Part shown: positions 1 through 64,000 of the stretch, piece after piece | Numbering within the stretch: position 1 is the first letter of the stretch | How the letters are laid out: each line of letters opens with the position of its first letter | Assembly (NCBI RefSeq): GCF_030269365.1 | Contig: NZ_BSTF01000004.1 | Location: 1-64,000, forward strand | Reading direction: 5' to 3' | DNA length: 64,000 nucleotides | Source of the DNA: Lentzea sp. NBRC 102530 | GTDB lineage: Bacteria; Actinomycetota; Actinomycetes; Mycobacteriales; Pseudonocardiaceae | Position numbers and translations under genes: made by a program | Notes under the pieces: model-generated | Told to the model about the DNA's origin: nothing | Seen by the model: only the letters and a program-made list of their open reading frames with translations | The model's database searches: none

Positions 1-92
1 AAGGCCCCCAGCTAGACCACTGGGTTGATAGGCCAGAGGTGGAAGACCGGTAACGGTTGGAGCTGACTGGTACTAATAGGCCGAGGACTTGT
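1..92 (+). rRNA. 23S rRNA, 3' end (partial)
   Basis: The first ~90 bases match the conserved 3' end of bacterial 23S rRNA, including the GACTGGTACTAATAGGCCGA block just before the mature end. The gene begins outside the window. The exact 3' end is estimated. Confidence 0.93.
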
Positions 93-171
93 TACAAAGA
101 CGCTACGCATCCACTGTGCGGTTCTGGAAGAACCGAGCGGCAACCGATCGCCGCAGGTACAACTCCACAGA

Positions 172-290
172 GTTTCGGTGATAATAGCGTTGGGGAAACA
201 CCCGGTCCCATTCCGAACCCGGTAGTTAAGCCCTTCTGCGCCGATGGTACTGCACTGGTTACGGTGTGGGAGAGTAGGTCGTCGCCGAAC
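172..290 (+). rRNA. rrf: 5S rRNA
   Basis: About 119 nt with the conserved 5S core (GGTCCCATTCCGAACCCGG, then GCCGATGGTACTGC). The 5' GTTTCGG and the 3' CGCCGAAC ends can pair as helix I. It lies ~80 nt after the 23S end, the usual 23S-5S layout. Confidence 0.95.
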
Positions 291-300
291 ATTAATTCCG

Positions 301-349
301 GAAGACCCCTGAGGGTCGAGCACTTCGAGTGCTCCCCTCAGGGGTCTTC
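301..349 (+). terminator. rRNA operon terminator
   Basis: A 15-bp perfect stem (301-315 with 335-349) is extended inward by a further 7-bp stem (318-324 with 328-334), separated only by a two-base bulge. It lies 10 nt after 5S. This hairpin is why the acetyltransferase that follows is given a start downstream of it. Confidence 0.9.
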
Positions 350-388
350 TGGCATGTCCGGACTATTTCGCTTGCCCCCGCTGGTCTC

Positions 389-1225
389 ATGGAAGCCATG
401 GACGCGGTCGTGCACGCCAGCCTCGAGTCGTTCGACGTGGCGACCCTCGATCGGCTGGCAGCCGATCCGGTGCGCAACACGGTGGCCTTGACGACGTTGG
501 ACCGCGTCCGCCGAGCGCCGGCCGCGGACGAGGTGCTGACCCTGATCACCTTTCACGCCGACGGCGCGGTGATCGGTTCCCTCGTCCGCATCGGTGGCCG
601 GCCGTTCCAGACGGCAGATCTCCCGATCCCCGCGGCAGGCCTCGCGGCGAACCTCGTCGCGAGGATCGATCCGGACTCCCCGGGGGTCACCGGCCCGTGC
701 GAAACGGCTGAGGCTTTCGCCACAGCGACGGGAAGGGCCTACCGGCAGGCCTTGCACACGAGGCTGTACCGGCTCGGCACCCTCGTCCTGCCACAGGCCG
801 GCGGTGCCGGTCGCTTGGCCACCGAAGACGACGTCGAACTCCTGGGCGTCTGGCGCGTGGCCTTCCTCGCGGAAGCCGTCCCGGAGCTGCCACCCGAACC
901 GGCGACCGAAGCCATGCGCACCTCGGTGCGCCTCTGCAACGGCCACCTCCTCTGGGAGGTCGGCGGCACACCGGTCGCCTGGGCGATGGCCAGCCTCCCG
1001 CAGTTCGGCATGACCCGCATCGGCCCCGTCTACACCCCACCTGAGCACCGCCGGCACGGCTACGGAGCCGCGGCCACCGCCGCCGTCACGCGGTGGGCGC
1101 TCGACCGGGGTGCCACGGACGTTCTGCTCTTCACCGACCTGAGCAACCCGATCTCGAACTCGATCTACCAGCGCATCGGCTACCGCCCCGTCGAGGACTG
1201 GGCCGAGTACTGGTGGCAGGACTAG
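389..1225 (+). CDS. GNAT family N-acetyltransferase
   Basis: A 278-residue protein with a GNAT domain in its last ~90 residues. The acetyl-CoA loop reads PEHRRHGYGAAA (the R/Q-x-x-G-x-G/A pattern), followed by the typical SNPISNSIYQRIGYRPV closing strand-helix-strand. The long N-terminal part (~180 residues) is less conserved. The substrate cannot be told. The start is ATG 389, with ATG 398 the alternative; anything earlier would lie in the rRNA terminator. No clear ribosome site precedes it. Its stop overlaps the convergent Lrp gene by 4 bp. Confidence 0.8.
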   Translation: MEAMDAVVHASLESFDVATLDRLAADPVRNTVALTTLDRVRRAPAADEVLTLITFHADGAVIGSLVRIGGRPFQTADLPIPAAGLAANLVARIDPDSPGVTGPCETAEAFATATGRAYRQALHTRLYRLGTLVLPQAGGAGRLATEDDVELLGVWRVAFLAEAVPELPPEPATEAMRTSVRLCNGHLLWEVGGTPVAWAMASLPQFGMTRIGPVYTPPEHRRHGYGAAATAAVTRWALDRGATDVLLFTDLSNPISNSIYQRIGYRPVEDWAEYWWQD

Positions 1226-1671
1226 TCGAACAGCTCGGGTGCCAGCGGCCGGTTGCGCACGTGCGACGAGAACACCAGTGAGGTGGTCGTGTCGCCGTAC
1301 CGCTGCATCACCTCGACGAGTTCCTCCAGTTCCACCATCGACCGGCAGACGACCCGCAGCAACCAGCAGTCGTCGCCGGTCACGTGGTCCGCGTCGAGGA
1401 TCTGCGGCAGCACCAGCACCTGCGAACGGAACCGCGGCGTGTCCAACGACCGCACCCGCACGCGCACGATCGACTCGATCGGCAACCCCAGCCGGGCCGG
1501 CGACACCACCGCGGTGAACCCGGTGATCACGCCCAGGGACTCGAGCCGGCGCACCCGTTCGGTCACGGCCGGCGCCGACAACGACACCTGCCGCCCCAGT
1601 TCCGTGAACGACATCCGCCCGTCCCGCTGGAGCAGCGACAGGAGCTTCCAGTCCACCGCGTCGAGTCCCAC
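1222..1671 (-). CDS. Lrp/AsnC family transcriptional regulator
   Basis: 149 residues: an N-terminal helix-turn-helix (DWKLLSLLQRDGRMSFTELG, then SAPAVTERVRRLE) followed by the RAM/AsnC ligand-binding domain (GDDCWLLRVVC, then the VMQRYGDTTTSLVFS end). I chose GTG 1671 because TATGAT lies exactly six bases upstream on the minus strand, so the mRNA would be leaderless; ATG 1716 would add 15 residues with no family match. It diverges from the rhodanese gene and may control it. The amino-acid effector is unknown. Confidence 0.85.
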   Translation of the reverse strand: MGLDAVDWKLLSLLQRDGRMSFTELGRQVSLSAPAVTERVRRLESLGVITGFTAVVSPARLGLPIESIVRVRVRSLDTPRFRSQVLVLPQILDADHVTGDDCWLLRVVCRSMVELEELVEVMQRYGDTTTSLVFSSHVRNRPLAPELFD

Positions 1672-1752
1672 CTGGAAATCATAGGAAGAGCAGCCGGAAC
1701 GCCTGGACTTCAGCATGTCCGCACACCACCCGCCGCCAGCAGGATCAACGGC

Positions 1753-2184
1753 ATGACGAACGCACTGCGCTTCCCCGCCGCCGATCCGCACACCGCGGCC
1801 GCCCACTTCGCCGCCGAGCTCGCGTTCGAGGCCGACCCCGACGACGTGCACCGCGACCTGCGGGACGGCAACGTCACCGGTTACGTCCTGGTGGAGACGC
1901 GCGCCCCCGAGGCGTTCGCCCAGGCCCGCATCCCCGGCGCGATCAACCTGCCCTACCGCGACCTCCCGGAGACCCTCGACCTCGACCCGGACCTCGTCTA
2001 CATCTGCTACTGCGAGAGCTTCCAGTGCAACGCCGCCACCAAGGGAGCCCTCGCGCTCGCCCAGCGCGGCTACCGGGTGAAGCGGCTTTCCGGCGGCATC
2101 ACGGCCTGGCGGGACGCGGGCTACCCGGTCGAGTCCGACGAGCTCGTCGGCGCCGCCGTATCCAAGGTCGCGTGTCACTGCTGA
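1753..2184 (+). CDS. Rhodanese-like domain protein
   Basis: 143 residues with a single rhodanese fold. The order is VLVETRAPEAFAQARIPGAINLPY (CH2A-like), then the active loop YCESFQC at about residues 82-88 whose first Cys is the likely persulfide carrier, and the C-terminal GYRVKRLSGGITAWRDAGYPV. A second motif, CHC, ends the protein. AGGA lies ~8 nt before ATG 1753. It is divergent from the Lrp regulator, which suggests sulfur or amino-acid control, but the sulfur acceptor is unknown. Confidence 0.85.
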   Translation: MTNALRFPAADPHTAAAHFAAELAFEADPDDVHRDLRDGNVTGYVLVETRAPEAFAQARIPGAINLPYRDLPETLDLDPDLVYICYCESFQCNAATKGALALAQRGYRVKRLSGGITAWRDAGYPVESDELVGAAVSKVACHC

Positions 2185-2209
2185 CCTGCTCCCACCTAGG
2201 CTCGATGCC

Positions 2210-2965
2210 GTGAACGCACCGCGCCTGCTCGTCCTGCAGCCCTCGCAGTCAGACCCGCTGGCCAAGCTCGGGGACTGGCTCGACGCCGAGGGCGTCGAAC
2301 TCGACCTCGTGCCGCTCAAGGACCAGCCCGCGCCGGCGAACCTCGACGGCTACGACGGCGTGATCTGCCTCGGCGGGGAGATGGGCGCGCTCGACGACCT
2401 CGACCACCCGTGGCTCGCGGACGTGCGCCGGCTGCTGTCCAGCGCGGTCGCGAAGAAGCTGCCGACGCTCGCGATCTGCCTCGGCGCGCAACTGCTCGCG
2501 GCCGCCACGGGCGGGCAGGTGCGCAAGGGTCCACAAGGGCCGGAGGTCGGTGTGCTGCTCGTCGCGAAGCGGGACGCGGCGGGCATGGACCCGTTGTTCG
2601 CGGACCTGCCGTTCACGCCCGACGTCCTGCAGTTCCACAACGACGAGGTGCACCTGCTGCCGCCCGGCGCGGAACACCTGGCGGCCTCTCCCAAATATCC
2701 GAATCAGGCGTTTCGGGTCGGTGCGAGTGCTTACGGCCTCCAGTTCCACATCGAGACGACGCCGGAAATCGTCTTGAACTGGGCCGCCAAGGACCCTGAT
2801 TCGGCGGCCTGTGCGCGAGCTCACCACTTCGACCAGGAGTTCCTCGAGCAGGCGCACCGGGACATCGAAGAGGTGTGGCAACCCTTCGTCGCCCGCTTCG
2901 CGAAACTCGTTCGGGGAGAACTGTTGCCCGCAGGCGGGTTTGGCACACAACTTCCGTTGGTGTGA
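2210..2965 (+). CDS. Class I glutamine amidotransferase-like protein
   Basis: 251 residues with the complete GATase1 triad: nucleophile Cys90 in AICLGAQLLA, His180 and Glu182 in LQFHIETTPE, plus the oxyanion motif GYDGVICLGGEMGA. It resembles the stand-alone GMP-synthase-like amidotransferases whose acceptor is not known. GTG 2210 is preceded by TAGGCT with a 7-nt gap, a leaderless arrangement. It begins 25 nt after the rhodanese stop. Confidence 0.86.
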   Translation: MNAPRLLVLQPSQSDPLAKLGDWLDAEGVELDLVPLKDQPAPANLDGYDGVICLGGEMGALDDLDHPWLADVRRLLSSAVAKKLPTLAICLGAQLLAAATGGQVRKGPQGPEVGVLLVAKRDAAGMDPLFADLPFTPDVLQFHNDEVHLLPPGAEHLAASPKYPNQAFRVGASAYGLQFHIETTPEIVLNWAAKDPDSAACARAHHFDQEFLEQAHRDIEEVWQPFVARFAKLVRGELLPAGGFGTQLPLV

Positions 2966-3051
2966 CATAACTTTCGTAGGTTTTAAGACTTCCTCCGTTA
3001 GCGGTACCGTAACCTCCTGGACAGCTTGTTCGATCCAGCCGGAGGATCACT

Positions 3052-4185
3052 GTGGATCCCGCTCTTGTAGTGATAATCGTCGTCGTCACTGCTCTCATCT
3101 TCGACTTCACCAACGGGTTCCACGACACGGCCAACGCCATGGCCACCTCCATCGCCACGGGTGCGTTGAAGCCCCGCACGGCGGTCGCGTTGTCGGCGGT
3201 GCTCAACCTCGTAGGCGCGTTCCTCTCGGTCGAGGTGGCCAAGACCATCTCCGGCGGCATCGTCGACGACGCCAAGATCACGCCCGCCATCATCTTCGGC
3301 GGGCTGGTCGGCGCGATCATGTGGAACCTCGTCACCTGGTACGCGGGGCTGCCGTCGAGTTCGTCGCACGCCCTGTTCGGCGGCCTGATCGGTGCCGCCT
3401 GGGTCTCGTCCGGTGTGGACGCCATCCACTTCGCCAAGGTCGTCGACAAGGTCCTGGTGCCCGCCATCGTGGCGCCGCTCGTCGCCGGCCTGGTCGCGGC
3501 CATCGCCACGATCATCGTGTACCGCCTCAAGAAGGCGGCCGACCCGCGCACCGCGCACACCGGCTTCAAGGTCGGCCAGGTCGCGTCCGCCTCGCTGGTC
3601 TCGCTCGCGCACGGCACGAACGACGCGCAGAAGACGATGGGCATCATCACGCTCGCGCTGATCACGTCCGGTTCGCTCGCGCCCGGCTCCGGCCCGCCCA
3701 CCTGGGTGATCGTCAGCGCCGGTCTCGCGATCGCGCTCGGCACGTACCTCGGCGGCTGGCGCATCACCCACACACTGGGCCGCGGCCTCACCACGATCGA
3801 ACCGGCGCAGGGCTTCGCGGCGCAGACCTCCACCGCCACCGCGATCCTCGCGTCCTCGCACCTCGGCTTCGCACTGTCCACGACGCACGTCGCGTCCGGC
3901 GGCATCATGGGCTCCGGCCTCGGCCGCGACCGCCGCGGCGTCAAGTGGGGCACCATGGGCAAGATGGCCGCCGGCTGGCTGCTCACCCTGCCCGCCGCGG
4001 GCATCGTCGGCGCGCTCGCCGGCAAGTGGGCCTCGACCGGCACGGTCGGCATCGTCGGCGTCGCCGTCATCGGTTCCGTCGTCTCGTTCGGCATCTGGCT
4101 GCTGGCCCGCCGCGAGCCGGTGAAGCCCGAGCAGATCGTCGACGAGGTGGCCGCGCAGGCCGAACTGCACAAGGTGGCGGCATGA
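3052..4185 (+). CDS. pit: PiT family inorganic phosphate transporter
   Basis: A 377-residue integral membrane protein with the two inverted PiT signatures, FTNGFHDTANAMATSI near the N-terminus and SLAHGTNDAQKTMGII near residue 180, and about ten hydrophobic segments. The family is a low-affinity metal-phosphate:H+ symporter. GTG 3052 follows a strong GGAGG. The ~85-bp upstream region is AT-rich for this genome and must hold the promoter. The stop overlaps the next start (ATGA), so the two are translationally coupled. Confidence 0.93.
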   Translation: MDPALVVIIVVVTALIFDFTNGFHDTANAMATSIATGALKPRTAVALSAVLNLVGAFLSVEVAKTISGGIVDDAKITPAIIFGGLVGAIMWNLVTWYAGLPSSSSHALFGGLIGAAWVSSGVDAIHFAKVVDKVLVPAIVAPLVAGLVAAIATIIVYRLKKAADPRTAHTGFKVGQVASASLVSLAHGTNDAQKTMGIITLALITSGSLAPGSGPPTWVIVSAGLAIALGTYLGGWRITHTLGRGLTTIEPAQGFAAQTSTATAILASSHLGFALSTTHVASGGIMGSGLGRDRRGVKWGTMGKMAAGWLLTLPAAGIVGALAGKWASTGTVGIVGVAVIGSVVSFGIWLLARREPVKPEQIVDEVAAQAELHKVAA

Positions 4186-4367
4186 AGGTCGACTGGATGG
4201 CGCTCGTCCAGGTCTTCGGCGCCACGCTGCTGGTCACGGTTCTGGTCGTGACGTTGTTCGTCGTCGGCATCCGCGCGCTGTCGGGTGAGAAGAAGGTGCC
4301 CGCCTACGCGAGCTTCGCCGGGTGCGTCGCCGTGGTGCTCTACGGGTTGTCTCTGATCGTCTTCTGA
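4182..4367 (+). CDS. Small membrane protein coupled to pit
   Basis: 61 residues with two hydrophobic helices, about residues 8-29 and 43-61, joined by a short charged loop (RALSGEKKVPAY). Its ATG overlaps the pit stop. Such small proteins commonly follow pit in actinobacteria; a role as a transporter accessory is an inference from position only. Confidence 0.8.
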   Translation: MKVDWMALVQVFGATLLVTVLVVTLFVVGIRALSGEKKVPAYASFAGCVAVVLYGLSLIVF

Positions 4368-4394
4368 CGTTGCACGGCATAGGGTTGGCTCACG

Positions 4395-7295
4395 ATGAGC
4401 GAACCAGTCCGCCACGCGTCTCCCGCACGATTCGGGCTCACCGAGCCGCGCAGCGAGGAAGTGCTGCGCGGCCTCGGTCTGTGGGCTGACCGCAGGCCCG
4501 CCGACGGCGCCGAGCCCGTGCTGTCCGCGCTGTCCCGCTGCCCCGATCCCGACCTCGCGCTGCGGGGCCTCGAACGCCTGCACGACGTCGCCGACTGGGA
4601 CGCCCTGTCGGCCGCGCTGCACGACGACGTGGTGGTGCGCGGGCGGCTGCTCGCCGTGCTCGGCTCGTCCACGGCCCTCTCCGACTTCCTCGTCGCGAAC
4701 CCCGACCGGTGGCGTTCGCTGACCGACGACGTCGACGTGTCGCTGGAGCTGGCCGAAGACGACGTGCTGCGCACGGAGTACCGGGCGAAGCTGCTGCTCG
4801 TGGCAGCCAACGACCTGGCGCACGTCGTCGAGCCCGACCTGCCGTACGTGCCGTACGACATCGTGGCCGAGCAACTGTCCGAACTGGCCGTCTCGGCGTT
4901 GCGGGCGTCGTTGAAGCTCGCGGCCGAACGCGTCAACGGCGCTGACCGCTGCCGGCTCGCGGTGATCGCGATGGGCAAGTGCGGCGCCAACGAGCTGAAC
5001 TACGTGAGCGACGTCGACGTGGTGTTCGTCGCCGAGGGCGAACTCGGCGTGGCGACCCGGCTGGCCAGCACGATGATGCAGATCGCCGGCCAGTCGTGCT
5101 TCGAGGTCGACGCCGCGCTGCGTCCCGAGGGCAAGGCGGGCGCTCTGGTCCGCACGCTGGACGGGCACGCGTCGTACTACAAGAAGTGGGCGCGGACCTG
5201 GGAGTTCCAGGCGCTGCTGAAGGCGCGGCCGGTCGTCGGCGATGCCGAACTCGGGCAGGCGTACCTCGACGTCGTGCGGCCGTACGTGTGGACGGCGGCC
5301 GAGCGCGAGAACTTCGTCGAGGACGTGCAGGCGATGCGGCGCCGGGTCGAGGACCACGTGCCGTCCGGGCTCGCGGACCGCGAGCTGAAGCTCGGCCGCG
5401 GCGGGTTGCGCGACGTCGAGTTCGCCGTGCAGCTGCTGCAACTCGTGCACGGTCGTTCGGACGAGGACCTGCGCATCCAGGCGACGACGGCAGCGTTGGC
5501 CGCGTTGGGCCAGGGCGGGTACGTCGGCCGTGAGGACGCGGCGGAGTTCGGGCGCTCGTACCGGTTCCTGCGCACGTTGGAGCACCGGCTCCAGTTGCAG
5601 CGGATGCTGCGCACGCACCTCTTCCCGGCCGACGACGACGCGACGGCGTTGCGGTGGCTGGCGCGGTCGGTGGGGCTGGCGGCGGACGGGCGCAAGTCCG
5701 AGGGGCAGGTGCTGCTGGCGGAGTTCCGCAGGCACGCCAACCAGGTCCGGCGGCTGCACGAGAAGTTGTTCTACCGGCCGCTGCTGCAGTCGGTCGCCGG
5801 GGTGCCGACGGAAGCGTTGCGGCTCACCACCAAGGAGGCCGTGGCTCGACTCGCGGCACTGGGCTACACCTCGCCGGACGGCGCGTTGCGGCACATCCAG
5901 GCGTTGACGCAGGGGATGTCCCGGCGGGCGCGCATCCAGGGTGCGTTGCTGCCGGTGCTGCTGGACCTGTTCGCCGGCACGCCCGACCCGGACGGCGGGC
6001 TGCTCGCGTACCGGAAGGTGTCCGAGGCGCTCGCGGAAACCCCCTGGTACCTCCGGCTCCTGCGCGACGAGGGCGCGGTCGTGGAACGGCTCGCGGTGCT
6101 GCTCGGCACCTCGCGGCTCGTGCCGGATCTGCTGGTGCGCGCGCCGGAGGTGTTGCGGCTGCTCGCGGACACCGAGGCGTTGGTCGGTGGTGATCCGCAC
6201 GCGATCGGGAAACCGTTGCGCAGCGCCGTTTCCCGCTACGGCGACGCGGCGCGGGCGATCGCGGCGGCGAGATCGTTGCGGCGCCACGAGCTGCTGCGCA
6301 TCGCGGCCGCGGACCTGCTCGGGTTCATGCCGCTCGAGACGGTGTGCGTGTCGCTGTCCGAGGTGTGGAGCTCGGTGCTGCAAAGCGCGTTGGACGCGGC
6401 GGTGCGCGCGTCCAGCGAACCGGTCGCCGCGTTGTCGGTGATCGGCATGGGCCGGCTCGGCGGCCACGAGCTCGGGTACGGGTCGGACGCGGACGTGCTG
6501 TTCGTGTGCCGGCCGCACGAGGGCGTGTCCGACGCCGACGCGGTGAAGTGGGCGAGCGGCGTCGTCGAGAAGATCCGGCGGCTGCTCGGGGCACCGTCGC
6601 AGGACCCGCCGTTGCAGGTCGACGCGGACCTGCGGCCGGAGGGACGGCAGGGGCCGCTGGTGCGGACGCTCGAGTCGTACCGCGCGTACTACCGGCAGTG
6701 GGCCGAGATCTGGGAGAAGCAGGCGCTGCTGCGGGCCCGGTTCATCGCGGGCGACGCCTCGCTGGGCGCCGACTTCGAGGCGTTGATCGAGCCGTTGCGC
6801 TACCCGGCCGACGGTCTGGACGCGGCGTCCGTGCGGGAGATCCGGCGGATCAAGGCGCGGGTCGACGCGGAACGGCTGCCGCGCGGCGCTGACCCGAGCA
6901 CGCACACCAAGCTCGGCCGCGGCGGGCTCGCGGACGTCGAGTGGACCGTGCAGTTGTTGCAGCTGCAGCACTCCGGCGCGGTGCCGGGGCTGCGTACACC
7001 GTCCACAATGGCCGCGATGGCCACTGCCGTCGAGGCCGGGCTGCTGGCGGAGGAGGACGCGGCGGCGCTCACGGCCGCGTGGAACCTGGCGACGCAGGCG
7101 CGCAACGCCGTGACGCTGGTGCGGGGCAAGGCGTCTGATCAACTGCCGACGTCCGGGCGCGACCTCGTCGCGGTGGCGTCGGTGATGGGGCACGAGCCCG
7201 GCGGAGACCCGGGGGAGTTCCTGGAGGCGTACCGCAGGACCACTCGCCGTGCGCGTGCGGTGGCGGAGCGTGTCTTCTACGGTGAGAAACCGTGA
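4395..7295 (+). CDS. glnE: Bifunctional glutamine synthetase adenylyltransferase / adenylyl-removing enzyme
   Basis: 966 residues, the full GlnE length. Two duplicated nucleotidyltransferase halves are visible. The N-terminal adenylyl-removase half carries GKCGANELNYVSDVDVVF (near residues 194-210), and the C-terminal transferase half carries GMGRLGGHELGYGSDADVLF with its catalytic acids near residues 696-700. Each is followed by a helical GlnD/PII-uridylyltransferase-like domain. It modifies a tyrosine of GlnA, encoded 3.5 kb downstream on the other strand. TAGGGT lies 9 nt before ATG 4395. Confidence 0.96.
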   Translation: MSEPVRHASPARFGLTEPRSEEVLRGLGLWADRRPADGAEPVLSALSRCPDPDLALRGLERLHDVADWDALSAALHDDVVVRGRLLAVLGSSTALSDFLVANPDRWRSLTDDVDVSLELAEDDVLRTEYRAKLLLVAANDLAHVVEPDLPYVPYDIVAEQLSELAVSALRASLKLAAERVNGADRCRLAVIAMGKCGANELNYVSDVDVVFVAEGELGVATRLASTMMQIAGQSCFEVDAALRPEGKAGALVRTLDGHASYYKKWARTWEFQALLKARPVVGDAELGQAYLDVVRPYVWTAAERENFVEDVQAMRRRVEDHVPSGLADRELKLGRGGLRDVEFAVQLLQLVHGRSDEDLRIQATTAALAALGQGGYVGREDAAEFGRSYRFLRTLEHRLQLQRMLRTHLFPADDDATALRWLARSVGLAADGRKSEGQVLLAEFRRHANQVRRLHEKLFYRPLLQSVAGVPTEALRLTTKEAVARLAALGYTSPDGALRHIQALTQGMSRRARIQGALLPVLLDLFAGTPDPDGGLLAYRKVSEALAETPWYLRLLRDEGAVVERLAVLLGTSRLVPDLLVRAPEVLRLLADTEALVGGDPHAIGKPLRSAVSRYGDAARAIAAARSLRRHELLRIAAADLLGFMPLETVCVSLSEVWSSVLQSALDAAVRASSEPVAALSVIGMGRLGGHELGYGSDADVLFVCRPHEGVSDADAVKWASGVVEKIRRLLGAPSQDPPLQVDADLRPEGRQGPLVRTLESYRAYYRQWAEIWEKQALLRARFIAGDASLGADFEALIEPLRYPADGLDAASVREIRRIKARVDAERLPRGADPSTHTKLGRGGLADVEWTVQLLQLQHSGAVPGLRTPSTMAAMATAVEAGLLAEEDAAALTAAWNLATQARNAVTLVRGKASDQLPTSGRDLVAVASVMGHEPGGDPGEFLEAYRRTTRRARAVAERVFYGEKP

Positions 7296-8224
7296 AAGCG
7301 ATCGCGTTGACCCGCTTCGGCGACGCCGAGGTCATGTCGTTGCAGGAGCTGCCCGACCCGTTGCTCGGGCCCGACCAGGTGCTGGTGGAGGTGCGTGCGG
7401 CCGGGGTGAACCCGGTGGACTTCAAGATCAGAGCCGGGTACCTGAGCGGCCTGATGCCGCACCACATGCCGTTGATCCCCGGCTGGGACGTCGCCGGCGT
7501 GGTGCGGGCCGTCGGCATCGGCGTGCAGGACTGGAAACCCGGTGACGAGGTGCTCGCGTACGCCCGCAAGGACCACGTCCAGTTCGGCGCCTACGCCGAG
7601 TTGATCTCGCTGCCGGACCGGCTGGTCGCGCGCAAACCGTCCACCGTGGACTTCGTGACGGCGGCGGCGCTGCCGCTGGCGGGGCTGACCGCGCTGCAGG
7701 CGTTGAAGGTGGCCGGAACCGGTTCCGGGGACGTCGTGCTGGTGCACGCGGCCGCCGGTGGCGTCGGGCACCTGCAGGTGCAGATCGCGCGGGAGCTCGG
7801 GGCGTCGCGGGTGATCGGGACCGCGTCGCCGCGCAACCACGACTTCGTGCGCTCGCTCGGCGCCGAGCCGGTCGCGTACGGAGACGCGCTGGTGGACGCG
7901 GTCGCGGAGCTCGTCGGCGGCGACGGCCTGGTGGACGTGGTGATCGACAACGCCGGCGGGCTCGCGTTCGACCAGTCGTTGCAGCTGGTGCGCGACCGGG
8001 CGCGGATGACGTCCATTGTGGACGGACCGAGGGCGCTGGAGAACGGCGTGGTCAACACCTGGGCCCGGCCGAACGCCGAGCAGACGCAGTGGCTGGTGGA
8101 CCTGGTCGCCGCGGGGCGGTTGCACGTCGAGGTGCAGCAGACTTTTCCCTTGGCGGAGGCCGTTAAGGCGCACAAGCTGCTCGAAGGTGGCCACGTGCGC
8201 GGAAAAGTTGTGCTGACCGTCTGA
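7292..8224 (+). CDS. NADP-dependent quinone-oxidoreductase-like MDR enzyme
   Basis: 310 residues of the zinc-independent medium-chain dehydrogenase/reductase class. The N-terminal GroES-like domain has PGWDVAGVV and AGVNPVDFKIRAG; the Rossmann domain carries VLVHAAAGGVGHLQVQIARELGA (AxxGxVG type). No zinc-ligand cysteines are seen. GTG 7292 overlaps the glnE stop (GTGA), so it is cotranscribed, although no functional link to nitrogen control is evident. The substrate is unknown. Confidence 0.88.
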   Translation: MKAIALTRFGDAEVMSLQELPDPLLGPDQVLVEVRAAGVNPVDFKIRAGYLSGLMPHHMPLIPGWDVAGVVRAVGIGVQDWKPGDEVLAYARKDHVQFGAYAELISLPDRLVARKPSTVDFVTAAALPLAGLTALQALKVAGTGSGDVVLVHAAAGGVGHLQVQIARELGASRVIGTASPRNHDFVRSLGAEPVAYGDALVDAVAELVGGDGLVDVVIDNAGGLAFDQSLQLVRDRARMTSIVDGPRALENGVVNTWARPNAEQTQWLVDLVAAGRLHVEVQQTFPLAEAVKAHKLLEGGHVRGKVVLTV

Positions 8225-8248
8225 AACCTTCAGGTATTTCTTCAGGTT

Positions 8249-8276
8249 CGGGGGCACTCCTGACGGGGTGCCCCCG
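8249..8276. terminator. Intrinsic terminator between convergent genes
   Basis: A 9-bp perfect GC stem (8249-8257 with 8268-8276) and a 10-nt loop, placed between the oxidoreductase stop and the end of the minus-strand gene, so it can serve both directions. Confidence 0.75.
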
Positions 8277-8289
8277 GTTCTGGAACTGC

Positions 8290-8523
8290 TCAGTCCTCGT
8301 CGGAATCGGGGTCCACCGCCGGAGCGCTGGTGTAGACCTCGACGACCCACTCCTCCTCCAACGCTTCCGCGTCGTCGACGTCGGGCACGAGCCGGTTGTA
8401 GACGCGGACACCGAGGTCGAGCACGTCAGCGGCCTGAACCGCTTCGAGCGCATCTCCCGCGGAGTCGAAGATGTGGGTGGTGAGCAGCTGCGGAGCCGTG
8501 AATTCGGCGACATCTTGAGACAC
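8290..8523 (-). CDS. Conserved hypothetical protein, acidic, 77 aa
   Basis: A small acidic protein (ends PDSDED) without Cys or membrane segments. It begins SQDVAEFTAPQLLTTHIFDS. GTG 8523 is supported by TAGTGT with a 6-nt gap on the minus strand, giving a leaderless message. I do not recognise a family. The coding bias is like its neighbours, so it is probably real. Confidence 0.65.
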   Translation of the reverse strand: MSQDVAEFTAPQLLTTHIFDSAGDALEAVQAADVLDLGVRVYNRLVPDVDDAEALEEEWVVEVYTSAPAVDPDSDED

Positions 8524-8625
8524 GCGCGGACACTAGCGCATTGACGTTTCACCCAATCGAGATGAGACTAGGCGCGCCCAGAGGGGGAGCTGTGGGCACA
8601 TCCCGGGGGTCGAACGAAGGAAGTC

Positions 8626-9201
8626 ATGCAGCATCGTCGGGTCATGCGCGGAACGAAGACCGCGGTCACGATCGCGGGTGTTGCCGTTGGTGTGCTCGCG
8701 CTACTGGGTGTCATCCAGTTCGCACTGAGCGGTGAGAACTCGGCCGCTCAGCCCAATCCGACCGGTACGACGACCACGACGAACGTCGTCGAAACCCCTG
8801 ACGGCGCACTGGAAACGACGGAGCCGTCGGCCGAGGTGAAGGTCGGGACGGGCTCGTTCAAGCAGCAACGCGGCATGCTGACCATAGAGGTCACCCGCGT
8901 CGAGGTGGCGAACAGCCGCGTCAAGCTCTTCGTGACGGCCACGAACGCCTCCCAGGCCCGCATGACCCTCCCCGTGGTCGGAATCGCGGTCCTGGACGAT
9001 CTGAACCGGACCTACGCGGCATCGAGCAGCAAGTGGGAAGGCCCCATCATCCAGGGCACCACCGCCTCGGGCATCGTGGTGCTCGACGAGAAGCTCGGCG
9101 CGAATGTGAAGTCGCTCACCCTGACGTTCTCGTCGATCTCCGGCCAGTTCGCCCCGACCGGCGCCGCGATCACGGTCACCGGAATCCCGCTGCCGAAGTG
9201 A
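8626..9201 (+). CDS. Membrane-anchored exported protein (DUF4352-like)
   Basis: 191 residues. One transmembrane anchor (about residues 12-33, TAVTIAGVAVGVLALLGVIQ) is followed by a Thr-rich linker and an extracytoplasmic beta-rich domain with TNASQARMTLPVVGIAVLDD and a C-terminal FAPTGAAITVTGIPLPK strand. The layout resembles DUF4352/telomeric-repeat-factor-like immunoglobulin-fold domains, but this match is weak. AAGGAAG precedes ATG 8626. A second ATG at 8644 is possible. Confidence 0.7.
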   Translation: MQHRRVMRGTKTAVTIAGVAVGVLALLGVIQFALSGENSAAQPNPTGTTTTTNVVETPDGALETTEPSAEVKVGTGSFKQQRGMLTIEVTRVEVANSRVKLFVTATNASQARMTLPVVGIAVLDDLNRTYAASSSKWEGPIIQGTTASGIVVLDEKLGANVKSLTLTFSSISGQFAPTGAAITVTGIPLPK

Positions 9202-9232
9202 TTTTCTGACATGACCTGGGTACGCCCTGGAC

Positions 9233-9394
9233 ATGACTCAACGCGGAAGTGACCAGCACGGCTTCGCGAAGGACGACCTCCTGAAGAAGGAGATCGAGAA
9301 CGAGTTGCGCGCCAACGGCCCGACGCGTGCGGAGGCCTGGCGCGAACCGGAGATGCCCGAGCCCGACGAAAACCCTGACGACTCACTGCGCTAG
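9233..9394 (+). CDS. Small conserved hydrophilic protein, 53 aa
   Basis: Reading from ATG 9233 gives 53 residues, starting MTQRGSDQHGFAKDDLLKKE and ending PDENPDDSLR before TAG. It is strongly charged, with a predicted amphipathic helix (KDDLLKKEIENELRANGPTRAEAW) and an acidic Pro-rich tail. It falls in an otherwise empty 212-bp gap and keeps the codon bias of real genes. The function is unknown. Confidence 0.65.
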   Translation: MTQRGSDQHGFAKDDLLKKEIENELRANGPTRAEAWREPEMPEPDENPDDSLR

Positions 9395-9413
9395 GACGCC
9401 TAGTCTTCGGGCC

Positions 9414-9911
9414 GTGAAGTACCTGTTCTTCTGGGGACACCAGCCCGAACGTGACGGCGGCATCGGCAAGGGATGCCTGTCGCAGTGGTGGCCGTGCTCC
9501 TTCGAGGCGGACGGCGAGACGTTCACGTCCGCCGAGCACTACATGATGTGGCGCAAGGCGTTGCTGTTCGACGACGCCGGCATCGCCGCGCGCGTACTGG
9601 CGGCCCGAACCCCCGCCGAGGCCAAGGCACTGGGCCGCCAGGTCTCCGGTTTCTCCGACGCCGCGTGGGTTTCCGCGCGCATGGAGATCGTCGTGTCCGG
9701 CAACCTGGCGAAGTTCGGGCAGGACCCGGCACTGCGCACCTACTTGCTGGCCACGGGGTCGCGGGTGCTGGTCGAGGCCAGCCCGCAGGACCGCGTGTGG
9801 GGCATCGGCCTCGTCGCCACCGACCCGCGAGCGGCGGATCCGTCGCAGTGGCTCGGCCTCAACCTGCTCGGCGAGGCCCTGATGGAGGTTCGCGCGAAGC
9901 TCGCGACGTGA
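9414..9911 (+). CDS. NADAR family protein (YbiA-like)
   Basis: 165 residues spanning one NADAR domain. The motifs are FFWGH at the start, LSQWWPCSF, the helix TSAEHYMMWRKALLF, and the C-terminal DRVWGIGLVATDPRA with the SQWLGLNLLGEALMEVR helix. NADAR proteins act on ADP-ribose or nucleotide-linked intermediates as N-glycosidases; the target here is unknown. GTG 9414 has TAGTCT seven bases before it (leaderless). Confidence 0.88.
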   Translation: MKYLFFWGHQPERDGGIGKGCLSQWWPCSFEADGETFTSAEHYMMWRKALLFDDAGIAARVLAARTPAEAKALGRQVSGFSDAAWVSARMEIVVSGNLAKFGQDPALRTYLLATGSRVLVEASPQDRVWGIGLVATDPRAADPSQWLGLNLLGEALMEVRAKLAT

Positions 9912-9968
9912 TTCCGCGCGCAATCAGTCCTCTTCGGATCGGCGCGGCAATCTCGTTGAGCGGCAACC

Positions 9969-10418
9969 TCACCAGACCCAGCAGTAGAGCCCGAGCTCGT
10001 CCTCGGCCAGCGTCGCGACGCCGTGCACGACCTCCAGCCTCTCCCCGGCGGTCAGCTCGTCCTCGTCGATCTCCACGAGGAACTCGCCCCACCGTTGCGC
10101 GACCCCGAGCAACTCGTCCCGCGTGGCGTTCGCGAGCGCGGCGCGAAGCTTGTCCGGCATGACGAACACGCCGATGCCGTCGTTGCGGTACTCGGCCACG
10201 TACCGCGGCCACTCGCCCCTGGTCTTCTGCTCGTCGCCGGTGAAGGGCCGTCCCGGTGCCTCGAGGTGCCTGGCCCACTCGACGACCGCCATGTCCGGGT
10301 CGAAGTTGTGGAACTCCAGTCCCTGGAACTCGGGCGTGGGATGCCGGTCGCGCGTGGCGGCGGCGCTCTCGTCATCGGGCGCGAGGAAGAACACGATGTC
10401 CCTGGGCACGGTTTTCAT
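9969..10418 (-). CDS. Conserved hypothetical protein, 149 aa
   Basis: A soluble protein beginning MKTVPRDIVFFLAPDDESAA and ending DELGLYCWVW. The middle has WPRYVAEYRNDGIGVFVMPD. No catalytic motif is recognised. It is convergent with the NADAR gene 57 bp away and divergent from the next small gene. Aromatic residues are spread in a way typical of a folded domain, and the coding bias is normal. Confidence 0.7.
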   Translation of the reverse strand: MKTVPRDIVFFLAPDDESAAATRDRHPTPEFQGLEFHNFDPDMAVVEWARHLEAPGRPFTGDEQKTRGEWPRYVAEYRNDGIGVFVMPDKLRAALANATRDELLGVAQRWGEFLVEIDEDELTAGERLEVVHGVATLAEDELGLYCWVW

Positions 10419-10480
10419 TGAACAGGAAGTGCCTCCGCGTCCGTGTACACGGTGACGCCGACCTGACAGGGAGAACCGCG

Positions 10481-10744
10481 ATGTTCAGCTACTCCGGCCC
10501 CGCCCGCCTCGTCTACGCGGACGGCAACGCGGTCGAGCTGGACCGCGTCGACCTGATCGAGACGGTGAACGACGCGGGCATGTGGCAGCTGTCCGGCGCC
10601 GGCTCGGCCGCGGACGAGCTGACCGGCGGCGAGGCGCGCATCAAGCTGCCGACCGGCGGCGAGGCGGACGTGGTGGTGTCGAACGTGCGGGTGAGCGAGG
10701 GGATCAACGGCGTCTCGTCGAAGGCGACGCTGATGGGGTCCTAG
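10481..10744 (+). CDS. Conserved hypothetical protein, 87 aa
   Basis: Starts MFSYSGPARLVYADGNAVEL and is predicted to be mainly beta strands. GGGAG lies ~9 nt before ATG 10481. No Cys, signal peptide or membrane segment. It may be a single small beta domain; I do not recognise the family. It ends just before a strong bidirectional terminator shared with glnA. Confidence 0.65.
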   Translation: MFSYSGPARLVYADGNAVELDRVDLIETVNDAGMWQLSGAGSAADELTGGEARIKLPTGGEADVVVSNVRVSEGINGVSSKATLMGS

Positions 10745-10750
10745 ACAGCC

Positions 10751-10783
10751 GGAAGGCCCGGCAGGAGTCCTGCCGGGCCTTCC
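10751..10783. terminator. Bidirectional terminator
   Basis: A near-continuous 16-bp stem (10751-10766 with 10768-10783), with the few central bases forming the loop. It serves the small plus-strand gene and glnA from the other side. Confidence 0.85.
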
Positions 10784-10800
10784 AGGTGGAGTTCAACCGA

Positions 10801-12225
10801 TCACACGTCGTAGTAGAGCGCGAACTCGTAGGGGTTCGGGCGCAGGCGCAGCGGGTCGATCTCCTGCTCGCGCTTGTACGAGATCCAGGTGTCGATGACG
10901 TCCGGCGTGAACACGCCGCCCTCGAGCAGGAACTCGTGGTCCGCCTCGAGGTTGTCGAGCACGGCGTCCAGCGTCGCGGGGACCTGCTTGACGTCGCGGG
11001 CCTCCTCGGGCGGGAGCTCGTAGAGGTCCTTGTCGATCGGGGCCGGCGGCTCGATCTTGTTCTTCACGCCGTCGAGGCCCGCCATGACCATCGCCGAGAA
11101 GGCGAGGTACGGGTTGCCCGAGGAGTCGGGGCAGCGGAACTCGATGCGCTTGGCCTTTGGGTTGTTGCCCGTGATCGGGATGCGGACGCACGCCGAGCGG
11201 TTGCGCTGGGAGTAGACCAGCGAGACCGGGGCCTCGTAGCCCGGGACCAGGCGGTGGTACGAGTTGACCGTCGGGTTGGTGAAGGCCAGCAGCGACGGCG
11301 CGTGGTGCAGGATGCCGCCGATGTAGTGGCGGGCGGTGTCGGACAGACCCGCGTAGCCGCTCTCGTCGTGGAACAGCGGCGCGCCGTCCTTCCACAGCGA
11401 CTGGTGCGTGTGCATGCCCGAGCCGTTGTCGCCGAACAGCGGCTTCGGCATGAAGGTGACGGACTTGCCGGCCTGCCACGCGGTGTTCTTGATGATGTAC
11501 TTGAACAGCATCAGGTCGTCCGCGGCGTGCAGCAGCGTGTTGAACTTGTAGTTGATCTCGGCCTGGCCGCCGGTGCCGACCTCGTGGTGGGCGCGCTCGA
11601 CGGTGAAGCCCTGGGCCTCCATGTTGAGGACCATCTGGTCGCGCAGGTCGGCGTAGTGGTCGTTCGGGGTGACGGGGAAGTAGCCGCCCTTGTACTTGAC
11701 CTTGTAGCCGAGGTTGCCGCCCTCTTCCTCACGGCCGGTGTTCCACCAGCCGGAGACCGCGTCGATCTTGTGGAACGCGGAGTTGGCGGTCGTGTCGAAC
11801 TGGACCGAGTCGAAGATGTAGAACTCGGCCTCGGCACCGAAGTACGCGGTGTCGGCGATGCCGGAGTCGGTGATGTACTGCTCCGCCTTGCGCGCGATGT
11901 TGCGCGGGTCGCGGCTGTACGCCTCACGCGTGAACGGGTCGTGCACGAAGAAGTTCACGATCAGCGTCTTCTCGATCCGGAACGGGTCGAGGCGCGCGGT
12001 GTAGAGGTCGGGCAGCAGGAGCATGTCCGACTCGTGGATCGACTGGAAGCCGCGCACGGAGGAGCCGTCGAAGGCGAGACCCTCTTCGATGGCGTCAGCG
12101 TCGAACGCCTTGGCGGGCAGCGTGAAGTGCTGCATCACGCCCGGCAGGTCGCTGAACCGCACGTCGACGAACTTGACGCCCTCGTCGGTGATGAACTTCA
12201 GCACCTCGTCGGAATTCTTGAACAC
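10801..12225 (-). CDS. glnA: Type I glutamine synthetase
   Basis: 474 residues of GSI-beta type. Visible are the N-terminal [16 protein letters not shown], the ATP site [18 protein letters not shown], the metal ligands in AEAEFYIFD and [14 protein letters not shown], and the adenylylation tyrosine near residue 402 in [10 protein letters not shown], the site GlnE modifies. It makes glutamine from glutamate, ammonia and ATP. GTG 12225 is chosen because AAGGAGT lies ~6 nt upstream; upstream in-frame codons lack homology. A GlnR operator sits 63 bp before the start. Confidence 0.97.
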
Positions 12226-12287
12226 CCTCGTCGACTCCTTGACTATGGACAACGGCTTGTCATCACGAGCGACCGTATGTCGGCGGT

Positions 12288-12325
12288 GTTGCCCGTCCGT
12301 CACTCGGATGTTTCGCCAGTGTTAA
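12288..12325 (-). promoter_or_regulatory. GlnR operator upstream of glnA
   Basis: Reading on the minus strand, four 5-mers occur with exact 6-nt spacing: TTAAC, GAAAC, GTGAC, GCAAC. The known GlnR box of actinomycetes is GTNAC-n6-GAAAC repeated twice, so 18 of the 20 positions in the boxes fit (N counted as a fit). It lies 63 bp before the glnA start, a correct place for nitrogen-dependent activation or repression. Confidence 0.85.
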
Positions 12326-12394
12326 CGGGGTCGTCCGAAGGGGCAAGACGACCTGGACGTGCTCACCCGGTGAGCACGGCTTTACTCTGGTGGG

Positions 12395-12868
12395 GTGAGC
12401 AGGTGGACCGGTTCGTGGCTGTCAGGACCCGACTCGGTGCTGTCGCCGGGCGAAGGCTCGAACGACGGCACGCAACAGCGGTGGCGCGGTGAGCGGCACG
12501 GCTTCCCCAAGGACGGGCCGGGGTCCATCGCCTCGATCGGGCGGCGCACGTTCGCCATCCTCGTCGACTTCCTGCTCTCGGCCGGTGTCGCCGCGCTGTT
12601 CACACAGCCCGACCTGCCGAAGAACTGGAGCCTGCTCGCCTGGTTCGTCATCACCACCGTCGCGGTCGCGTTCTTCGGGTTCACGCCCGGTCACGCGTTG
12701 CTCGGCCTGCGGGTGGCCCGGATCGACGGCAAGCAGTTCGTGCACCTGCCGCGTGCGCTGCTGCGCACCATCCTCATCTTCCCGCTGATCCCCGCGCTGG
12801 TCTGGGACGCGGACGGGCGCTGCCTGCACGACAAGGCCGCGGGCACCGTGGTCATCAAGGTCCGCTAG
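12395..12868 (+). CDS. RDD family membrane protein
   Basis: 157 residues. After a ~45-residue soluble N-terminus comes the RDD domain: SIGRRTFAILVDFLLSAGVAAL (helix 1), LLAWFVITTVAVAFFGFTPG (helix 2), the HALLGLRVARIDGK loop, and a third helix ending CLHDKAAGTVVI. TACTCT lies six bases before GTG 12395, a leaderless layout. Function is unknown. Its TAG overlaps the stop of the convergent AraC remnant in a shared CTAG. Confidence 0.85.
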   Translation: MSRWTGSWLSGPDSVLSPGEGSNDGTQQRWRGERHGFPKDGPGSIASIGRRTFAILVDFLLSAGVAALFTQPDLPKNWSLLAWFVITTVAVAFFGFTPGHALLGLRVARIDGKQFVHLPRALLRTILIFPLIPALVWDADGRCLHDKAAGTVVIKVR

Positions 12869-13068
12869 CCGCGCCGGAACCTGCCGGGCGCCACGCCGAA
12901 CTCCCTCTTGAACGCCGCCGCGAACGCGAACCCGGACGTGTGACCGACCTGCCGCGCCACCGCGGCCAGCGTCTCGTCGCCGTCGCGCAGCATCTGCGCG
13001 CCGCTGCTCAGCCGCCACCGTGTCAGGTACGCCATCGGCGGCTGCCCCACCAGCGTGGTGAACCGGCG
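12865..13068 (-). pseudogene. AraC family regulator remnant (C-terminal DNA-binding part)
   Basis: The minus strand encodes only the last ~68 residues of an AraC regulator of the cupin-6 type: RFTTLVGQPPMAYLTRWRL, then LAAVARQVGHTSGFAFAAAF and KREFGVAPGRFRRG. The expected first HTH helix and the whole ligand domain are missing. Upstream of about 13068 the sequence belongs to a plus-strand gene remnant. No start codon with a ribosome site suits a 60-residue protein. Confidence 0.65.
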
Positions 13069-13071
13069 CGG

Positions 13072-13361
13072 CCCACGCGCATCGTCGCGATGACAACGAC
13101 TCCGACATCGCCGACGACGAGGGCTTCCAGCAGTACGTGGACCAGGTGTTCCCGCTCATGGCGAAGGTGGGCGCGCGCAACGTCCTCGACGCGGCGGCCC
13201 CGCAGGTGCTGGAGGGCGACTGGTCGTGGCGCAGGCTCGTGATCCACGAGTCCGAGAGCATGCAAGCCGTGGAGGACTTCTGGAACTCGCCGGAGTACGC
13301 GCCGCTCAAGGAGCTGCGCAGGCGCTACTCGACGGTGCGGGTCGCCGTCGGCGGCGCCTGA
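13072..13361 (+). pseudogene. DUF1330-like protein remnant
   Basis: From about 13092 the frame reads DNDSDIADDEGFQQYVDQVFPLMAKVGARNV and continues to RRRYSTVRVAVGGA, resembling DUF1330-type small ferredoxin-fold proteins. The first strand, PTRIVAM (13072-13092), is in a different frame, as if one base were lost near 13092. No start codon precedes it in frame; its 5' end meets the AraC remnant. GTG 13137 could make a shortened protein. Confidence 0.5.
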
Positions 13362-13407
13362 CGTGAAGAGGCCCGCCGCACGAGATGTGCGGCGGGCCTC
13401 TTCACGT
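13361..13407. terminator. Strong bidirectional terminator
   Basis: A 21-bp perfect stem (13361-13381 with 13387-13407) and a 5-nt loop between the DUF1330 remnant and the end of the DUF4191 gene. Confidence 0.88.
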
Positions 13408-13425
13408 GGTGGGAGCAGGTGCAGA

Positions 13426-14154
13426 TCAGCGGCGGCGCATCGCGCGCTGGACGTTGCGCATCTTGGCGCCCGCCGGCATCGGGCCCTTGGGCAGGGCCGG
13501 GCCGCGGCTGGCCAGCGCGGCGAGGCGGGTCTCCAGGGTGTCGACCTGGGCGGCCGTGATGTTGCGCGGCAGCTTCATCAGGGTCGACTGCAGCTTCTTC
13601 AGCGGGACCTGGCCCTCTTCGCTGCCGATGATGAAGTCGTAGATCGGGGTCTCGCCGACGACGCGGGAGATGCGCTTCTTCTCCTGCGCGAGCAGCGGCT
13701 TCACCCGCTGCGGGGCGCCCTCGGCGACCAGGACCACGCCCGGACGGCCGAGCACGCGGTGCACGGCGTCGAGCTGCGTGGTGTTCGCGACGGCGGGCGT
13801 GACGCGCCAGCGGCCGCGCAGGTTCTCCAGGGCCCAGGCACCCGCGCCCGGCTGGCCGTCCGCCTTGCGGAAGACGTTGCTCTGGACGCGGCGGCCGAAG
13901 ATGATCACGGCCAGCAGCGCGCCGATCGCGACGCCCAGCGGCACGAACATCCAGACCGCGTCGAAGACCAGGCCGAGGACCACGGCGATGGCGGTGACGC
14001 CCAGGACCGCGCCCAGCATCAGCGGCACGAGCGCCTTGTCCTCGCGGCGCTGCATCTTGAACGCCTCGAAGATCTGCTTGCGCCGTTCGCGTGAAGCCGC
14101 GCGGCGAACCTTCGCCGCTTCCTTCGCCGCCGCCTTGTCCTGCTTACCAGCCAT
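13426..14154 (-). CDS. DUF4191 membrane protein
   Basis: 242 residues. A basic N-terminus ([20 protein letters not shown]) leads to two transmembrane helices at about residues 42-85, then a soluble C-terminal domain with [18 protein letters not shown] and ending [14 protein letters not shown]4191 proteins are actinobacterial, without known function. TATCCT is six bases before ATG 14154 on the minus strand (leaderless). It is divergent from uvrD2. Confidence 0.88.
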
Positions 14155-14214
14155 GTGGACAGGATACGGCGCGGTGGTATCAGACTCGCATCGGCCGTCT
14201 GCGAGACTGCCGGG

Positions 14215-16284
14215 ATGGACGCGTTGCTGGAGGGTCTCGATCCGGAACAGCGCGCAGCGGTCGAGGCTCCGCGCGGCCCGGTCTGCGTGCTCGCGGGTGC
14301 CGGTACCGGTAAAACGCGCACCATCACGCACCGCATCGCCTACCTCTGCCAACGCGGTCACGTCGCTCCGTCGCAGGTCCTGGCCGTGACGTTCACCAAG
14401 CGCGCCGCGGGGGAGATGCGCACGCGTTTGCGTTCTCTCGACGTGCACGGCGCACAGGCCGTGACGTTCCACGCCGCCGCATCACGCCAGCTGCGCTACT
14501 TCTGGCCGCGCGTCATCGGCGGACCGCGCTGGGAGCTGGTCGACCAGAAGATCCGCGTCGTCGCCCGCGCCGCGACCAGGCTGGGCATGCCGACCGAGTC
14601 GGACGCGCTGAGGGACCTGACCAGCGAGATCGAGTGGGCGAAGGCGTCGCTGCTGGCGCCGGAGGACTACCCGGCCGCCGCCTCTCGCGCCGCGCGGGAC
14701 ATCCCGGCGCCCGCCGAGCAGATCATGAAGCTCTACCGGACCTACGAGGAGCTCAAGAACGAGGCGCAGCTGCTCGACTTCGACGACCTGCTGCTCTACA
14801 CGGCGGGCGCGCTGGAGGACAACGCCGAGGTCGCCCAGGAGTTCCGCGACCGCTACCGCTGCTTCGTCGTGGACGAGTACCAGGACGTGACGCCGCTGCA
14901 GCAGCGCGTGCTCGACTCGTGGCTGGGTGCGCGCGACGACCTGACGGTGGTCGGCGACGCGAACCAGACCATCTACTCCTTCGCGGGCGCCTCGCCGCAG
15001 CCGTTGCTGAACTTCGGCCGCCGGTTCCCCGAGGCGGTCGTCGTCCGGCTGGAACGCGACTACCGGTCGACGCCGCAGGTCGTGGAGCTGGCCAACGACG
15101 TGATCAAGTGGGCGCGCGGCCGCCCGGCGGGCTCGCGGCTCAACCTGATCGGGCAGCGCCCGGAGGGCCCGAAGCCGCGGTTCCACGAGTTCGACGACGA
15201 ACCGGCCGAGGCCGATGCCGTCGCCGGGCGCGTCAAGGCGCTGCTCGACGAGGGCGTAGCCGCGTCCGAGATCGCGATCCTCTACCGCGTCAACGCCCAG
15301 TCCGAGGTGTACGAGCAGGCGCTCGCGTCGCTGGGCATCCCGTACCTGGTGCGTGGCGGCGAGCGCTTCTTCGAACGCGCCGAGGTGCGCCAGGCGATGA
15401 TCACGCTGCGCTCGGCGGGCGACGTCGCCGGCAGCCTGCCCGAGGTGGTGCGGTCCGCGCTGCACCGCGTCGGGCTGACCGACGAACCGCCGACCGGTGG
15501 CAGCGCGCGGGAGCGCTGGGAGTCGTTGCTCGCACTGGTCGAGCTGGCCGAGGAGTTCGCCGCCGCCTCTCCCGAGGCCGACCTGCCGCGCTTCTGCGTC
15601 GAACTGGACGTGCGGGCCGAGGCGCAGCACCCGCCGACGGTCGAGGGCGTGACGCTGGCGTCGCTGCACGCCTCGAAGGGCCTCGAGTGGGACGCCGTGT
15701 TCCTCGTCGGCCTGGTCGAAGGCACCATGCCGATCCAGTACGCCGACGGCGACGAGGCCAAGATCGAAGAAGAACGACGCCTTCTCTACGTGGGTGTCAC
15801 GCGCGCGCGTGAGCACATCTGGCTGTCGTGGGCGCTGGCGCGCGCCGCCGGTGGGCGCAAGTACCGCCGCCGTTCGCGCTTCCTCTACAGCCTCGTTCCC
15901 GAGAACCACCCGGCCGCACGGGTATCTGCCGGCGCGGCGCGGCCACCTCTCATGAAGAAGGAGAAGCCGACCTGCCGGGTGTGCGCGTCGACGCTGGTCG
16001 AGGCGCAGGCCGTCAAGCTCGGCCGATGCAGGTCCTGCCCGTCCGATGTGGACGAAGAGCTGCTGGAGACCCTCCGTCAGTGGCGTGCGGGACGCGCGCG
16101 GGAGCTGAAGGTGCCCGCGTACGTCGTCTTCACCGACGCGACCCTGATGGCGATCGCCGAGCAGCGACCCACGGATTCGGCCGGACTGGTCGCGATCTCG
16201 GGCATCGGCGCCTCGAAGCTTGATAAGTTCGGTGACGACGTGTTGGGCCTGGTCCGAGCCGGTGTCGGGTACTCCGCCACCTGA
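14215..16284 (+). CDS. uvrD2: ATP-dependent DNA helicase UvrD2
   Basis: 689 residues, superfamily 1A. Walker A AGAGTGKT is at residues 27-34, motif II is VVDEYQD, motif [16 protein letters not shown], motif [13 protein letters not shown] and [17 protein letters not shown], motif [15 protein letters not shown]. Unlike UvrD/PcrA, the C-terminus has a tetracysteine element (CRVC near residue 587 and CRSC near 604) and an HRDC domain ending [16 protein letters not shown]. This layout defines UvrD2 of actinobacteria, a 3'-5' helicase. whiB7 follows, as in mycobacteria. Confidence 0.95.
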
Positions 16285-16301
16285 TCGGGACAAGTTTCGT
16301 T

Positions 16302-16338
16302 AAATAGGTTGCGAGCCTGTGGGACAGGGTCATAACCT
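16302..16338 (+). promoter_or_regulatory. Probable WhiB7-type promoter of whiB7
   Basis: An AT-rich AAAT (16302-16305) sits three bases before TTGCGA (16309-16314), with TAACCT (16333-16338) after an 18-bp spacer. WhiB7-dependent promoters are known to have an AT-rich motif 3 bp upstream of a TTGC-type -35. The match supports autoregulation of whiB7 by its own product with the primary sigma factor. Confidence 0.7.
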
Positions 16339-16342
16339 GCTC

Positions 16343-16411
16343 ATGCCGGGTCCGGAGGACCCGTCTGGGGAAGAAGAACTACTACTCGCTCTCTGCGCAG
16401 AGCTCTCTTGA
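16343..16411 (+). CDS. Possible upstream ORF in the whiB7 leader, 22 aa
   Basis: ATG 16343, four bases after the -10 hexamer, opens a 22-codon frame (MPGPEDPSGEEELLLALCAE, then LS) whose TGA overlaps the AGGAGG of the next leader ORF. If transcription starts at or near the ATG it would be a leaderless uORF. Such leaders sense ribosome inhibition in whiB7/wblC genes of other actinobacteria. Confidence 0.4.
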   Translation: MPGPEDPSGEEELLLALCAELS

Positions 16412-16424
16412 GGAGGTGGCCGTT

Positions 16425-16700
16425 GTGAAGCTCACCACGACTTCGCGCGCGCTCGGCCTCCCGTTGACCGAGGGCTTCTGCGCGTCTGCCTCCGTTCAAG
16501 CGATGTGGCAGAGCTCTGCCCTGAAGCCGGTCGGCTTCAAGGGACGCGAGCGCGGCACCGCTCTGCGGGGCGGCAGTGCACTGATCGGCGCCGAACTGCG
16601 CAACGAGCAGCCCATCGTGCTGCCGGTCATCGATGCGGTCCACAACTACACGAATGCGCTGTCCGCGCATCAAGTGAGAAGGCTCCTGCCGACCCCATAG
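16425..16700 (+). CDS. Leader ORF between uvrD2 and whiB7, 91 aa
   Basis: GTG 16425 lies eight bases after AGGAGG, the best ribosome site of this region. The frame encodes 91 residues (VKLTTTSRALGLPLTEGFCA to VRRLLPTP) and stops 23 nt before the attenuator hairpin. No domain is recognised. It could be a small protein or a long regulatory reading frame; translation of its last third would cover a segment (16661-16667) able to pair with the terminator. Confidence 0.55.
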   Translation: MKLTTTSRALGLPLTEGFCASASVQAMWQSSALKPVGFKGRERGTALRGGSALIGAELRNEQPIVLPVIDAVHNYTNALSAHQVRRLLPTP

Positions 16701-16723
16701 AGGGGTCGAAGGACCACCAGGCT

Positions 16724-16769
16724 CACGAAAGCCGCGGACTCGCACAGAGTCCGCGGCTTTCGTGTTTTT
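16724..16769 (+). terminator. Attenuator terminator in the whiB7 leader
   Basis: A 17-bp perfect stem (16724-16740 with 16748-16764) is followed directly by TTTTT. It ends 30 nt before the whiB7 start and after the putative promoter, so it would stop transcription before whiB7 by default. Bases 16661-16667 (GTCCGCG) can pair with 16733-16739 of its 5' arm and could act as an antiterminator. Confidence 0.85.
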
Positions 16770-16798
16770 GCAGTACCCCACACAAGGAGAAACACCTG

Positions 16799-17119
16799 AT
16801 GTTGACGGCGACTGTCCCGCTCACGGGCGAGACACTTCCGGACCTCGCGGAGGGGCTCGACATCCCCTGCCGCACCCACAACCCCGACCTCTGGTTCGCC
16901 GACGCTCCAGCTGACCTGGAGAAGGCGAAGTCCTTCTGCGGGACCTGCCCGGTCCTCGCCGAGTGCCTCGCCGGCGCGATCGCGCGTCACGAGCCGTGGG
17001 GCGTCTGGGGTGGAGAGATCTTCGAGCGCGGTGTCGTCATCGCGCGGAAGCGGCCGCGTGGCCGTCCGCGCAAGGACGCGGCAGTTGTTCCGGCCAGCAG
17101 GACGGAGTCGGCAGCGTGA
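16799..17119 (+). CDS. whiB7: WhiB7-type iron-sulfur transcriptional regulator
   Basis: 106 residues. Cluster ligands Cys24, Cys47, Cys50 and Cys56 (C-x22-C-x2-C-x5-C), the G[VI]WGG turn at 68-72, and a C-terminal AT-hook RPRGRPRK at 85-92, the feature that separates WhiB7 from other Wbl proteins. WhiB7 binds the primary sigma factor and activates intrinsic antibiotic-resistance genes. AAGGAG precedes ATG 16799. The position after uvrD2 is the conserved one. Confidence 0.93.
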   Translation: MLTATVPLTGETLPDLAEGLDIPCRTHNPDLWFADAPADLEKAKSFCGTCPVLAECLAGAIARHEPWGVWGGEIFERGVVIARKRPRGRPRKDAAVVPASRTESAA

Positions 17120-17331
17120 ACACCGTGCAGCTCAACCACAACGCAATGCCCGCCTACCTGAACGAGGGCCTGACTCCCATGTCTCTGTCCGAAGAACTCG
17201 TGCGAATACGAATACAAGAAGCCCAGAGGTTCGCTGAAGAGCAACGCGTGGCGAACCGCCTCGCGGCAGCGCAACGTTGGCGCAGGTTGTCGCGATGGGC
17301 GGGACGCAGAGCGGCTCGCTTCGACCTCTGA
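17116..17331 (+). CDS. Small protein coupled to whiB7, 71 aa
   Basis: GTG 17116 overlaps the whiB7 stop (GTGA). The 71 residues include a long basic amphipathic helix (LSEELVRIRIQEAQRFAEEQ and onward to RRAARFDL), with no Cys. Coupling suggests it is made together with WhiB7; a role as a partner is inference. Not a recognised family. Confidence 0.7.
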   Translation: MNTVQLNHNAMPAYLNEGLTPMSLSEELVRIRIQEAQRFAEEQRVANRLAAAQRWRRLSRWAGRRAARFDL

Positions 17332-17344
17332 CAGTCACGAGCTG

Positions 17345-17378
17345 AGGCCGTCATCCACGAGAAGGTGGATGGCGGCCT
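17345..17378 (+). terminator. Terminator after the whiB7 operon
   Basis: A 14-bp stem (17345-17358 with 17365-17378) with one G-T wobble and a 6-nt loop. Confidence 0.75.
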
Positions 17379-17405
17379 TCGCCGTTCCTCCGTACCGTCC
17401 CCTTT

Positions 17406-18278
17406 GTGCCGCAACACACACACGACGGAATCGACTGGTCCTCCCGCCTCCACGCGATGAGGCGCTACGGCTCCCTGCAGGCGGAGGCGCTGACCTCAGT
17501 GGCCCGCAGACTCGTCGAGCCACTACCCGACTCACCCGTGGTGATGGACGTGGGCTGCGGCGCCGGCACCATGAGCGTCCCCCTCGTCGCAGCCCTGCGA
17601 GAGCACGGCGGAGGCGTCCTGGTCCTGGTCGACGCCACCCCCGAACTGCTCGACGCAGCCTGCTCCGCGGCCAGAGCCGAAGCCGACGGCGTGGTCCAGA
17701 TCAAGCCGGTCCTGGCCGACCTGGCCTCGGAAGACCCGCTGTCGTTCGTCGGCCCGGTCGAGCTCATCTGGGGCTCCCGCGTCCTCCACCACCTCCCTGA
17801 CCAGCAGCGAGGCGTCCGGCGCCTGGTTTCGGCGCTGGCACCCGGTGGCTGGCTGGCGCTGGCCGAGGGCGGCCTCGAGACCCGCTTCCTGCCGTGGGAC
17901 CTCGGCGTTGGCGCCCCCGGTCTGCAGGACCGGTTGGCTGCGGCTCGCGCTTCCTGGTTCGTGTCGATGCGCGAGGGCATGTCCGGCTCGGTGCGCCTGC
18001 CGGTCGGCTGGAACGTGGCCTTGGCCGATGCCGGCCTCGGTGAGATCAGCGCCTTCAGCTTCGTGGTCGACCATCCGGCGCCGGCCAAGCAGTTGGTGCG
18101 GGACTGGGCCGTTGACCGGCTGACCTGGTTGGCCGAGGTCGCCGGGCCTCAGTTGCACCCTTCTGATCGAGAGGCGTTGCGTCGGCTGCTCAACCCGTCC
18201 GATTCCGAGTTCGTCGGGCTGCGGGAGGACGTGTTCCTGCTGGAGACCGACACCGTTCACGTCGGGCTTCGGCGGTGA
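17406..18278 (+). CDS. Class I SAM-dependent methyltransferase
   Basis: 290 residues. Motif I VVMDVGCGAGTMSVPLV (residues ~46-62), acidic motif II VLVDATPELL, and the post-motif LIWGSRVLHHLPDQQRGVRRL with LAPGGWLALAEGG are all present. The C-terminal ~110 residues form a helical lid. The substrate is unknown. TACCGT is seven bases before GTG 17406 (leaderless). The next small gene overlaps its stop. Confidence 0.88.
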   Translation: MPQHTHDGIDWSSRLHAMRRYGSLQAEALTSVARRLVEPLPDSPVVMDVGCGAGTMSVPLVAALREHGGGVLVLVDATPELLDAACSAARAEADGVVQIKPVLADLASEDPLSFVGPVELIWGSRVLHHLPDQQRGVRRLVSALAPGGWLALAEGGLETRFLPWDLGVGAPGLQDRLAAARASWFVSMREGMSGSVRLPVGWNVALADAGLGEISAFSFVVDHPAPAKQLVRDWAVDRLTWLAEVAGPQLHPSDREALRRLLNPSDSEFVGLREDVFLLETDTVHVGLRR

Positions 18279-18466
18279 GTTCTTCCGCAGTGGTGGGGGA
18301 GGCTTGTCATCGGTGTGGGCGGTTGAGGTCCTCCGTTTCCGATTTGGAGTTCTTGGCTTGGTCTTCGGAGCGGGTTTCGGGTGGGGTGCGGTGGTTGTGC
18401 CAGGTTTGCGCCAAGGCCCATGTTCGGGACATCGAGGGCAAGTTGCCCGATGAGTACTGGCGTTGA
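18275..18466 (+). CDS. Small zinc-ribbon-like protein, 63 aa
   Basis: GTG 18275 overlaps the methyltransferase stop (GTGA). Two CxxC knuckles, CHRC near residue 11 and CQVC near residue 42, imply one bound zinc. It ends RDIEGKLPDEYWR, a helix typical of small actinobacterial zinc-ribbon proteins. Coupled expression with the methyltransferase is clear; its role is not. Confidence 0.75.
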   Translation: MSSSAVVGEACHRCGRLRSSVSDLEFLAWSSERVSGGVRWLCQVCAKAHVRDIEGKLPDEYWR

Positions 18467-18963
18467 CCTGCCCGTTTGCGTGGGGTTGAGGCCCTGGGGA
18501 TCCGTCGCCTTGCGAGGGTGGTCCCGTTGGGGCGTTTCGACTGTGTGGGGTGCGATTGGGGCTTGACCTTGAGCCTCTGGCGGGATGCGTTCGCGGCCTC
18601 ACAAGCCGGGGATCAAGAGCGCCCCGGCCGGACCGAGCAGGTTGGCATTCGCCCTCTCAAGGTCAAGCCCCGATCGCCAAGACAGGGGGAACCAGCCAGG
18701 TGATGAGGATCGGCCCGTTCGGGCTCGCCTTTGGCCTCGCCGCGCCGGGATTCGTAGGTGGCTGGCTCACGCCTTCGGCTGTCCGGTTGGCGCCGCGCGC
18801 CGGGCCAAGATGGTGGTCGGCTCGTGTTGGCGACTGCGGTTGGCACCGCCAACCCATCTGACGTTCTGCTCGCCGTCGCCTCTGCGGCTGCTCTTCCCGT
18901 AGTCCGGCCGTCGGCCGCCCGTCCGCCGGTCCGTGCCCGCCCATCGGCCGCGGCTCGCGGCCG
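18467..18963. other. Non-coding gap, possible decayed gene
   Basis: About 500 bp without a convincing gene on either strand. Open frames here lack codon bias and recognisable motifs. It follows the C-terminal end of the shortened AbiEi-like gene, so part may be decayed remains of its lost C-terminal half. No RNA gene or repeat was recognised. Confidence 0.5.
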
Positions 18964-19506
18964 TCACGGTGGGTAGAGGTGGCTCAAGGCCTGTCTGGCC
19001 AGGGCTGTTCCTCGGCGGCAGCCCGTTTCCAGCTCCTCCCGCAGGTCGCGTGGCGTGCACAGGCGGGCGTCCACCACGGCGTCGAGGATCTCCACCACCG
19101 CTCGTGGGTTGGTTTCTCGGCGGGCCAGGTCCAGGGCGGCTCTGGCTGGTGCGGCCAGGCGCAGGCCGTGGCGTTCGACCACTTCGGGTGGGCGGGATGT
19201 TCGTTCCAGCAGGATCCAGGGGTGGGCTCGGCGCGCGTTCATGCCCGCCAGCACGTGGATGTGGCGGGGGAGGGGGAGGGTGGCGCCCTGGCGGATCAGG
19301 GCGTCGGCGCCGGTGATCACCGCGGAGAGGCCCACGAACGAGAGGACGGCTCGTAGGCGGTCGAGACGGGTCGGTGGGGACAACGTGGTCAGGACTACGC
19401 CGGGCAGCAGCTTTTGCCACGGGCCCGACGGGGTGCAGGCGTGGTGGATCGCTCGCGGGGAGAGACCGGATTTGCGCAGTTCAGCGGTGGTTGCGATCGA
19501 GGTCAT
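18964..19506 (-). CDS. AbiEi-like antitoxin-domain protein, shortened
   Basis: 180 residues. The N-terminus has a winged-helix start (SIATTAELRKSGLSPRAIHH) and GPWQKLLPGVVLTTLSPPTR, then PRHIHVLAGMNARRAHPWIL and LAAPARAALDLARRETNPR, as in actinobacterial type IV AbiEi-family proteins. These usually run to about 300 residues with an endonuclease-like C-terminal domain; this one stops at ALSHLYPP. No AbiEii toxin is adjacent. ATG 19506 is chosen; an earlier ATG at 19566 adds an unrelated tail. Confidence 0.65.
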   Translation of the reverse strand: MTSIATTAELRKSGLSPRAIHHACTPSGPWQKLLPGVVLTTLSPPTRLDRLRAVLSFVGLSAVITGADALIRQGATLPLPRHIHVLAGMNARRAHPWILLERTSRPPEVVERHGLRLAAPARAALDLARRETNPRAVVEILDAVVDARLCTPRDLREELETGCRRGTALARQALSHLYPP

Positions 19507-19604
19507 GGACCCATCGTGGACCAAGCTGAAGGCGTCGAACCGGGGTCGAGAGCAACCTGTGGACAACTTCGGGACAGTTCACTCGAACGAGTAGATCGGA
19601 CGAA

Positions 19605-20915
19605 CTAGTCGTCGAAGCCTGGTTGCCAGCGGGCCACGATTTCGCGGGCGGTCACATGGGCGTCGAGCTGGCAGAGGATGCCGGTGGCGCCCATCGTCAC
19701 GCGGTGGATCAGCAGGTACTGCGGCGGCAGGTTCAGGGAGCGGCCCGTTTGTGAGTCCGGGCTGCGGAGGTCGCCCACCCGTTCCGCCTGCGACTGGAGC
19801 CAGCGGCGGGTGAAGTGGAACGACTCGGTGCGCAGCGGTTCCACGAACGGGGCCAGGTAGCCCAGGACGTCCTCGCCGTGCAGTTCCATGCCTTCGCGGA
19901 TGAAGTTCTCGGTGCGCAGCAGGTCGACCAGGTCCGCGGACCGGCCGTCGAGCGCCAGGCGGGTCATCAGGCCCAGGGTCTTCGGGAGTCCGTCGGGGAG
20001 ACGGGCCACGGCGCCGAAGTCGATCACGCGCAGCCGGCCGTCGTCGCCCAGCATGAAGTTGCCGGGGTGCGGGTCGGCGTGCAGCAGCCCCGAGCGGGAC
20101 GGGGCCGAGAAGTGGAACTCGGCCAGGAGTTGGCCCGCCAGGTCGCGGTCCTCGGCGGAGCCGTCGCGGATGATCTTGGACAGGCCGACGCCCGAGGTCC
20201 ACTCCGTCACCATGACCTTGGGGGCCGAGGCGATCACGCGGGGGACCAGCACGTGCGGGTCGTTCTCGAAGGCCTTCGCGAACGTGCGCTGGTTGGCGGC
20301 CTCGTCGCGGTAGTCGAGCTCCTCCAGGTACCGGTCGCGCAGCTCCTCCAGCAGGGGGCGCACGTCGGTGCCGGGCATGATCGCCTGCAGCAGCCGGGAG
20401 AACCGGAGCAGCTGCTTCAGGTCGGCGCGCAGGGCCTCGTCGGCGCCGGGGTACTGGACCTTCACCGCCACGTCGCGGCCGTCGTGCCACACCGCGCGGT
20501 GCACCTGGCCGATGGAGGCCGAGGCGGCCGGGTCGTCGTCGAACGACTGGAAGCGCTTCGTCCAGGACGTGCCGAGCTGCTCGGCGAGCACGCGGTGCGT
20601 GGTGCGGGCGGGCATCGGCGGGGCCGCGGTCTGCAGCTTGGTCAGCGCCTCGCGGTACGGGGCCGCCAGCTCGTCCGGGACCGCCGCCTCGAACACGCTC
20701 AGGGCCTGGCCGAACTTCATCGCGCCGCCCTTGAGCTGGCCGAGCACCGCGAACACCTGCTCCGCCGTCTTGGCCGTCACCTCGGCGTTGACCTCGTCGG
20801 CCGCGCGTCCGGTCAGTCGCTTCCCCCAGCCGCCGACAACCCGGCCTGCCACCCCGAGCGGGAGGCTCGCCAGCTTGGCGGTGCGCTGCACGGCCTTGCG
20901 CGGAATCTCGGTCAC
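19605..20915 (-). CDS. ABC1/UbiB family atypical kinase
   Basis: 436 residues. The KxGQ motif is in GQLKGGAMKFGQALSVFE, the Ala-rich loop in DPAASASIGQVHRAVWHDGR, the ATP lysine in VAVKVQYPG, the catalytic HADPHPGNF and metal DFG in LRVIDFGAVARL. Family members are ATPases/kinases linked to quinone or isoprenoid lipid metabolism. GTG 20915 overlaps the stop of the upstream gene (GTGA). The gene next to whiB7 in mycobacteria is of the same family. Confidence 0.9.
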   Translation of the reverse strand: MTEIPRKAVQRTAKLASLPLGVAGRVVGGWGKRLTGRAADEVNAEVTAKTAEQVFAVLGQLKGGAMKFGQALSVFEAAVPDELAAPYREALTKLQTAAPPMPARTTHRVLAEQLGTSWTKRFQSFDDDPAASASIGQVHRAVWHDGRDVAVKVQYPGADEALRADLKQLLRFSRLLQAIMPGTDVRPLLEELRDRYLEELDYRDEAANQRTFAKAFENDPHVLVPRVIASAPKVMVTEWTSGVGLSKIIRDGSAEDRDLAGQLLAEFHFSAPSRSGLLHADPHPGNFMLGDDGRLRVIDFGAVARLPDGLPKTLGLMTRLALDGRSADLVDLLRTENFIREGMELHGEDVLGYLAPFVEPLRTESFHFTRRWLQSQAERVGDLRSPDSQTGRSLNLPPQYLLIHRVTMGATGILCQLDAHVTAREIVARWQPGFDD

Positions 20916-21712
20916 TCGGCCATGTTATGTGCGGAGCACTGACAGTCAGGGTGCGGATACCAGCTACGCCTCTCAGCGACGCCGGTCGCGAGGTCGAGCT
21001 CGACAGTGGCGTTCACCACGGGAGGAGGTGCCTGGTCGCGGCCCGTCAGGTAGTTCAGCGACTCCAGGATCTGCGCCACGGCCAGCGCCGCCGTTCCCGA
21101 CGCGAACAGCACGTCGTACGAGGCGGGCCTGCCGACCAGCTGGGCCGCGATGACCGGCCACTGCGGATCCTGGTCGGTGCGGTGCAGGTCGGCGCAGTTC
21201 AGGCACGAGGAACGGCCGGGCAGCACCAGCGGCCCCACGATCGCCACGCCCTCACGCACGCGCACGGCCAGATGTGGCGTCCGGAACGCCATCAGCGTGC
21301 TCACGAGGTTCGGATCGGGGACGAGCGTCGCCGCCAGAACGGTCAGATCGGCGTTGTGCGCGAGCTGCACGCCTGATTCAGCTAGAAGCGAAGTAATTGA
21401 AAGCGCAAGGTGTCCCGACCCGTGCACCGCGGCCGTCCCGCTCCTCGCAGGGGAGCCGGGTTCCAGCAGGCCCGCCTGGTCGAGCGATTCGAGAACTTCA
21501 CCCAACCGGGTGGGGCTCTCGCCTCGGGATTTCAGCTTTTCACCCAGTTCAGCGACGGTGAGCCGGCCGTCGAGGTTGATCAGCTCTTCGACCAGGGCGT
21601 CGGACAGCGAGTCGATCACCACGGCGTGCTTCGGGTCGGTTCCGACCTGCACGACACCGGCGGACCTGCGGGTCACGGCCAGTCCGGCACGCACTCTGGG
21701 TCTTGTCTCCAC
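20912..21712 (-). CDS. TOMM precursor leader-peptide-binding / E1-like protein (orphan)
   Basis: About 266 residues. The N-terminal third is winged-helix-like (DALVEELINLDGRLTVAELG), the middle resembles a ThiF/E1 adenylation fold lacking a clear nucleotide loop (AVHGSGHLALSITSLLAESG), and two Cys pairs (SCLNCADLH and PDCQCSAH) could bind structural zinc. This composition matches the SagC/ocin-ThiF type cyclodehydratase partner. No YcaO gene or precursor peptide lies nearby. GTG 21712 gives the shortest homologous start; earlier starts are possible. Confidence 0.7.
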   Translation of the reverse strand: METRPRVRAGLAVTRRSAGVVQVGTDPKHAVVIDSLSDALVEELINLDGRLTVAELGEKLKSRGESPTRLGEVLESLDQAGLLEPGSPARSGTAAVHGSGHLALSITSLLAESGVQLAHNADLTVLAATLVPDPNLVSTLMAFRTPHLAVRVREGVAIVGPLVLPGRSSCLNCADLHRTDQDPQWPVIAAQLVGRPASYDVLFASGTAALAVAQILESLNYLTGRDQAPPPVVNATVELDLATGVAERRSWYPHPDCQCSAHNMAE

Positions 21713-21723
21713 AGCGGTACAGA

Positions 21724-21750
21724 CTGGCAGGGGGCGAGGCCCCCTGCCAG
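21724..21750 (-). terminator. Terminator after the DUF5679 gene
   Basis: A 12-bp perfect GC stem (21724-21735 with 21739-21750) and a 3-nt loop, 9 nt after the DUF5679 stop on the minus strand. Confidence 0.75.
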
Positions 21751-21758
21751 CCAAAACG

Positions 21759-21914
21759 TCAGACCTTGGCCTTGCCGAGGATCCGCGTCATCTTCGTGCC
21801 ACAGACAGGGCAGGTGCCCTTCGCCATGCGCCGACCATTGGTCTCCTCGACGTTGCCGTCGAAGTCCCGCTTCTCGCGGCACTTGACGCAATAGCCGTTG
21901 TAGGACTCGGCCAC
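21759..21914 (-). CDS. DUF5679 zinc-ribbon protein, 51 aa
   Basis: 51 residues containing CVKC near residue 9 and CPVC near residue 38, a complete four-Cys zinc ribbon, with the basic tail GTKMTRILGKAKV. It agrees with DUF5679. GTG 21914 follows the strong site GGGAGGGG. It is upstream of the TOMM-like gene on the same strand but separated by a terminator. Confidence 0.85.
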   Translation of the reverse strand: MAESYNGYCVKCREKRDFDGNVEETNGRRMAKGTCPVCGTKMTRILGKAKV

Positions 21915-22109
21915 AGCCCCTCCCTTGCAGTTGTGAGTGCGGACACACTCGGGGACCTTGGCGCGACGGTACCTCCGCAAGCGTGCGAAACCGCGCATGT
22001 CGTTTTCGCGCGTGTCCAGCCGCCGTTCGGTGGAACTTCACCCGCCGGGTGCGTGCCTGCCGCCGGTTGGGGGCGGAAAATTGTCGGTGGCGGCGTTTAC
22101 GGTGACTCC

Positions 22110-22637
22110 ATGGCCGAACCGCGGGTGGAAGTGCGGCGGAGCCCCCGGCGCCGCCGCATGGTCAGCGCGTACCGGGAGGGTGACACCGTCGTCGTCCTCC
22201 TACCGGCACGGATGACCAAGGGGGAAGAGAAGCACTGGGTGGCGGAGATGTTGAGCCGCCTCCAGCGCAGCGAGACGCGCAGGAAGTCTCCTGCGCGCAC
22301 ATCGGACGAGGCGCTGATGGCGCGGTGCGCCGAGCTCTCGGCGCGCTACCTGGACTCGCTGGCGGAGCCCGCGAGCGTGCGCTGGGTGCCGCCCATGCGC
22401 ACGCGGTGGGCGTCGTGCACGCCGACGGAGGGCACGATCCGCGTGTCCGAGCGGCTGCGCGACGTGCCGCCGTGGGTGCTCGACTACGTGCTGGTGCACG
22501 AACTGGCGCACCTGCTCGTCCCAGGGCACGGCAAGGACTTCTGGGAGTGGGTGCATCGCTACCCGAAGACCGAGCGGGCCATGGGCTACCTGGAGGGTCT
22601 CTCGGCCGCCGCGGGCTTGGGGATCACGGAGGACTGA
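22110..22637 (+). CDS. YgjP-type M48-like metallopeptidase
   Basis: 175 residues. The zinc motif HELAHLLVPGHGKDFW holds HExxH and the third ligand His, and RWASCTPTEGTIRVSERLRD precedes it as in YgjP/DUF45 (SprT-like) proteins. A likely cytoplasmic protease without signal peptide. TACGGT is six bases before ATG 22110 (leaderless). Confidence 0.88.
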   Translation: MAEPRVEVRRSPRRRRMVSAYREGDTVVVLLPARMTKGEEKHWVAEMLSRLQRSETRRKSPARTSDEALMARCAELSARYLDSLAEPASVRWVPPMRTRWASCTPTEGTIRVSERLRDVPPWVLDYVLVHELAHLLVPGHGKDFWEWVHRYPKTERAMGYLEGLSAAAGLGITED

Positions 22638-22651
22638 GCGTCGGGTAGGGC

Positions 22652-22888
22652 GAGGTGTGCTCGCGGAGAGCGCTCGCCGTGTCCTCGGTCAGGTATCTCC
22701 TGGGGGCCGAGCCCCCAGATCCCGCGCCGGGGCAAGACCCCGGACCCCCGAGACGCTTGGCAGGGGTGTGCTGGCGGGGAGCGCTCGTCGGGTTCGCTTC
22801 ACGTGCCTGCTGGGGGCTGAGCTCCCAGACCTTGCGCTGGGGTAAGCCCCGGAGTGCCGAAACGCTCGGCGAGGGTGTGCTCGCTGGA
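22652..22888. repeat. ~110-bp tandem repeat, 2.1 copies, with GC-rich palindromes
   Basis: The phrase GGTGTGCT recurs at 22654, 22765 and 22874, periods of 111 and 109 bp. Each full unit carries AGCGCTCG, a variable ~20-bp part, and a double-stem element beginning CTGGGGGC (22700-22750 and 22810-22853). The copies have drifted. The element is the same family as those at 30.6, 30.9 and 39.1 kb. Nothing coding is seen in this 319-bp gap. Confidence 0.8.
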
Positions 22889-22900
22889 CCTGGAACGCGA

Positions 22901-22933
22901 CGCGCCCGGTGAGGAAGGTCCTCACCGGGCGCG
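22901..22933 (-). terminator. Terminator of the DUF2342 gene
   Basis: A 14-bp perfect stem (22901-22914 with 22920-22933) and a 5-nt loop, 24 bp past the DUF2342 stop. Confidence 0.8.
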
Positions 22934-22956
22934 GTGCTCAGGTGTCGAGGTGCTGG

Positions 22957-24267
22957 TCAGGCCCCTTCGGGCTGGTCCCCGCCCTCGGACTTGCCCTCGT
23001 TCTCGCGCATGGTGCGCTCCAGCTCGGCGATGGGGTCCTCCAGCGCCTTGCGGGTGTTCGTCAGGCGCTCGGCGAACTCCAGCGGGTCGTCCAGGTCGGC
23101 CGCGGTCGGGACGAGCTCGGCGTGCTCCCACACGCTGTCGCGCACCTCGACACCGTGCTGGTCGCCGATGAGCTTCCACAGCGCGGAGGCGGCCCGCAGC
23201 TTGCGGGGGCGCAGTTCGAGGCCCACGAGCGTCGCGAACGTCTGCTCGGCCGGGCCACCCGAGGCGCGGCGGCGGCGCAGCGTCTCGCGCAGTGCCGGCG
23301 CGCCGGGCAGGCGGTCGGCGACAGCGGCGTCGACCACGACGTCGACCCAGCCTTCGACGAGAGCGAGGAGGGTTTCCAGCCGTTCCAGAGCGGCCTTCTG
23401 CTCCGGGGTGGTCTGCGGTTCGAGCAGGCCCGAGCCCATGGCCTCCTCGATGGAGGCCGGGTTCGACGGGTCGATCTGACCCGCGAGCTGCTCCAGGGCC
23501 GACGTGTCGACCTTGATGCCCTTGGCGAATTCCTCGACGGTGTCGAGCAGGCGCTGCCGCAGCCACGGCACGTGGGTGAAGAGGCGCTGGTGGGCGGCCT
23601 CGCGGGCAGCGAGGAACACCATCACCTCGGACGCCGGGCGCTCCAGGCCCTCGGTGAACTTCTCGATGTTCGCCGGCAGCAGGGCCGCGGTGCCCTCGGG
23701 ACCGAGGGGCAGGCCGACGTCGGTCGAGGTCAGGACCTCGGAGCCGAGCTGCGCCAGTGCGTTGCCGAGCTGCGAGCCGAAGGCCATGCCGCCCATCTGG
23801 CCGAGCATCGCGAGCAACGGCCCGGCGGCCTGCTTGGCCTCGGCCGGCATCGCCTCGACCCACGCGCCGGACATGCGCTGGGCGACCGGGTCGCACAGGC
23901 GTTGCCAGGTCGGGATGGTGCGCTCGATCCAGTCGCGCGCGGTCCACGCCTGGGTCGTGCGGGTGCCGGCGGGCAGCGACGTGACCGGGTCGAGCCACAT
24001 CTCGGCCAGGTGCACGGCGTCGGTGACCGCGCTCGACTGGTCGGCGCCGAACCCGATCGTGGTCGTCGTCGAGGACAGCTGCTGGAACGCGATCTGCTTG
24101 GCGAGGTCGTAGTTGACCGGCCCGCTCGACGACCCCGCGTTGCTCAGCATGGAGCCCAGCTGGCTGAGCATGTTGCCCAGCTGACTGAAGTCGAACGGGT
24201 TGTCTCCCGGCTTCCCGCTCTTGTCGTCGGGGTCGTGCGGGCTGAACCCGAACGGCACGTCACTCAT
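22957..24267 (-). CDS. Zinc-dependent metalloprotease of DUF2342
   Basis: 436 residues. A flexible N-terminus (PFGFSPHDPDDKSGKPGDNP) and a Leu/Met-rich segment precede the large DUF2342 domain. The metal motif lies in FLAAREAAHQRLFTHVPWL, with acidic downstream helices LERLETLLALVEGWVDVVVD. ATG 24267 has TACGGT at six bases (leaderless). It is divergent from the YlbL-type protease, the same gene pair as in mycobacteria. Confidence 0.85.
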   Translation of the reverse strand: MSDVPFGFSPHDPDDKSGKPGDNPFDFSQLGNMLSQLGSMLSNAGSSSGPVNYDLAKQIAFQQLSSTTTTIGFGADQSSAVTDAVHLAEMWLDPVTSLPAGTRTTQAWTARDWIERTIPTWQRLCDPVAQRMSGAWVEAMPAEAKQAAGPLLAMLGQMGGMAFGSQLGNALAQLGSEVLTSTDVGLPLGPEGTAALLPANIEKFTEGLERPASEVMVFLAAREAAHQRLFTHVPWLRQRLLDTVEEFAKGIKVDTSALEQLAGQIDPSNPASIEEAMGSGLLEPQTTPEQKAALERLETLLALVEGWVDVVVDAAVADRLPGAPALRETLRRRRASGGPAEQTFATLVGLELRPRKLRAASALWKLIGDQHGVEVRDSVWEHAELVPTAADLDDPLEFAERLTNTRKALEDPIAELERTMRENEGKSEGGDQPEGA

Positions 24268-24311
24268 GCCTCTACCGTACGCGGATAGACATGGTCGTAC
24301 GCTGTTCAGCC

Positions 24312-25391
24312 GTGAGTGAAACCGTCACGACCGCACCCCCACCCGCGCTCCCGCCGAGGGAGCGCGGACTGACCCGCCGGACGTGGACGCTGATCGTCAG
24401 CTTCCTAGTGGTGGCGGCGCTCGGACTGCTCGGCGGTTTCGCCAGAGTCCCGTACGTCGCGCTGGGCCCCGGCCCGACCTACGACGTGCTCGGCAAGGTC
24501 AAGGACACCGACGTCGTCGCGGTCGACGGGCAGGACACCTTCCCCACCAAGGGGACCCTGCGCATGACGACGGTCTCGCTCACCGACGAGGTCTCGCTGT
24601 TCGGCGCGCTCGGGCTCTGGCTCTCCGGCCGTTACGCGCTGGCCCCGCGCGAGGAGTTCTTCAAGCCCGGCGAGTCCGAGCAGGAGGTGCAGGAGAACAA
24701 CGAGCGGGCGTTCAGCGAGTCGCAGACCGCAGCCGAGGTCGCCGCCCTGCACTACCTGAAGTATCCGGGCATGGTGGTCGCGAACCAGGTCACCAAGGGC
24801 AGCCCGGCGGACAACGTCATCCCGCTCGGCGCCCGCATCATCTCGGTCAACGGCAAGCAGGTGCAGAGCGCCGCCGACGTCAGCGCGGCGCTGGAGAACA
24901 CCAAGCCGGGCGACCGCATCGAGGTGGCGTTCGAGAAGGACGGCACCTCCCAGTCGACGCAGCTCACCCTCGGCACCCGCGACGACGGCCGTCCCGCGGG
25001 CTTCATCGGCATCTCGCCGGTCGACCGCGCCGACGTGCCGTTCAAGATCAAGATCAGCCTGTCCGACGTCGGCGGCCCGTCCGCCGGTCTGATCTTCGCG
25101 CTGGCGATCGTCGACAAGCTGACGCCGGGCGAGCTCAACGGCGGCAAGGCCATCGCGGGCACCGGCGAGATCGCGGGCGACGGCAAGGTCGGCCCGATCG
25201 GCGGCATCGCGTTCAAGATGGTCGCCGCGAAGGAGGCGGGCGCCGAGGCGTTCCTCGTGCCCGCCGCCAACTGCAACGAGGCGAAGCAGCAGACGCCGGA
25301 GGGCCTCAAGCTGATCAAGGTCGACACGCTGACCGACGCCGTGTCGTCGCTGGAGGCCCTCAACGCGGGCAAGGAAACGCCGAAGTGCTGA
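24312..25391 (+). CDS. YlbL-type secreted PDZ / Lon S16 serine protease
   Basis: 359 residues: one N-terminal membrane anchor (residues ~24-44), a PDZ domain (about 150-235, with LGARIISVNGKQVQSAADVS) and a C-terminal Lon protease domain with the catalytic dyad Ser257 (VGGPSAGLIF) and Lys302 (IGGIAFKMVAA). The catalytic part faces outside. TACGCT lies eight bases before GTG 24312, so GTG 24312 is preferred over ATG 24291. Confidence 0.92.
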   Translation: MSETVTTAPPPALPPRERGLTRRTWTLIVSFLVVAALGLLGGFARVPYVALGPGPTYDVLGKVKDTDVVAVDGQDTFPTKGTLRMTTVSLTDEVSLFGALGLWLSGRYALAPREEFFKPGESEQEVQENNERAFSESQTAAEVAALHYLKYPGMVVANQVTKGSPADNVIPLGARIISVNGKQVQSAADVSAALENTKPGDRIEVAFEKDGTSQSTQLTLGTRDDGRPAGFIGISPVDRADVPFKIKISLSDVGGPSAGLIFALAIVDKLTPGELNGGKAIAGTGEIAGDGKVGPIGGIAFKMVAAKEAGAEAFLVPAANCNEAKQQTPEGLKLIKVDTLTDAVSSLEALNAGKETPKC

Positions 25392-25394
25392 GGT

Positions 25395-25415
25395 GGGGGA
25401 CCCGCTGGGTCCCCC
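25395..25415. terminator. Bidirectional terminator
   Basis: A 9-bp perfect stem (25395-25403 with 25407-25415) and a 3-nt loop between convergent genes. Confidence 0.7.
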
Positions 25416-25419
25416 GCGC

Positions 25420-26250
25420 TCACTGCACGTCCAGCCTCGGGGTGTGGCGGGGGTCTTCCGGGCACGCGAAGACGTTCACCGTGTCGTCCCTGCCGTCGAG
25501 CGTCCAGCCGGCCCCGCCCTCCGGCCGGCCGCACTCGGCGCACTCGTCCTCCGAGGACGCCAGCGCGAGCAGCTGAACGCGGGTGGCACCGCAGTCGGGG
25601 CACTCCTCGCCGCCCGGCATCCCGCGGTACCACCGGGTCCAGCCGCCGATCTTCGTGCTGTCGCCGAGGCCCGGCCAGCACTCGACGCCGCCTCCGCGGA
25701 AGTCCGGTGCGCTGGCGAACTCGAGTCCGTCGAGCAGTTCGTTCGGCAGCTCGTAGTACATCGGGTACTCGTGGGAGCGGCACGGGCTGAACACGCACGG
25801 CCGGATCCCGTAGACGGGTTCGACCGCCGCCGGGACGGGCGGCTCCGCCAGCGGATCGGTGACCTCGCCGGCGGCGCGCCACACCAGGTGGACGTTCGGA
25901 CCCCAGATGTCCTCGTGCTCGAGCAGGCACAGGAAGACCTGGAGCAGGTCGGTGCCGTCCGGGAACGGGAGTTCGGGGAAGTCGCGGCGGTACAGCTGCA
26001 TGCCGCCGATGAGCGGCGTCGAGACGCTGCGGACCAGCTCGACCTGCTCGTCGGTGAGCTCGTAACCGTCCGCGTGCGCCGGCCCTTCGCAGTGCGGCCA
26101 GGGCTCGTCGCTCGGCCACAGCATCGGGCCGCCGCTGTGGCTGTCGGTCCGGGCCGGCGTGCCCGGCGAGGGGTGGAGGCGGACGACCGGGCGCAGCCAG
26201 TCGTCGATCCACGGGATCTCGCGGCCGTTGTCGGTCGGTTTGATGATCAA
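25420..26250 (-). CDS. DUF1963/YwqG-like protein with zinc-ribbon tail
   Basis: About 276 residues. MLWPSDEPWPHCEGP, LIGGMQLYRRDFPELPFPDG and DSTKIGGWTRWYRG follow the DUF1963 pattern, and the C-terminal third holds CPDC and CAEC (one zinc). The start is uncertain: TTG 26250 sits six bases after GGGGGAG and gives IIKPTDNGREIPW near the N-terminus; longer starts run into repeats. Function unknown. Confidence 0.75.
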   Translation of the reverse strand: MIIKPTDNGREIPWIDDWLRPVVRLHPSPGTPARTDSHSGGPMLWPSDEPWPHCEGPAHADGYELTDEQVELVRSVSTPLIGGMQLYRRDFPELPFPDGTDLLQVFLCLLEHEDIWGPNVHLVWRAAGEVTDPLAEPPVPAAVEPVYGIRPCVFSPCRSHEYPMYYELPNELLDGLEFASAPDFRGGGVECWPGLGDSTKIGGWTRWYRGMPGGEECPDCGATRVQLLALASSEDECAECGRPEGGAGWTLDGRDDTVNVFACPEDPRHTPRLDVQ

Positions 26251-26734
26251 AGTCCGCTCCCCCAAGCTGACGCAGGGGTACCCCTGAGCTGGGATCCCCT
26301 CGCATCTCAACGTACTCGGGGGGTCTGACAGTTTTCGCGCTCCGGCCGCCGGGGTGAGCACGAGGCCTGGTGGGCAGGGGCTGGGAGAGGCGCGGCGGCT
26401 ACAGGAGGCGTGGAGCTGGGAGAGGCGCGTGCTGGGAGAGGCGCGGCGGCCATAGGAGGCGTGGAGCTGGGAGAGGCGCGGGGCTGCGGAGAAGCGGCAT
26501 CGGGTCGCGCGGGGCGGGGCCGGGAGCAGACCAGCGGGCAGCGCATGTCCGCAGGTGAACGCGGGTCTGCCGGTGAGCGCGGGTGCGCGGTGGGCCAGGT
26601 CGGCGAGTCTGGTGCGGTCACGCGGTCGGGCTCGGGCCGGCCGCGTTCGGGTGGGTGGGTCGCGGCGGAACGCACCGGGTCGCTCGCAGGCGCGGGTCGG
26701 TGTCCGCTTGCCGCGAACAGCGCGCAACGACTTG
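26251..26734. other. Repeat-bearing intergenic gap
   Basis: About 480 bp without a supported gene. It holds a 51-bp tandem repeat (26380-26481) and G-rich sequence on the plus strand. The rest shows no motif; the promoter of the DUF1963 gene should lie near 26260-26320. Confidence 0.6.
26380..26481. repeat. 51-bp tandem repeat, two copies
   Basis: 26380-26430 and 26431-26481 are nearly identical. Each contains the phrase GCTGGGAGAGGCGCG twice, so four spaced copies exist, an inner duplication within a tandem duplication. Confidence 0.85.
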
Positions 26735-26766
26735 ACAACCCCGGCGCGAGGTCGTGCCGGGGTTGT
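26735..26766 (-). terminator. Terminator of the PPA1309 gene
   Basis: An 11-bp perfect stem (26735-26745 with 26756-26766), 22 bp past the PPA1309 stop. Confidence 0.75.
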
Positions 26767-26787
26767 GCCAGCCTGGGGGCGTGACGA

Positions 26788-27327
26788 CTAGGGCCGCAGC
26801 GTGGCGAGCAGGGCGTCGGTGAGGTTGGGCGCCAGCTCGGGGTGCTCGACGACCTCCTCTGGCACCTCGACCGTTCCGCGCAGCCTCAGCACGCACGAGA
26901 CGGTGCCGTCGCGCAGGACGGCGGCGACCAGGCGGGCCTCGCGGCGGGCCGGGTGCGCTGCCGCGAACTGGCGGGCCGCCTCGTCGTCGAGTTCGCCGTG
27001 GCTCAGCTCGGTCTCGGCCTCGGGCGGCAGGACGACGATCTCCTGGGCCAGGGCGCAGCCGGTGACGGCCGGGGGCCATTCGATGCCCGCCAGCGCGTCG
27101 CCCAGGTCGCCCTCCAGGGAGTCCTGGGCGATCGGGGTCAGCGGGCTCGACTCCGGGTCGAGTTGGCCGGCCAGTTCCGGTTGCTGGGCGAGCAGGTCCG
27201 AGGTGGCCACTAGGGCGAACAGTTGCGGGGGCTGCTCCCAGCCGCCCGACCCGACGAACTGCTCAACCTCACGGGCGACCGTGGGGAGGATGACCGCTGG
27301 CGTTTCACTCGCTGACACGCGTGTCAT
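26788..27327 (-). CDS. PPA1309 family protein
   Basis: 179 residues, acidic. The conserved stretches are TVAREVEQFVGSGGWEQPPQ, FALVATSDLLAQQPELA and DGTVSCVLRLRG. This family is found next to UPF0182 genes in actinobacteria, as here (divergent, 94 bp apart). No enzymatic motif is seen. ATG 27327. Confidence 0.85.
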   Translation of the reverse strand: MTRVSASETPAVILPTVAREVEQFVGSGGWEQPPQLFALVATSDLLAQQPELAGQLDPESSPLTPIAQDSLEGDLGDALAGIEWPPAVTGCALAQEIVVLPPEAETELSHGELDDEAARQFAAAHPARREARLVAAVLRDGTVSCVLRLRGTVEVPEEVVEHPELAPNLTDALLATLRP

Positions 27328-27421
27328 CGTAAGACGGCGGACTTCACGGGAACCCAGGGCGTCGTCCGTAGAGTTGGACTAAACGTACGTATCGATTTAC
27401 CGCGATCCAGGAGCGTGCCTC

Positions 27422-30400
27422 GTGGCCACACGGCCTCCGGTCGGACTGCCGAAACTGTCCCGACGCAGCCGAATACTGCTCATCGTGGGTGTTGTGCTCC
27501 TGTTCGGTCTCATCACGGGATCGCGGCTGCTCGACACCTACGTGAACTGGCTGTGGTTCGGCGAGGTGAAATTCCGCGACGTCTACAGCACAGTCCTGCT
27601 CACCCGCCTGGGGCTGTTCGTGGCCATCGGCGCGGTGGTCGGTGGCATCGTCGCGCTCAACCTCTTCCTCGCCTACCGCGCCCGGCCCGTGTTCGTGCCG
27701 GTGTCCGGGCCGGACGACCCGGTGGCGCGCTACCGGACCGTCGTGATGCGGCGGATGCGGTTGTTCGCGATCGGCATCCCGGTGTTCGTCGGGTTGATCG
27801 CGGGCGCGTCGGCGCAGAACGACTGGCAGCAGATCCAGCTGTTCCTGAACTCCGAGCCGTTCGGCGTGACCGACCCGCAGTTCGGGCACGACATCGGCTT
27901 CTACGCGTTCCAGTTGCCGTTCTACGAGTGGCTGCTGTCGTGGCTGTTCATCACCACGGCGGTGTCGTTCATCGGCGCCGTGATCGCGCACTACCTGTTC
28001 GGCGGCATCCGGCTGGCCGGTCGCGGCGGTCAGCTCTCGGGTCCCGCGCGCCTGCACTTGGCGCTCGTCGCCGGGACGTTCGTGCTGCTGAAGGCCGTCG
28101 CGTACTTCTTCGACCGGTACACGCTGCTGCTGCACGAGAACGAGAAGTTCGTCGGCGCCAGCTACACCGACCTCAACGCGGTGCTGCCCGCCAAGCTGAT
28201 CCTGCTGTGCATCGCGGTGTTCTGCGCCGTGGCGTTCTTCGCGGGCGCGTTCATGCGCAACGTGCAGCTGCCCGCCATCGCGACCGTGCTGCTGGTGCTG
28301 TCGAGCGTGCTCGTCGGTGCCGCGTGGCCCGCGGTGCTGGAGCAGTTCTCGGTCAAGCCGAACGCCATCCAGAAGGAAGCCGAGTCGATCACCCGCAACA
28401 TCGCGGCGACGCGGCAGTCGTTCGGGCTGACCGACGACAAGGTCGAGACGAAGCCGTACGAGGGCAAGCAGAACGTCACGAACGACCAGATCAAGACCAA
28501 CGACGCGGCCACCCTGGGCAACATCCGCCTGCTCGACCCGGCCGTGCTCGCGCGCACCTTCACGCAGTTCCAGCAGCTGCGGCCGTTCTACGGCTTCCCG
28601 AACAAGCTCGACGTCGACCGGTACACAGTGGACGGCAAGCTCCGCGACTACATCGTCGCGGTGCGCGAGCTGAAGCTCGACAGCCTGCCGCAGGGCCAGC
28701 GCGACTGGATCAACCAGCACCTCATCTACACGCACGGCAACGGCTTCGTCTACGCCGAGGCGAACAAGGTGAACGCGGTCGCCGACGAGTCCAACGGCGG
28801 CTACCCGGACTTCAAGACCGGTGAGGTCAAGTCCAACGGCGAGGTCGGCAACGACCCCAAGGGCATCAAGGTCGACCAGCCCCGCACGTACTACGGCGAG
28901 CTGTTCGGCCAGAACGACTACTCGATCGTCGGCGGCCGTCCGGCCGGTTCGGCGGCGGAGTACGACACCGACGCCAAGTCCTACACCTACACCGGCACCG
29001 GTGGCGTCCCGATCGGCAGCCTGTTCAACAAGCTGGCGTTCGCGGCGTACTACGGCGAGCGGAACATCCTCTTCAACCAGTCGATCGCGGACGAGTCGAA
29101 GATCCTGTTCAAGCGCACCCCGCGCGACCGCGTGCAGGCCGTCGCGCCGTGGCTCACCGCCGACAGCGACCCGTACCCGGCCGTCGTCAACGGCCGCATC
29201 ACCTGGATCGTCGACGGCTACACCACGCTCGAGAACTACCCGTACGCGCAGCGCACCCAGCTCGGTGACGCGACGAACGACTCGCTCACCGCGGACGGCG
29301 TCGTCATCTCGCAGGCCAACAAGCCCGTCAACTACATCCGCAACTCGGTCAAGGCCACTGTGGACGCGTACGACGGCTCGGTGAACCTGTACCAGGTCGA
29401 CGACAAGGACCCGGTCCTCAAGGCGTGGATGGGCGTCTTCCCGGGCACGGTGAAGCCGGGCAGCGAGATCTCCGACGAGCTGCGCCAGCACTTCCGCTAC
29501 CCCGAGGACCTGTTCAAGGTGCAGCGGCAGATCCTGTCGAAGTACCACGTCTCGTCGCCGTCGGACTTCTACTCCGGTGTCGCCTACTGGGCACCGCCGC
29601 AGGACCCGACGATCGACAACGTGACGACGGCCGACGCCCAGCGCGACGCGGCGAGCAAGCGCCGGGACGCCCAGCCGCCGTTCTACGTCCTCGCGGGTGA
29701 CCCGAGCGACCCGAGCAAGGTCCGCTTCCAGCTGACCAGCCCGCTCGTGCGCGAGAACCGCGAGTTCATGGCGGCCCACGTCTCGGTCGGCTCCGACCCG
29801 GACAACTACGGGAAGATCAGCGTCCTGCAACTCAGCCAGGACGCGAAGGGCCCGCAGCAGATCCAGACGCAGTTCCTCACGTCCGACAACGTCAGCCGTG
29901 AGCTCAACCTGCTGACGCAGCAGAAGACGACGGTCGTCTACGGCAACCTGCTGACCCTGCCGCTGGGCGGAGCGCTGCTCTACGTCGAGCCCGTCTACAT
30001 CGAACGGGCCTCGAACAACACGTCGTACCCGCAGCTGTCGAAGGTGCTCGTCTGGTACGGCGACCGGGTCGGCTACGCCTCCACGCTGAACGAGGCGCTC
30101 GACCAGGTGCTCAGCGGGGCCGGCGCGGTCGTGCCGCCGCCCAGCGACAACAACGGCAACGGCAACACCAGCAACCCGTCCACGCCGCCGTCGACGCCGC
30201 CCTCCAACGGGAACCTGAACCCGGACCTGCAGAAGGCGATCAACGACATCGACACCGCGCTGGCCGACATCAAGCGGGCGCAGTCGAGCGGCAACTTCAC
30301 CGAACTCGGCCAGGCGTACGCCAAGCTGGACGAGGCGTCGAAGCGGTTCAAGCAGTACAACACCGGTGCGCCGTCGTCGCCCTCCACCGGGCAGTCGTCG

Positions 30401-30430
30401 GTTGTGCCGAGCCCCACACCGTCAGGCTGA
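27422..30430 (+). CDS. UPF0182 family membrane protein
   Basis: 1,002 residues. Seven hydrophobic segments occupy the first ~300 residues (from SRILLIVGVVLLFGLITGSR to LLVLSSVLVGAAWPAVLEQF), then a large extracytoplasmic domain (GQNDYSIVGG, WIVDGYTTLENYPYA, VKATVDAYDGSVNLYQVDDK), and a Ser/Thr/Pro-rich linker near residue 905 with a short helical tail. UPF0182 is widespread in actinobacteria with unknown role. AGGAG precedes GTG 27422. Confidence 0.94.
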   Translation: MATRPPVGLPKLSRRSRILLIVGVVLLFGLITGSRLLDTYVNWLWFGEVKFRDVYSTVLLTRLGLFVAIGAVVGGIVALNLFLAYRARPVFVPVSGPDDPVARYRTVVMRRMRLFAIGIPVFVGLIAGASAQNDWQQIQLFLNSEPFGVTDPQFGHDIGFYAFQLPFYEWLLSWLFITTAVSFIGAVIAHYLFGGIRLAGRGGQLSGPARLHLALVAGTFVLLKAVAYFFDRYTLLLHENEKFVGASYTDLNAVLPAKLILLCIAVFCAVAFFAGAFMRNVQLPAIATVLLVLSSVLVGAAWPAVLEQFSVKPNAIQKEAESITRNIAATRQSFGLTDDKVETKPYEGKQNVTNDQIKTNDAATLGNIRLLDPAVLARTFTQFQQLRPFYGFPNKLDVDRYTVDGKLRDYIVAVRELKLDSLPQGQRDWINQHLIYTHGNGFVYAEANKVNAVADESNGGYPDFKTGEVKSNGEVGNDPKGIKVDQPRTYYGELFGQNDYSIVGGRPAGSAAEYDTDAKSYTYTGTGGVPIGSLFNKLAFAAYYGERNILFNQSIADESKILFKRTPRDRVQAVAPWLTADSDPYPAVVNGRITWIVDGYTTLENYPYAQRTQLGDATNDSLTADGVVISQANKPVNYIRNSVKATVDAYDGSVNLYQVDDKDPVLKAWMGVFPGTVKPGSEISDELRQHFRYPEDLFKVQRQILSKYHVSSPSDFYSGVAYWAPPQDPTIDNVTTADAQRDAASKRRDAQPPFYVLAGDPSDPSKVRFQLTSPLVRENREFMAAHVSVGSDPDNYGKISVLQLSQDAKGPQQIQTQFLTSDNVSRELNLLTQQKTTVVYGNLLTLPLGGALLYVEPVYIERASNNTSYPQLSKVLVWYGDRVGYASTLNEALDQVLSGAGAVVPPPSDNNGNGNTSNPSTPPSTPPSNGNLNPDLQKAINDIDTALADIKRAQSSGNFTELGQAYAKLDEASKRFKQYNTGAPSSPSTGQSSVVPSPTPSG

Positions 30431-30481
30431 CCTGACGATTTGCATTCCCCGCTCCACCCCGCGTAGAGTTCTAATTACCGA

Positions 30482-30555
30482 CGCGGGGTGGAGCAGCTCG
30501 GTAGCTCGCTGGGCTCATAACCCAGAGGTCGCAGGTTCAAATCCTGTCCCCGCTA
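30482..30555 (+). tRNA. Initiator tRNA-fMet (CAT), copy 1
   Basis: 74 nt with anticodon CAT in loop CTCATAA and the three G-C pairs of an initiator anticodon stem. The first acceptor position (C1 with T72) is unpaired, the other initiator mark. CCA is not encoded. Confidence 0.96.
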
Positions 30556-30566
30556 CAAAGTGAGAG

Positions 30567-30602
30567 AGCCCTGTCAGCGGAAAACGCTGACAGGGCTTTT
30601 TC
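30567..30602 (+). terminator. Terminator of tRNA-fMet copy 1
   Basis: A 13-bp perfect stem (30567-30579 with 30585-30597) with a T tract at 30597-30601. Confidence 0.92.
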
Positions 30603-30612
30603 GTGTTTCACA

Positions 30613-30663
30613 TTGGGGGCAAGCCCCCAAACCCCACCCCGGGGGCAAGCCTCCGGACCCCCG
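30613..30663. repeat. Double-palindrome repeat element
   Basis: Two stem-loops in tandem, TTGGGGGC-aa-GCCCCCAA and CCGGGGGC-aa-GCCTCCGG, then ACCCCCG. The same layout appears at 22700, 22810 and 39119, and half of it at 30948. Confidence 0.8.
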
Positions 30664-30818
30664 TGGGTTGCCCGGAGCGTCGGCCGGCGGCGGGTTTGCC
30701 AGATTTTGCCTCTGCGTGGCCCTCTACCTGCGGAAACGTGGTTAGTGGGGGGTGGTGAAAAACGGGTTTTCAGGGCGTGTATAGTTCTACTTACAACAGC
30801 AAGACAAGCTAGAAGCGG

Positions 30819-30892
30819 CGCGGGGTGGAGCAGCTCGGTAGCTCGCTGGGCTCATAACCCAGAGGTCGCAGGTTCAAATCCTGTCCCCGCTA
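30819..30892 (+). tRNA. Initiator tRNA-fMet (CAT), copy 2
   Basis: Identical over all 74 nt to the copy 337 bp upstream. It has its own promoter-like AT-rich upstream region (30780-30810) and its own terminator. CCA is not encoded. Confidence 0.96.
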
Positions 30893-30897
30893 CTAGA

Positions 30898-30938
30898 CAG
30901 AAGGCCCGGTTCACGGTCAACGTGAACCGGGCCTTCTG
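30898..30938 (+). terminator. Terminator of tRNA-fMet copy 2
   Basis: A 17-bp perfect stem (30898-30914 with 30922-30938) and a 7-nt loop; no T tract. Confidence 0.88.
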
Positions 30939-30947
30939 CGTTGTGCA

Positions 30948-30980
30948 TTGAGGGCCGAGCCCCCGAACCCCAATCCCCCG
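30948..30980. repeat. Partial palindromic repeat element
   Basis: One half of the double-stem family (TTGAGGGCCGAGCCCCCGAA, then CCCCAATCCCCCG). It starts 10 nt past the tRNA terminator. Confidence 0.65.
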
Positions 30981-31023
30981 CAGAGCAGTCGTACGGGGGC
31001 TGGTCGCGCGCGGGCGGGGTCTT

Positions 31024-31233
31024 TCAGGTCATGTTCTCCGCCCAGTACTGGGCGCACAGCATGCTGGAGCAGATGCGGCCCTCGCCGTTGACGGTGCGGT
31101 GCTTGCGGATCTGCTTGCCGCACACCATGCACTCGTCCTTGCCGGCCTGCTCCGGGATGCCACCGGTCACCCACGCCCTCGTGTGCGCGGCGACCTTCTT
31201 GTGGTCCAGCCACTTCAAGTTCAGGTTCTTCAC
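31024..31233 (-). CDS. Small zinc-binding protein, 69 aa
   Basis: Residues VKNLNLKWLDHKKVAAHTRA open the frame; CMVC, then a further Cys pair in CSSMLC about 20 residues on, can bind one zinc. GTG 31233 follows GGAGG. Longer frames upstream have no such signal. No family known to me. Confidence 0.72.
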   Translation of the reverse strand: MKNLNLKWLDHKKVAAHTRAWVTGGIPEQAGKDECMVCGKQIRKHRTVNGEGRICSSMLCAQYWAENMT

Positions 31234-31556
31234 GGTCCCCGACCTCCGTAGTCCAGCTGCGCCTTCCTGGCAATGATCATTTTCCCGGAACTTCAGGCGT
31301 GGGAAAGAGGCCAGCGCGGGCTTCACCAGGTCGAGCGACGAAGGCGCGCGTCCGTCCATTCGGGTGGCTCCGGCCGGTGAGTCCCGTACCGCCGATCGAG
31401 TGAGGGCGGGGGACTTTCGTTTCTGCGAAAGGACTTTTCCATCCGGGATGGACACAGACGGTCAAGAGGCCAAACGCGTGAGGCTCGGAAACTGCCGCTT
31501 ACTCAGCGAGACTTTTCGTTGCTCCGCATGGCCCATCAGACTAGCCCGGTGATCAG
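31234..31556. other. Intergenic gap, no gene seen
   Basis: About 320 bp. The AT-richer part 31270-31300 may hold the promoter of the 69-aa gene. An inverted stretch CTTTCGTTTCTGCGAAAG lies at about 31415-31432 and is an 8-bp palindrome that may be a local operator or hairpin. No other structure found. Confidence 0.45.
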
Positions 31557-31591
31557 CCACTGTGGACAGAACGGCTGACCATTGTGGACAG
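31557..31591 (+). promoter_or_regulatory. Direct repeat upstream of the PadR gene
   Basis: CCACTGTGGACAG (31557-31569) and CCATTGTGGACAG (31579-31591) differ at one base and are 22 bp apart, two turns of DNA. They end 29 bp before the start of the PadR-type gene and may bind it or another repressor. Confidence 0.45.
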
Positions 31592-31620
31592 CTTCCCCCA
31601 GACGTGGGAACGTTGTTGGT

Positions 31621-32121
31621 GTGTCAGACCTGAATGCGACCGCAGCCGCCCTGCTCGGGCTGCTGCACGACGGACCCAAGACCGGTGGCCAGTTGGTGGC
31701 GGAAGCAGGAGACCGCTTCGGCGCGTTCTTCAGCGTGACCCGCTCCCAGGTGTACCGCGAGCTGCCCGCGCTGGCTGACCAGGGCCTGCTGCGCCTCGGC
31801 AAGCAGGGACCGCGGTCCAGCCAGCAGTACGTGCTGACGGCCGCGGGCAAGAAGGCCTTCAAGAACTGGCTGCTGTCCGAGCCCGGCCCGGACCACCTGC
31901 GCAGCCCGCTCATCCTGCGCCTGGTGCACGCCGGTTCGCTGACCGCGAAGCAGCGCGAGTCCCTGATCACGACCGCACGCTCGACGTACGGTCAGGAACA
32001 GGAGAGCGCGAAGAGCGCGGCCAAGACGGCGGAGGACCCCTACGCCAAGGCCGTGGCCGAGTTCGGTCTCGCCCACGCGAAGGCCGTTCTCAAGCTGCTC
32101 GACGCCATCCCCACGGCGTAA
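31621..32121 (+). CDS. PadR family transcriptional regulator
   Basis: 166 residues. The winged helix is LNATAAALLGLLHDGPKTGG, with FFSVTRSQVYRELPALADQG as recognition part and LGKQGPRSSQQYVLTAAGKK as wing; the C-terminal helices (QEQESAKSAAKTAEDPYAKA) form the dimer part of PadR s2 type. GTG 31621 starts SDLNATAAA. No effector or target is known; the nearest candidate is itself. Confidence 0.88.
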   Translation: MSDLNATAAALLGLLHDGPKTGGQLVAEAGDRFGAFFSVTRSQVYRELPALADQGLLRLGKQGPRSSQQYVLTAAGKKAFKNWLLSEPGPDHLRSPLILRLVHAGSLTAKQRESLITTARSTYGQEQESAKSAAKTAEDPYAKAVAEFGLAHAKAVLKLLDAIPTA

Positions 32122-32159
32122 GACGTCCTCCCCTTTCACACGAGAGGGGACGCCAGCGA

Positions 32160-32188
32160 AGCACCGGTCGCGACTGACGACCGGTGCT
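32160..32188 (+). terminator. Terminator of the PadR gene
   Basis: An 11-bp perfect stem (32160-32170 with 32178-32188) and a 7-nt loop. It ends only 4 bp before the -10 hexamer of prfB. Confidence 0.8.
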
Positions 32189-32204
32189 GGCGTAATCTTT
32201 TTGC

Positions 32205-33308
32205 GTGAACCCGGACGTCGAAGCAGACATCAAGGACCTCTCCGCGACGCTTTCGAGCATCGAGGCGGTGATGGACCTCGATGGGTTGCGCGCCGCTGTC
32301 GCGGACCTGGAGACGCAGGCCACCCGCCCTGACCTCTGGGACGACCAGGAAAAGGCGCAGAAGGTCACCAGCCAGCTCTCGCACAAGCAGGGCGAGCTGC
32401 GCCGCGTCACCGGCCTGCGCGCGCGCCTCGACGATCTCCCGCTGCTCTACGAACTCGCGGAAGAGGCCGAGGACGCCGAGGCCCAGGCCGACGCGGACAA
32501 CGACCGGGCGAAGCTGCGCGAGGAGATCGCGAGCCTCGAGGTGCGCACGCTGCTGTCCGGCGAGTACGACGAGCGCAACGCGCTCATCACCATCCGCGCC
32601 GAGGCCGGTGGCGTCGACGCCGCGGACTTCGCCGAGATGCTGCTGCGCATGTACTCGCGCTGGGCCGAGCGCCACCAGTACGGCGTCGAGGTCTTCGACA
32701 CCTCCTACGCGGAAGAGGCCGGCATCAAGTCCGCCACGTTCCGCGTCACCGCGCCCTACGCCTACGGCACGCTGAGCGTCGAGCAGGGCACGCACCGCCT
32801 CGTGCGCATCTCGCCGTTCGACAACCAGGGCCGCCGCCAGACGTCGTTCGCCGGCGTCGAGGTCGTGCCCGTCGTCGAGCAGACCGACCACGTCGAGATC
32901 GACGAGAAGGACCTGCGGGTCGACGTCTACCGCTCGTCCGGCCCCGGCGGCCAGGGCGTCAACACGACCGACTCGGCGGTGCGCCTCACGCACATCCCGA
33001 CCGGCATCGTGGTGTCCTGCCAGAACGAGCGCTCGCAGCTGCAGAACAAGGCCACGGCCATGAACGTCCTGCAGGCCAAGCTGCTCGAGCGTCGCCGGCA
33101 GGAGGAGCAGGCGAAGATGGACGCGCTGAAGGACTCCGGTTCGAGCTGGGGCAACCAGATGCGCTCCTACGTCCTGCACCCGTACCAGATGGTCAAGGAC
33201 CTGCGTACCGAGCACGAGGTCGGCAACCCGTCCGCGGTGCTCGACGGGGAGATCGACGACTTCCTCGAGGCCGGCATCCGGTGGCGCAAGCAGTCCCAGC
33301 AGGCCTAG
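32205..33308 (+). CDS. prfB: Peptide chain release factor 2
   Basis: 367 residues. SPF codon-recognition tripeptide in [18 protein letters not shown] and the universal GGQ (residues ~248-250) in [20 protein letters not shown]. The frame is continuous through codon 26, so there is no in-frame TGA and no programmed frameshift. TAATCT stands six bases before GTG 32205, giving a leaderless mRNA. It releases peptides at UGA and UAA. Confidence 0.97.
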
Positions 33309-33319
33309 CCGCCTTCCGG

Positions 33320-33337
33320 GGCCTCGTCCACGAGGCC
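33320..33337 (+). terminator. Short hairpin after prfB
   Basis: A 7-bp stem (33320-33326 with 33331-33337) and a 4-nt loop 11 bp after the prfB stop; no T tract, weak. Confidence 0.4.
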
Positions 33338-33358
33338 GCGAGGCGTGCCGGGGGAGCG

Positions 33359-33682
33359 GTGACGCGCTGGTGCGAGCCACGGGTCACCCCGAACTTCCAC
33401 GCGGCTTACGTCGAGTACCGCGACCACAGGCCCACGGTCGCGGTACTGCGTACGCACGCAGGTGACGTGGCGTTCGCACTCGACCACGAGCAGCAGCCAC
33501 TCGAGTTCGTCGACGACGCGGCGCTCACGAGCGTGCTCGAGGAGTTCGGCCTGGGCGTCTGGAGAACGGCCGAGCTGCACCGGCCGTTCAAGGCGGCGGA
33601 CTGGCCCCTGCTCGACGTGCGTGATGTGCGCTACTGGCGGCCCGAAACCGCAGGACAAGCCCTCTTCAACTGGTGGGATTGA
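33359..33682 (+). CDS. Conserved hypothetical protein between prfB and ftsE, 107 aa
   Basis: Starts VTRWCEPRVTPNFHAAYVEY and ends WRPETAGQALFNWWD. It is rich in aromatic and acidic residues and has no membrane segment. GGGGAG is very close to GTG 33359, so the start is uncertain. Coding bias is good. No known function. Confidence 0.7.
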   Translation: MTRWCEPRVTPNFHAAYVEYRDHRPTVAVLRTHAGDVAFALDHEQQPLEFVDDAALTSVLEEFGLGVWRTAELHRPFKAADWPLLDVRDVRYWRPETAGQALFNWWD

Positions 33683-33749
33683 CCCCTTCCGGGGCGAGAA
33701 GTTAACCGGAACGGGGGCTTTACCCCGGCCATGAGTAGACTCGCGCCTC

Positions 33750-34439
33750 GTGATTCGTCTCGAACACGTTTCCAAGGTCTACAAGACCTCCACGCGTCCT
33801 GCGCTCGACGACGTGTCCGTCGAGATGGAAAAGGGCGAGTTCGTCTTCCTGATCGGGCCTTCCGGCTCCGGCAAGTCGACGTTCCTGCGCCTGCTGCTGC
33901 GCGAAGAGGTGCCGACCAGGGGACGCGTCTACGTCTCCAACTTCGACGTCGCCAAGATGTCGCGCCGCCGGGTCCCCCGCCTGCGGCAGTCGATCGGCTG
34001 CGTGTTCCAGGACTTCCGCCTTCTGCCCACGAAGACGGTCGCCGAGAACGTCGCCTTCGCGCTCGAGGTCATCGGCAAGCCCCGCAACACCATCGTCAAG
34101 GTGGTGCCGGAGGTGCTGCAGCTGGTGGGCCTCGACGGCAAGGAGGACAGGTTCCCGACCGAGCTGTCCGGTGGTGAGCAGCAGCGCGTCGCGATCGCCC
34201 GTGCGTTCGTGAACCGCCCGCTCGTGCTGATCGCCGACGAGCCGACCGGAAACCTGGACCCCGACACGAGCCAGGACATCATGTTGCTGCTGGAGCGGAT
34301 CAACCGCACCGGCACGACCGTCATCATGGCCACCCACGACCACGGGATCGTCGACTCGATGCGCCGCCGCGTCGTGGAGCTCTCGTACGGCAAGGTCGTC
34401 CGTGATGACGCGCGCGGCGTTTACGGCGTTGGCCGTTAA
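33750..34439 (+). CDS. ftsE: Cell division ATP-binding protein FtsE
   Basis: 229 residues of an ABC ATPase: Walker [10 protein letters not shown] (36-44), Q-loop [12 protein letters not shown], signature [15 protein letters not shown], Walker [14 protein letters not shown], switch His in [12 protein letters not shown]. With FtsX it controls peptidoglycan hydrolases at division. TAGACT is eight bases before GTG 33750 (leaderless). ftsX starts 40 bp downstream. Confidence 0.95.
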
Positions 34440-34479
34440 GCGTCCCTAGATCCCCGACCCCCAAGGAACCCCGCCCCCG

Positions 34480-35382
34480 ATGCGTACCAGCTTCGTGTTC
34501 AGCGAGGTCATCACCGGACTTCGCCGGAACGTCACGATGACGATCGCGATGATCCTCACGACCGCCATCTCGCTCGGGCTGCTCGGCGGTGGCCTGCTCG
34601 TCGTCCGCATGGTCGACAAGATGCAGGCCAACTACGCGGGCAAGCTCGAAGTCTCCGTGTTGCTCACGAACGACGTCAGCGCGAACGACAAGGACTGCAC
34701 CCAGCAGCCGTGCGCGGGTCTGCGTTCGCAGCTGGAGCAGACGTCCGGCGTCGAGACAGTGGTGTTCCAGAACCGCGACGAGGGTTTCGAGCGCTTCAAG
34801 CGCATCTTCGAGGCCCAGCCCGAACTGCTCAAGCTCGCCCGGCCGGAGGCCATCCCCGCCACGTTCCGGGTGAAGCTCGAGGACCCCGAGCGCACCGACG
34901 TCATCAAGACGGCGTTCGAGGGCAAGCCGGGTGTGAAGGGCGTCGACGACCAGGGCAAGTTCCTGGAGAGGTTCTTCGAGGGCCTCAACGGCATGCGCGA
35001 CGTCGCCCTGATCCTCGCGCTCATCCAGGCGTTCGCCGCGCTGCTGCTGATCTCGAACACCATCCAGGTGTCGGCGTTCACCCGCCGCGTCGAGGTCGGC
35101 ATCATGCGACTGGTCGGCGCGACCCGGTGGTACACGCAGCTCCCGTTCCTCATCGAGGCGGTCGTCGCGGGCATCATCGGCTCGGTCACCGCGGTCGGCG
35201 GCCTGGTGCTGTTCAAGGCGTTCTTCCTCGACCGGATCACCAGGAACCTCACCGAGTCGGGCATCATCCCGCCGATCGGTTACCTGGACATCCTGATCGT
35301 GTCGCCCTGGCTGTTCCTCGTCGCCATAGTCATCTCGGCGACGACCGGCTACGTGACGCTTCGTCTCTACGTGCGGCTTTAA
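34480..35382 (+). CDS. ftsX: Cell division protein FtsX
   Basis: 300 residues. One N-terminal helix (RNVTMTIAMILTTAISLGLL), an external domain of ~110 residues with a Cys pair (DKDCTQQPCAGL), and three C-terminal helices containing RRVEVGIMRLVGATRWYTQL, the FtsX/MacB signature. AAGGAA precedes ATG 34480 at a long distance. Works with FtsE. Confidence 0.94.
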   Translation: MRTSFVFSEVITGLRRNVTMTIAMILTTAISLGLLGGGLLVVRMVDKMQANYAGKLEVSVLLTNDVSANDKDCTQQPCAGLRSQLEQTSGVETVVFQNRDEGFERFKRIFEAQPELLKLARPEAIPATFRVKLEDPERTDVIKTAFEGKPGVKGVDDQGKFLERFFEGLNGMRDVALILALIQAFAALLLISNTIQVSAFTRRVEVGIMRLVGATRWYTQLPFLIEAVVAGIIGSVTAVGGLVLFKAFFLDRITRNLTESGIIPPIGYLDILIVSPWLFLVAIVISATTGYVTLRLYVRL

Positions 35383-35412
35383 GAATTTTGCCGACCACCT
35401 AAACTGGTCGTC

Positions 35413-35889
35413 ATGGTCAAGGAACGCGGGCAGAAGGTCATCGCGTCGAACCGCAAGGCTCGGCACGACTGGTCCATTCTGGACACCTACGAGGCGGGCA
35501 TTCAGCTCGTCGGCACCGAGGTGAAGAGCCTGCGCATGGGACGGGCGTCCCTCGTGGACGCCTTCGCCCAGGTCGACGACGGCGAGATCTGGCTGCACGC
35601 GCTGCACATCCCGGAGTACGTCGCGGGCACCTGGACGAACCACGAGGTCCGGCGCAAGCGCAAGCTCCTGCTGCACAAGGCGGAGATCGAGAGGCTGATC
35701 GGCAAGACCAAGGAGTCCGGTCTGTCGCTCGTGCCGTTGCAGATGTACTTCAAGGACGGCTACGTCAAGGTCGAGATCGCCCTCGCGAAGGGCAAGAAGG
35801 CCTACGACAAGCGCCAGGACCTCGCGAAGCGCGACGCCAACCGAGAGATCGCCAGGGCCCACGGACGCGCCTTGAAGGGCCGCTACTGA
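35413..35889 (+). CDS. smpB: SsrA-binding protein SmpB
   Basis: 158 residues: [20 protein letters not shown] at the start, [20 protein letters not shown], and the basic C-terminal tail [20 protein letters not shown] that enters the ribosomal mRNA channel. It brings tmRNA (encoded at 38.7 kb) to stalled ribosomes. TAAACT with a 7-nt gap precedes ATG 35413 (leaderless). Its TGA overlaps the next ATG. Confidence 0.97.
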
Positions 35890-36716
35890 TGGCTTTGGTG
35901 GACGTCCACGTCCACTTCATGCCGCAGAACGTCCTGGACAAGGTCTGGGCCTACTTCGACCGCGTGCGCGAAGCCGGGGTCGACTGGACCATCCGGTACC
36001 GCACCGACGAGAACGCCCGGCTCACCGCACTGCGGGAGCTGGGCGTTTCCGCGTTCGCGCCGCTGGTGTACCCGCACAAGCCGGGCATGGCGCAGTGGCT
36101 GAACGACTGGGCGGCGGACTTCGCGGCACGGGTGCCCGAGGCCGTCCCGACGGGCACGTTCTACGCCGAACCCGGCGCCGAGGCGTACGTGCGCAAGGCC
36201 CTGGAGGCCGGTGCACGGTGCTTCAAGTCGCACGTCCAGGTCGGTGCCTACGACCCGCGCGACCCGCTGCTGGACGGCGTGTGGGGACAGTTGGCCGAGG
36301 CCGGCGTGCCCGCGGTCGTGCACTGCGGCGACGGGCCGTACCCCGGTGAGCACACGGGGCTCGGCGTGTTCGAGGAAGTGCTGAAGAGGCACCCGCGGCT
36401 GACGGCGGTGCTCGCGCACGCCGGGATGCCCGACTACTCGGGCGCGTTGGACCTCGTGGAGCGCTATCGGAACGTGCACGTCGACACGACGATGGTGGGC
36501 GTTCCGTTCTCGGAGGACATGGCGCCGTTGCCGGCCGATTGGCGTGCGCGCGTCGCCGGACTCGCGGACCGGGTGGTGCTGGGCAGCGACTTCCCGAACA
36601 TCCCGTACCCGTACGAGGTGCAGATCGACGCCATCAGGTCGTGGGGCTTGGACGCCGCCGCCCTGCAGATGGTGCTGCACGACAACGGCACCCGTCTGCT
36701 TCAGCTGTCGAGGTAG
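35889..36716 (+). CDS. Amidohydrolase-2 family metal-dependent hydrolase
   Basis: 275 residues, TIM-barrel. Metal ligands are DVHVHFMP at residues 4-11, H in VHCGDGPYPGEH, H in LAHAGMPDYSG, and D in VVLGSDFPNIPYPY. It resembles the aminocarboxymuconate decarboxylase/uncharacterised group. Its ATG overlaps the smpB stop (TGATG), and its 3' end overlaps the convergent response regulator by 16 bp. The substrate is unknown. Confidence 0.85.
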   Translation: MALVDVHVHFMPQNVLDKVWAYFDRVREAGVDWTIRYRTDENARLTALRELGVSAFAPLVYPHKPGMAQWLNDWAADFAARVPEAVPTGTFYAEPGAEAYVRKALEAGARCFKSHVQVGAYDPRDPLLDGVWGQLAEAGVPAVVHCGDGPYPGEHTGLGVFEEVLKRHPRLTAVLAHAGMPDYSGALDLVERYRNVHVDTTMVGVPFSEDMAPLPADWRARVAGLADRVVLGSDFPNIPYPYEVQIDAIRSWGLDAAALQMVLHDNGTRLLQLSR

Positions 36717-37342
36717 GCGAGCACGGCCCGCACGCGGCGGTGCTCGGAGTTCGACGGCTCCAGGCCGAGCTTCGCGAAGATGTTGCCGACGTGCTTCTCG
36801 ACCGCGCCGTCGGACACCACGAGCGTGCCGGCGATGGCCGTGTTGGACAGTCCCTGCGCCATCAGGCCGAGCACCTCGCGTTCGCGCGGCGTGAGCTTGT
36901 CGACCGGGCTCTTCTTGCTGCGCACCATGAGCTGCGTGATCACCTCGTGGTCGATGCTCGTGCCGCCGTCCGCGACCCTGCGCACCGCGTCGACGAACTC
37001 CTTCACGTCCGCCACCCGTTCCTTGAGCAGGTACCCGACCCCGCTCGCGCCGCCCGCGAGGAGTTCCACGGCGTAGCGCTCCTCGACGTACTGCGACAAC
37101 ACCAGCACCGGCAGCCCCGGATAGCGGCGGCGGCACTCGATGGCGGCCCGCAGCCCCTCGTCGGTGAACGTCGGCGGCATCCGCACGTCCACCACGCACA
37201 GGTCCGGCCGGTGCTCGGTGACGGCGTCGAGCAGCCCGTCGCCGTTCTCCACCGCCGCGACGGTCTCGATGCCCTCGTCGGCGAGCAACCGCTGCACGCC
37301 TTCCCTCAGCAGCACCGAGTCCTCGGCGATCACCACGCGCAC
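36701..37342 (-). CDS. LuxR/NarL-type response regulator
   Basis: 213 residues. Receiver with acidic pocket AEDS and phospho-acceptor Asp52 (CVVDVRMPPTF), conserved K in YLLKERVADV, and a GerE HTH (KLTPREREVLGLMAQGLSNT, EKHVGNIFAKLGL). GTG 37342 overlaps the end of the kinase gene, so the pair is cotranscribed. The cognate kinase is directly upstream. Confidence 0.92.
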   Translation of the reverse strand: MRVVIAEDSVLLREGVQRLLADEGIETVAAVENGDGLLDAVTEHRPDLCVVDVRMPPTFTDEGLRAAIECRRRYPGLPVLVLSQYVEERYAVELLAGGASGVGYLLKERVADVKEFVDAVRRVADGGTSIDHEVITQLMVRSKKSPVDKLTPREREVLGLMAQGLSNTAIAGTLVVSDGAVEKHVGNIFAKLGLEPSNSEHRRVRAVLAYLDS

Positions 37343-38568
37343 GGCAACTCCGCTCGAATCACGGTCGGCCCACCCACGGGGCTGACGACGACAACCACAC
37401 CGTCGATGGTCGCAGCACGGTCCGCGAGCCCGGCGAGACCGCCGCCCGGCTTCAGCTCCGCGCCGCCCTGACCGTTGTCGGTGACCTCCACCAGCACCCC
37501 CGTGTCCACCCGGTTGACCCGCACGGTCGCCCTGGTGCCGTTGGAGTGCTTGGTGATGTTCGTGAGCGCCTCGCCGACGGTGAAGTACGCGGCGCTCTCC
37601 ACCGCCGTCGGCGGCCGCGGCTCGACGTCGACCTGGAGATCGACCTCGATCGGCACGCGGGCGGCGAGCGCGGACAACGCCGCGTCGAGCCCGCGGTCAC
37701 CCAGGACCGAGGGGTAGATGCCGCGCGCGAGGTCGCGCAGCTCCTTGATGGCGAGCTTCGCGTCCGCGTGCGCCTCCGCGATCAGCTCGGCCGCACCCTG
37801 CGGGTCCGTGTCCATCTTGGACTTGGCCCGCCCCAGCCCCATCGCCACGGCGACGAGCCGCTGTTGCGCGCCGTCGTGCAGATCGCGTTCGATGCGCCGG
37901 CGCTCCGCCTCCGCCGCCTCGACACCCCGCGCCCGGCTCGACTGGAGACGTTCCGTCTCGATCGCCAACTGGTCGGCACGGCTCGGCCCGAGCATCGCCT
38001 TGGCGAACCTCCCGTGCAGCATGCCGATCCACCGCGTGCCGAGCGCCGCGAACGGGATGAGCGCCAAACCCACCACCGCCATCGGCAACGCCGACACGAA
38101 GCTGTCGATCGTCCAGAACTCGCCCACGACCACCGCGAACGGCGCCTCACCGATCCAGAACGGCACCGCGACGAACGCCGCCACCACCGCCCACATGGCG
38201 AGCACCGAGGCGAACTCGACGATGCCGATCGGCAACAGCAGCACGAGGTAACCGAAATCCCGCCACGTCGCCGGATCCGTGAACTGCGCCTTCCAGCGCT
38301 GCCACAACGTGCCGACCGGCTTCTCCCGGTAAGGCTGCTCGATGTCCGTCCGCAACGCCGCCCGCACCCACGAACGCTCGATCGTCGCGGCACCCCGCAC
38401 CACGTACATCGACGCCCACAAGATCGGCAGACCCACCCACAGCACCGACGTCGCGAAGCCCACGACCGTCAGCACGACCGTGAGGGTGAACCACAGGATG
38501 CCCGTCACCAAGTTGGTCAGCAGGTAGACCCCGGCTGCGAGCGCGTTCGGTTTCCTCATGACGTCCAT
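37330..38568 (-). CDS. Sensor histidine kinase (HisKA_3)
   Basis: 412 residues. The N-terminus has a putative-sensor-type membrane domain with four segments in the first ~180 residues. The phospho-acceptor is His231 in IERDLHDGAQQRLVAVAMGL, and the ATPase lid reads VTDNGQGGAELKPGGGLAGL. ATG 38568 (or 38559). It phosphorylates the partner regulator encoded next; the signal is not known. Confidence 0.92.
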   Translation of the reverse strand: MDVMRKPNALAAGVYLLTNLVTGILWFTLTVVLTVVGFATSVLWVGLPILWASMYVVRGAATIERSWVRAALRTDIEQPYREKPVGTLWQRWKAQFTDPATWRDFGYLVLLLPIGIVEFASVLAMWAVVAAFVAVPFWIGEAPFAVVVGEFWTIDSFVSALPMAVVGLALIPFAALGTRWIGMLHGRFAKAMLGPSRADQLAIETERLQSSRARGVEAAEAERRRIERDLHDGAQQRLVAVAMGLGRAKSKMDTDPQGAAELIAEAHADAKLAIKELRDLARGIYPSVLGDRGLDAALSALAARVPIEVDLQVDVEPRPPTAVESAAYFTVGEALTNITKHSNGTRATVRVNRVDTGVLVEVTDNGQGGAELKPGGGLAGLADRAATIDGVVVVVSPVGGPTVIRAELPCAW

Positions 38569-38689
38569 GGTGTCGTTCCCGCTGGTCAGAGACCATCTGG
38601 CTAGCTATCCGGTCGGTGGTGGGGACAGCCCTACCTGCCTCGGGAAGAACTCAGTGGCCGCAGTCGTTATGCTATGCGTACCACTACAA

Positions 38690-39063
38690 GGGGGTGAACG
38701 GTTTCGACTGTGGACGTTGATTCAGGGGAAGCGTGCCGGTGCAGGCGAGAGACCACCGCAAGCGTCATCGCAAACCAATAAGCGCCACGTCTAACGACAA
38801 GCGCACCGCTTACGCTCTCGCTGCCTGACAGCAGAGCTAGTGGTTGTCGACCTAGGAGTGCCTTCGGCCTAGTGTTCGGCATCAGCTAGAGGGCTTACTC
38901 GCAGTCTCGGTCGCGGAGACTGTCGGGGAAACTCACAGCGACTGGGCCCGTCACACCAGCTCGTCCGCATGACTGGTGGGGTCAAGCAGAGACATCGCGG
39001 ACTGCGCACGGAGAAGCCCTGATGAGCCGCCACAGGACCCGGGTTCGATTCCCGGCACCTCCA
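38690..39063 (+). ncRNA. ssrA: tmRNA (SsrA)
   Basis: 374 nt. The 5' GGGGGTG pairs with 3' CACCTCC to form the tRNA-like acceptor stem, followed by the T-arm GGGTTCGATTCCC. The tag frame starts at GCC 38784 and ends at TGA 38826-38828, giving ATSNDKRTAYALAA, which ends in the protease signal ALAA. CCA is not encoded. smpB is 2.8 kb upstream. Confidence 0.95.
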
Positions 39064-39067
39064 CTCT

Positions 39068-39102
39068 GGTGAGCGCTGTTCGCGGACAGCGCTCACCTTT
39101 TT
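39068..39102 (+). terminator. Terminator of ssrA
   Basis: A 12-bp perfect stem (39068-39079 with 39086-39097) followed by TTTTTC. Confidence 0.93.
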
Positions 39103-39118
39103 CGTTCTCGGGTGTCTT

Positions 39119-39171
39119 CTGGGGGCCGAGCCCCCAGACCCCCACGCCGGGGGCAAGCCCCCGGACCCCCG
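39119..39171. repeat. Double-palindrome repeat element, best copy
   Basis: Two perfect 8-bp stems: 39119-39126 with 39130-39137 (loop CGA) and 39147-39154 with 39157-39164 (loop AA), linked by ACCCCCACG. It lies 17 nt after the T tract of the ssrA terminator and agrees with the elements at 22.7, 22.8, 30.6 and 30.9 kb. Confidence 0.85.
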
Positions 39172-39273
39172 GCCACCTCGCCTTCGGCGTCGGTAGGCCC
39201 AATTGCGTGCGGGCTCTGTCGCCTCGTCGCTTCGCGACATCGGCGTTGGGTGGGCGGCTTCTGGTGAAGGGCG

Positions 39274-40233
39274 GTGGTGGTGGAGCGCGAGGTCGTCTTC
39301 CTGGTGTTCGACGGGATGAAGATGCTCGACGTCACCGGGCCCGCCGAGGTATTTGCCGAGGCCAATGCGGCTGGGGGCGGGTATGTGATCAGGTACGTGT
39401 CGCCGTTCGGGGCTGCTGTTGACACCTCGGTCGGGATCCGGTTGCCCGTCGACGGCACGCCCGGTGATGTGGCGGAGCCCGACACCGTCGTCGTGGCCGG
39501 TGGTGAGGTGCTGGTCCGGCGGGCCGTGCCGGTGGAACTGGTCGGGGCGGTCCAGGAGTTGTGGCCACGGGCCCGGCGGCTCGTGTCGATCTGCACCGGG
39601 TCGTTCGCGCTGGCGGCGGCCGGGGTGCTGGACGGGCGGCGGGCCACCACGCACTGGAAGCAGGCGCCTCGGCTGGCTCGGGGGTACCCCGGGGTCGAGG
39701 TGCTGCCGGACGCGATCTTCGTCGAGGACGCCGGGGTGTTCACGTCCGCCGGGGTGTCGGCCGGGATGGACCTGGCGCTGGCGCTGGTGGAGCAGGACTA
39801 CGGGGCCGATCTGGCGCGGACCGTGGCGCGGAGCCTCGTGATGTTCATGCAACGGCCCGGCGGGCAGTCGCAGTTCTCGGCGCCGCTGGAGGCGCGGCGG
39901 CCCGGCACGCCCGCCCTGCGGGAGGTCGTGGACGTGGTGGCGGCGCAGCCCGCGCTGGACCACAGCGCTGCCGCCCTGGCGGCGCGGGTCGGGGTCAGCG
40001 CCCGGCACCTGGCCCGGTTGTTCGCGAGCGAGTTGGGCACCACGCCCGCGCGGTTCGTGGAGCAGGTGCGGCTGGACCACGCGAAGGCGCTCCTGGACGC
40101 CGGGCACGGGGTGGCCCGCGCGGCGAAGCTGGCCGGGTTCGGGAGCTCCGAGACCATGCGGCGGGTGTTCGTGGCCCGGTTCGGGGCGTCGCCCAGCGAG
40201 TACCGGGCCCGGTTCGGCAGCACCCGCGGGTGA
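39274..40233 (+). CDS. GlxA-type transcriptional regulator (DJ-1/PfpI + AraC HTH), copy 1
   Basis: 319 residues. The N-terminal DJ-1/PfpI domain has REVVFLVFDGMKMLDVTGPA and the nucleophile-like SICTGSFALAAAGVLDG; the C-terminal AraC domain has two HTHs (AALAARVGVSARHLARLFAS and VARAAKLAGFGSSETMRRVF). GTG 39274, 39277 or 39280 are all possible after GAAGG. Orientation with the following HD gene suggests control of it. Confidence 0.88.
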   Translation: MVVEREVVFLVFDGMKMLDVTGPAEVFAEANAAGGGYVIRYVSPFGAAVDTSVGIRLPVDGTPGDVAEPDTVVVAGGEVLVRRAVPVELVGAVQELWPRARRLVSICTGSFALAAAGVLDGRRATTHWKQAPRLARGYPGVEVLPDAIFVEDAGVFTSAGVSAGMDLALALVEQDYGADLARTVARSLVMFMQRPGGQSQFSAPLEARRPGTPALREVVDVVAAQPALDHSAAALAARVGVSARHLARLFASELGTTPARFVEQVRLDHAKALLDAGHGVARAAKLAGFGSSETMRRVFVARFGASPSEYRARFGSTRG

Positions 40234-40304
40234 CGTCCGGATCTGTGGGGTACAGGTCGGGATTGACGGTGGGGAGACGGCTCGGCCAAGTCGACGATGG
40301 AGAC

Positions 40305-40943
40305 ATGGCAGAGGTCATCGCAGGTGTGGTCGTTCCTGACACGGAGTTGGCGCGGGCAGCCACCTCGCTCGTGCGCGAGGTCACTGACGACACGTTGTTC
40401 CACCACTCGCGGCGGGTGTTCCTGTGGGGCGCGCTGAAGGCGGCCCAACGGGGGTTGGACGTCGATCTCGAGTTGGCTTACGTCGGTGGGCTGTTCCACG
40501 ACCTGGGGCTCACGGAGTCGTACGCGTCCAGCGACGTTCGGTTCGAGATCGACGGGGCCGAGGCGGCGCGGCAGTTCCTGCTGGAGCACGGACGGTCCGA
40601 AGAGGACGCTCGCACCGTGTGGCTGGCCATCGCGTTGCACACGACGCCCGAGGTGCCGTTGCACCTGTCGCCGGAGGTCGTGGCGGTGGCGTTGGGGGTC
40701 AAGACGGACGTGCTGGGGATCGGACTCGACGAACTGACCGACGGGCAACGCGCCGAGGTCGTGGCGGCGCACCCCAGGCCCGACTTCAAGAACCGGATCC
40801 TGAAGGCGTTCTACGAAGGGATGGCCCATCGGCCGGACACGACGTACGGGACGATGAACGACGACGTGCTCGCGCACTTCGACCCGTCCTTCCAGCGCAA
40901 GGACTTCGTCGACATCATCACGAAGAGCGCTTGGCCTGAATGA
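40305..40943 (+). CDS. HD domain protein, cyanamide-hydratase-like
   Basis: 212 residues. Metal ligands are in LFHHSRRVFLWGALKA, VGGLFHDLGLTESY (the HD pair) and ALHTTPEVPLHLSPE, in the order seen in cyanamide-hydratase-like HD proteins. C-terminal part KNRILKAFYEGMAH. GGAG precedes ATG 40305. It follows the GlxA-type gene on the same strand, and its 3' end overlaps the convergent oxidoreductase gene by 26 bp. Substrate not known. Confidence 0.82.
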   Translation: MAEVIAGVVVPDTELARAATSLVREVTDDTLFHHSRRVFLWGALKAAQRGLDVDLELAYVGGLFHDLGLTESYASSDVRFEIDGAEAARQFLLEHGRSEEDARTVWLAIALHTTPEVPLHLSPEVVAVALGVKTDVLGIGLDELTDGQRAEVVAAHPRPDFKNRILKAFYEGMAHRPDTTYGTMNDDVLAHFDPSFQRKDFVDIITKSAWPE

Positions 40944-41841
40944 CGTCGGAGAGAGACGCCAGGAAGTCCGGGGCGTCGAACATCGCGCCGGCCGAGGCGA
41001 CTCCGGTGGCGTGGAAACGACCGGACAGCAAGCGTTCCACCGCTTCCACGGCCAGAGGGGCGCTCACGGCGTAGATGTCCCGGCCGGTGGCGGTCAGGCG
41101 GCGTTCCTCGGCGCCTGACCGCACGCGGACGTCGACGACGAACGACTCCGGCTCGGTGCGTTCCGAGGCGGACCGGAGGCCCTCGGCGGCGGTGACGGAC
41201 ATGTAGTCGGTCACGGACGGGATCGCCAGGTGGCTGGGGATGGTGACGACGTCGGCCATCGAGAACTCACCGATCACCTGGCGGGTGCGGTCGGGGAACT
41301 CCCAGGCCAGGGTCGGTGGGGTGTCGTCGTGGTAGCTCAGGGCTCCGTCGCGGTACCGGACGCGCTGACCGGCGCGCCGGTCGCGGGAGACCCGGCCCGC
41401 TTCCAGCGTGCCCGCGGTGGGCTGCCAGCCGCTCAGGCCGTACGCGACGTGCGCGGAGTCGGCGGACGTCCACGTGCCCATCGCGGCGGTGACGAGCAGG
41501 TCGGCCAGGCCGCCGAAGAACGCCATCGCGGGAACCGCCGGGATCGAGGCGCCGCGGGCGAACGTGTCCGCGTTCGCCTCGATCTCGGCCGCCACGTCGA
41601 CGTACGGGACGCCCGCGCGTTCGGCGGCGGCGAGCAGCGGGAGGGCGGTGATCGCGAACGGGCCCGCCGTGTTGATCACGGCCGAGGCGCCTGCCAGCGC
41701 GCGGTCCAGTGCTTCGGGGTCGTCAGCCGTCGCCTGGGCGCGGCCGAACGGCAGTGGGGTGTGGCCGCGCTTTTCGAGTTCTGCCACCACGAAGCGGCCC
41801 GTCGTGCCGGAAGCGCCGTACACCGCGATCTTGTGTCCCAT
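40918..41841 (-). CDS. Saccharopine-dehydrogenase-like oxidoreductase
   Basis: 307 residues. Rossmann start KIAVYGASGTTGRFVVAELE (GxxGxxG), then SAVINTAGPFAITALPLLAA and GVPYVDVAAEIEANADTFAR, which fit the trans-acting enoyl reductase/saccharopine-dehydrogenase group. Divergent from the second GlxA gene by 71 bp, so a shared promoter is likely. Confidence 0.85.
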   Translation of the reverse strand: MGHKIAVYGASGTTGRFVVAELEKRGHTPLPFGRAQATADDPEALDRALAGASAVINTAGPFAITALPLLAAAERAGVPYVDVAAEIEANADTFARGASIPAVPAMAFFGGLADLLVTAAMGTWTSADSAHVAYGLSGWQPTAGTLEAGRVSRDRRAGQRVRYRDGALSYHDDTPPTLAWEFPDRTRQVIGEFSMADVVTIPSHLAIPSVTDYMSVTAAEGLRSASERTEPESFVVDVRVRSGAEERRLTATGRDIYAVSAPLAVEAVERLLSGRFHATGVASAGAMFDAPDFLASLSDVIQAKRSS

Positions 41842-41912
41842 GTGGACCAGTCAAGTCGCAGGAGCCGGTACGAGCCAGTGTCTGGAACGACACGATGCGT
41901 ACACTTTCGGAC

Positions 41913-42839
41913 ATGCTCGCGTTCGCCGTCACCACCGGGATGCTGCACTTCGAGCTGACCGCCGCGTACGAGATCTTCACCGCGCCGCAGCTCGACTACG
42001 AGGTCGCGATCTGCGGCAACGCGCCGGTCCGGGTCGGGCGGTTCACGCTCGAGCCGGACCTGCCGCTCGACCGGCTGGACACCGCGGACACCGTGGTCGT
42101 GCCCGCGATCGAGGACGTGGACCAGCCGCTCGACCCCGATCTCGTCCTGGCCGTGAAAGCCGCCCACGACCAGGGCGCGCGGATCGTGTCGTTGTGCACG
42201 GGCGCGTTCGTGCTGGCCGAGGCCGGGCTGCTGGACGGGCTGAGGGCGACGACGCACTGGGCGCACACCGACGAGCTGGCCAGGCGGTATCCGCGCGTCG
42301 AGGTCGACCCGGACGTGCTGTACGTCGACAACGGCCGGGTGCTGACGAGCGCGGGCAAGGCGGCGGCGATCGACCTGAGCCTGCACGTCATCCGCGGCGA
42401 CCTCGGCACGGCCACGGCGAACACGGCGGCGCGCCGGCTCGTGGTGCCGCCGCACCGCGACGGCGGGCAGGCGCAGTTCGTGCTGGCCCCGGTGCCGTCC
42501 GGCGAGGGCCACCCCCTGACCGAGTTGTTCGAGTGGGTGTCGAAGCGGTTCGACCAGACGATCACCGTCGAGGACCTGGCGCGGCAGGCCAACATGAGTT
42601 CGCGACACCTCGCCCGGCTCTTCAAGGCCGTGACGGGCACCACGCCGCTGCAGTGGCTGCACACCCAGCGGATCCGGCGCGCGCAGGAGCTGCTGGAGAT
42701 GACCGACGACAGCGTCGACCAGATCGCGGAGGCGTCCGGGATGGGCACCGCCACGACGTTGCGACGGCACTTCCACCGGACCGTCGGTGTGCCCCCGGAC
42801 ACATACCGCCGCACGTTCCGGCCCGTTGGTGGCCGTTAG
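41913..42839 (+). CDS. GlxA-type transcriptional regulator, copy 2
   Basis: 308 residues. DJ-1/PfpI domain with IVSLCTGAFVLAEAGLLDG and LTSAGKAAAIDLSLHVIRG, then an AraC domain (VEDLARQANMSSRHLARLFK, VDQIAEASGMGTATTLRRHF). ATG 41913 is preferred over 41895 because TACACT is seven bases upstream of it. Divergent from the oxidoreductase, its likely target. Confidence 0.88.
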   Translation: MLAFAVTTGMLHFELTAAYEIFTAPQLDYEVAICGNAPVRVGRFTLEPDLPLDRLDTADTVVVPAIEDVDQPLDPDLVLAVKAAHDQGARIVSLCTGAFVLAEAGLLDGLRATTHWAHTDELARRYPRVEVDPDVLYVDNGRVLTSAGKAAAIDLSLHVIRGDLGTATANTAARRLVVPPHRDGGQAQFVLAPVPSGEGHPLTELFEWVSKRFDQTITVEDLARQANMSSRHLARLFKAVTGTTPLQWLHTQRIRRAQELLEMTDDSVDQIAEASGMGTATTLRRHFHRTVGVPPDTYRRTFRPVGGR

Positions 42840-42867
42840 CCACATCGGTCAGCGTTAGGTTGTCCGG

Positions 42868-44289
42868 ATGAGCAACGAACAGCGCATCGGGGCGCGGCTG
42901 TTGCGGCGCAAGCCGATCGACCAGCTGACTCATCCTGGCAGCGAACTCAAGCGCACCATGGGTGTCGGCCACCTCACCATGATCAGCATCGGGGCCACGC
43001 TCGGCACCGGCATCTTCGTCGTGCTGGGGGAGGCGGTGCCGCTCGCCGGGCCCGCCATCGTGCTGTCGTTCGTGCTGGCCGGCATCACCGCGTTGTTCTC
43101 CGCGCTGTCGTACGCCGAGCTCGCGGGCCTGATCCCCGCGTCCGGCTCGTCCTACTCGTACACGTACGCGACGCTCGGCGAGATCGTCGCGTGGGTCTGC
43201 GGCTGGTGCCTCGTGCTGGAGTACGGGGTGTCGGTCGCGGCCGTCGCGGTCGGGTGGGGGCAGTACGTCAACGAGTTGCTGCACCTCGTGACCGGGCTGC
43301 GGATCCCGGACGCGCTGAGCCAGTCGCCGGGTGCGGGCGGGATCGTCAACGTGCCCGCCGTCGTGGTCGTCGTGATCGCGATGGTCGTGCTGCTCGGTGG
43401 CGCGAAGGGCAGCGCGCGCACCAACACGGTCCTGGTGTGGGTGAAGGTCGGCGCGCTGCTGATGTTCTGCGCCGTGGCGTTCACCGCTCTGAAGGCCGGC
43501 AACCTGCAGCCGTTGTTCCCGCTGGGGCTCGCGGGCATGAGCGCGGGCGCGGCCACGTTGTTCTTCTCCTACATCGGGTTCGACGCCGCGTCGACCGCCG
43601 GTGAGGAGGCCGAGAACCCGCAGCGCGACCTGCCGCGCGCGATCATCATCTCGCTCGTCGTGGTGACCGTGCTGTACTGCGCCGTCGCGCTCGCGGCCGT
43701 GGGTGCCATGCCGTGGCAGACGTTCGAGGGCACGGAGGCGGCGCTGAGCCGGGTGCTGACCGACAACACCGGCAGCACGATCTGGCCGGTGCTGCTGTCG
43801 ATCGGTGCCGTCGTCGCGATCTCGTCCGTGGTGCTGACCGTCCTCTACGGACAGACGCGCATCCTGTACGCCATGTCCCGCGATGGACTGGTGCCGTCGA
43901 TCTTCTCCAGGCTCAGCCCGCGCACCGGGGTGCCGTTCGCGAACACGATCATCGTCGGCCTGTTCATCGCGGTGCTGGCCGCGCTGGTCCCGCTGGGGGC
44001 GCTGGCCGACGCCACCAGCATCGGCACGTTGTTCGCGTTCGCGCTGGTCAACATCGCGGTGATCATCCTGCGTCGCACCGAACCCGGCCGCAAGCGCAGC
44101 TTCCGGGTGCCGTTCGCGCCCTGGACGCCGTTGCTCGGCCTGGGGTTCTGCGTCTACATGATGTTCAGCCTCGGGCTGGACACGTGGATCGCGTTCCTCG
44201 CCTGGATGGCGCTCGGGTTCGTCATCTACTTCGCCTACAGCGTCCGGAAGGCACGCCTGGCGCTGGTGGACGATCACGTCAGGGACTGA
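42868..44289 (+). CDS. APC superfamily amino-acid permease
   Basis: 473 residues with 12 predicted membrane helices. Motif SIGATLGTGIFVVLGEAVPL (TM1) and ALSYAELAGLIPASGSSYSY (TM3 region) belong to the cationic amino-acid transporter-type APC group; FFSYIGFDAASTAGEEAENP is the TM6-loop signature. TAGGTT stands six bases before ATG 42868 (leaderless). Its 3' end overlaps the convergent HD gene by 16 bp. The substrate is not decided by the sequence. Confidence 0.92.
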   Translation: MSNEQRIGARLLRRKPIDQLTHPGSELKRTMGVGHLTMISIGATLGTGIFVVLGEAVPLAGPAIVLSFVLAGITALFSALSYAELAGLIPASGSSYSYTYATLGEIVAWVCGWCLVLEYGVSVAAVAVGWGQYVNELLHLVTGLRIPDALSQSPGAGGIVNVPAVVVVVIAMVVLLGGAKGSARTNTVLVWVKVGALLMFCAVAFTALKAGNLQPLFPLGLAGMSAGAATLFFSYIGFDAASTAGEEAENPQRDLPRAIIISLVVVTVLYCAVALAAVGAMPWQTFEGTEAALSRVLTDNTGSTIWPVLLSIGAVVAISSVVLTVLYGQTRILYAMSRDGLVPSIFSRLSPRTGVPFANTIIVGLFIAVLAALVPLGALADATSIGTLFAFALVNIAVIILRRTEPGRKRSFRVPFAPWTPLLGLGFCVYMMFSLGLDTWIAFLAWMALGFVIYFAYSVRKARLALVDDHVRD

Positions 44290-44876
44290 AGCTCCCTGGC
44301 CAGGTTGGTCCGCGCGGCGGCGTCCCACAGCTGCCGCGCGGGCTCGGTCACGAACAGCACCTCGCGGTCCAGCAACGTCTTCAGCACCTTCGACCGGCCC
44401 GCGCGCCACGTCTCGTCGTCGTACCGCGCGTACTCCTGCCGCACCGCCGCGCTGTACCTCTCGTAGTGCTCCGGCTCCGAGCCGAGGATCGCGAGGTCGG
44501 CGTCGAGCAGCACGTGCGCCAGCGGGTCGTCCGACGAGTGCGTGATCGTGGCCAGCACCAACGACTCCACGCGTGCGATGTGCGCTTCTTCCAGGCCTGC
44601 CAGGCGTTCGCGGGCCCACGCGGCGGAGGCGCGTTCGTCCTCACCGGGGTTGCCGTCGTAGATCACGTCGTGCGCGCAGGCCGCCAGCGCGAGGATCGCG
44701 CGTTCCTCCACCGTGAACGCGAACGCGTCCGCCAGCGCCGACGAGTCGCGCACGACCGAGACCACGTGGAACGTGTTGTGGTACGTCCGGTGCGGTTCGG
44801 CGTAGCGCTCCATCAGGTCACCCGCGTCCGGTGTCCCGCCCAACGTGCGGACCGCGTCGTCCCAGCTCCGTCTCAC
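44274..44876 (-). CDS. HD-superfamily metal-dependent hydrolase, 200 aa
   Basis: VRRSWDDAVRTLGGTPDAGD opens it. Ligands are HRTYHNTFHVVSVVRDSSAL, ALAACAHDVIYDGNPGEDER (HD) and LATITHSSDDPLAHVLLDAD. This matches the predicted HD phosphohydrolase family that acts on unknown small molecules. GTG 44876 overlaps the stop of the glycosyltransferase upstream (GTGA), so the two are coupled. Confidence 0.82.
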   Translation of the reverse strand: MRRSWDDAVRTLGGTPDAGDLMERYAEPHRTYHNTFHVVSVVRDSSALADAFAFTVEERAILALAACAHDVIYDGNPGEDERASAAWARERLAGLEEAHIARVESLVLATITHSSDDPLAHVLLDADLAILGSEPEHYERYSAAVRQEYARYDDETWRAGRSKVLKTLLDREVLFVTEPARQLWDAAARTNLARELQSLT

Positions 44877-45955
44877 CGCGCCAGCTCCTCCTCGACGACG
44901 TCCGCGGCGGCCGTGCTCCCGCCCGCCCGGTGGATCATCCGCTGCATGTCCTTCACGCGAGCGGAGATCGCGGAGTCCGACGACAGCTGACCCACCAACG
45001 AGCGCACCCCCTCGACGGTCACGGTGTCGAGCAGCACACCGAGTCCGAGCTCCTCGACGCGCTGGCCGTTGAGCCGCTGGTCGGCCATGTGCGGTATGAC
45101 GATCATGGGAACGCCGTGGTGCAACGCCTCCATCACCCCTCCCATGCCGCCGCGTGTCACGAACACACTGGCACGTCGCAGCACCGCGAGCTGCGGCACC
45201 TCGTCGTGCGTCTCGACGTTCAGCGAGGGACTGAGCACCTTGCCCTTCGTGACCAGGTGCCACGGCATTCCCCGGGCCGCGTCCGCGCACACCTGCGTGC
45301 CGGTCGTCGCGAGCACGACGGGACGATCGGCCGGAGGTTCCCACGTGCCCTGGAACTCGCGCCCGGTCAGGCACGGACCGGCGAACGTGACGTGCTCGCC
45401 GAACGTGTCACCGTGCGGCTGGAACTCCCTGGGGAACAAGGCGATCCGGCGGTGCGCGCCCGCGACGAACTCCGGCAGCGAGCTGCCGATGAAGGCGTGC
45501 AGCCTGGTGAAGAGCCGGATCACGGCCGGGTCGAACGTGCTCGGCGGAACCAGTTCGGTGCCGAGCGACCAGTGCTCGTTGCTGGTCAGCAGCACCTCCA
45601 GCAGCGCGTTCGGCACCTCCAGCCGGTGTGCGATGACGCCGCCGCACCAGGCCGCGATGTCCCACACGACGAAGTCCGGCGGGTCGTCCCGGAACGTGCC
45701 TTCCAGCTGGGGCAACGCCGACTCGGCCTCGGCGAGCGCGAGGCGGGCGGTGTCGAGCAGCGAACCGGGCAGGTCGTCGGGCAGCGTGGACGTGCAGGGG
45801 ATCGCGGTCGCGCCGCACTCCGCCACGGCGGCGGCGAACCGCGCGGTGGCGGGAACGCTCACCCGATGGCCCCGGCGCACGAGTTCCGCGATCATTCCGA
45901 GCGCGGGCAGGAAGTGTCCTCGCTCGGGCATCAGGAAGATCGCGATGTGCGCCAT
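44873..45955 (-). CDS. Macrolide-glycosyltransferase-like (GT1, MGT) enzyme
   Basis: 360 residues in two Rossmann halves. IFLMPERGHFLPALGMIAEL at the N-terminus; the nucleotide-sugar site in the C-terminal half is FVTRGGMGGVMEALHHGVPM followed by IPHMADQRLNGQRVEELGLG. It resembles UDP-glucose-dependent enzymes that inactivate macrolides by glycosylation. TAATCT is five bases before ATG 45955. An antibiotic role is plausible but untested by sequence. Confidence 0.85.
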   Translation of the reverse strand: MAHIAIFLMPERGHFLPALGMIAELVRRGHRVSVPATARFAAAVAECGATAIPCTSTLPDDLPGSLLDTARLALAEAESALPQLEGTFRDDPPDFVVWDIAAWCGGVIAHRLEVPNALLEVLLTSNEHWSLGTELVPPSTFDPAVIRLFTRLHAFIGSSLPEFVAGAHRRIALFPREFQPHGDTFGEHVTFAGPCLTGREFQGTWEPPADRPVVLATTGTQVCADAARGMPWHLVTKGKVLSPSLNVETHDEVPQLAVLRRASVFVTRGGMGGVMEALHHGVPMIVIPHMADQRLNGQRVEELGLGVLLDTVTVEGVRSLVGQLSSDSAISARVKDMQRMIHRAGGSTAAADVVEEELAR

Positions 45956-45988
45956 AAGAGAGATTAACGTTGTTCGATTCCTAATGGT

Positions 45989-48265
45989 TCAAAGTGGTTT
46001 CTTGCTCTTGTCCCAGGGGCGTTCCGGCCAGTGGTGCTTGGGGTAGCGGCCCTTCAGCTCGCTGCGAACCCGCAGGTAGCCGTTGCGCCAGAACGTCCTG
46101 AGGTCGCTCGTCACCGCGGTCGGGCGGCCCGCCGGTGAGAGCAGGTGCACGACCACCGGAATTCCGGCGATCTCCGGTGTGTCGGCCCATTTCATGGCGT
46201 CCTGGATGCGGACCGAGAGAACGGGCTGGTCCTGCGTGTAGTCGACCTTGCCCTGCCCGATCCGTTCCGGCGCGAGCTTGTCGAAGTCCGCCGCCTCTGG
46301 CCACGGCAGCATGCTCCGCAGCAACGCCGTCGTGTCGATCTTGGCGAGGTCCGCGCGCTTCTTCGCCTTGCCGAGGTCGATCGCGCGGATCACGGCCTCG
46401 TCGTCGACGCTCGGCCAGTCGCGGGTGCGGTGCAGGAACGCCATCCGCTCGCGCAGCCGGAGCGCGCTGTCCGGCCACTTGAGCAGGCCCAGGCCCTCGG
46501 TTTCGAGGCCGATCCGGAGGGCCTGCTGCGACTTGGCCAGGTCGTTGAGCGGGCGTTCGTCGAGGGTGATCGCGCCGAGCTTGCGGACCTCGTTCGCGAT
46601 CACGTCCTTCTCCCACCGGATGTCGTCCTCGGTGTGCACCAACGCTTCCGCCGCGGTGATGGCGAGTTCCTCGTCGGCGGGGGCGGCCAGCCGGACGCGG
46701 CCGTGCTTGCTGCCCGGTTCGCGGTCGGCGATCGCGACGGCGAGCCACTTGGCCTGCGAGTCGGTGTGCTCGACCGCGGTGCCGTTGGCCATCAGGTAGA
46801 TGTTGCTGTTCTTGGAGCGGCGCTTGGCCAGCCGTTCCGGGTAGGCGAGGGCGACGACGAGCGCCGGGTCGCCGTTGCCCTGAGGGTTGCTGCCGAGCTT
46901 TTCGAGCTGCTTGACCTCCTGGCGCCACTTGCCGGGGGCCTTCAGCGCGTCCGCGAGGTAGCTCGTGCTGTGGTGCGTGCTGTCGTCGAGCAGCGCCACG
47001 ACCTCGGCGGCGGTCCGGTTGCCGGCGAGCGCGCTGCCGTCGATGAGCGCACGGCCGAGCCGCGGGTGCAGGCCGATGTTCGCGATGCGGTCACGGCGGT
47101 CGGGTTCGAGCGCGCCGATGGCGTTCAACGTCTCCTGCGCGGCCTTGAGCGCCCCCTCGGGCGGGGCGTCCCACCAGTTCAGGGCGCTGCCGTCCGGGGT
47201 GCCCCACACCGCCAGTTCGAGGGCGAGCCTCGTCAGGTCGGCGGTCTTGATCTCCGGTTCCGGGTAGCGGGGGAGGGTGCTGTGCTCGTGTTCGGGCCAG
47301 CAGCGGTAGACGCGGCCCGGTGCCTCGCGGCCCGCGCGTCCGGCGCGCTGGTCGGCGACCGCCTGGGACACCCGGATCGTCGCGAGACCGGCGAGGCCGC
47401 GGCGGTGGTCGACGCGCGGGACCCTGGCGAGGCCCGCGTCGACGACCGCGCGGACGCCGGGGACGGTGAGGCTCGACTCGGCGATGCTGGTGGCGAGCAC
47501 CACCCGTTGCCGGTTGCCCCGTTTCAGCGCGGCGTCCTGCGTCTGCGCGTTCAGCTGGCCGTGCAGGATGACCGTGTCGGCGCTCAGCAGCCGGGCGGTG
47601 CGGTTGATCTCCTTGACACCGGGCAGGAACGCGAGCACGTCACCGTCCACTTCGGACAGCGCCTTGGTGATCGCCCGGGCGACGGTGTTCTCGATGTGCT
47701 CGTTGCGGGCCGGGGCGACGTAAATGGTCTCCGTCGGGAACATGCGCGACTCGGAGGTGAGGACCGGCGCGTCGAGCAGGTCCGAGAGCCGTTGCGCGGC
47801 AACCGTCGCGGACGTCGCGAGCAGCCGGAGGTCCGGGCGCAGGCCCGCCTTGGCGTCGAGCAGGAGCGCGAGCAGCAGGTCGGCGTCGAGGTGGCGCTCG
47901 TGGCACTCGTCGAGCAGGACCGTGCCGACGCCCTTGAGCTCCTGGTCGTGCTGGAGCCTGCGGACCAGCAGGCCGCTCGTCACGACCTCGATGCGGGTGT
48001 GCCTGCTGGTCTTGCGGTCGCCCCTGACCGAGTAGCCCACGGTGTGGCCGACGGGTTCGCCGAGCAGGCTCGCCATCCGCGCGGCGGCGGCCCGTGCGGC
48101 GATCCGGCGCGGTTCGGCGACGACAACCTTGCCGTCGAGGGCGAGTGGGACCAGCGTCGTCTTGCCGGTGCCCGGAGGCGCGACCAGCACGGCCGCCCCT
48201 CGCTCCTGGAGTTGCTCCAGCAGCTGGGGGAGTACGGATTTCACCGGGAGATCAGGCAGGTCCAC
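45989..48265 (-). CDS. hrpB: ATP-dependent helicase HrpB
   Basis: 758 residues, DEAH/DExH type. Walker A APPGTGKTTLVPLAL, motif II LLDECHERHLDADL, motif III LATSATVAAQ, motif VI QRAGRAGREAPGRVYR, then the HA2 helical domain and the HrpB-specific C-terminus ending PKHHWPERPWDKSKKPL. GTG 48265 is the first start with a family match (VDLPDLPVKSVLPQL). Divergent from the GT2 gene by 26 bp. Its cellular role is poorly known. Confidence 0.93.
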   Translation of the reverse strand: MDLPDLPVKSVLPQLLEQLQERGAAVLVAPPGTGKTTLVPLALDGKVVVAEPRRIAARAAAARMASLLGEPVGHTVGYSVRGDRKTSRHTRIEVVTSGLLVRRLQHDQELKGVGTVLLDECHERHLDADLLLALLLDAKAGLRPDLRLLATSATVAAQRLSDLLDAPVLTSESRMFPTETIYVAPARNEHIENTVARAITKALSEVDGDVLAFLPGVKEINRTARLLSADTVILHGQLNAQTQDAALKRGNRQRVVLATSIAESSLTVPGVRAVVDAGLARVPRVDHRRGLAGLATIRVSQAVADQRAGRAGREAPGRVYRCWPEHEHSTLPRYPEPEIKTADLTRLALELAVWGTPDGSALNWWDAPPEGALKAAQETLNAIGALEPDRRDRIANIGLHPRLGRALIDGSALAGNRTAAEVVALLDDSTHHSTSYLADALKAPGKWRQEVKQLEKLGSNPQGNGDPALVVALAYPERLAKRRSKNSNIYLMANGTAVEHTDSQAKWLAVAIADREPGSKHGRVRLAAPADEELAITAAEALVHTEDDIRWEKDVIANEVRKLGAITLDERPLNDLAKSQQALRIGLETEGLGLLKWPDSALRLRERMAFLHRTRDWPSVDDEAVIRAIDLGKAKKRADLAKIDTTALLRSMLPWPEAADFDKLAPERIGQGKVDYTQDQPVLSVRIQDAMKWADTPEIAGIPVVVHLLSPAGRPTAVTSDLRTFWRNGYLRVRSELKGRYPKHHWPERPWDKSKKPL

Positions 48266-48291
48266 GTCCGTGAGTGTGTCAGGGTTGGCGC

Positions 48292-49341
48292 ATGGGGATG
48301 ATCGGCGTGGTGTCGGCGATCGCGTCCGTGGCGCGGTCCGGGCGGACGTTCGCGCAGTGGAAGCACGTGCCTTCGGTGTCGACGGCCTCCGTCGAAGCGC
48401 CGGTGCTGGCCGTGGTGCCCGCACGGGACGAGGCGCTGACCCTGCCGCGGCTGCTGCCCGGGCTGGTCGGTCAGCCCGGTGTGCGCGTGGTGGTCGTCGA
48501 CGACGCCTCTTCGGACGGGACGGCTGCCGTCGCGCGGTCGCTCGGGGCCGAGGTGATCGAGTCCTCTGGACCCGCGGACGGGTGGGCCGGCAAGACGCAC
48601 GCGATGCACCTGGGCGTCGCGGCCGCCCAGGACGAAGAGTGGTTGTTGTTCGTGGACGCCGACGTGACGTGCACGCCTGACCTGGTCGGACGGCTGGTGG
48701 CGTCGGCCGTCGAGTTGGGTGCCGATCTCGTGTCGTCGTCCGGGCGCGGCTCCGGACCGGCCTGGTGGTTCCTGCTGCCCGCGTTCAACACGCTGGTGTT
48801 CGAGGGGTCGCCGCCGGACGGGCGCGGGCCGACCGCGCTGGCCGTCGGGCACTGCGTCCTCGTGCGGCGGGCTGCCTTCGAGGCCGCCGGCGGGTGGCAG
48901 GCGCTGGCCGGGACGCACGCGGACGACGTGGGGCTCGCGACGTTGATCAGGGACACCGGAGGGGTGCCGCGGTTCATCGACGCCTCGATGCTGCTCACGA
49001 CCTCGGGCATCGACACGTTCGGCGACTGCTGGCGGTCGTTGCGCAAGAGCATCCAGCCGGCGTTCCGGGAGATGTTCGGGCCGTGGGGCCGTCCGCTGCT
49101 GGTCGCCGCCGGGCTGCTGCACCTCGCGTACGGGCTGCTCCCGGTGCTGCGGCCGCGGTCGCCGTGGTCGTGGCTCGCCTGGTTCGCGCAGGCCGTGCCG
49201 CACCGCGAGTTCGTGCGGCGGATCGGGCTGCCGCAGACCTCGGCGGTGCTCGCGCCGTTCGCATGGGCGACGATTGGCGTGTTCCTGTTGGACTGCGCGT
49301 TGCGTCCAGGTGCCCAGTGGAAGGACCGCCGCGTTGGTTGA
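48292..49341 (+). CDS. Family 2 glycosyltransferase
   Basis: 349 residues. GT-A fold: VLAVVPARDEALTLPRLLPG, VVVVDDASSDGTAAVARSLG, the DxD WLLFVDADVTCTPDLV, and the acceptor-side motif AGTHADDVGLATLIRDTGGV. Two C-terminal membrane helices (from LLVAAGLLHLAYGLLPVL) anchor it. This layout is common to enzymes that glycosylate membrane lipids or carotenoids. The next gene overlaps its stop. Confidence 0.85.
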   Translation: MGMIGVVSAIASVARSGRTFAQWKHVPSVSTASVEAPVLAVVPARDEALTLPRLLPGLVGQPGVRVVVVDDASSDGTAAVARSLGAEVIESSGPADGWAGKTHAMHLGVAAAQDEEWLLFVDADVTCTPDLVGRLVASAVELGADLVSSSGRGSGPAWWFLLPAFNTLVFEGSPPDGRGPTALAVGHCVLVRRAAFEAAGGWQALAGTHADDVGLATLIRDTGGVPRFIDASMLLTTSGIDTFGDCWRSLRKSIQPAFREMFGPWGRPLLVAAGLLHLAYGLLPVLRPRSPWSWLAWFAQAVPHREFVRRIGLPQTSAVLAPFAWATIGVFLLDCALRPGAQWKDRRVG

Positions 49342-50143
49342 CCCGTTGCGCGACCCCGACGACCCGGAACTGCTCGACCCCTACCAGTCGCGCTCGCTCG
49401 CGATCCTGGTGGAGGGCGCGCGGCTCGCGTCCGGCGCGGTTCGCTACGGCAAGGTGGGCAAGGTCGGCAGCGCCGCCGTGGTGATCAACCGCGAGAACCC
49501 GCTGCCGTCCGGCAACTTCGGCTGCGCCCTGGACGGCACGTCGGTCCAGGTCGCCTCGACGCTGTTGCAGCTGGAGCAGACGTTCGCGGACGTGGGGCGC
49601 GCGGAGGCCGTCGTGTACGCGTCGCCGACCACCGTGGACGAGATCGAGGGCATCGCCGACGACGCGGGCTGGTACGCCGTCGAGGAGTTGCTGACGGTCG
49701 TGCACCGTGGTTCCGCGGAGGTGTCCGCCGAGGTCAGAAGGGCTGTCGACGCGGATCTGGTGGGGATCGTCGACCTGCTGTCCGACGAGCTGGTCGGCAA
49801 CCGTGCACGACTGGGGCGCTGGCTCGGGCATCGGTTGGACGACCCGCGGTGTTTGCTCCTGGTGGTGGACGACGGCGACCGGATCGGCGGATTCGTGTCG
49901 GGGTTCGCCGAGCGCGGTGTGGGCCTGGTCGAGCAGTGCGTGGTGCGTCCGGCGCGGCGGCGTCGGGGCGTGGGGCGGTCTCTGGTCGTGTCCGCGGTTT
50001 CGGCCTTGAAGTCTGCTGGCGCGATGTTGGTCGCGTCGCAGGTGGACGAGGGTCCCGGGGAGCGGTTCGCCGAGGCGTGCGGGTTCGTTGCGGCGTATCC
50101 CGTGACTGCCTATGTACGCAGAGTGGATGAGCTACTCGACTGA
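49334..50143 (+). CDS. GNAT family N-acetyltransferase, 269 aa
   Basis: TTG 49334, eight bases after AAGGA, overlaps the glycosyltransferase stop. The last ~130 residues form a GNAT domain with the acetyl-CoA loop VVRPARRRRGVGRSLVVSAV and the closing FAEACGFVAAYPVTAYVRRV. The N-terminal half is a degenerate GNAT-like fold (VVYASPTTVDEIEGIADDAG). The substrate is not known. Confidence 0.82.
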   Translation: MVDPLRDPDDPELLDPYQSRSLAILVEGARLASGAVRYGKVGKVGSAAVVINRENPLPSGNFGCALDGTSVQVASTLLQLEQTFADVGRAEAVVYASPTTVDEIEGIADDAGWYAVEELLTVVHRGSAEVSAEVRRAVDADLVGIVDLLSDELVGNRARLGRWLGHRLDDPRCLLLVVDDGDRIGGFVSGFAERGVGLVEQCVVRPARRRRGVGRSLVVSAVSALKSAGAMLVASQVDEGPGERFAEACGFVAAYPVTAYVRRVDELLD

Positions 50144-50168
50144 GTTACTTAGTTGCCGCGTGACATAT

Positions 50169-50185
50169 CCTTAGCAGGGCTAAGG
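50169..50185 (+). promoter_or_regulatory. Palindromic operator candidate before the MFS gene
   Basis: CCTTAGC-AGG-GCTAAGG, perfect 7-bp arms, directly before the ribosome site and overlapping the promoter region (CATATCC). Fits the binding site of a small dimeric repressor. Confidence 0.5.
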
Positions 50186-50193
50186 GAGGCTTT

Positions 50194-51480
50194 GTGCGCG
50201 AGCGGTTACCGGTCGAGGTGTGGGTTCTGGTCGCGGCGAGCTTCATCATCGCCGTGGGATTCGGGATCGTGGCACCCGTTCTGCCGGTGTACGCGTCATC
50301 GTTCGGTGTCGGTCACACCGCTGTTGCGGCTCTGATCAGCGCATTCGCGTTCGTTCGGCTGGCGTTCGCGCCGGTGAGCGGCAAGCTGGTCAACCGGTTC
50401 GGCGAGCCGAAGATCTACATCATCGGCATCCTCATCGTCGCCGTCGGCACCGCGATGTGCGGGTTCTCGTCCAGCTACGCCGAGATGCTGTCGTGGCGGG
50501 CGCTGGCCGGGGTCGGGTCGACGATGTTCACGGTCGCGGCTCTGGGGCTGCTGATCCGGATCACGCCGGCGCCGATGCGCGGCCGGGCGTCGGGGATGTG
50601 GGCGGCCGGGTTCCTGATCGGCAACATCGCCGGGCCGATCGTCGGCGCCGGGCTCGTGCCGTTCGGGCTGTGGGTGCCGTTCGTGTCGTACGGCCTGTTG
50701 CTGTGCCTCGCGGCGTTCGTGGTCTGGTTCTTCCTGCGCCGTTCTACTCTGGTGGAGATCGACCGCACCAACACCGAGGTGCCGATGTCCGTGCGCGAGG
50801 CCGTCCGGCACGGTGCGTACCGCGCGGCGCTGGCGTCCGGGTTCGCGAACGGCTGGGCCGTGTTCGGCGTGCGGATCTCCCTGGTGCCGGTGTTCGTGAT
50901 CGAGGCGCTCGAGCACAGCGCGGCCGTCGCGGGCATCTCGATGTCGGTGTTCGCGGCCGGCAACGCGGCGATGCTGTTCCTGTCCGGCCGGATCGCCGAC
51001 ACCCGCGGCCGCAAGCCGGTCGCCATCGCCGGTCTGATCATCAGCGGTCTCGCGACGGTCTGGATGGGCTTCAGCGGCGACCTGTGGACGTTCATGGCGG
51101 CCTCGCTGGTCGCGGGCGCCGGTGCCGGGTTGCTGAACCCGCCGCAGAACGCCGTGGTGGCGGACGTCATCGGGGCGCGCGGCAAGGGCGGACCGGTGCT
51201 CGCCGGGTTCCAGATGGTCACGGACCTGGGCGCGATCATCGGCCCGATGATGGCCGGCGTGCTCGCCGACTCGTTCGGCTTCGAGGCCTCGTTCGCCATC
51301 ACCGGTGCCGCGCTGCTGCTGTCCGTGCTGTTCTGGTTCGCCGCGCCCGAGACCCTGCCCACACATGAGGAGGAGCACACGGCCGCCGCGGTGGCGCCGG
51401 AGTGCGGTGCGCTGGACGAGAGTGCCGAGGTCCCGACCGGCGAACGCGTCGGCGGCAAGCCACGTCACCCGGAAGCGTGA
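50194..51480 (+). CDS. MFS transporter
   Basis: 428 residues with 12 predicted helices. Motif A in the first loop is FAPVSGKLVNRFGEPKIYII, and its repeat in the second half is LSGRIADTRGRKPVAIAGLI. Similar to drug/sugar exporters of the DHA1 type. GGGAGG precedes GTG 50194. It is single-gene; the palindrome upstream may control it. Confidence 0.9.
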   Translation: MRERLPVEVWVLVAASFIIAVGFGIVAPVLPVYASSFGVGHTAVAALISAFAFVRLAFAPVSGKLVNRFGEPKIYIIGILIVAVGTAMCGFSSSYAEMLSWRALAGVGSTMFTVAALGLLIRITPAPMRGRASGMWAAGFLIGNIAGPIVGAGLVPFGLWVPFVSYGLLLCLAAFVVWFFLRRSTLVEIDRTNTEVPMSVREAVRHGAYRAALASGFANGWAVFGVRISLVPVFVIEALEHSAAVAGISMSVFAAGNAAMLFLSGRIADTRGRKPVAIAGLIISGLATVWMGFSGDLWTFMAASLVAGAGAGLLNPPQNAVVADVIGARGKGGPVLAGFQMVTDLGAIIGPMMAGVLADSFGFEASFAITGAALLLSVLFWFAAPETLPTHEEEHTAAAVAPECGALDESAEVPTGERVGGKPRHPEA

Positions 51481-51526
51481 TTGCGCGCTCAGCTTTCTTT
51501 TAGTTTGTGTCGCTACCCTCGTCGCC

Positions 51527-52315
51527 GTGGGTGGAGCAGAGCGCAGTGCGCGGAAGAAGAAGCAGGCCGCGCTCGCGGTGGCTGCGGCACGCGGCACGGG
51601 TGGCGGTTCTGACCGGACGAAGGTCATCGCCGGCATCGCCGTGGTCGCCGTCTTGGCCGTCGCCGTCATCGGGTATGTCGTCTTCCAGCAGATGAAGCCG
51701 TCGTCGACCGGCACGGAGGCCATCCCGCTGGCACCGGCAGACCACACGATCTCGGCGCCCGCCGTCCGCGAGGGCAACACGGTCCTCGTCGGCAAGGACA
51801 CCGCCACCGTGACGGTCGACGTGTACGAGGACTTCCTGTGCCCGATCTGCGGCACGTTCGAGAAGACCTACGGCACCGACATCAAGAAGGCCGTCGAGGA
51901 CGGCAAGGTCAAGATCCGGTACCACATCCTGCCGATGCTGAACCGCCTGTCGAGCCCCGAGGGCTACTCGACGGACTCGGCCAACGCCGCCCTGTGCGTG
52001 GCCGACGACGGCAAGTTCAACGCGTTCCACGCGGCGCTGTTCGCCAAGCAGCCCGAGGAGGGCGAGGCCGGCTACACCCAGGACCAGCTCATCAAGCTGG
52101 GCAAGGACGTCGGCGTGACCTCCGCTTCGTTCGAGTCCTGCGTGCGTTCGCAGACCTACAAGTCGCAGCTGGACGAGCTGATGTCCAAGACCAGCAACGA
52201 CCCCGCCCTGCGCGACGCCGAGACGGGCCGCTTCCGCGGCACGCCCAGCGTCGCTTCCGGCGGCAAGTTGATCGACCTGGACAACAAGAACTGGCTGTCC
52301 GACCTGACTAAGTGA
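51527..52315 (+). CDS. Membrane-anchored DsbA-like thiol protein
   Basis: 262 residues: a basic N-terminus, one membrane helix (residues ~32-54), then a thioredoxin fold with active-site CPIC (Cys105, Cys108) in VYEDFLCPICGTFEKTYG, and cis-Pro in FRGTPSVASGG. Catalytic part outside. TACCCT is seven bases before GTG 51527 (leaderless). It acts on disulfides of exported proteins. The 3' end overlaps paaK by 8 bp. Confidence 0.9.
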   Translation: MGGAERSARKKKQAALAVAAARGTGGGSDRTKVIAGIAVVAVLAVAVIGYVVFQQMKPSSTGTEAIPLAPADHTISAPAVREGNTVLVGKDTATVTVDVYEDFLCPICGTFEKTYGTDIKKAVEDGKVKIRYHILPMLNRLSSPEGYSTDSANAALCVADDGKFNAFHAALFAKQPEEGEAGYTQDQLIKLGKDVGVTSASFESCVRSQTYKSQLDELMSKTSNDPALRDAETGRFRGTPSVASGGKLIDLDNKNWLSDLTK

Positions 52316-53549
52316 GGCCGTCGATCGGCGCCTGGCCCTGGGTCCACCGGGCCAGGCGCTGTGCTTTGCCCACCTCGGTCCGCGGCAACTTCCCGGGCTC
52401 CAGCACGTGCACCAGGCACGTGATCCCCAGCCGTTCCTTGAGCTTCTCCACCAGCCTGCTTCGGACGTCCTCAGTGGACTCCACCACGACGTGCAGCTGT
52501 GCCGTCGTCGTCCGCCGGTCCTCGACGATCAGGTAGTGCGGGCTCGCCAGCTCCAGCACCACCGCCTCGATCTCGGTGGGGAACACGTTCACACCCCGGA
52601 TGACCAGCATGTCGTCCTTGCGCCCCTTGAGCTTGCTCATCCTGCGCAGCGGACCGTTCCTCGGCTGGTGCACCGTCGCCACGTCCCCGGTGCGGTACCT
52701 GAGGAGGGGCATCCCGGTCTTGGTGAGCGTCGTGAAGACCAGTTCGCCGTCCAGCGTCTCCGGGTAGAAGTGGTCCTCGGCGATGTTGAGCAGCCCCTCC
52801 GAGTCCAGCGACTCACACGCCACCCCGGGCCCGATGATCTCCGACAGCCCGTAGATGTCCAACGCCCTGATGTTCAGGCGCTGCTCGATCTCCCGCCGCA
52901 TCTCGTCGGTCCACGGCTCGGCCCCGAAGACGCCGACCTCGATGGAGTTGTCCGCGTCGAGGTCCTCAGCGAGCCGGAGCGCGTACGACGGCGTGCAGCA
53001 CAACACGTCCGGCTTGAGGTCCTCGATGAGCCGCACCTGCCGTTCCGTCATGCCGCCGGACATGGGGATGACCGTCGCCCCGAGCCTGAGCCCACCGTGG
53101 TGCACCCCGAGCCCGCCCGTGAAGAGCCCGTACCCGTACGCGTTGTGGATGACCGAGGTCTTCGTCGCCCCGGCCCCTTCCAGCGCCCTGGCCATCACCT
53201 CGGACCACACCGCCACGTCGTTGGCGGTGTAGGGGATGAGCGTCGGCCTGCCGCCCGTGCCCGACGACCCGTGCACGCAGACGATGTCTTCATCGGCTGC
53301 TGTCCGAAGCCCGAACGGGTAGTGGTCCCACAGGTCCTGCTTGCTGATCGTCGGCAGCCGGTCGATCTCGTCGAGCCGCACATCTGTGCCGCGCGTCACT
53401 CCGATTTCCCTCAGCCTGCGCGCCTGCAGGTTGTCGGTGCTCAGCAACAGGTCGATCAGGGCGCGCAGCCGCTGTTCCTGCAGCTCGCGCAGGGCCTCGG
53501 GGGCCATGTCCCCGATCTTGGCGTTGGGAGGTGCTCCGGCGGTCATCAC
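52308..53549 (-). CDS. Phenylacetate-CoA ligase-like AMP-forming enzyme
   Basis: 413 residues of the PaaK class. ATP loop VHGSSGTGGRPTLIPYT, aromatic site NAYGYGLFTGGLGVHHG, motif YGLSEIIGPGVACE, RTGD, and the C-terminal domain RKDDMLVIRGVNVFPTEIEA with PRTEVGKAQRL carrying the thioester-step Lys. No other phenylacetate genes are nearby, so the acid may be another aromatic one. GTG 53549 or ATG 53546. Confidence 0.88.
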   Translation of the reverse strand: MMTAGAPPNAKIGDMAPEALRELQEQRLRALIDLLLSTDNLQARRLREIGVTRGTDVRLDEIDRLPTISKQDLWDHYPFGLRTAADEDIVCVHGSSGTGGRPTLIPYTANDVAVWSEVMARALEGAGATKTSVIHNAYGYGLFTGGLGVHHGGLRLGATVIPMSGGMTERQVRLIEDLKPDVLCCTPSYALRLAEDLDADNSIEVGVFGAEPWTDEMRREIEQRLNIRALDIYGLSEIIGPGVACESLDSEGLLNIAEDHFYPETLDGELVFTTLTKTGMPLLRYRTGDVATVHQPRNGPLRRMSKLKGRKDDMLVIRGVNVFPTEIEAVVLELASPHYLIVEDRRTTTAQLHVVVESTEDVRSRLVEKLKERLGITCLVHVLEPGKLPRTEVGKAQRLARWTQGQAPIDGLT

Positions 53550-53670
53550 CCGGTCCTACCAGGCCGAATGCGCTTTGGGTACCCCCGATTTTTATCTTGT
53601 GGCACAGGTGATGTACGGTATTGCCACACGAGAACGACGGGGAAACCCGCCGGGGAACGTGGACCTTCAA

Positions 53671-53743
53671 GGGGCTGTGGCGCAGCTGGTAGCGCATCAC
53701 ACTGGCAGTGTGAGGGTCAGGGGTTCGAGTCCCCTCAGCTCCA
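53671..53743 (+). tRNA. tRNA-Ala (GGC)
   Basis: 73 nt. Acceptor GGGGCTG with CAGCTCC (one G-T pair), anticodon GGC at 53704-53706 in loop CTGGCAG, T-arm GGGTTCGAGTCCC. CCA not encoded. Confidence 0.92.
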
Positions 53744-53762
53744 CAATTTCATACAGCATACG

Positions 53763-53808
53763 AATCGCCCGCTGGACCTGCGCAAGCAAGGTCGGCGGGC
53801 GATTTTCG
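53763..53808 (+). terminator. Terminator after tRNA-Ala
   Basis: A 10-bp stem (53763-53772 with 53795-53804) ending in TTTTC, with extra inner pairing. Confidence 0.75.
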
Positions 53809-54000
53809 TTTCTGGTCCGCTGTGGACGGTGGTTCGTCCAGCGCGCGGCCGATGTGGAAAGGCCGAAACCGGGGTCGGCGCGGTTCCAGAGGAAGTCCTT
53901 CTGCCGCGGCGATCTGTCGTGGGAACCCGCCGTTGTCCAGTGCGGTGCTCGCCGAGGTGCCGATCGGTAACGGCAGTGCGGGTGTGGCGATGCAGGCGGT

Positions 54001-54666
54001 ATGCCGATGACCGACTTGACGAGGTTGGCGCTGCCTGCCTGGGCTGGTCCCGCTCCACCCCGCCGCGAGGCGGTTGACGAGCATGAGATCACCATCAACG
54101 GACCCTGGTGGCGCGAAGCGGTCACGGCACGGCGCCTGCCCGGCACGCCACCGTCAGGACCGACGCTGACCCGGGCCGAGGTGTGGGCGGCCGCGTCCGA
54201 TGACGTGTTCACCCTGCTGTGGCGCAGCCTGGCTTGGGGATCGGGCAGGTACCTGCGGTTGAACGCGCGGCGGCTGGACAGCATCGCCGCCGACGTGCCG
54301 CGCGCCAGCAGTCTCCTCACCAGGGCGGCGGAGGTGTCCCGGCGTGACCCGCTCGAGGCGTACACGTTGCTGCGGCCGGGGCCGCACAACGCGATCCGAT
54401 CGCTGGGCCCGTCGTTCTTCACCAAGTTCCTGTACTTCGCCGGCGGCGGCGCACCGGACCACCCGTGCCTCATCCTCGACCGCGTCGTGGCGACCGCGCT
54501 GCGTGACCGGTGCGGCTGGACATCGTTGCACCGCACAGGTCCCTGGCCGGCGGAGACCTATGGACGCTACTGCGACCTGCTCACCCGCTGGGCCCAGGCC
54601 GGCAGCTGGGCACCCGACGAGATCGAACGCGCCCTCTTCGCCGGTGGACAGGAGGAACGATCGTGA
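54001..54666 (+). CDS. OGG-fold (8-oxoguanine-glycosylase-like) protein
   Basis: 221 residues. The C-terminal half has a helix-hairpin-helix-like element LRPGPHNAIRSLGPSFFTKF with Lys142, followed by CLILDRVVATALRD with Asp160, the same spacing order as the catalytic Lys and Asp of OGG1. This agrees with OGG-fold proteins of actinobacteria. Base specificity is unknown. ATG 54001 or 54007, no strong ribosome site. The next gene overlaps its stop. Confidence 0.72.
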   Translation: MPMTDLTRLALPAWAGPAPPRREAVDEHEITINGPWWREAVTARRLPGTPPSGPTLTRAEVWAAASDDVFTLLWRSLAWGSGRYLRLNARRLDSIAADVPRASSLLTRAAEVSRRDPLEAYTLLRPGPHNAIRSLGPSFFTKFLYFAGGGAPDHPCLILDRVVATALRDRCGWTSLHRTGPWPAETYGRYCDLLTRWAQAGSWAPDEIERALFAGGQEERS

Positions 54667-55223
54667 TCATCACCTGTCCGAAGTGCTTCAGCGCCGACGA
54701 CGTGCTGCCGCCGCGGCGGCTTCCGGATCGGCTGCTGCAGTACCGCTGCACCAACCAGGAGCATGGCGACCACGAGTGGTTCGCGACCCGCGAAGCCGTC
54801 CAGTCACCGGGCGAGGTACGAGAGGGGGTGACCGACGAACTGCTCGAACCGCTCAACCGGTGTGTGGACGCCGGTGACCCCTTCGTCGAGTACGGCATCG
54901 TCGAACACCGTCTGCGCGCACGGTTCCCCGATCTGTTCGCCGCGCACGTTGCCGATCAAGGCCATTCCATGTTCGGCCCTCGCGCTTACACGGCGTCCAG
55001 TGTCCGTTTCGGTGTCGCGCTTGGCCGGCTGGAACGGATGGGCGTGCTGGTCAGCGAGTACGGACCAGCGACCGGCGCCTGGCGCTACAACGGCCAGGTG
55101 ACGTACTGGGCCCGAGCGACGCCGTCAGATCGGAGCCGCAGGACGTGGGCTGAACACTGTGCGGAAATCGGTCGGTCCTCGGAGTGGACGGACGACGACC
55201 GCCGCGGCCTGCGTGCTCGGTGA
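54663..55223 (+). CDS. Zinc-ribbon protein coupled to the OGG-fold gene, 186 aa
   Basis: The N-terminus IITCPKCFSADDVLPPRRLP with a later YRCTNQEHGDHEW gives CxxC plus Cys/His zinc ligands. The rest is mostly alpha, with FVEYGIVEHRLRARFPDLFA and a DNA-binding-like segment RYNGQVTYWARA. GTG 54663 follows AGGAGG and overlaps the previous stop. It probably works with the OGG-fold protein; the role is inference. Confidence 0.7.
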   Translation: MIITCPKCFSADDVLPPRRLPDRLLQYRCTNQEHGDHEWFATREAVQSPGEVREGVTDELLEPLNRCVDAGDPFVEYGIVEHRLRARFPDLFAAHVADQGHSMFGPRAYTASSVRFGVALGRLERMGVLVSEYGPATGAWRYNGQVTYWARATPSDRSRRTWAEHCAEIGRSSEWTDDDRRGLRAR

Positions 55224-55386
55224 ACCTCTTGGAGCAAAGCGGCAACGCGGCCGTGGAGGGCGTCTTCGTGTTGCCGCACAACGATGTTCTCGACCGGCGT
55301 GCCTGGTCCACCCCTGCCGGGCCACGCACGGGCGGGGAGGTGATCAGTATGGTGGACGCGCCCCTGTCGCCACCGGGAGGAACCAG

Positions 55387-56061
55387 ATGATCCGCGTGCT
55401 CATCGCCGACGACCAGCCGTTGGTGCGGGCCGGTCTGTCGGCGCTGCTGCGGGCCGAACCCGGCATCGAGGTGGTTGGTGTGGCGGCGGACGGCACCGAG
55501 GCGCTCGCGCTGGCGCTGGACCTCGTTCCGGACGTCGCCTGCCTCGACATCCGGATGCCGGGCCGCAGCGGTATCGAGGTGGCGCGGGAGCTGTGCGCGC
55601 CGGATGCCGAACCCCGGGTTCCGGTGCTCGTGCTCACGACCTTCGACCTCGACGACTACGTGTTCGGGGCGTTGGAGGCCGGGGTGTCCGGGTTCCTGCT
55701 CAAGGACTCCGAACCGGAGGACATCGTCCGCGCGGTGCGGCAGGTGGCCGCTGGTCTGGGGACGGTCGACCAGACGCTGACCCGCCGCATCCTGCGCGAG
55801 TTCGTGCACCGCCGCCGGCTCCAGCCGGTGAGCGGGAGGCGGGTGGAGGAGCTGCTGACCGCTCGGGAGCACGAGATCCTTTTGTTGCTCGCCCAAGGCA
55901 TGTCCAACGACGACATCGCCCGCAGCCTGGTCGTGGAGGTGTCGACGGTGAAGTCGCACCTGGCGCGGATACTGCCCAAGCTCGGGGTCACCTCGCGGCT
56001 GCAGGCCGTCGTCTGGGCCTATCAGAACCACGTCGTCACGGTTCCCGGCCCGAGCTCCTGA
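55387..56061 (+). CDS. LuxR/NarL-type response regulator
   Basis: 224 residues. IADDQPLVRAGLSALLRAEP at the start, phospho-acceptor Asp54 in CLDIRMPGRSGIE, K in GFLLKDSEPEDIV, and HTH LTAREHEILLLLAQGMSNDD with VSTVKSHLARILPKLGV. GGGAGGAA precedes ATG 55387. Its partner kinase is at 57.1 kb on the other strand, separated by a CPBP protease gene. Confidence 0.92.
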   Translation: MIRVLIADDQPLVRAGLSALLRAEPGIEVVGVAADGTEALALALDLVPDVACLDIRMPGRSGIEVARELCAPDAEPRVPVLVLTTFDLDDYVFGALEAGVSGFLLKDSEPEDIVRAVRQVAAGLGTVDQTLTRRILREFVHRRRLQPVSGRRVEELLTAREHEILLLLAQGMSNDDIARSLVVEVSTVKSHLARILPKLGVTSRLQAVVWAYQNHVVTVPGPSS

Positions 56062-56083
56062 CACCCGGGCCGGGACGCGGCGG

Positions 56084-57007
56084 TCATCGGGCCGGTGGGC
56101 GGTAGCCGAGCCGGCCGCGGGTGCCGGCCAGCACCAGGACCGCGGCGACGACGGAGCCGGCCGCCATCACCTGCATCGCGCGGTCGGCGGTGATCGTCGG
56201 GAACGTCTGCGTCCAGATGATCGAGGCGAAGTTGTTCGCGCTGACGTGCAGCAGCATCGCGAGCGGCAGGCTTTCCCCGGTGCGGTTGAAGACCCACGTC
56301 ATGATCACGTTGAACGTCACGCAGAACACCACGAACACGACCGGGCGGGTCCAGTTCGCGTCGGACCAGCCGCCCCAGTCGGTCAGGAACAGCGGCAGGT
56401 GCCACGCCGCCCACAGCGGACCGAGGATCATCGTTCCGGCCAGCGGCCCGAACCGGCGTTGCATCCGGGGCAGCGCGAAGTCGCGCCAGCCCGGTTCCTC
56501 CGCGAGCCCCGTGGTGATCATCTGGAGCAGGAGGCCCGGGACGTAGGCGGCCACGGCCACCATCGAGGGAGCCGCGATCTGCCCGCCCGTGTAGGCCAGT
56601 CCCGCGAGCAGCATCGCCACCGGTACCGCCAGCAGGCAGAACGCGTACCAGCGCCAGTTGACCCGCCAGCGCCACATCCGGCCCAGCCACCGCCGCAGCC
56701 CCGCTCGCCCGTCCGCGACCGCGGTGACCACCAGGGCCGAGACGATCGGGCCGAGGTAGGCACCGGGCAGCACACCGGCGAACTGGCTGGTCCCGAACAC
56801 CTCGGGGAAGCGGTGGTCCCACAGGCCGAGCCCGTTCCCGGACAGGATGTAAGGGGTCCAGGCGAGCCAGCTCAGCAGGTTGGCGAGCACGAAGAAGCTC
56901 AGCAGCGGATGTCGGCGCAGCGGTCCGAGCAGCCCGCCGGAACCGCGCGGATCCGTTGTCAGGTGACCGGGTGTGGCCGGCGGCGGGGTGTGTTCCGAGA
57001 TCGTCAT
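56084..57007 (-). CDS. CPBP family intramembrane metalloprotease
   Basis: 307 residues, about eight helices. The conserved motifs are TTGLAEEPGWRDFALPRMQR (EE at 170-171 and Arg175), GPLWAAWHLPLFLTD (His203) and AMLLHVSANNFASII. CPBP proteases cut or modify peptides at the membrane, in immunity or signalling. ATG 57007. Convergent with the response regulator and downstream of the kinase. Confidence 0.88.
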   Translation of the reverse strand: MTISEHTPPPATPGHLTTDPRGSGGLLGPLRRHPLLSFFVLANLLSWLAWTPYILSGNGLGLWDHRFPEVFGTSQFAGVLPGAYLGPIVSALVVTAVADGRAGLRRWLGRMWRWRVNWRWYAFCLLAVPVAMLLAGLAYTGGQIAAPSMVAVAAYVPGLLLQMITTGLAEEPGWRDFALPRMQRRFGPLAGTMILGPLWAAWHLPLFLTDWGGWSDANWTRPVVFVVFCVTFNVIMTWVFNRTGESLPLAMLLHVSANNFASIIWTQTFPTITADRAMQVMAAGSVVAAVLVLAGTRGRLGYRPPAR

Positions 57008-57108
57008 GCCGCAATCCTCTGCGGCTGACGGGCCGGTACCGAGATGCCAAAGACCGAAGCGTTGCGGTGCCATCGAAAGGTGCAACCGAGTCGCTCACGC
57101 ACGTCGGT

Positions 57109-58365
57109 TCACCGGTGGCGGGCAGGCTCCTCGTGGGCGTCGCCGGCCCCGTTCGCCGCACCGACCGTCTCGCCGAGCGGCAACCTCAGGCGCACCTCCC
57201 AGCCACCTTCCGCGGTGGGGCCGTGGTCGAGGGCAGCTCCGACCAGCTGAGCCCGTTCGGCCATGCCGACCAGGCCGAAACCGCTGCCGGGGCCCTGGTC
57301 CGGAGCGCGGGGCACTCCGTTGCGCACGCTGATCGGGAGCCATCCCCCTTCGTCCGTGCCGACCTCGACGGTGCAGGGTGCGCCCGGTGCGTGCACCGCC
57401 GCGTTCGCCAGCGACTCCTGCACCATGCGGTAGGCGACGAGCTGGGCCAGCGGACCGGCCTCGGCCCGCTGATCGGGCAGCACGAGTCGGATCTCGGCGC
57501 CCGCGGCCCGGTGTGCCCGCACGAGCGCGGTCACCGCGTCGAGGGTCTCCGCCGGGCGGGCCACGTCGGCGCCCTCGCGCAACAGGCCGACCAGCCGGCG
57601 CAGGTCGGTGAGCACGGCACGGCTCTGCTCCCGGATCTGACCGACCGAGAGCTTGGCCGTGGCGGGGTCGGTGTCGATCTGCCGGGCGACCGCCGCCGCC
57701 ATCATCGCGATGCCGGACAGGTGGTGCGCGGCGATGTCGTGCAGTTCCCGGGACATCGCCGCACGCTGCTGTGAGATCGCCGCCTCCAGCAACGCCTCCT
57801 GTTCCCGGCGCAGGGCCTCGAGCTCCAGGCGTCGTGCCTCGTGCAGGTCCCGGCGTGCCACGAGCACCGAACCGGCCAGCAGCGGCAGTCCGATCACCAG
57901 CAACGCCTGCGGCACCGCGCCGGCGACGGCCGCACCCGTGCCACGGGCGTTCGCGGTGACGAACTGCCCCACGGCCAGCAGCACTCCCGCGGCGAGCAGC
58001 GATCCCCGCAACGGCCGCACGCCGCGGGCGGCGACAGCGACGAACACCGAGGCCATGACGGCGACGGCGGTCAGCGAGAACGCGGGCCCCGGTGACGCCG
58101 GGATCAGCACCAGCGCCATTCCCGCCACCGCCGGCACCACCGCCCCCGGTGCGCGAGTGGTCCAGGCGACCGTGGCGGCCTGCATCGAAAGGACTACGGC
58201 GACCGCCCACCACGCGGCGTCCCCGGGGGCGGGTACCAGGCCGGAGCCGGTCCCGGCCGCACCCGGGAGCAACAGCAGCATGCCGACCGAGGCCACGCCG
58301 GTGCCGAGCGCCGCCCACCGGTGCAGCGGCCGGAACTGGTGTGCTGGCTGCGAAAAGGGCGGCAT
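57109..58365 (-). CDS. Sensor histidine kinase (HisKA_3)
   Basis: 418 residues. Several membrane helices in the first ~165 residues, no large sensor loop. His209 in SRELHDIAAHHLSGIAMMAA, then the ATPase domain with SLANAAVHAPGA (N-box) and GPGSGFGLVGMAERAQLVGA (G-box). GGAGG precedes ATG 58365. With the regulator at 55.4 kb it forms a NarL-type pair, perhaps controlling the CPBP gene between them. Confidence 0.9.
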   Translation of the reverse strand: MPPFSQPAHQFRPLHRWAALGTGVASVGMLLLLPGAAGTGSGLVPAPGDAAWWAVAVVLSMQAATVAWTTRAPGAVVPAVAGMALVLIPASPGPAFSLTAVAVMASVFVAVAARGVRPLRGSLLAAGVLLAVGQFVTANARGTGAAVAGAVPQALLVIGLPLLAGSVLVARRDLHEARRLELEALRREQEALLEAAISQQRAAMSRELHDIAAHHLSGIAMMAAAVARQIDTDPATAKLSVGQIREQSRAVLTDLRRLVGLLREGADVARPAETLDAVTALVRAHRAAGAEIRLVLPDQRAEAGPLAQLVAYRMVQESLANAAVHAPGAPCTVEVGTDEGGWLPISVRNGVPRAPDQGPGSGFGLVGMAERAQLVGAALDHGPTAEGGWEVRLRLPLGETVGAANGAGDAHEEPARHR

Positions 58366-58674
58366 GACGGCCTCCGCGGATCTGCTCGGCACGATCGCCC
58401 ACGGATTCCCGGACCGGGCACCGCGGTGGCCGGCGTCGGCGCTCGACGGACAGGTGACCGTTCCATCATCAGCCACCACGGCCCGCGAAAGGCGTGCGGA
58501 GAACCAGTTTGCATCGAAAGTAGGGCCGGCTGACTGTACTTCCTGGTGTGGCGGCCACGACCGAGGTAGCGCGACCGGACGACCGAAGTCGACGCGGACC
58601 GCAGACCGCAGAGCGATGTGGAGCGACCTCCTGGTGGCGGAAGGTGATCGCCACCGCTGAGAGGAGATCGGGAA
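58366..58674. other. Intergenic gap with divergent promoters
   Basis: About 310 bp between the kinase and the secreted peptidase. It carries GCATCGAAAG (58511-58520), similar to CATCGAAAGG at 57071-57080 before the CPBP gene; this may be a weak shared site. No gene or repeat otherwise. Confidence 0.45.
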
Positions 58675-60192
58675 GTGAGTCTGACGACCCTGTTGGCAAT
58701 GGCGAGGATCAAGCTCTTTTCGGAAGGACGACACTTCAGCGGCATCCGGCCTGGGCGCTCCCATGCTTTTCGGTGGGTGGCGGCAGTTGCTGCCGTCGCC
58801 ACCCTCACCACCGTCTCGCCGGCGGTGTCGTCAGCCGCGGCGCTGGCCTGGGAACCCTGTCCCGATCGCGCCGGCTTCGACTGCGCTGTGCTGAACAGGC
58901 CGATCTCGGTGAAGCAACCGGGTCTCGGCACGTTCGGGATGGCGCTGGTCCGCCACCGGGCCACGGATCCGAGCCGCCGCATCGGGGTGCTGGTGGTCAA
59001 CCCCGGCGGGCCCGGACAGTCCGGTGTGGACTTCACGTTCGCCGTCGAGCAGAAGTTCAGCCCCGAGGTGCGGGCGCGGTTCGACGTCGTCGGGTTCGAT
59101 CCCCGCGGTGTCGGCCTGAGCCAGCCGGTCCGGTGCTCGGCTGAAGTGCTGTTCGGAGGGCCCACCACGCACCCGGCCGACAAGGCGGGTTTCGACGCGT
59201 TGGTCAAGCACGGCAAGGAACTGCGTGAGGACTGCGCGAGGCGTTCAGGTCCGATCATCGACCACGTGTCGACCGACGAGGTCGTTGCCGATGTCGACGC
59301 GCTCCGCCGTGCGCTGAAGGAGTCCCGGATCAGTTACTACGGGCTGTCCTACGGCACGGTCATCGGCCAACGCCTCGCCGAACTCCACGGGGCACACGTA
59401 CGGGCGATGGTGCTGGACTCGGTGGTCAACCGCGGGGTGAACGCCCGTGCCCACGTCGCCTCGGTCGCCCGTGCGGCCGCCGACTCGTTCGAGCAGTGGC
59501 GACGGTGGAACGAGCGCACGGCGTCGTCTCCTCTGCACGGCAAGGATGTTGTTGCGCTGTGGGACGAACTGATGGCGAAAGCAGCTCGTGGTGAGCTCGT
59601 CGCGCCGGACGACCCCGATCGTCGTCTGACGGTTCACGACCTCAGCAACACGGTGACGTCCCTCGCTTCCGTTCCGGACTGGGCCGAGCTCAGTGCTCGC
59701 GTGCACGCGATGCACATGGGTGGTGTCGTGCCTCATGCGACCGCGGGTGACGACACCTTCCTGTTCCCGATGGCGGCCACCGCGATCAGGTGCGCCGACC
59801 GGGGGTTCCGCGTGCGCGCCTTCGCCGAGTACCGGGCGCTGACCCGGCTCGAGAACAGGATCTCCCCTCACACGGACGGATCCCTGCGCGGCAACCTGGC
59901 GATGACCGAATGCCTCGGTGGCCCGGACGCCCGGTTGCCGCAACGGCCCGGTGTGATGCGCACCGAACTGCCCGCTCTGCTGCTCAACAGCAGGCACGAT
60001 CCCGCTACGCCGCACGACGAGGCGATGTCCGTGCGTCGCCGGCAACGCGACGCGACCGTGTTCGTGACGTACGAAGGCGCGGGACATGGTGTGTACAACC
60101 GCAGCGAGTGCACCCGACGGGTCAGCGACAGGTACCTGGTGTCGCTGGAGCTGCCGGCGGACGGGTCCTCGTGTCCGTCCGCCGATCGCTAG
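58675..60192 (+). CDS. Secreted alpha/beta hydrolase, TAP-type tripeptidyl aminopeptidase-like
   Basis: 505 residues. An N-terminal signal-like helix (AFRWVAAVAAVATLTTVSPA, cut near AALAWEPCP). The oxyanion region is VLVVNPGGPGQSGVDF, the nucleophile Ser225 lies in YYGLSYGTVIGQRLAE, and the C-terminal TAP domain has LLLNSRHDPATPHDEA and the His in YEGAGHGVYNRSECTRRV. Such enzymes remove peptides outside the cell or hydrolyse esters. GTG 58675 follows AGGAG at a long distance. Confidence 0.9.
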   Translation: MSLTTLLAMARIKLFSEGRHFSGIRPGRSHAFRWVAAVAAVATLTTVSPAVSSAAALAWEPCPDRAGFDCAVLNRPISVKQPGLGTFGMALVRHRATDPSRRIGVLVVNPGGPGQSGVDFTFAVEQKFSPEVRARFDVVGFDPRGVGLSQPVRCSAEVLFGGPTTHPADKAGFDALVKHGKELREDCARRSGPIIDHVSTDEVVADVDALRRALKESRISYYGLSYGTVIGQRLAELHGAHVRAMVLDSVVNRGVNARAHVASVARAAADSFEQWRRWNERTASSPLHGKDVVALWDELMAKAARGELVAPDDPDRRLTVHDLSNTVTSLASVPDWAELSARVHAMHMGGVVPHATAGDDTFLFPMAATAIRCADRGFRVRAFAEYRALTRLENRISPHTDGSLRGNLAMTECLGGPDARLPQRPGVMRTELPALLLNSRHDPATPHDEAMSVRRRQRDATVFVTYEGAGHGVYNRSECTRRVSDRYLVSLELPADGSSCPSADR

Positions 60193-60204
60193 CTCCAGGG
60201 CCGG

Positions 60205-61110
60205 TCAGCCGGGGTTCTGCTCCAGCCACTTCAGGATCGCCTGGGTCGTCTCGTCCGGCAGTTCCTGCTGGATCCAGTGGCCGCAGTCCAGGCTGACCAC
60301 GTCCACCTCGGGCACGAAGTCCGCCAGGGTAGGCGACTTCGGGATCGTGTCGCGGTCGCCGTAGATCATGAGGGTGGGCTGGCGGACGATCGGGTCGGCG
60401 CGCTGGAGCAGTTGCACGTTGCGGTCGAAGTTGCGGTACCAGTTGATGCCGCCGGTGAAGCCCGACGACTCGAAGGCGGCGGCGAGGACGGCCAGTTCGG
60501 GCTCGGGCAGCACGGGCTCGCCGGGCTGGAGTTCCGCCGTGGCCAGGTCGATCAGCGGGACGGCTGACGCGGGCGTTCGGTACAGGTTGCGGAGAAAACG
60601 GGCGGTGTTCGCTTCGAACGCCGCGTCGGCGACGCCGGGGTGCCGGTTGAAGTGCACGAAGTAGTAGTCGCCGCCCAGGACGCTCTCCATGAAGTCGATC
60701 GACGGCATCGCCGCGGGGTCGGGGTACGGCAGGCTCAGGTTGATCACCCTGTTGACGCGCGTCGGGTGCAGCAGGGCCATTGCCCACACGACGTAGGCGC
60801 CCCAGTCGTGACCGATGAAGGTGGCGTCCTCGTAGCCGTGGTGGTCGAGGAGGGCGACCAGGTCGCCGGTCAGGTGTTCGATGTCGTAGGCCGTCACCTC
60901 GGACGGGCGTGCGGAGTTGCCGTAGCCGCGTTGGTTCGGGGCGATGACGTGGTGGCCCGCGGCGGCCAGGGCGGGCATCTGGTGACGCCAGGAGCGGGCG
61001 TGTTCCGGCCAGCCGTGGCAGAGCACCACGGGCTTGCCGGTGCCTGCTTCGAAGACTTCGAGCTCCACGCCGTTGACCGGGATCAGGGTGGGCGTCGGGA
61101 AAGTGGTCAT
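60205..61110 (-). CDS. Epoxide-hydrolase-like alpha/beta hydrolase
   Basis: 301 residues. Oxyanion HGWPEHARSW, nucleophile Asp in TFIGHDWGAYVVWAMAL, acid in LMIYGDRDTIPKSP, His in SLDCGHWIQQELPDE: the full triad of the epoxide hydrolase/haloalkane-dehalogenase type. Divergent from the WYL regulator over a palindrome; the regulator likely controls it. Confidence 0.9.
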   Translation of the reverse strand: MTTFPTPTLIPVNGVELEVFEAGTGKPVVLCHGWPEHARSWRHQMPALAAAGHHVIAPNQRGYGNSARPSEVTAYDIEHLTGDLVALLDHHGYEDATFIGHDWGAYVVWAMALLHPTRVNRVINLSLPYPDPAAMPSIDFMESVLGGDYYFVHFNRHPGVADAAFEANTARFLRNLYRTPASAVPLIDLATAELQPGEPVLPEPELAVLAAAFESSGFTGGINWYRNFDRNVQLLQRADPIVRQPTLMIYGDRDTIPKSPTLADFVPEVDVVSLDCGHWIQQELPDETTQAILKWLEQNPG

Positions 61111-61130
61111 GGCGGGATCTTGCGGGGTTT

Positions 61131-61190
61131 AACCGGTCAGCTCGTGACCGGTTTTCGTGCGAGTGTTGCCGGTGTGGGGACTGACCGGTT
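61131..61190 (+). promoter_or_regulatory. Operator candidate between hydrolase and WYL regulator
   Basis: AACCGGTCA (61131-61139) and TGACCGGTT (61145-61153) form a perfect inverted repeat with 9-bp arms and a 5-nt centre. A third copy of TGACCGGTT occurs at 61182-61190, inside the start of the regulator gene. The place suits control of both divergent genes. Confidence 0.65.
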
Positions 61191-62148
61191 GGTGGCGGTG
61201 CTGCTGCTGTTGCAACGGCGGGGGCAGGTGACGGCGGCGGAGGTCGCGCGGGAGTTGGAGGTCTCCGAGCGGACCGCTCGCCGGTACCTGGACGCCTTGG
61301 GCATGGCAGGCGTGCCCGTGTACTCCGTGCAGGGACGTGGTGGTGGGTGGCGGCTCGTGGGGGGTGCGCGGACCGACCTGTCCGGGTTGACCGCCGGTGA
61401 GGCGCGGGCCTTGTTCCTGGTGGCCGGGCAGGCTTCGGCGGCCACGCCGGCGGTCAGGGCCGCTCTGCGCAAGCTGGTGCAGGCCCTGCCGGAGCCGTTC
61501 CGGGGGCAGGCCGAGGCGGCTTCTTCGTCGTTGGTCGTGGATCCGCAGCGGTGGGGTGCGGGCCGGGTCGAGCAACGGCCGCCGGGCTTCCTCGACGAGG
61601 TGCAGGACGCGGTGATCCGCGGGGTGCGGGTGCGGCTCGGGTACGTCGACCGCGCCGGTGCCGAGACCGTGCGGACCGTCGACCCGCTGGGCGTCGTCGC
61701 GAAGGGGCCGTCGTGGTACCTCGTCGCGGGGACGGAGGCGGGGCGGCGGACGTTCCGGGTCGACCGCGTGTGGAGCGTGGAGCCGACCGACGAACCGGTG
61801 GACCGGCCCGAGGGGTTCGACCTGGCCGCCTGCTGGCGTGAGATCGCCGACGAGGTGGATCGCAGGCGCACGCCCGTCGAGGCCTGGGGGCTGTGCGTGC
61901 CGCACGCCACCGGGTTGCTGCGGACGGTGGTCGGGGACCGGCTCGAGGTGGGTGCCGCGGCCGGTGGGCGCGTCGAGGTCGTGATCCGCGGGTACAGCGA
62001 GTACGCGCTGGCCGGTGAGCTCGCCGGGCTGGTCGACTGGCTCGAGGTCACCGGGCCGCCCGGGGTGCTGGAGCACCTGGCGTCGATCGGCACGGCGCTG
62101 GCCGCGCGGTACGGTGGGCTGTCCGCTGTGACGGAATCGCGCGGTTGA
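61174..62148 (+). CDS. WYL domain transcriptional regulator
   Basis: 324 residues. N-terminal HTH_11: GTDRLVAVLLLLQRRGQVTA, then EVARELEVSERTARRYLDAL with wing VQGRGGGWRLVGG. WYL domain: RVRLGYVDRAGAETVRTVDP, then SWYLVAGTEAGRRTFRVDRV, and a C-terminal helical extension LVDWLEVTGPPGVLEHLASI. GTG 61174. WYL domains bind nucleic acids or nucleotides; here the adjacent hydrolase is a likely target. Confidence 0.88.
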   Translation: MGTDRLVAVLLLLQRRGQVTAAEVARELEVSERTARRYLDALGMAGVPVYSVQGRGGGWRLVGGARTDLSGLTAGEARALFLVAGQASAATPAVRAALRKLVQALPEPFRGQAEAASSSLVVDPQRWGAGRVEQRPPGFLDEVQDAVIRGVRVRLGYVDRAGAETVRTVDPLGVVAKGPSWYLVAGTEAGRRTFRVDRVWSVEPTDEPVDRPEGFDLAACWREIADEVDRRRTPVEAWGLCVPHATGLLRTVVGDRLEVGAAAGGRVEVVIRGYSEYALAGELAGLVDWLEVTGPPGVLEHLASIGTALAARYGGLSAVTESRG

Positions 62149-62164
62149 TCGTCCTTTGTGGACG

Positions 62165-62193
62165 CTAAAGTGCCCACATGGTGGGCACTTTAG
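62165..62193. promoter_or_regulatory. Perfect inverted repeat, terminator or operator
   Basis: Arms of 13 bp (62165-62177 CTAAAGTGCCCAC with 62181-62193) around ATG. It starts 16 bp past the WYL stop and lies 107 bp before the ATP-grasp gene. There is no T tract after it on the plus strand, so an operator for the next operon is as likely as a terminator. Confidence 0.55.
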
Positions 62194-62300
62194 GCTGATC
62201 GGGTGGTTCGATCGGCAATTAACCGCCGTGACATCACGCCACGCGCGGCGCGCGGGTAGGTTCGCGGCTGGCGCTGCCTGGGGAGGCCGGCGCCCTTCGA

Positions 62301-63602
62301 ATGCCAGTGGGGGCAACAACTTTGGACGACGACTTCGTCGTGCTCGTGGACACCTACGAGACGGCTGACCACGGCGTGCCGCAGACCGCGCGGCACATCG
62401 CTCCCGCCTTCATCGCGGCCGGCGCGCGGTGCGTCCGGGTGCAGAGCGCGCCCGACGCGCCCGGCGTGTACCGGTCTTCCTCGCCGACGCTGGAGAACTA
62501 CGTCGAGAACGTGGTGCACGACGGCGACCTGGAGAAGACCGTCGAGGTGCTGCGCCGGTACGACCCGGTCGCGGTGGTCGCGGGCGGCGAGTACGGGGTG
62601 GCGTTCACCGACGTGCTCGCCGAGGCGCTCGGCGTGCCCGGCAACGGAACCGCTCTCAGCCTGGCGCGCAGGGACAAGGCGACCATGGTCGAGACCGTCC
62701 GGGCCGCTGGGCTCAAGGCGGCGAAGCAGATCCGCACCGGTGACCCCGAAGAACTCGCGGAGTGGCACCGGCGGCTGCGGGGACGCGCCGTGGTCAAGCC
62801 CGTGCGCAGCGCCGGCGGCGACGGGGTCTCGTTCTGCGACACGCCCGAGCAGTCGGTCGCGGCCCTCGAGGCGATCACCAGCAGGCAGAACCTGTTCTCC
62901 GAGGACAACGACGTCGTCGTCGCCCAGGAGTACCTGGTGGGCGCCGAGTTCATCGTCAACACGGTGAGCCTCGACGGACGGCACCACGTCTGCGACATCT
63001 GGAAGAGCCAGCGGTTCTCGGTCAACGGCATCACGGACCTGTCCGGCGCCTGCTACCTCGTGCCGCGCCGGGGCCCGCACCACGACGCGCTGGTCGAGTA
63101 CGCGTTCGCGGTGCTCGACGCCGTCGGCATCCGGCACGGGGCGGCGCACGTCGAGCTCAAGCTCACGCCGCAGGGGCCGTGCCTGATCGAGGTCGGCGCC
63201 CGGCTGTCCGGCGGCGACCTGCCGCACTACGCGCGCCTCGCGATCGGCGAGTCGCAGTTCGACTGGCTGGTCGACGCGTGCCTGCGTCCCGAACGGTTCG
63301 AGAAGCGGGTCGACGAGGACTACGAGATCCAGCGCCACTACTCCTGGGCCGCACTGATCTCACCGGTCGAGGGCACCCTGAAGAGCTACCGCGCGATCGA
63401 GCAGATCAAGGCGCTGGAGAGCTTCCACGAGATGTGGGAGCTCACGAAACCGGGCCAGCACCTGCGCCGCACGGTGGACGACACGACCTATCCGATCATC
63501 GTCACCTTCATGCACGAGGTGGACGAGATCGTCATGCGCGATCTGGGCACGACGAGGTACCTGGACGGCGCGGGCTTCTACGAACTCACCGAATCCGTTT
63601 GA
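62301..63602 (+). CDS. ATP-grasp ligase (L-amino-acid-ligase-like)
   Basis: 433 residues. ATP-grasp core: LSLARRDKATMVETVRAAGL, GRAVVKPVRSAGGDGVSFCD (Lys and Gly loop), VVVAQEYLVGAEFIVNTVSL and the metal end CLIEVGARLSGGDLPHYARL. It resembles carboxylate-amine ligases such as BacD that join amino acids into dipeptides. ATG 62301 has no clear ribosome site. It is followed by a BacA-like gene 13 bp after its stop, which suggests one operon. Confidence 0.8.
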   Translation: MPVGATTLDDDFVVLVDTYETADHGVPQTARHIAPAFIAAGARCVRVQSAPDAPGVYRSSSPTLENYVENVVHDGDLEKTVEVLRRYDPVAVVAGGEYGVAFTDVLAEALGVPGNGTALSLARRDKATMVETVRAAGLKAAKQIRTGDPEELAEWHRRLRGRAVVKPVRSAGGDGVSFCDTPEQSVAALEAITSRQNLFSEDNDVVVAQEYLVGAEFIVNTVSLDGRHHVCDIWKSQRFSVNGITDLSGACYLVPRRGPHHDALVEYAFAVLDAVGIRHGAAHVELKLTPQGPCLIEVGARLSGGDLPHYARLAIGESQFDWLVDACLRPERFEKRVDEDYEIQRHYSWAALISPVEGTLKSYRAIEQIKALESFHEMWELTKPGQHLRRTVDDTTYPIIVTFMHEVDEIVMRDLGTTRYLDGAGFYELTESV

Positions 63603-63615
63603 GGGGACCGCTCAG

Positions 63616-64000
63616 GTGACTCAGGGACTTGCCGCCTTCCACGAGGACCTCGCCTTCGACCCGCCGTTCGACTCCGTGGCCACGCTGGCCGACGACGCCG
63701 CCGGACTGACCTGCAGCGTCACCGTCGGCCGTCAGTGGGCTCGTGGCCGCGCCAGATCGGTGGTCGGTTATCCGGCTTTCGAACTGGCCGCCGACGGGGT
63801 GCGGGAGGGACGGCACGACGTGCTGCTCGTGCCCTCCGCGTACCCCGAGATCCGCGGGTTCTTCTTCGACCCCGTGCTGCACGCGGTCGAGACGTTCCTG
63901 GGAACGTTGCCGGACATGGTGTTCGCCGTGCCGGAGGGGACGCAGGAGCACGAACTCGACGTCGTCTACCACCACCCGGCCACGCGCACGCTCGTCGAGA
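63616..64000 (+). CDS. BacA-like prephenate decarboxylase / prephenate-dehydratase-fold protein (partial)
   Basis: GTG 63616, 9 nt after GAGGGG, opens a frame that runs past the window end (about 128 residues seen). LLVPSAYPEIRGFFFDPVLH followed by LGTLPDMVFAVPEG recalls the segment VPHAYDGIKHFYMRPDLQLL of BacA, and the early VTVGRQWARGRARSVVGYPA could be the first dehydratase-like motif. If so, it would make a dihydro-hydroxyphenylpyruvate from prephenate. The match is from memory of the family and partial. Confidence 0.5.
   Translation, partial: MTQGLAAFHEDLAFDPPFDSVATLADDAAGLTCSVTVGRQWARGRARSVVGYPAFELAADGVREGRHDVLLVPSAYPEIRGFFFDPVLHAVETFLGTLPDMVFAVPEGTQEHELDVVYHHPATRTLVE

Follow-up and report, generated by a model that had tools for sequence, protein, structure and literature searches.

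The leader of whiB7 in Lentzea sp. NBRC 102530 holds two candidate upstream reading frames between a promoter and a terminator, and this raises the question of whether both frames, or only one, sense translation. A first-pass annotation of the window (the whole stretch of 64,000 nucleotides analysed here) had proposed a translation-sensing attenuator with two reading frames. It had described a WhiB7-type promoter, an ATG frame of 22 codons and a 91-codon frame preceded by AGGAGG, and all of these were found in the sequence as claimed. Comparison with related genomes strongly suggests that the locus is a standard whiB7/wblC attenuator with a single sensing upstream open reading frame (uORF), a reading that we hold with high confidence. 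The elements discussed below are as follows.

Ends at 16284, upstream of the promoter: UvrD/HRDC helicase gene (open reading frame and domain matches)
16302-16338, forward strand: WhiB7-type promoter, read from the sequence and conserved in relatives
16343-16411, forward strand: first ATG frame, 22 codons and TGA, probably no functional uORF
16347-16363, forward strand: predicted 5' stem-loop (arms CGGGTCC and GGACCCG, loop GGA), found by folding, inside the 22-codon frame
16411-16416, forward strand: Shine-Dalgarno sequence AGGAGG of the uORF, read from the sequence
16425-16700, forward strand: whiB7 uORF (second frame), 91 codons, GTG to TAG, supported by comparative evidence
16661-16739, forward strand: putative antiterminator, from folding and covariation
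16724-16769, forward strand: putative intrinsic terminator, 18-bp stem and T5, from terminator scan and folding
16799-17119, forward strand: whiB7, 106 amino acids, ATG at 16799, match to PF02467

The product of the downstream gene matched PF02467 with E=1.2e-14, and the AT_hook model at E=0.022, below its cut-off. It carries the WhiB domain, the WGVWGGE motif and an AT-hook-like RGRPRK end. At E<=1e-28, whiB7 had a match in 287 of the 297 genomes of the family, and the second-best hit within its own genome stood at 2e-10; a WhiB7 orthologue thus lies directly downstream of the leader. The UvrD/HRDC helicase gene on the other side is presumably uvrD2.

The promoter is composed of AAAT (16302-16305), 3 bp, TTGCGA (16309-16314), 18 bp and TAACCT (16333-16338). 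It was near-invariant across 22 aligned Lentzea leaders out of 23 (L016, in which the ATG used as anchor is changed, was left out of this alignment), and the same pattern was present in 66 of 67 family loci (L069-L135). The A/T stretch 3 bp before the -35 element, which characterizes promoters of whiB7/wblC uORF attenuators, is presented as the WhiB7 binding site in the available text of PMC7157823. Judging by the position of the promoter, transcription would start near 16343-16346. At the other end of the leader, the terminator and its T5 were recovered as the first-pass annotation had them, while the stem proved to have 18 pairs instead of 17; the whiB7 ATG lies 29 nt beyond the T run. The hairpin (16724-16764) contains 12 G-C pairs and a 5-nt loop, is followed by TTTTT, and its stem alone has a folding energy of -40.5 kcal/mol at 30°C. 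All 22 aligned Lentzea leaders have the hairpin and the T run. A scan of 1.6 kb returned this single terminator-like site. Since shuffled sequences averaged 0.8 such sites at the weak minimum set for the scan, the number of sites proves nothing by itself. By its sequence and fold, the element would be a Rho-independent terminator placed just before whiB7.

Between these two elements, the GTG frame runs without internal stop to a TAG at 16698-16700; the next in-frame GTG upstream (16416) overlaps the Shine-Dalgarno sequence. In all 24 Lentzea-genus sequences a GGAGG ends 8-12 nt ahead of the GTG. At E<=0.01, 22 of the 23 other Lentzea genomes yielded a match to the frame, and none of 36 from other genera did; the remaining Lentzea genome (L069) carries a diverged version of 69 codons. 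One genome gave a further, weak match (L024, E=0.009, 30% identity), which had one internal stop and was dropped. Distinct gap intervals in the 22 aligned leaders were multiples of 3 in 8 cases out of 8 inside the uORF and in 5 out of 16 upstream of it, and stop codons interrupted one shifted frame in 23 and the other in 18 of the 23 sequences. It is therefore the open frame itself that is conserved, and a uORF preceded by a Shine-Dalgarno sequence and open in relatives lies between promoter and terminator. Leucine (13.2%) and alanine (12.9%) were the commonest residues over 24 uORFs, as raw composition taken without a proteome background. The whiB7 uORFs of three loci from another family of the order (L160, L164 and L170) seem, in contrast to that of Lentzea, to be very rich in alanine; they recall the title of a paper that reportedly deals with alanine starvation and whiB7 in mycobacteria.

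The annotation had also pointed out that positions 16661-16667, inside the long frame, can pair with the 5' arm of the terminator. This pairing is exact: GTCCGCG (16661-16667) is the reverse complement of CGCGGAC (16733-16739). A second antiterminator helix can form between GTGAG (16674-16678) and CTCAC (16722-16726), and a hairpin around the uORF stop codon between CGACCCC (16690-16696) and GGGGTCG (16702-16708). Substitution rates set the end of the frame apart, with dS at 0.028 in the last 19 codons of the Lentzea uORF (dN 0.038) against 0.306 in the codons before them, and at 0.037 (dN 0.096) against 0.351 for the last 14 codons in a second genus of the family. On these rates the end of the uORF is conserved as RNA, and it is there that the predicted antiterminator strand is located.

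Covariation of the core was then counted on 66 family rows, the L001-L023 group being entered as one row. The terminator arm CGGAC was found with the word GTCCGC in the uORF end in 39 rows and with GTTCCG in 1; the arm CGGAAC was found with GTCCGC in 0 rows and with GTTCCG in 18; both words occurred in 1 row and neither in 7. Either word appeared in only 5, 4 and 4 of the 66 rows in control windows placed 50, 100 and 150 nt further upstream. When the samples from the order and the class were added and every distinct Lentzea row was entered, the association was weaker (66:3 and 9:20, both words in 2, neither in 24). The Fisher p values, 4e-14 for the family and 4e-11 for all rows, are too small as they treat related leaders as independent.

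Further RNA comparisons used 54 references preselected for GTCCGC and the CGGAC arm, a choice that makes them uninformative on the core pairing. RNAalifold found no consensus structure in an alignment of 49 of them, of mixed genera (L017, L019, L021, L119 and L127 left out). The stop-codon hairpin fell in different columns of this alignment for Lentzea and for the other genera, and its helix was therefore counted only on sequences of other genera, namely 33 of the 35 references outside L001-L023 (L069 and L094 left out). The letters of this helix are CCTGAC/GTCAGG in many other genera and GACCCC/GGGGTC in Lentzea, with a matched change to GACCTC/GAGGTC in L016. In the 33 sequences, 98.5% of cells could pair, against 4-41% when the two sides were slid. 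Four cells were changed on both sides, a number reached by 0 of 500 shuffles; all lay at one pair, and one such pair was reached by 252 of 500 shuffles. An Rfam search of positions 15500-17500 returned five matches up to E=1, all of them to four microRNA models and far below gathering score, as expected by chance. An antiterminator made of the uORF end and the terminator arm is backed by covariation of its core; RNAalifold, the count on the stop-codon helix and folding with unlimited pairing distance gave negative or weak support.

The antiterminator range alone (16655-16742) folds into the proposed structure at -45.6 kcal/mol at 30°C. With local folding (pairing within 90-150 nt), the core had a predicted probability of 0.91-0.92 in the untranslated leader up to 16742. 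A ribosome was then placed on codons 30-92 in steps of 3. The core probability was 0.97 with the ribosome at codon 72 and 0.60-0.95 at other positions before codon 75; low values were obtained at codons 48 (0.13), 54 (0.05), 60 (0.36), 63 (0.26) and 66 (0.00). From codon 75 on it was 0, the antiterminator strand lying under the assumed footprint. In these calculations the switch point near codon 73-75 is set only by the footprint, and the remaining profile is model-dependent. When pairing distance was unlimited, the core probability ranged from 0.002 to 0.78 according to the chosen ends. At equilibrium the finished terminator always wins, and the model therefore needs co-transcriptional folding.

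Could the hairpin before whiB7 simply block read-through from the helicase gene, with whiB7 transcribed from a start downstream of it? The helicase frame does end close upstream, at 16284, and a scan of 15800-17400 gave no sigma-70-like site that such a start could use, a weak objection as the same scan also misses the WhiB7-type promoter. What argues against this explanation is that the T run leaves only the 29 nt mentioned above before whiB7, and that a conserved WhiB7-type promoter stands ahead of the hairpin; we consider it almost certainly wrong. A small protein with an independent function is also a highly improbable product of the 91-codon frame. The frame is open, preceded by a Shine-Dalgarno sequence and conserved in the genus, and its dN/dS (Nei-Gojobori averages over pairs, as for all values here) was 0.74 in the codons before the last 19 (dN 0.226), against 0.92 and 1.20 in the shifted frames; the whole frame gave 0.79 when L069 was added. 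In the same 23 genomes, however, dN/dS was 0.12 for whiB7 and 0.07 for the final 200 codons of the helicase gene, and in the second genus (13 sequences) the uORF stood at 0.85 against 0.06 for whiB7. No match to the 91-aa frame was found in Pfam or NCBIfam, and its only relatives at E<=1e-3 among the genome contigs searched were 21 loci, 20 labelled Lentzea and one labelled Nocardia sp. NRRL S-836. The peptide is nearly free, perhaps under a weak constraint. The first-pass annotation had proposed an alignment to see whether the protein or only the RNA pairing is conserved: the open frame and the RNA pairing are, the peptide hardly.

The 22-codon ATG frame remains to be considered as a second sensor. 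According to the tandem scheme, a leaderless first uORF would sense translation and be coupled to the second through an overlap, TGAGGAGG, and the TGA of the first frame does overlap the AGGAGG of the second in the window. The ATG and the following 10 codons were invariant in the 22 aligned Lentzea leaders, up to the end of the 5' hairpin and the beginning of a purine stretch, but promoter and hairpin can account for this block. Beyond it, the first frame stopped before the GTG of the uORF in 5 leaders, ended on the TGA of the uORF's own GTGA in 3 and entered the uORF in frame in 5, cases that speak for the tandem scheme; in the other 9 it overlapped the uORF out of frame, and 3 of these overlaps extended to the end of the stretch examined (>170 codons). 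The phase between the two starts was scattered (11:5:6). Two of the 24 Lentzea sequences have no first ATG, which is TAG in L016 and is absent from L069. Outside L001-L023, 7 of 66 family leaders have an ATG no more than 12 nt from the -10 element, five of them at the same spot; over all 114 leader rows outside that group (some loci entering twice) there are only 10, these 7 included. For M. abscessus, the available text of PMC4974804 mentions two small ORFs that are induced and lie close to whiB7, which could be read as favouring two small ORFs. The first frame is thus neither conserved as a frame nor held in a fixed relation to the second; the tandem scheme is very unlikely, and this part of the first-pass annotation is not supported.

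Most likely, judging from the related leaders, the first frame is a by-product of the 5' hairpin, as other genera mostly have the hairpin without the frame. The RNA of positions 16340-16372 folds at -18.7 kcal/mol. In 53 of 66 family leaders a stem of 5 bp or more begins within 12 nt of the -10 element (mean 12.65 and maximum 20 of 66 in 100 shuffles), and in 31 of them the stem has 7 bp or more (2.4 in shuffles). The arms vary by genus, for instance CGGGCGC/GCGCCCG, CAGGCGC/GCGCCTG and CGGGCAC/GTGCCCG, these examples being stems selected for pairing. As to its role, protection of the 5' end would be a guess. The motif CTGGGGA follows the stem-loop in the aligned Lentzea leaders and in many near relatives. 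In two members of the Lentzea clade (L013 and L014), the first frame is open through the terminator and into whiB7, in frame, over 257 and 259 codons; if ever translated, it would yield an extended WhiB7.

The length of the second frame had struck the first-pass annotation as unlike described leaders. A survey of actinomycetes did not bear this out. We retained 84 whiB7 leaders whose terminator stem had 11 bp or more from 123 loci (L069-L191), after removal of duplicates and short upstream stretches and leaving out L001-L023. A frame that follows a Shine-Dalgarno sequence and stops 8-36 nt ahead of the terminator reached 30, 50 and 60 codons or more in 69, 67 and 66 of them, against 1.3, 0.95 and 0.7 expected from dinucleotide shuffles. 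By these criteria 70 of the 84 leaders have a frame, with a median of 77.5 codons (range 23-116), and 14 have none; in several loci the hairpin escaped the terminator finder or was put in the wrong place. In loci that this count did not catch, three leaders of one family carry frames of 105-109 codons, and three of a second family carry frames of 53-68 codons rich in alanine. A long uORF is common in actinomycete whiB7 leaders.

A uORF-mediated transcription attenuator of whiB7/wblC has reportedly been described by Burian and Thompson in 2018 and by Lee, Lee and Roe in 2022. The mechanism is set out in the available parts of PMC10727445 and PMC11550727, and together with the accessible text of PMC4128351 they describe the elements found here: the gene, the promoter type, a uORF with a Shine-Dalgarno sequence, a Rho-independent terminator, and an antiterminator formed by the uORF end and the terminator arm. 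In the portion of PMC4128351 that deals with two mycobacteria, the uORF begins about 10 nt after the Shine-Dalgarno sequence and the start site lies about 350 nt upstream of whiB7. As far as could be compared, the Lentzea leader, with its uORF of 91 codons, differs from these only in sequence and species. Our literature search, which covered sources in part, did not find a published uORF length or Lentzea leaders, and this does not prove their absence. According to the available discussion of a 2025 research paper (PMC12121999), no test had yet been made of whether antibiotics stall ribosomes within the uORF of whiB7.

Attenuators of the trp type obey the same ribosome-position logic as those of the ilvB type. 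For the latter, the accessible text of PMC13236596 describes a terminator when the ribosome is at the stop codon and an antiterminator when it has stalled earlier, a logic shared by the leader proposed here. Leaders of the trp and ilvB types are short and contain control codons, whereas the Lentzea leader has a long frame with no obvious control codon.

The single-uORF attenuator that we favour, which matches the whiB7/wblC system in print, would work as follows. RNA polymerase would start near 16343 and transcribe the 5' hairpin and then the 91-codon uORF. Ribosomes traversing the uORF would occupy its last ~17 codons and its stop codon, which lies 23 nt before the terminator stem; with the antiterminator strand so covered, the terminator would form and transcription would halt before whiB7. 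If ribosomes were slowed or halted upstream of about codon 73, or if translation did not initiate, this strand would be free, 16661-16667 and 16674-16678 would pair with 16733-16739 and 16722-16726, the 5' arm of the terminator would be taken up and whiB7 would be transcribed. WhiB7 would then raise the activity of its own promoter. The elements of the leader, their conservation, the covariation of the core and the fold energies are the basis of this model; from them we infer that the uORF is translated, where transcription starts, that it terminates before whiB7 and that drugs induce the gene.

We also put forward, tentatively and with some doubt, that the uORF is a frame without message, kept open and long while its peptide is hardly selected, which senses whether a ribosome can cross about 70 ordinary codons without stalling. 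If so, length, and not a drug-specific stall motif, would account for the response of one leader to many classes of translation inhibitors and to starvation; the near-neutral peptide suggests such a general sensor of ribosome transit. The attenuator type is already known; any novelty may lie in the contrast measured here, with the frame retained and its peptide close to neutral. For the annotation of such leaders, the comparison removes the wrong lead of a second, extra uORF, with a long uORF being usual in actinomycete whiB7 leaders and the antiterminator co-varying in the family.

A minor observation concerns the region behind whiB7. An ORF of 71 amino acids (17116-17331, forward strand) starts inside the whiB7 stop codon, with a GTGA overlap that is ATGA in two loci. 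An ORF of about this length was present in 30 of 30 loci examined, its C-terminal half being well kept. Pfam and NCBIfam contained no family for it. A profile built from 7 sequences detected it in 40 of 60 relatives (E<=0.01), one copy having an internal stop, and all 40 lay on the same strand as whiB7, at most 200 bp downstream. From this arrangement, it may be a coupled partner of WhiB7.
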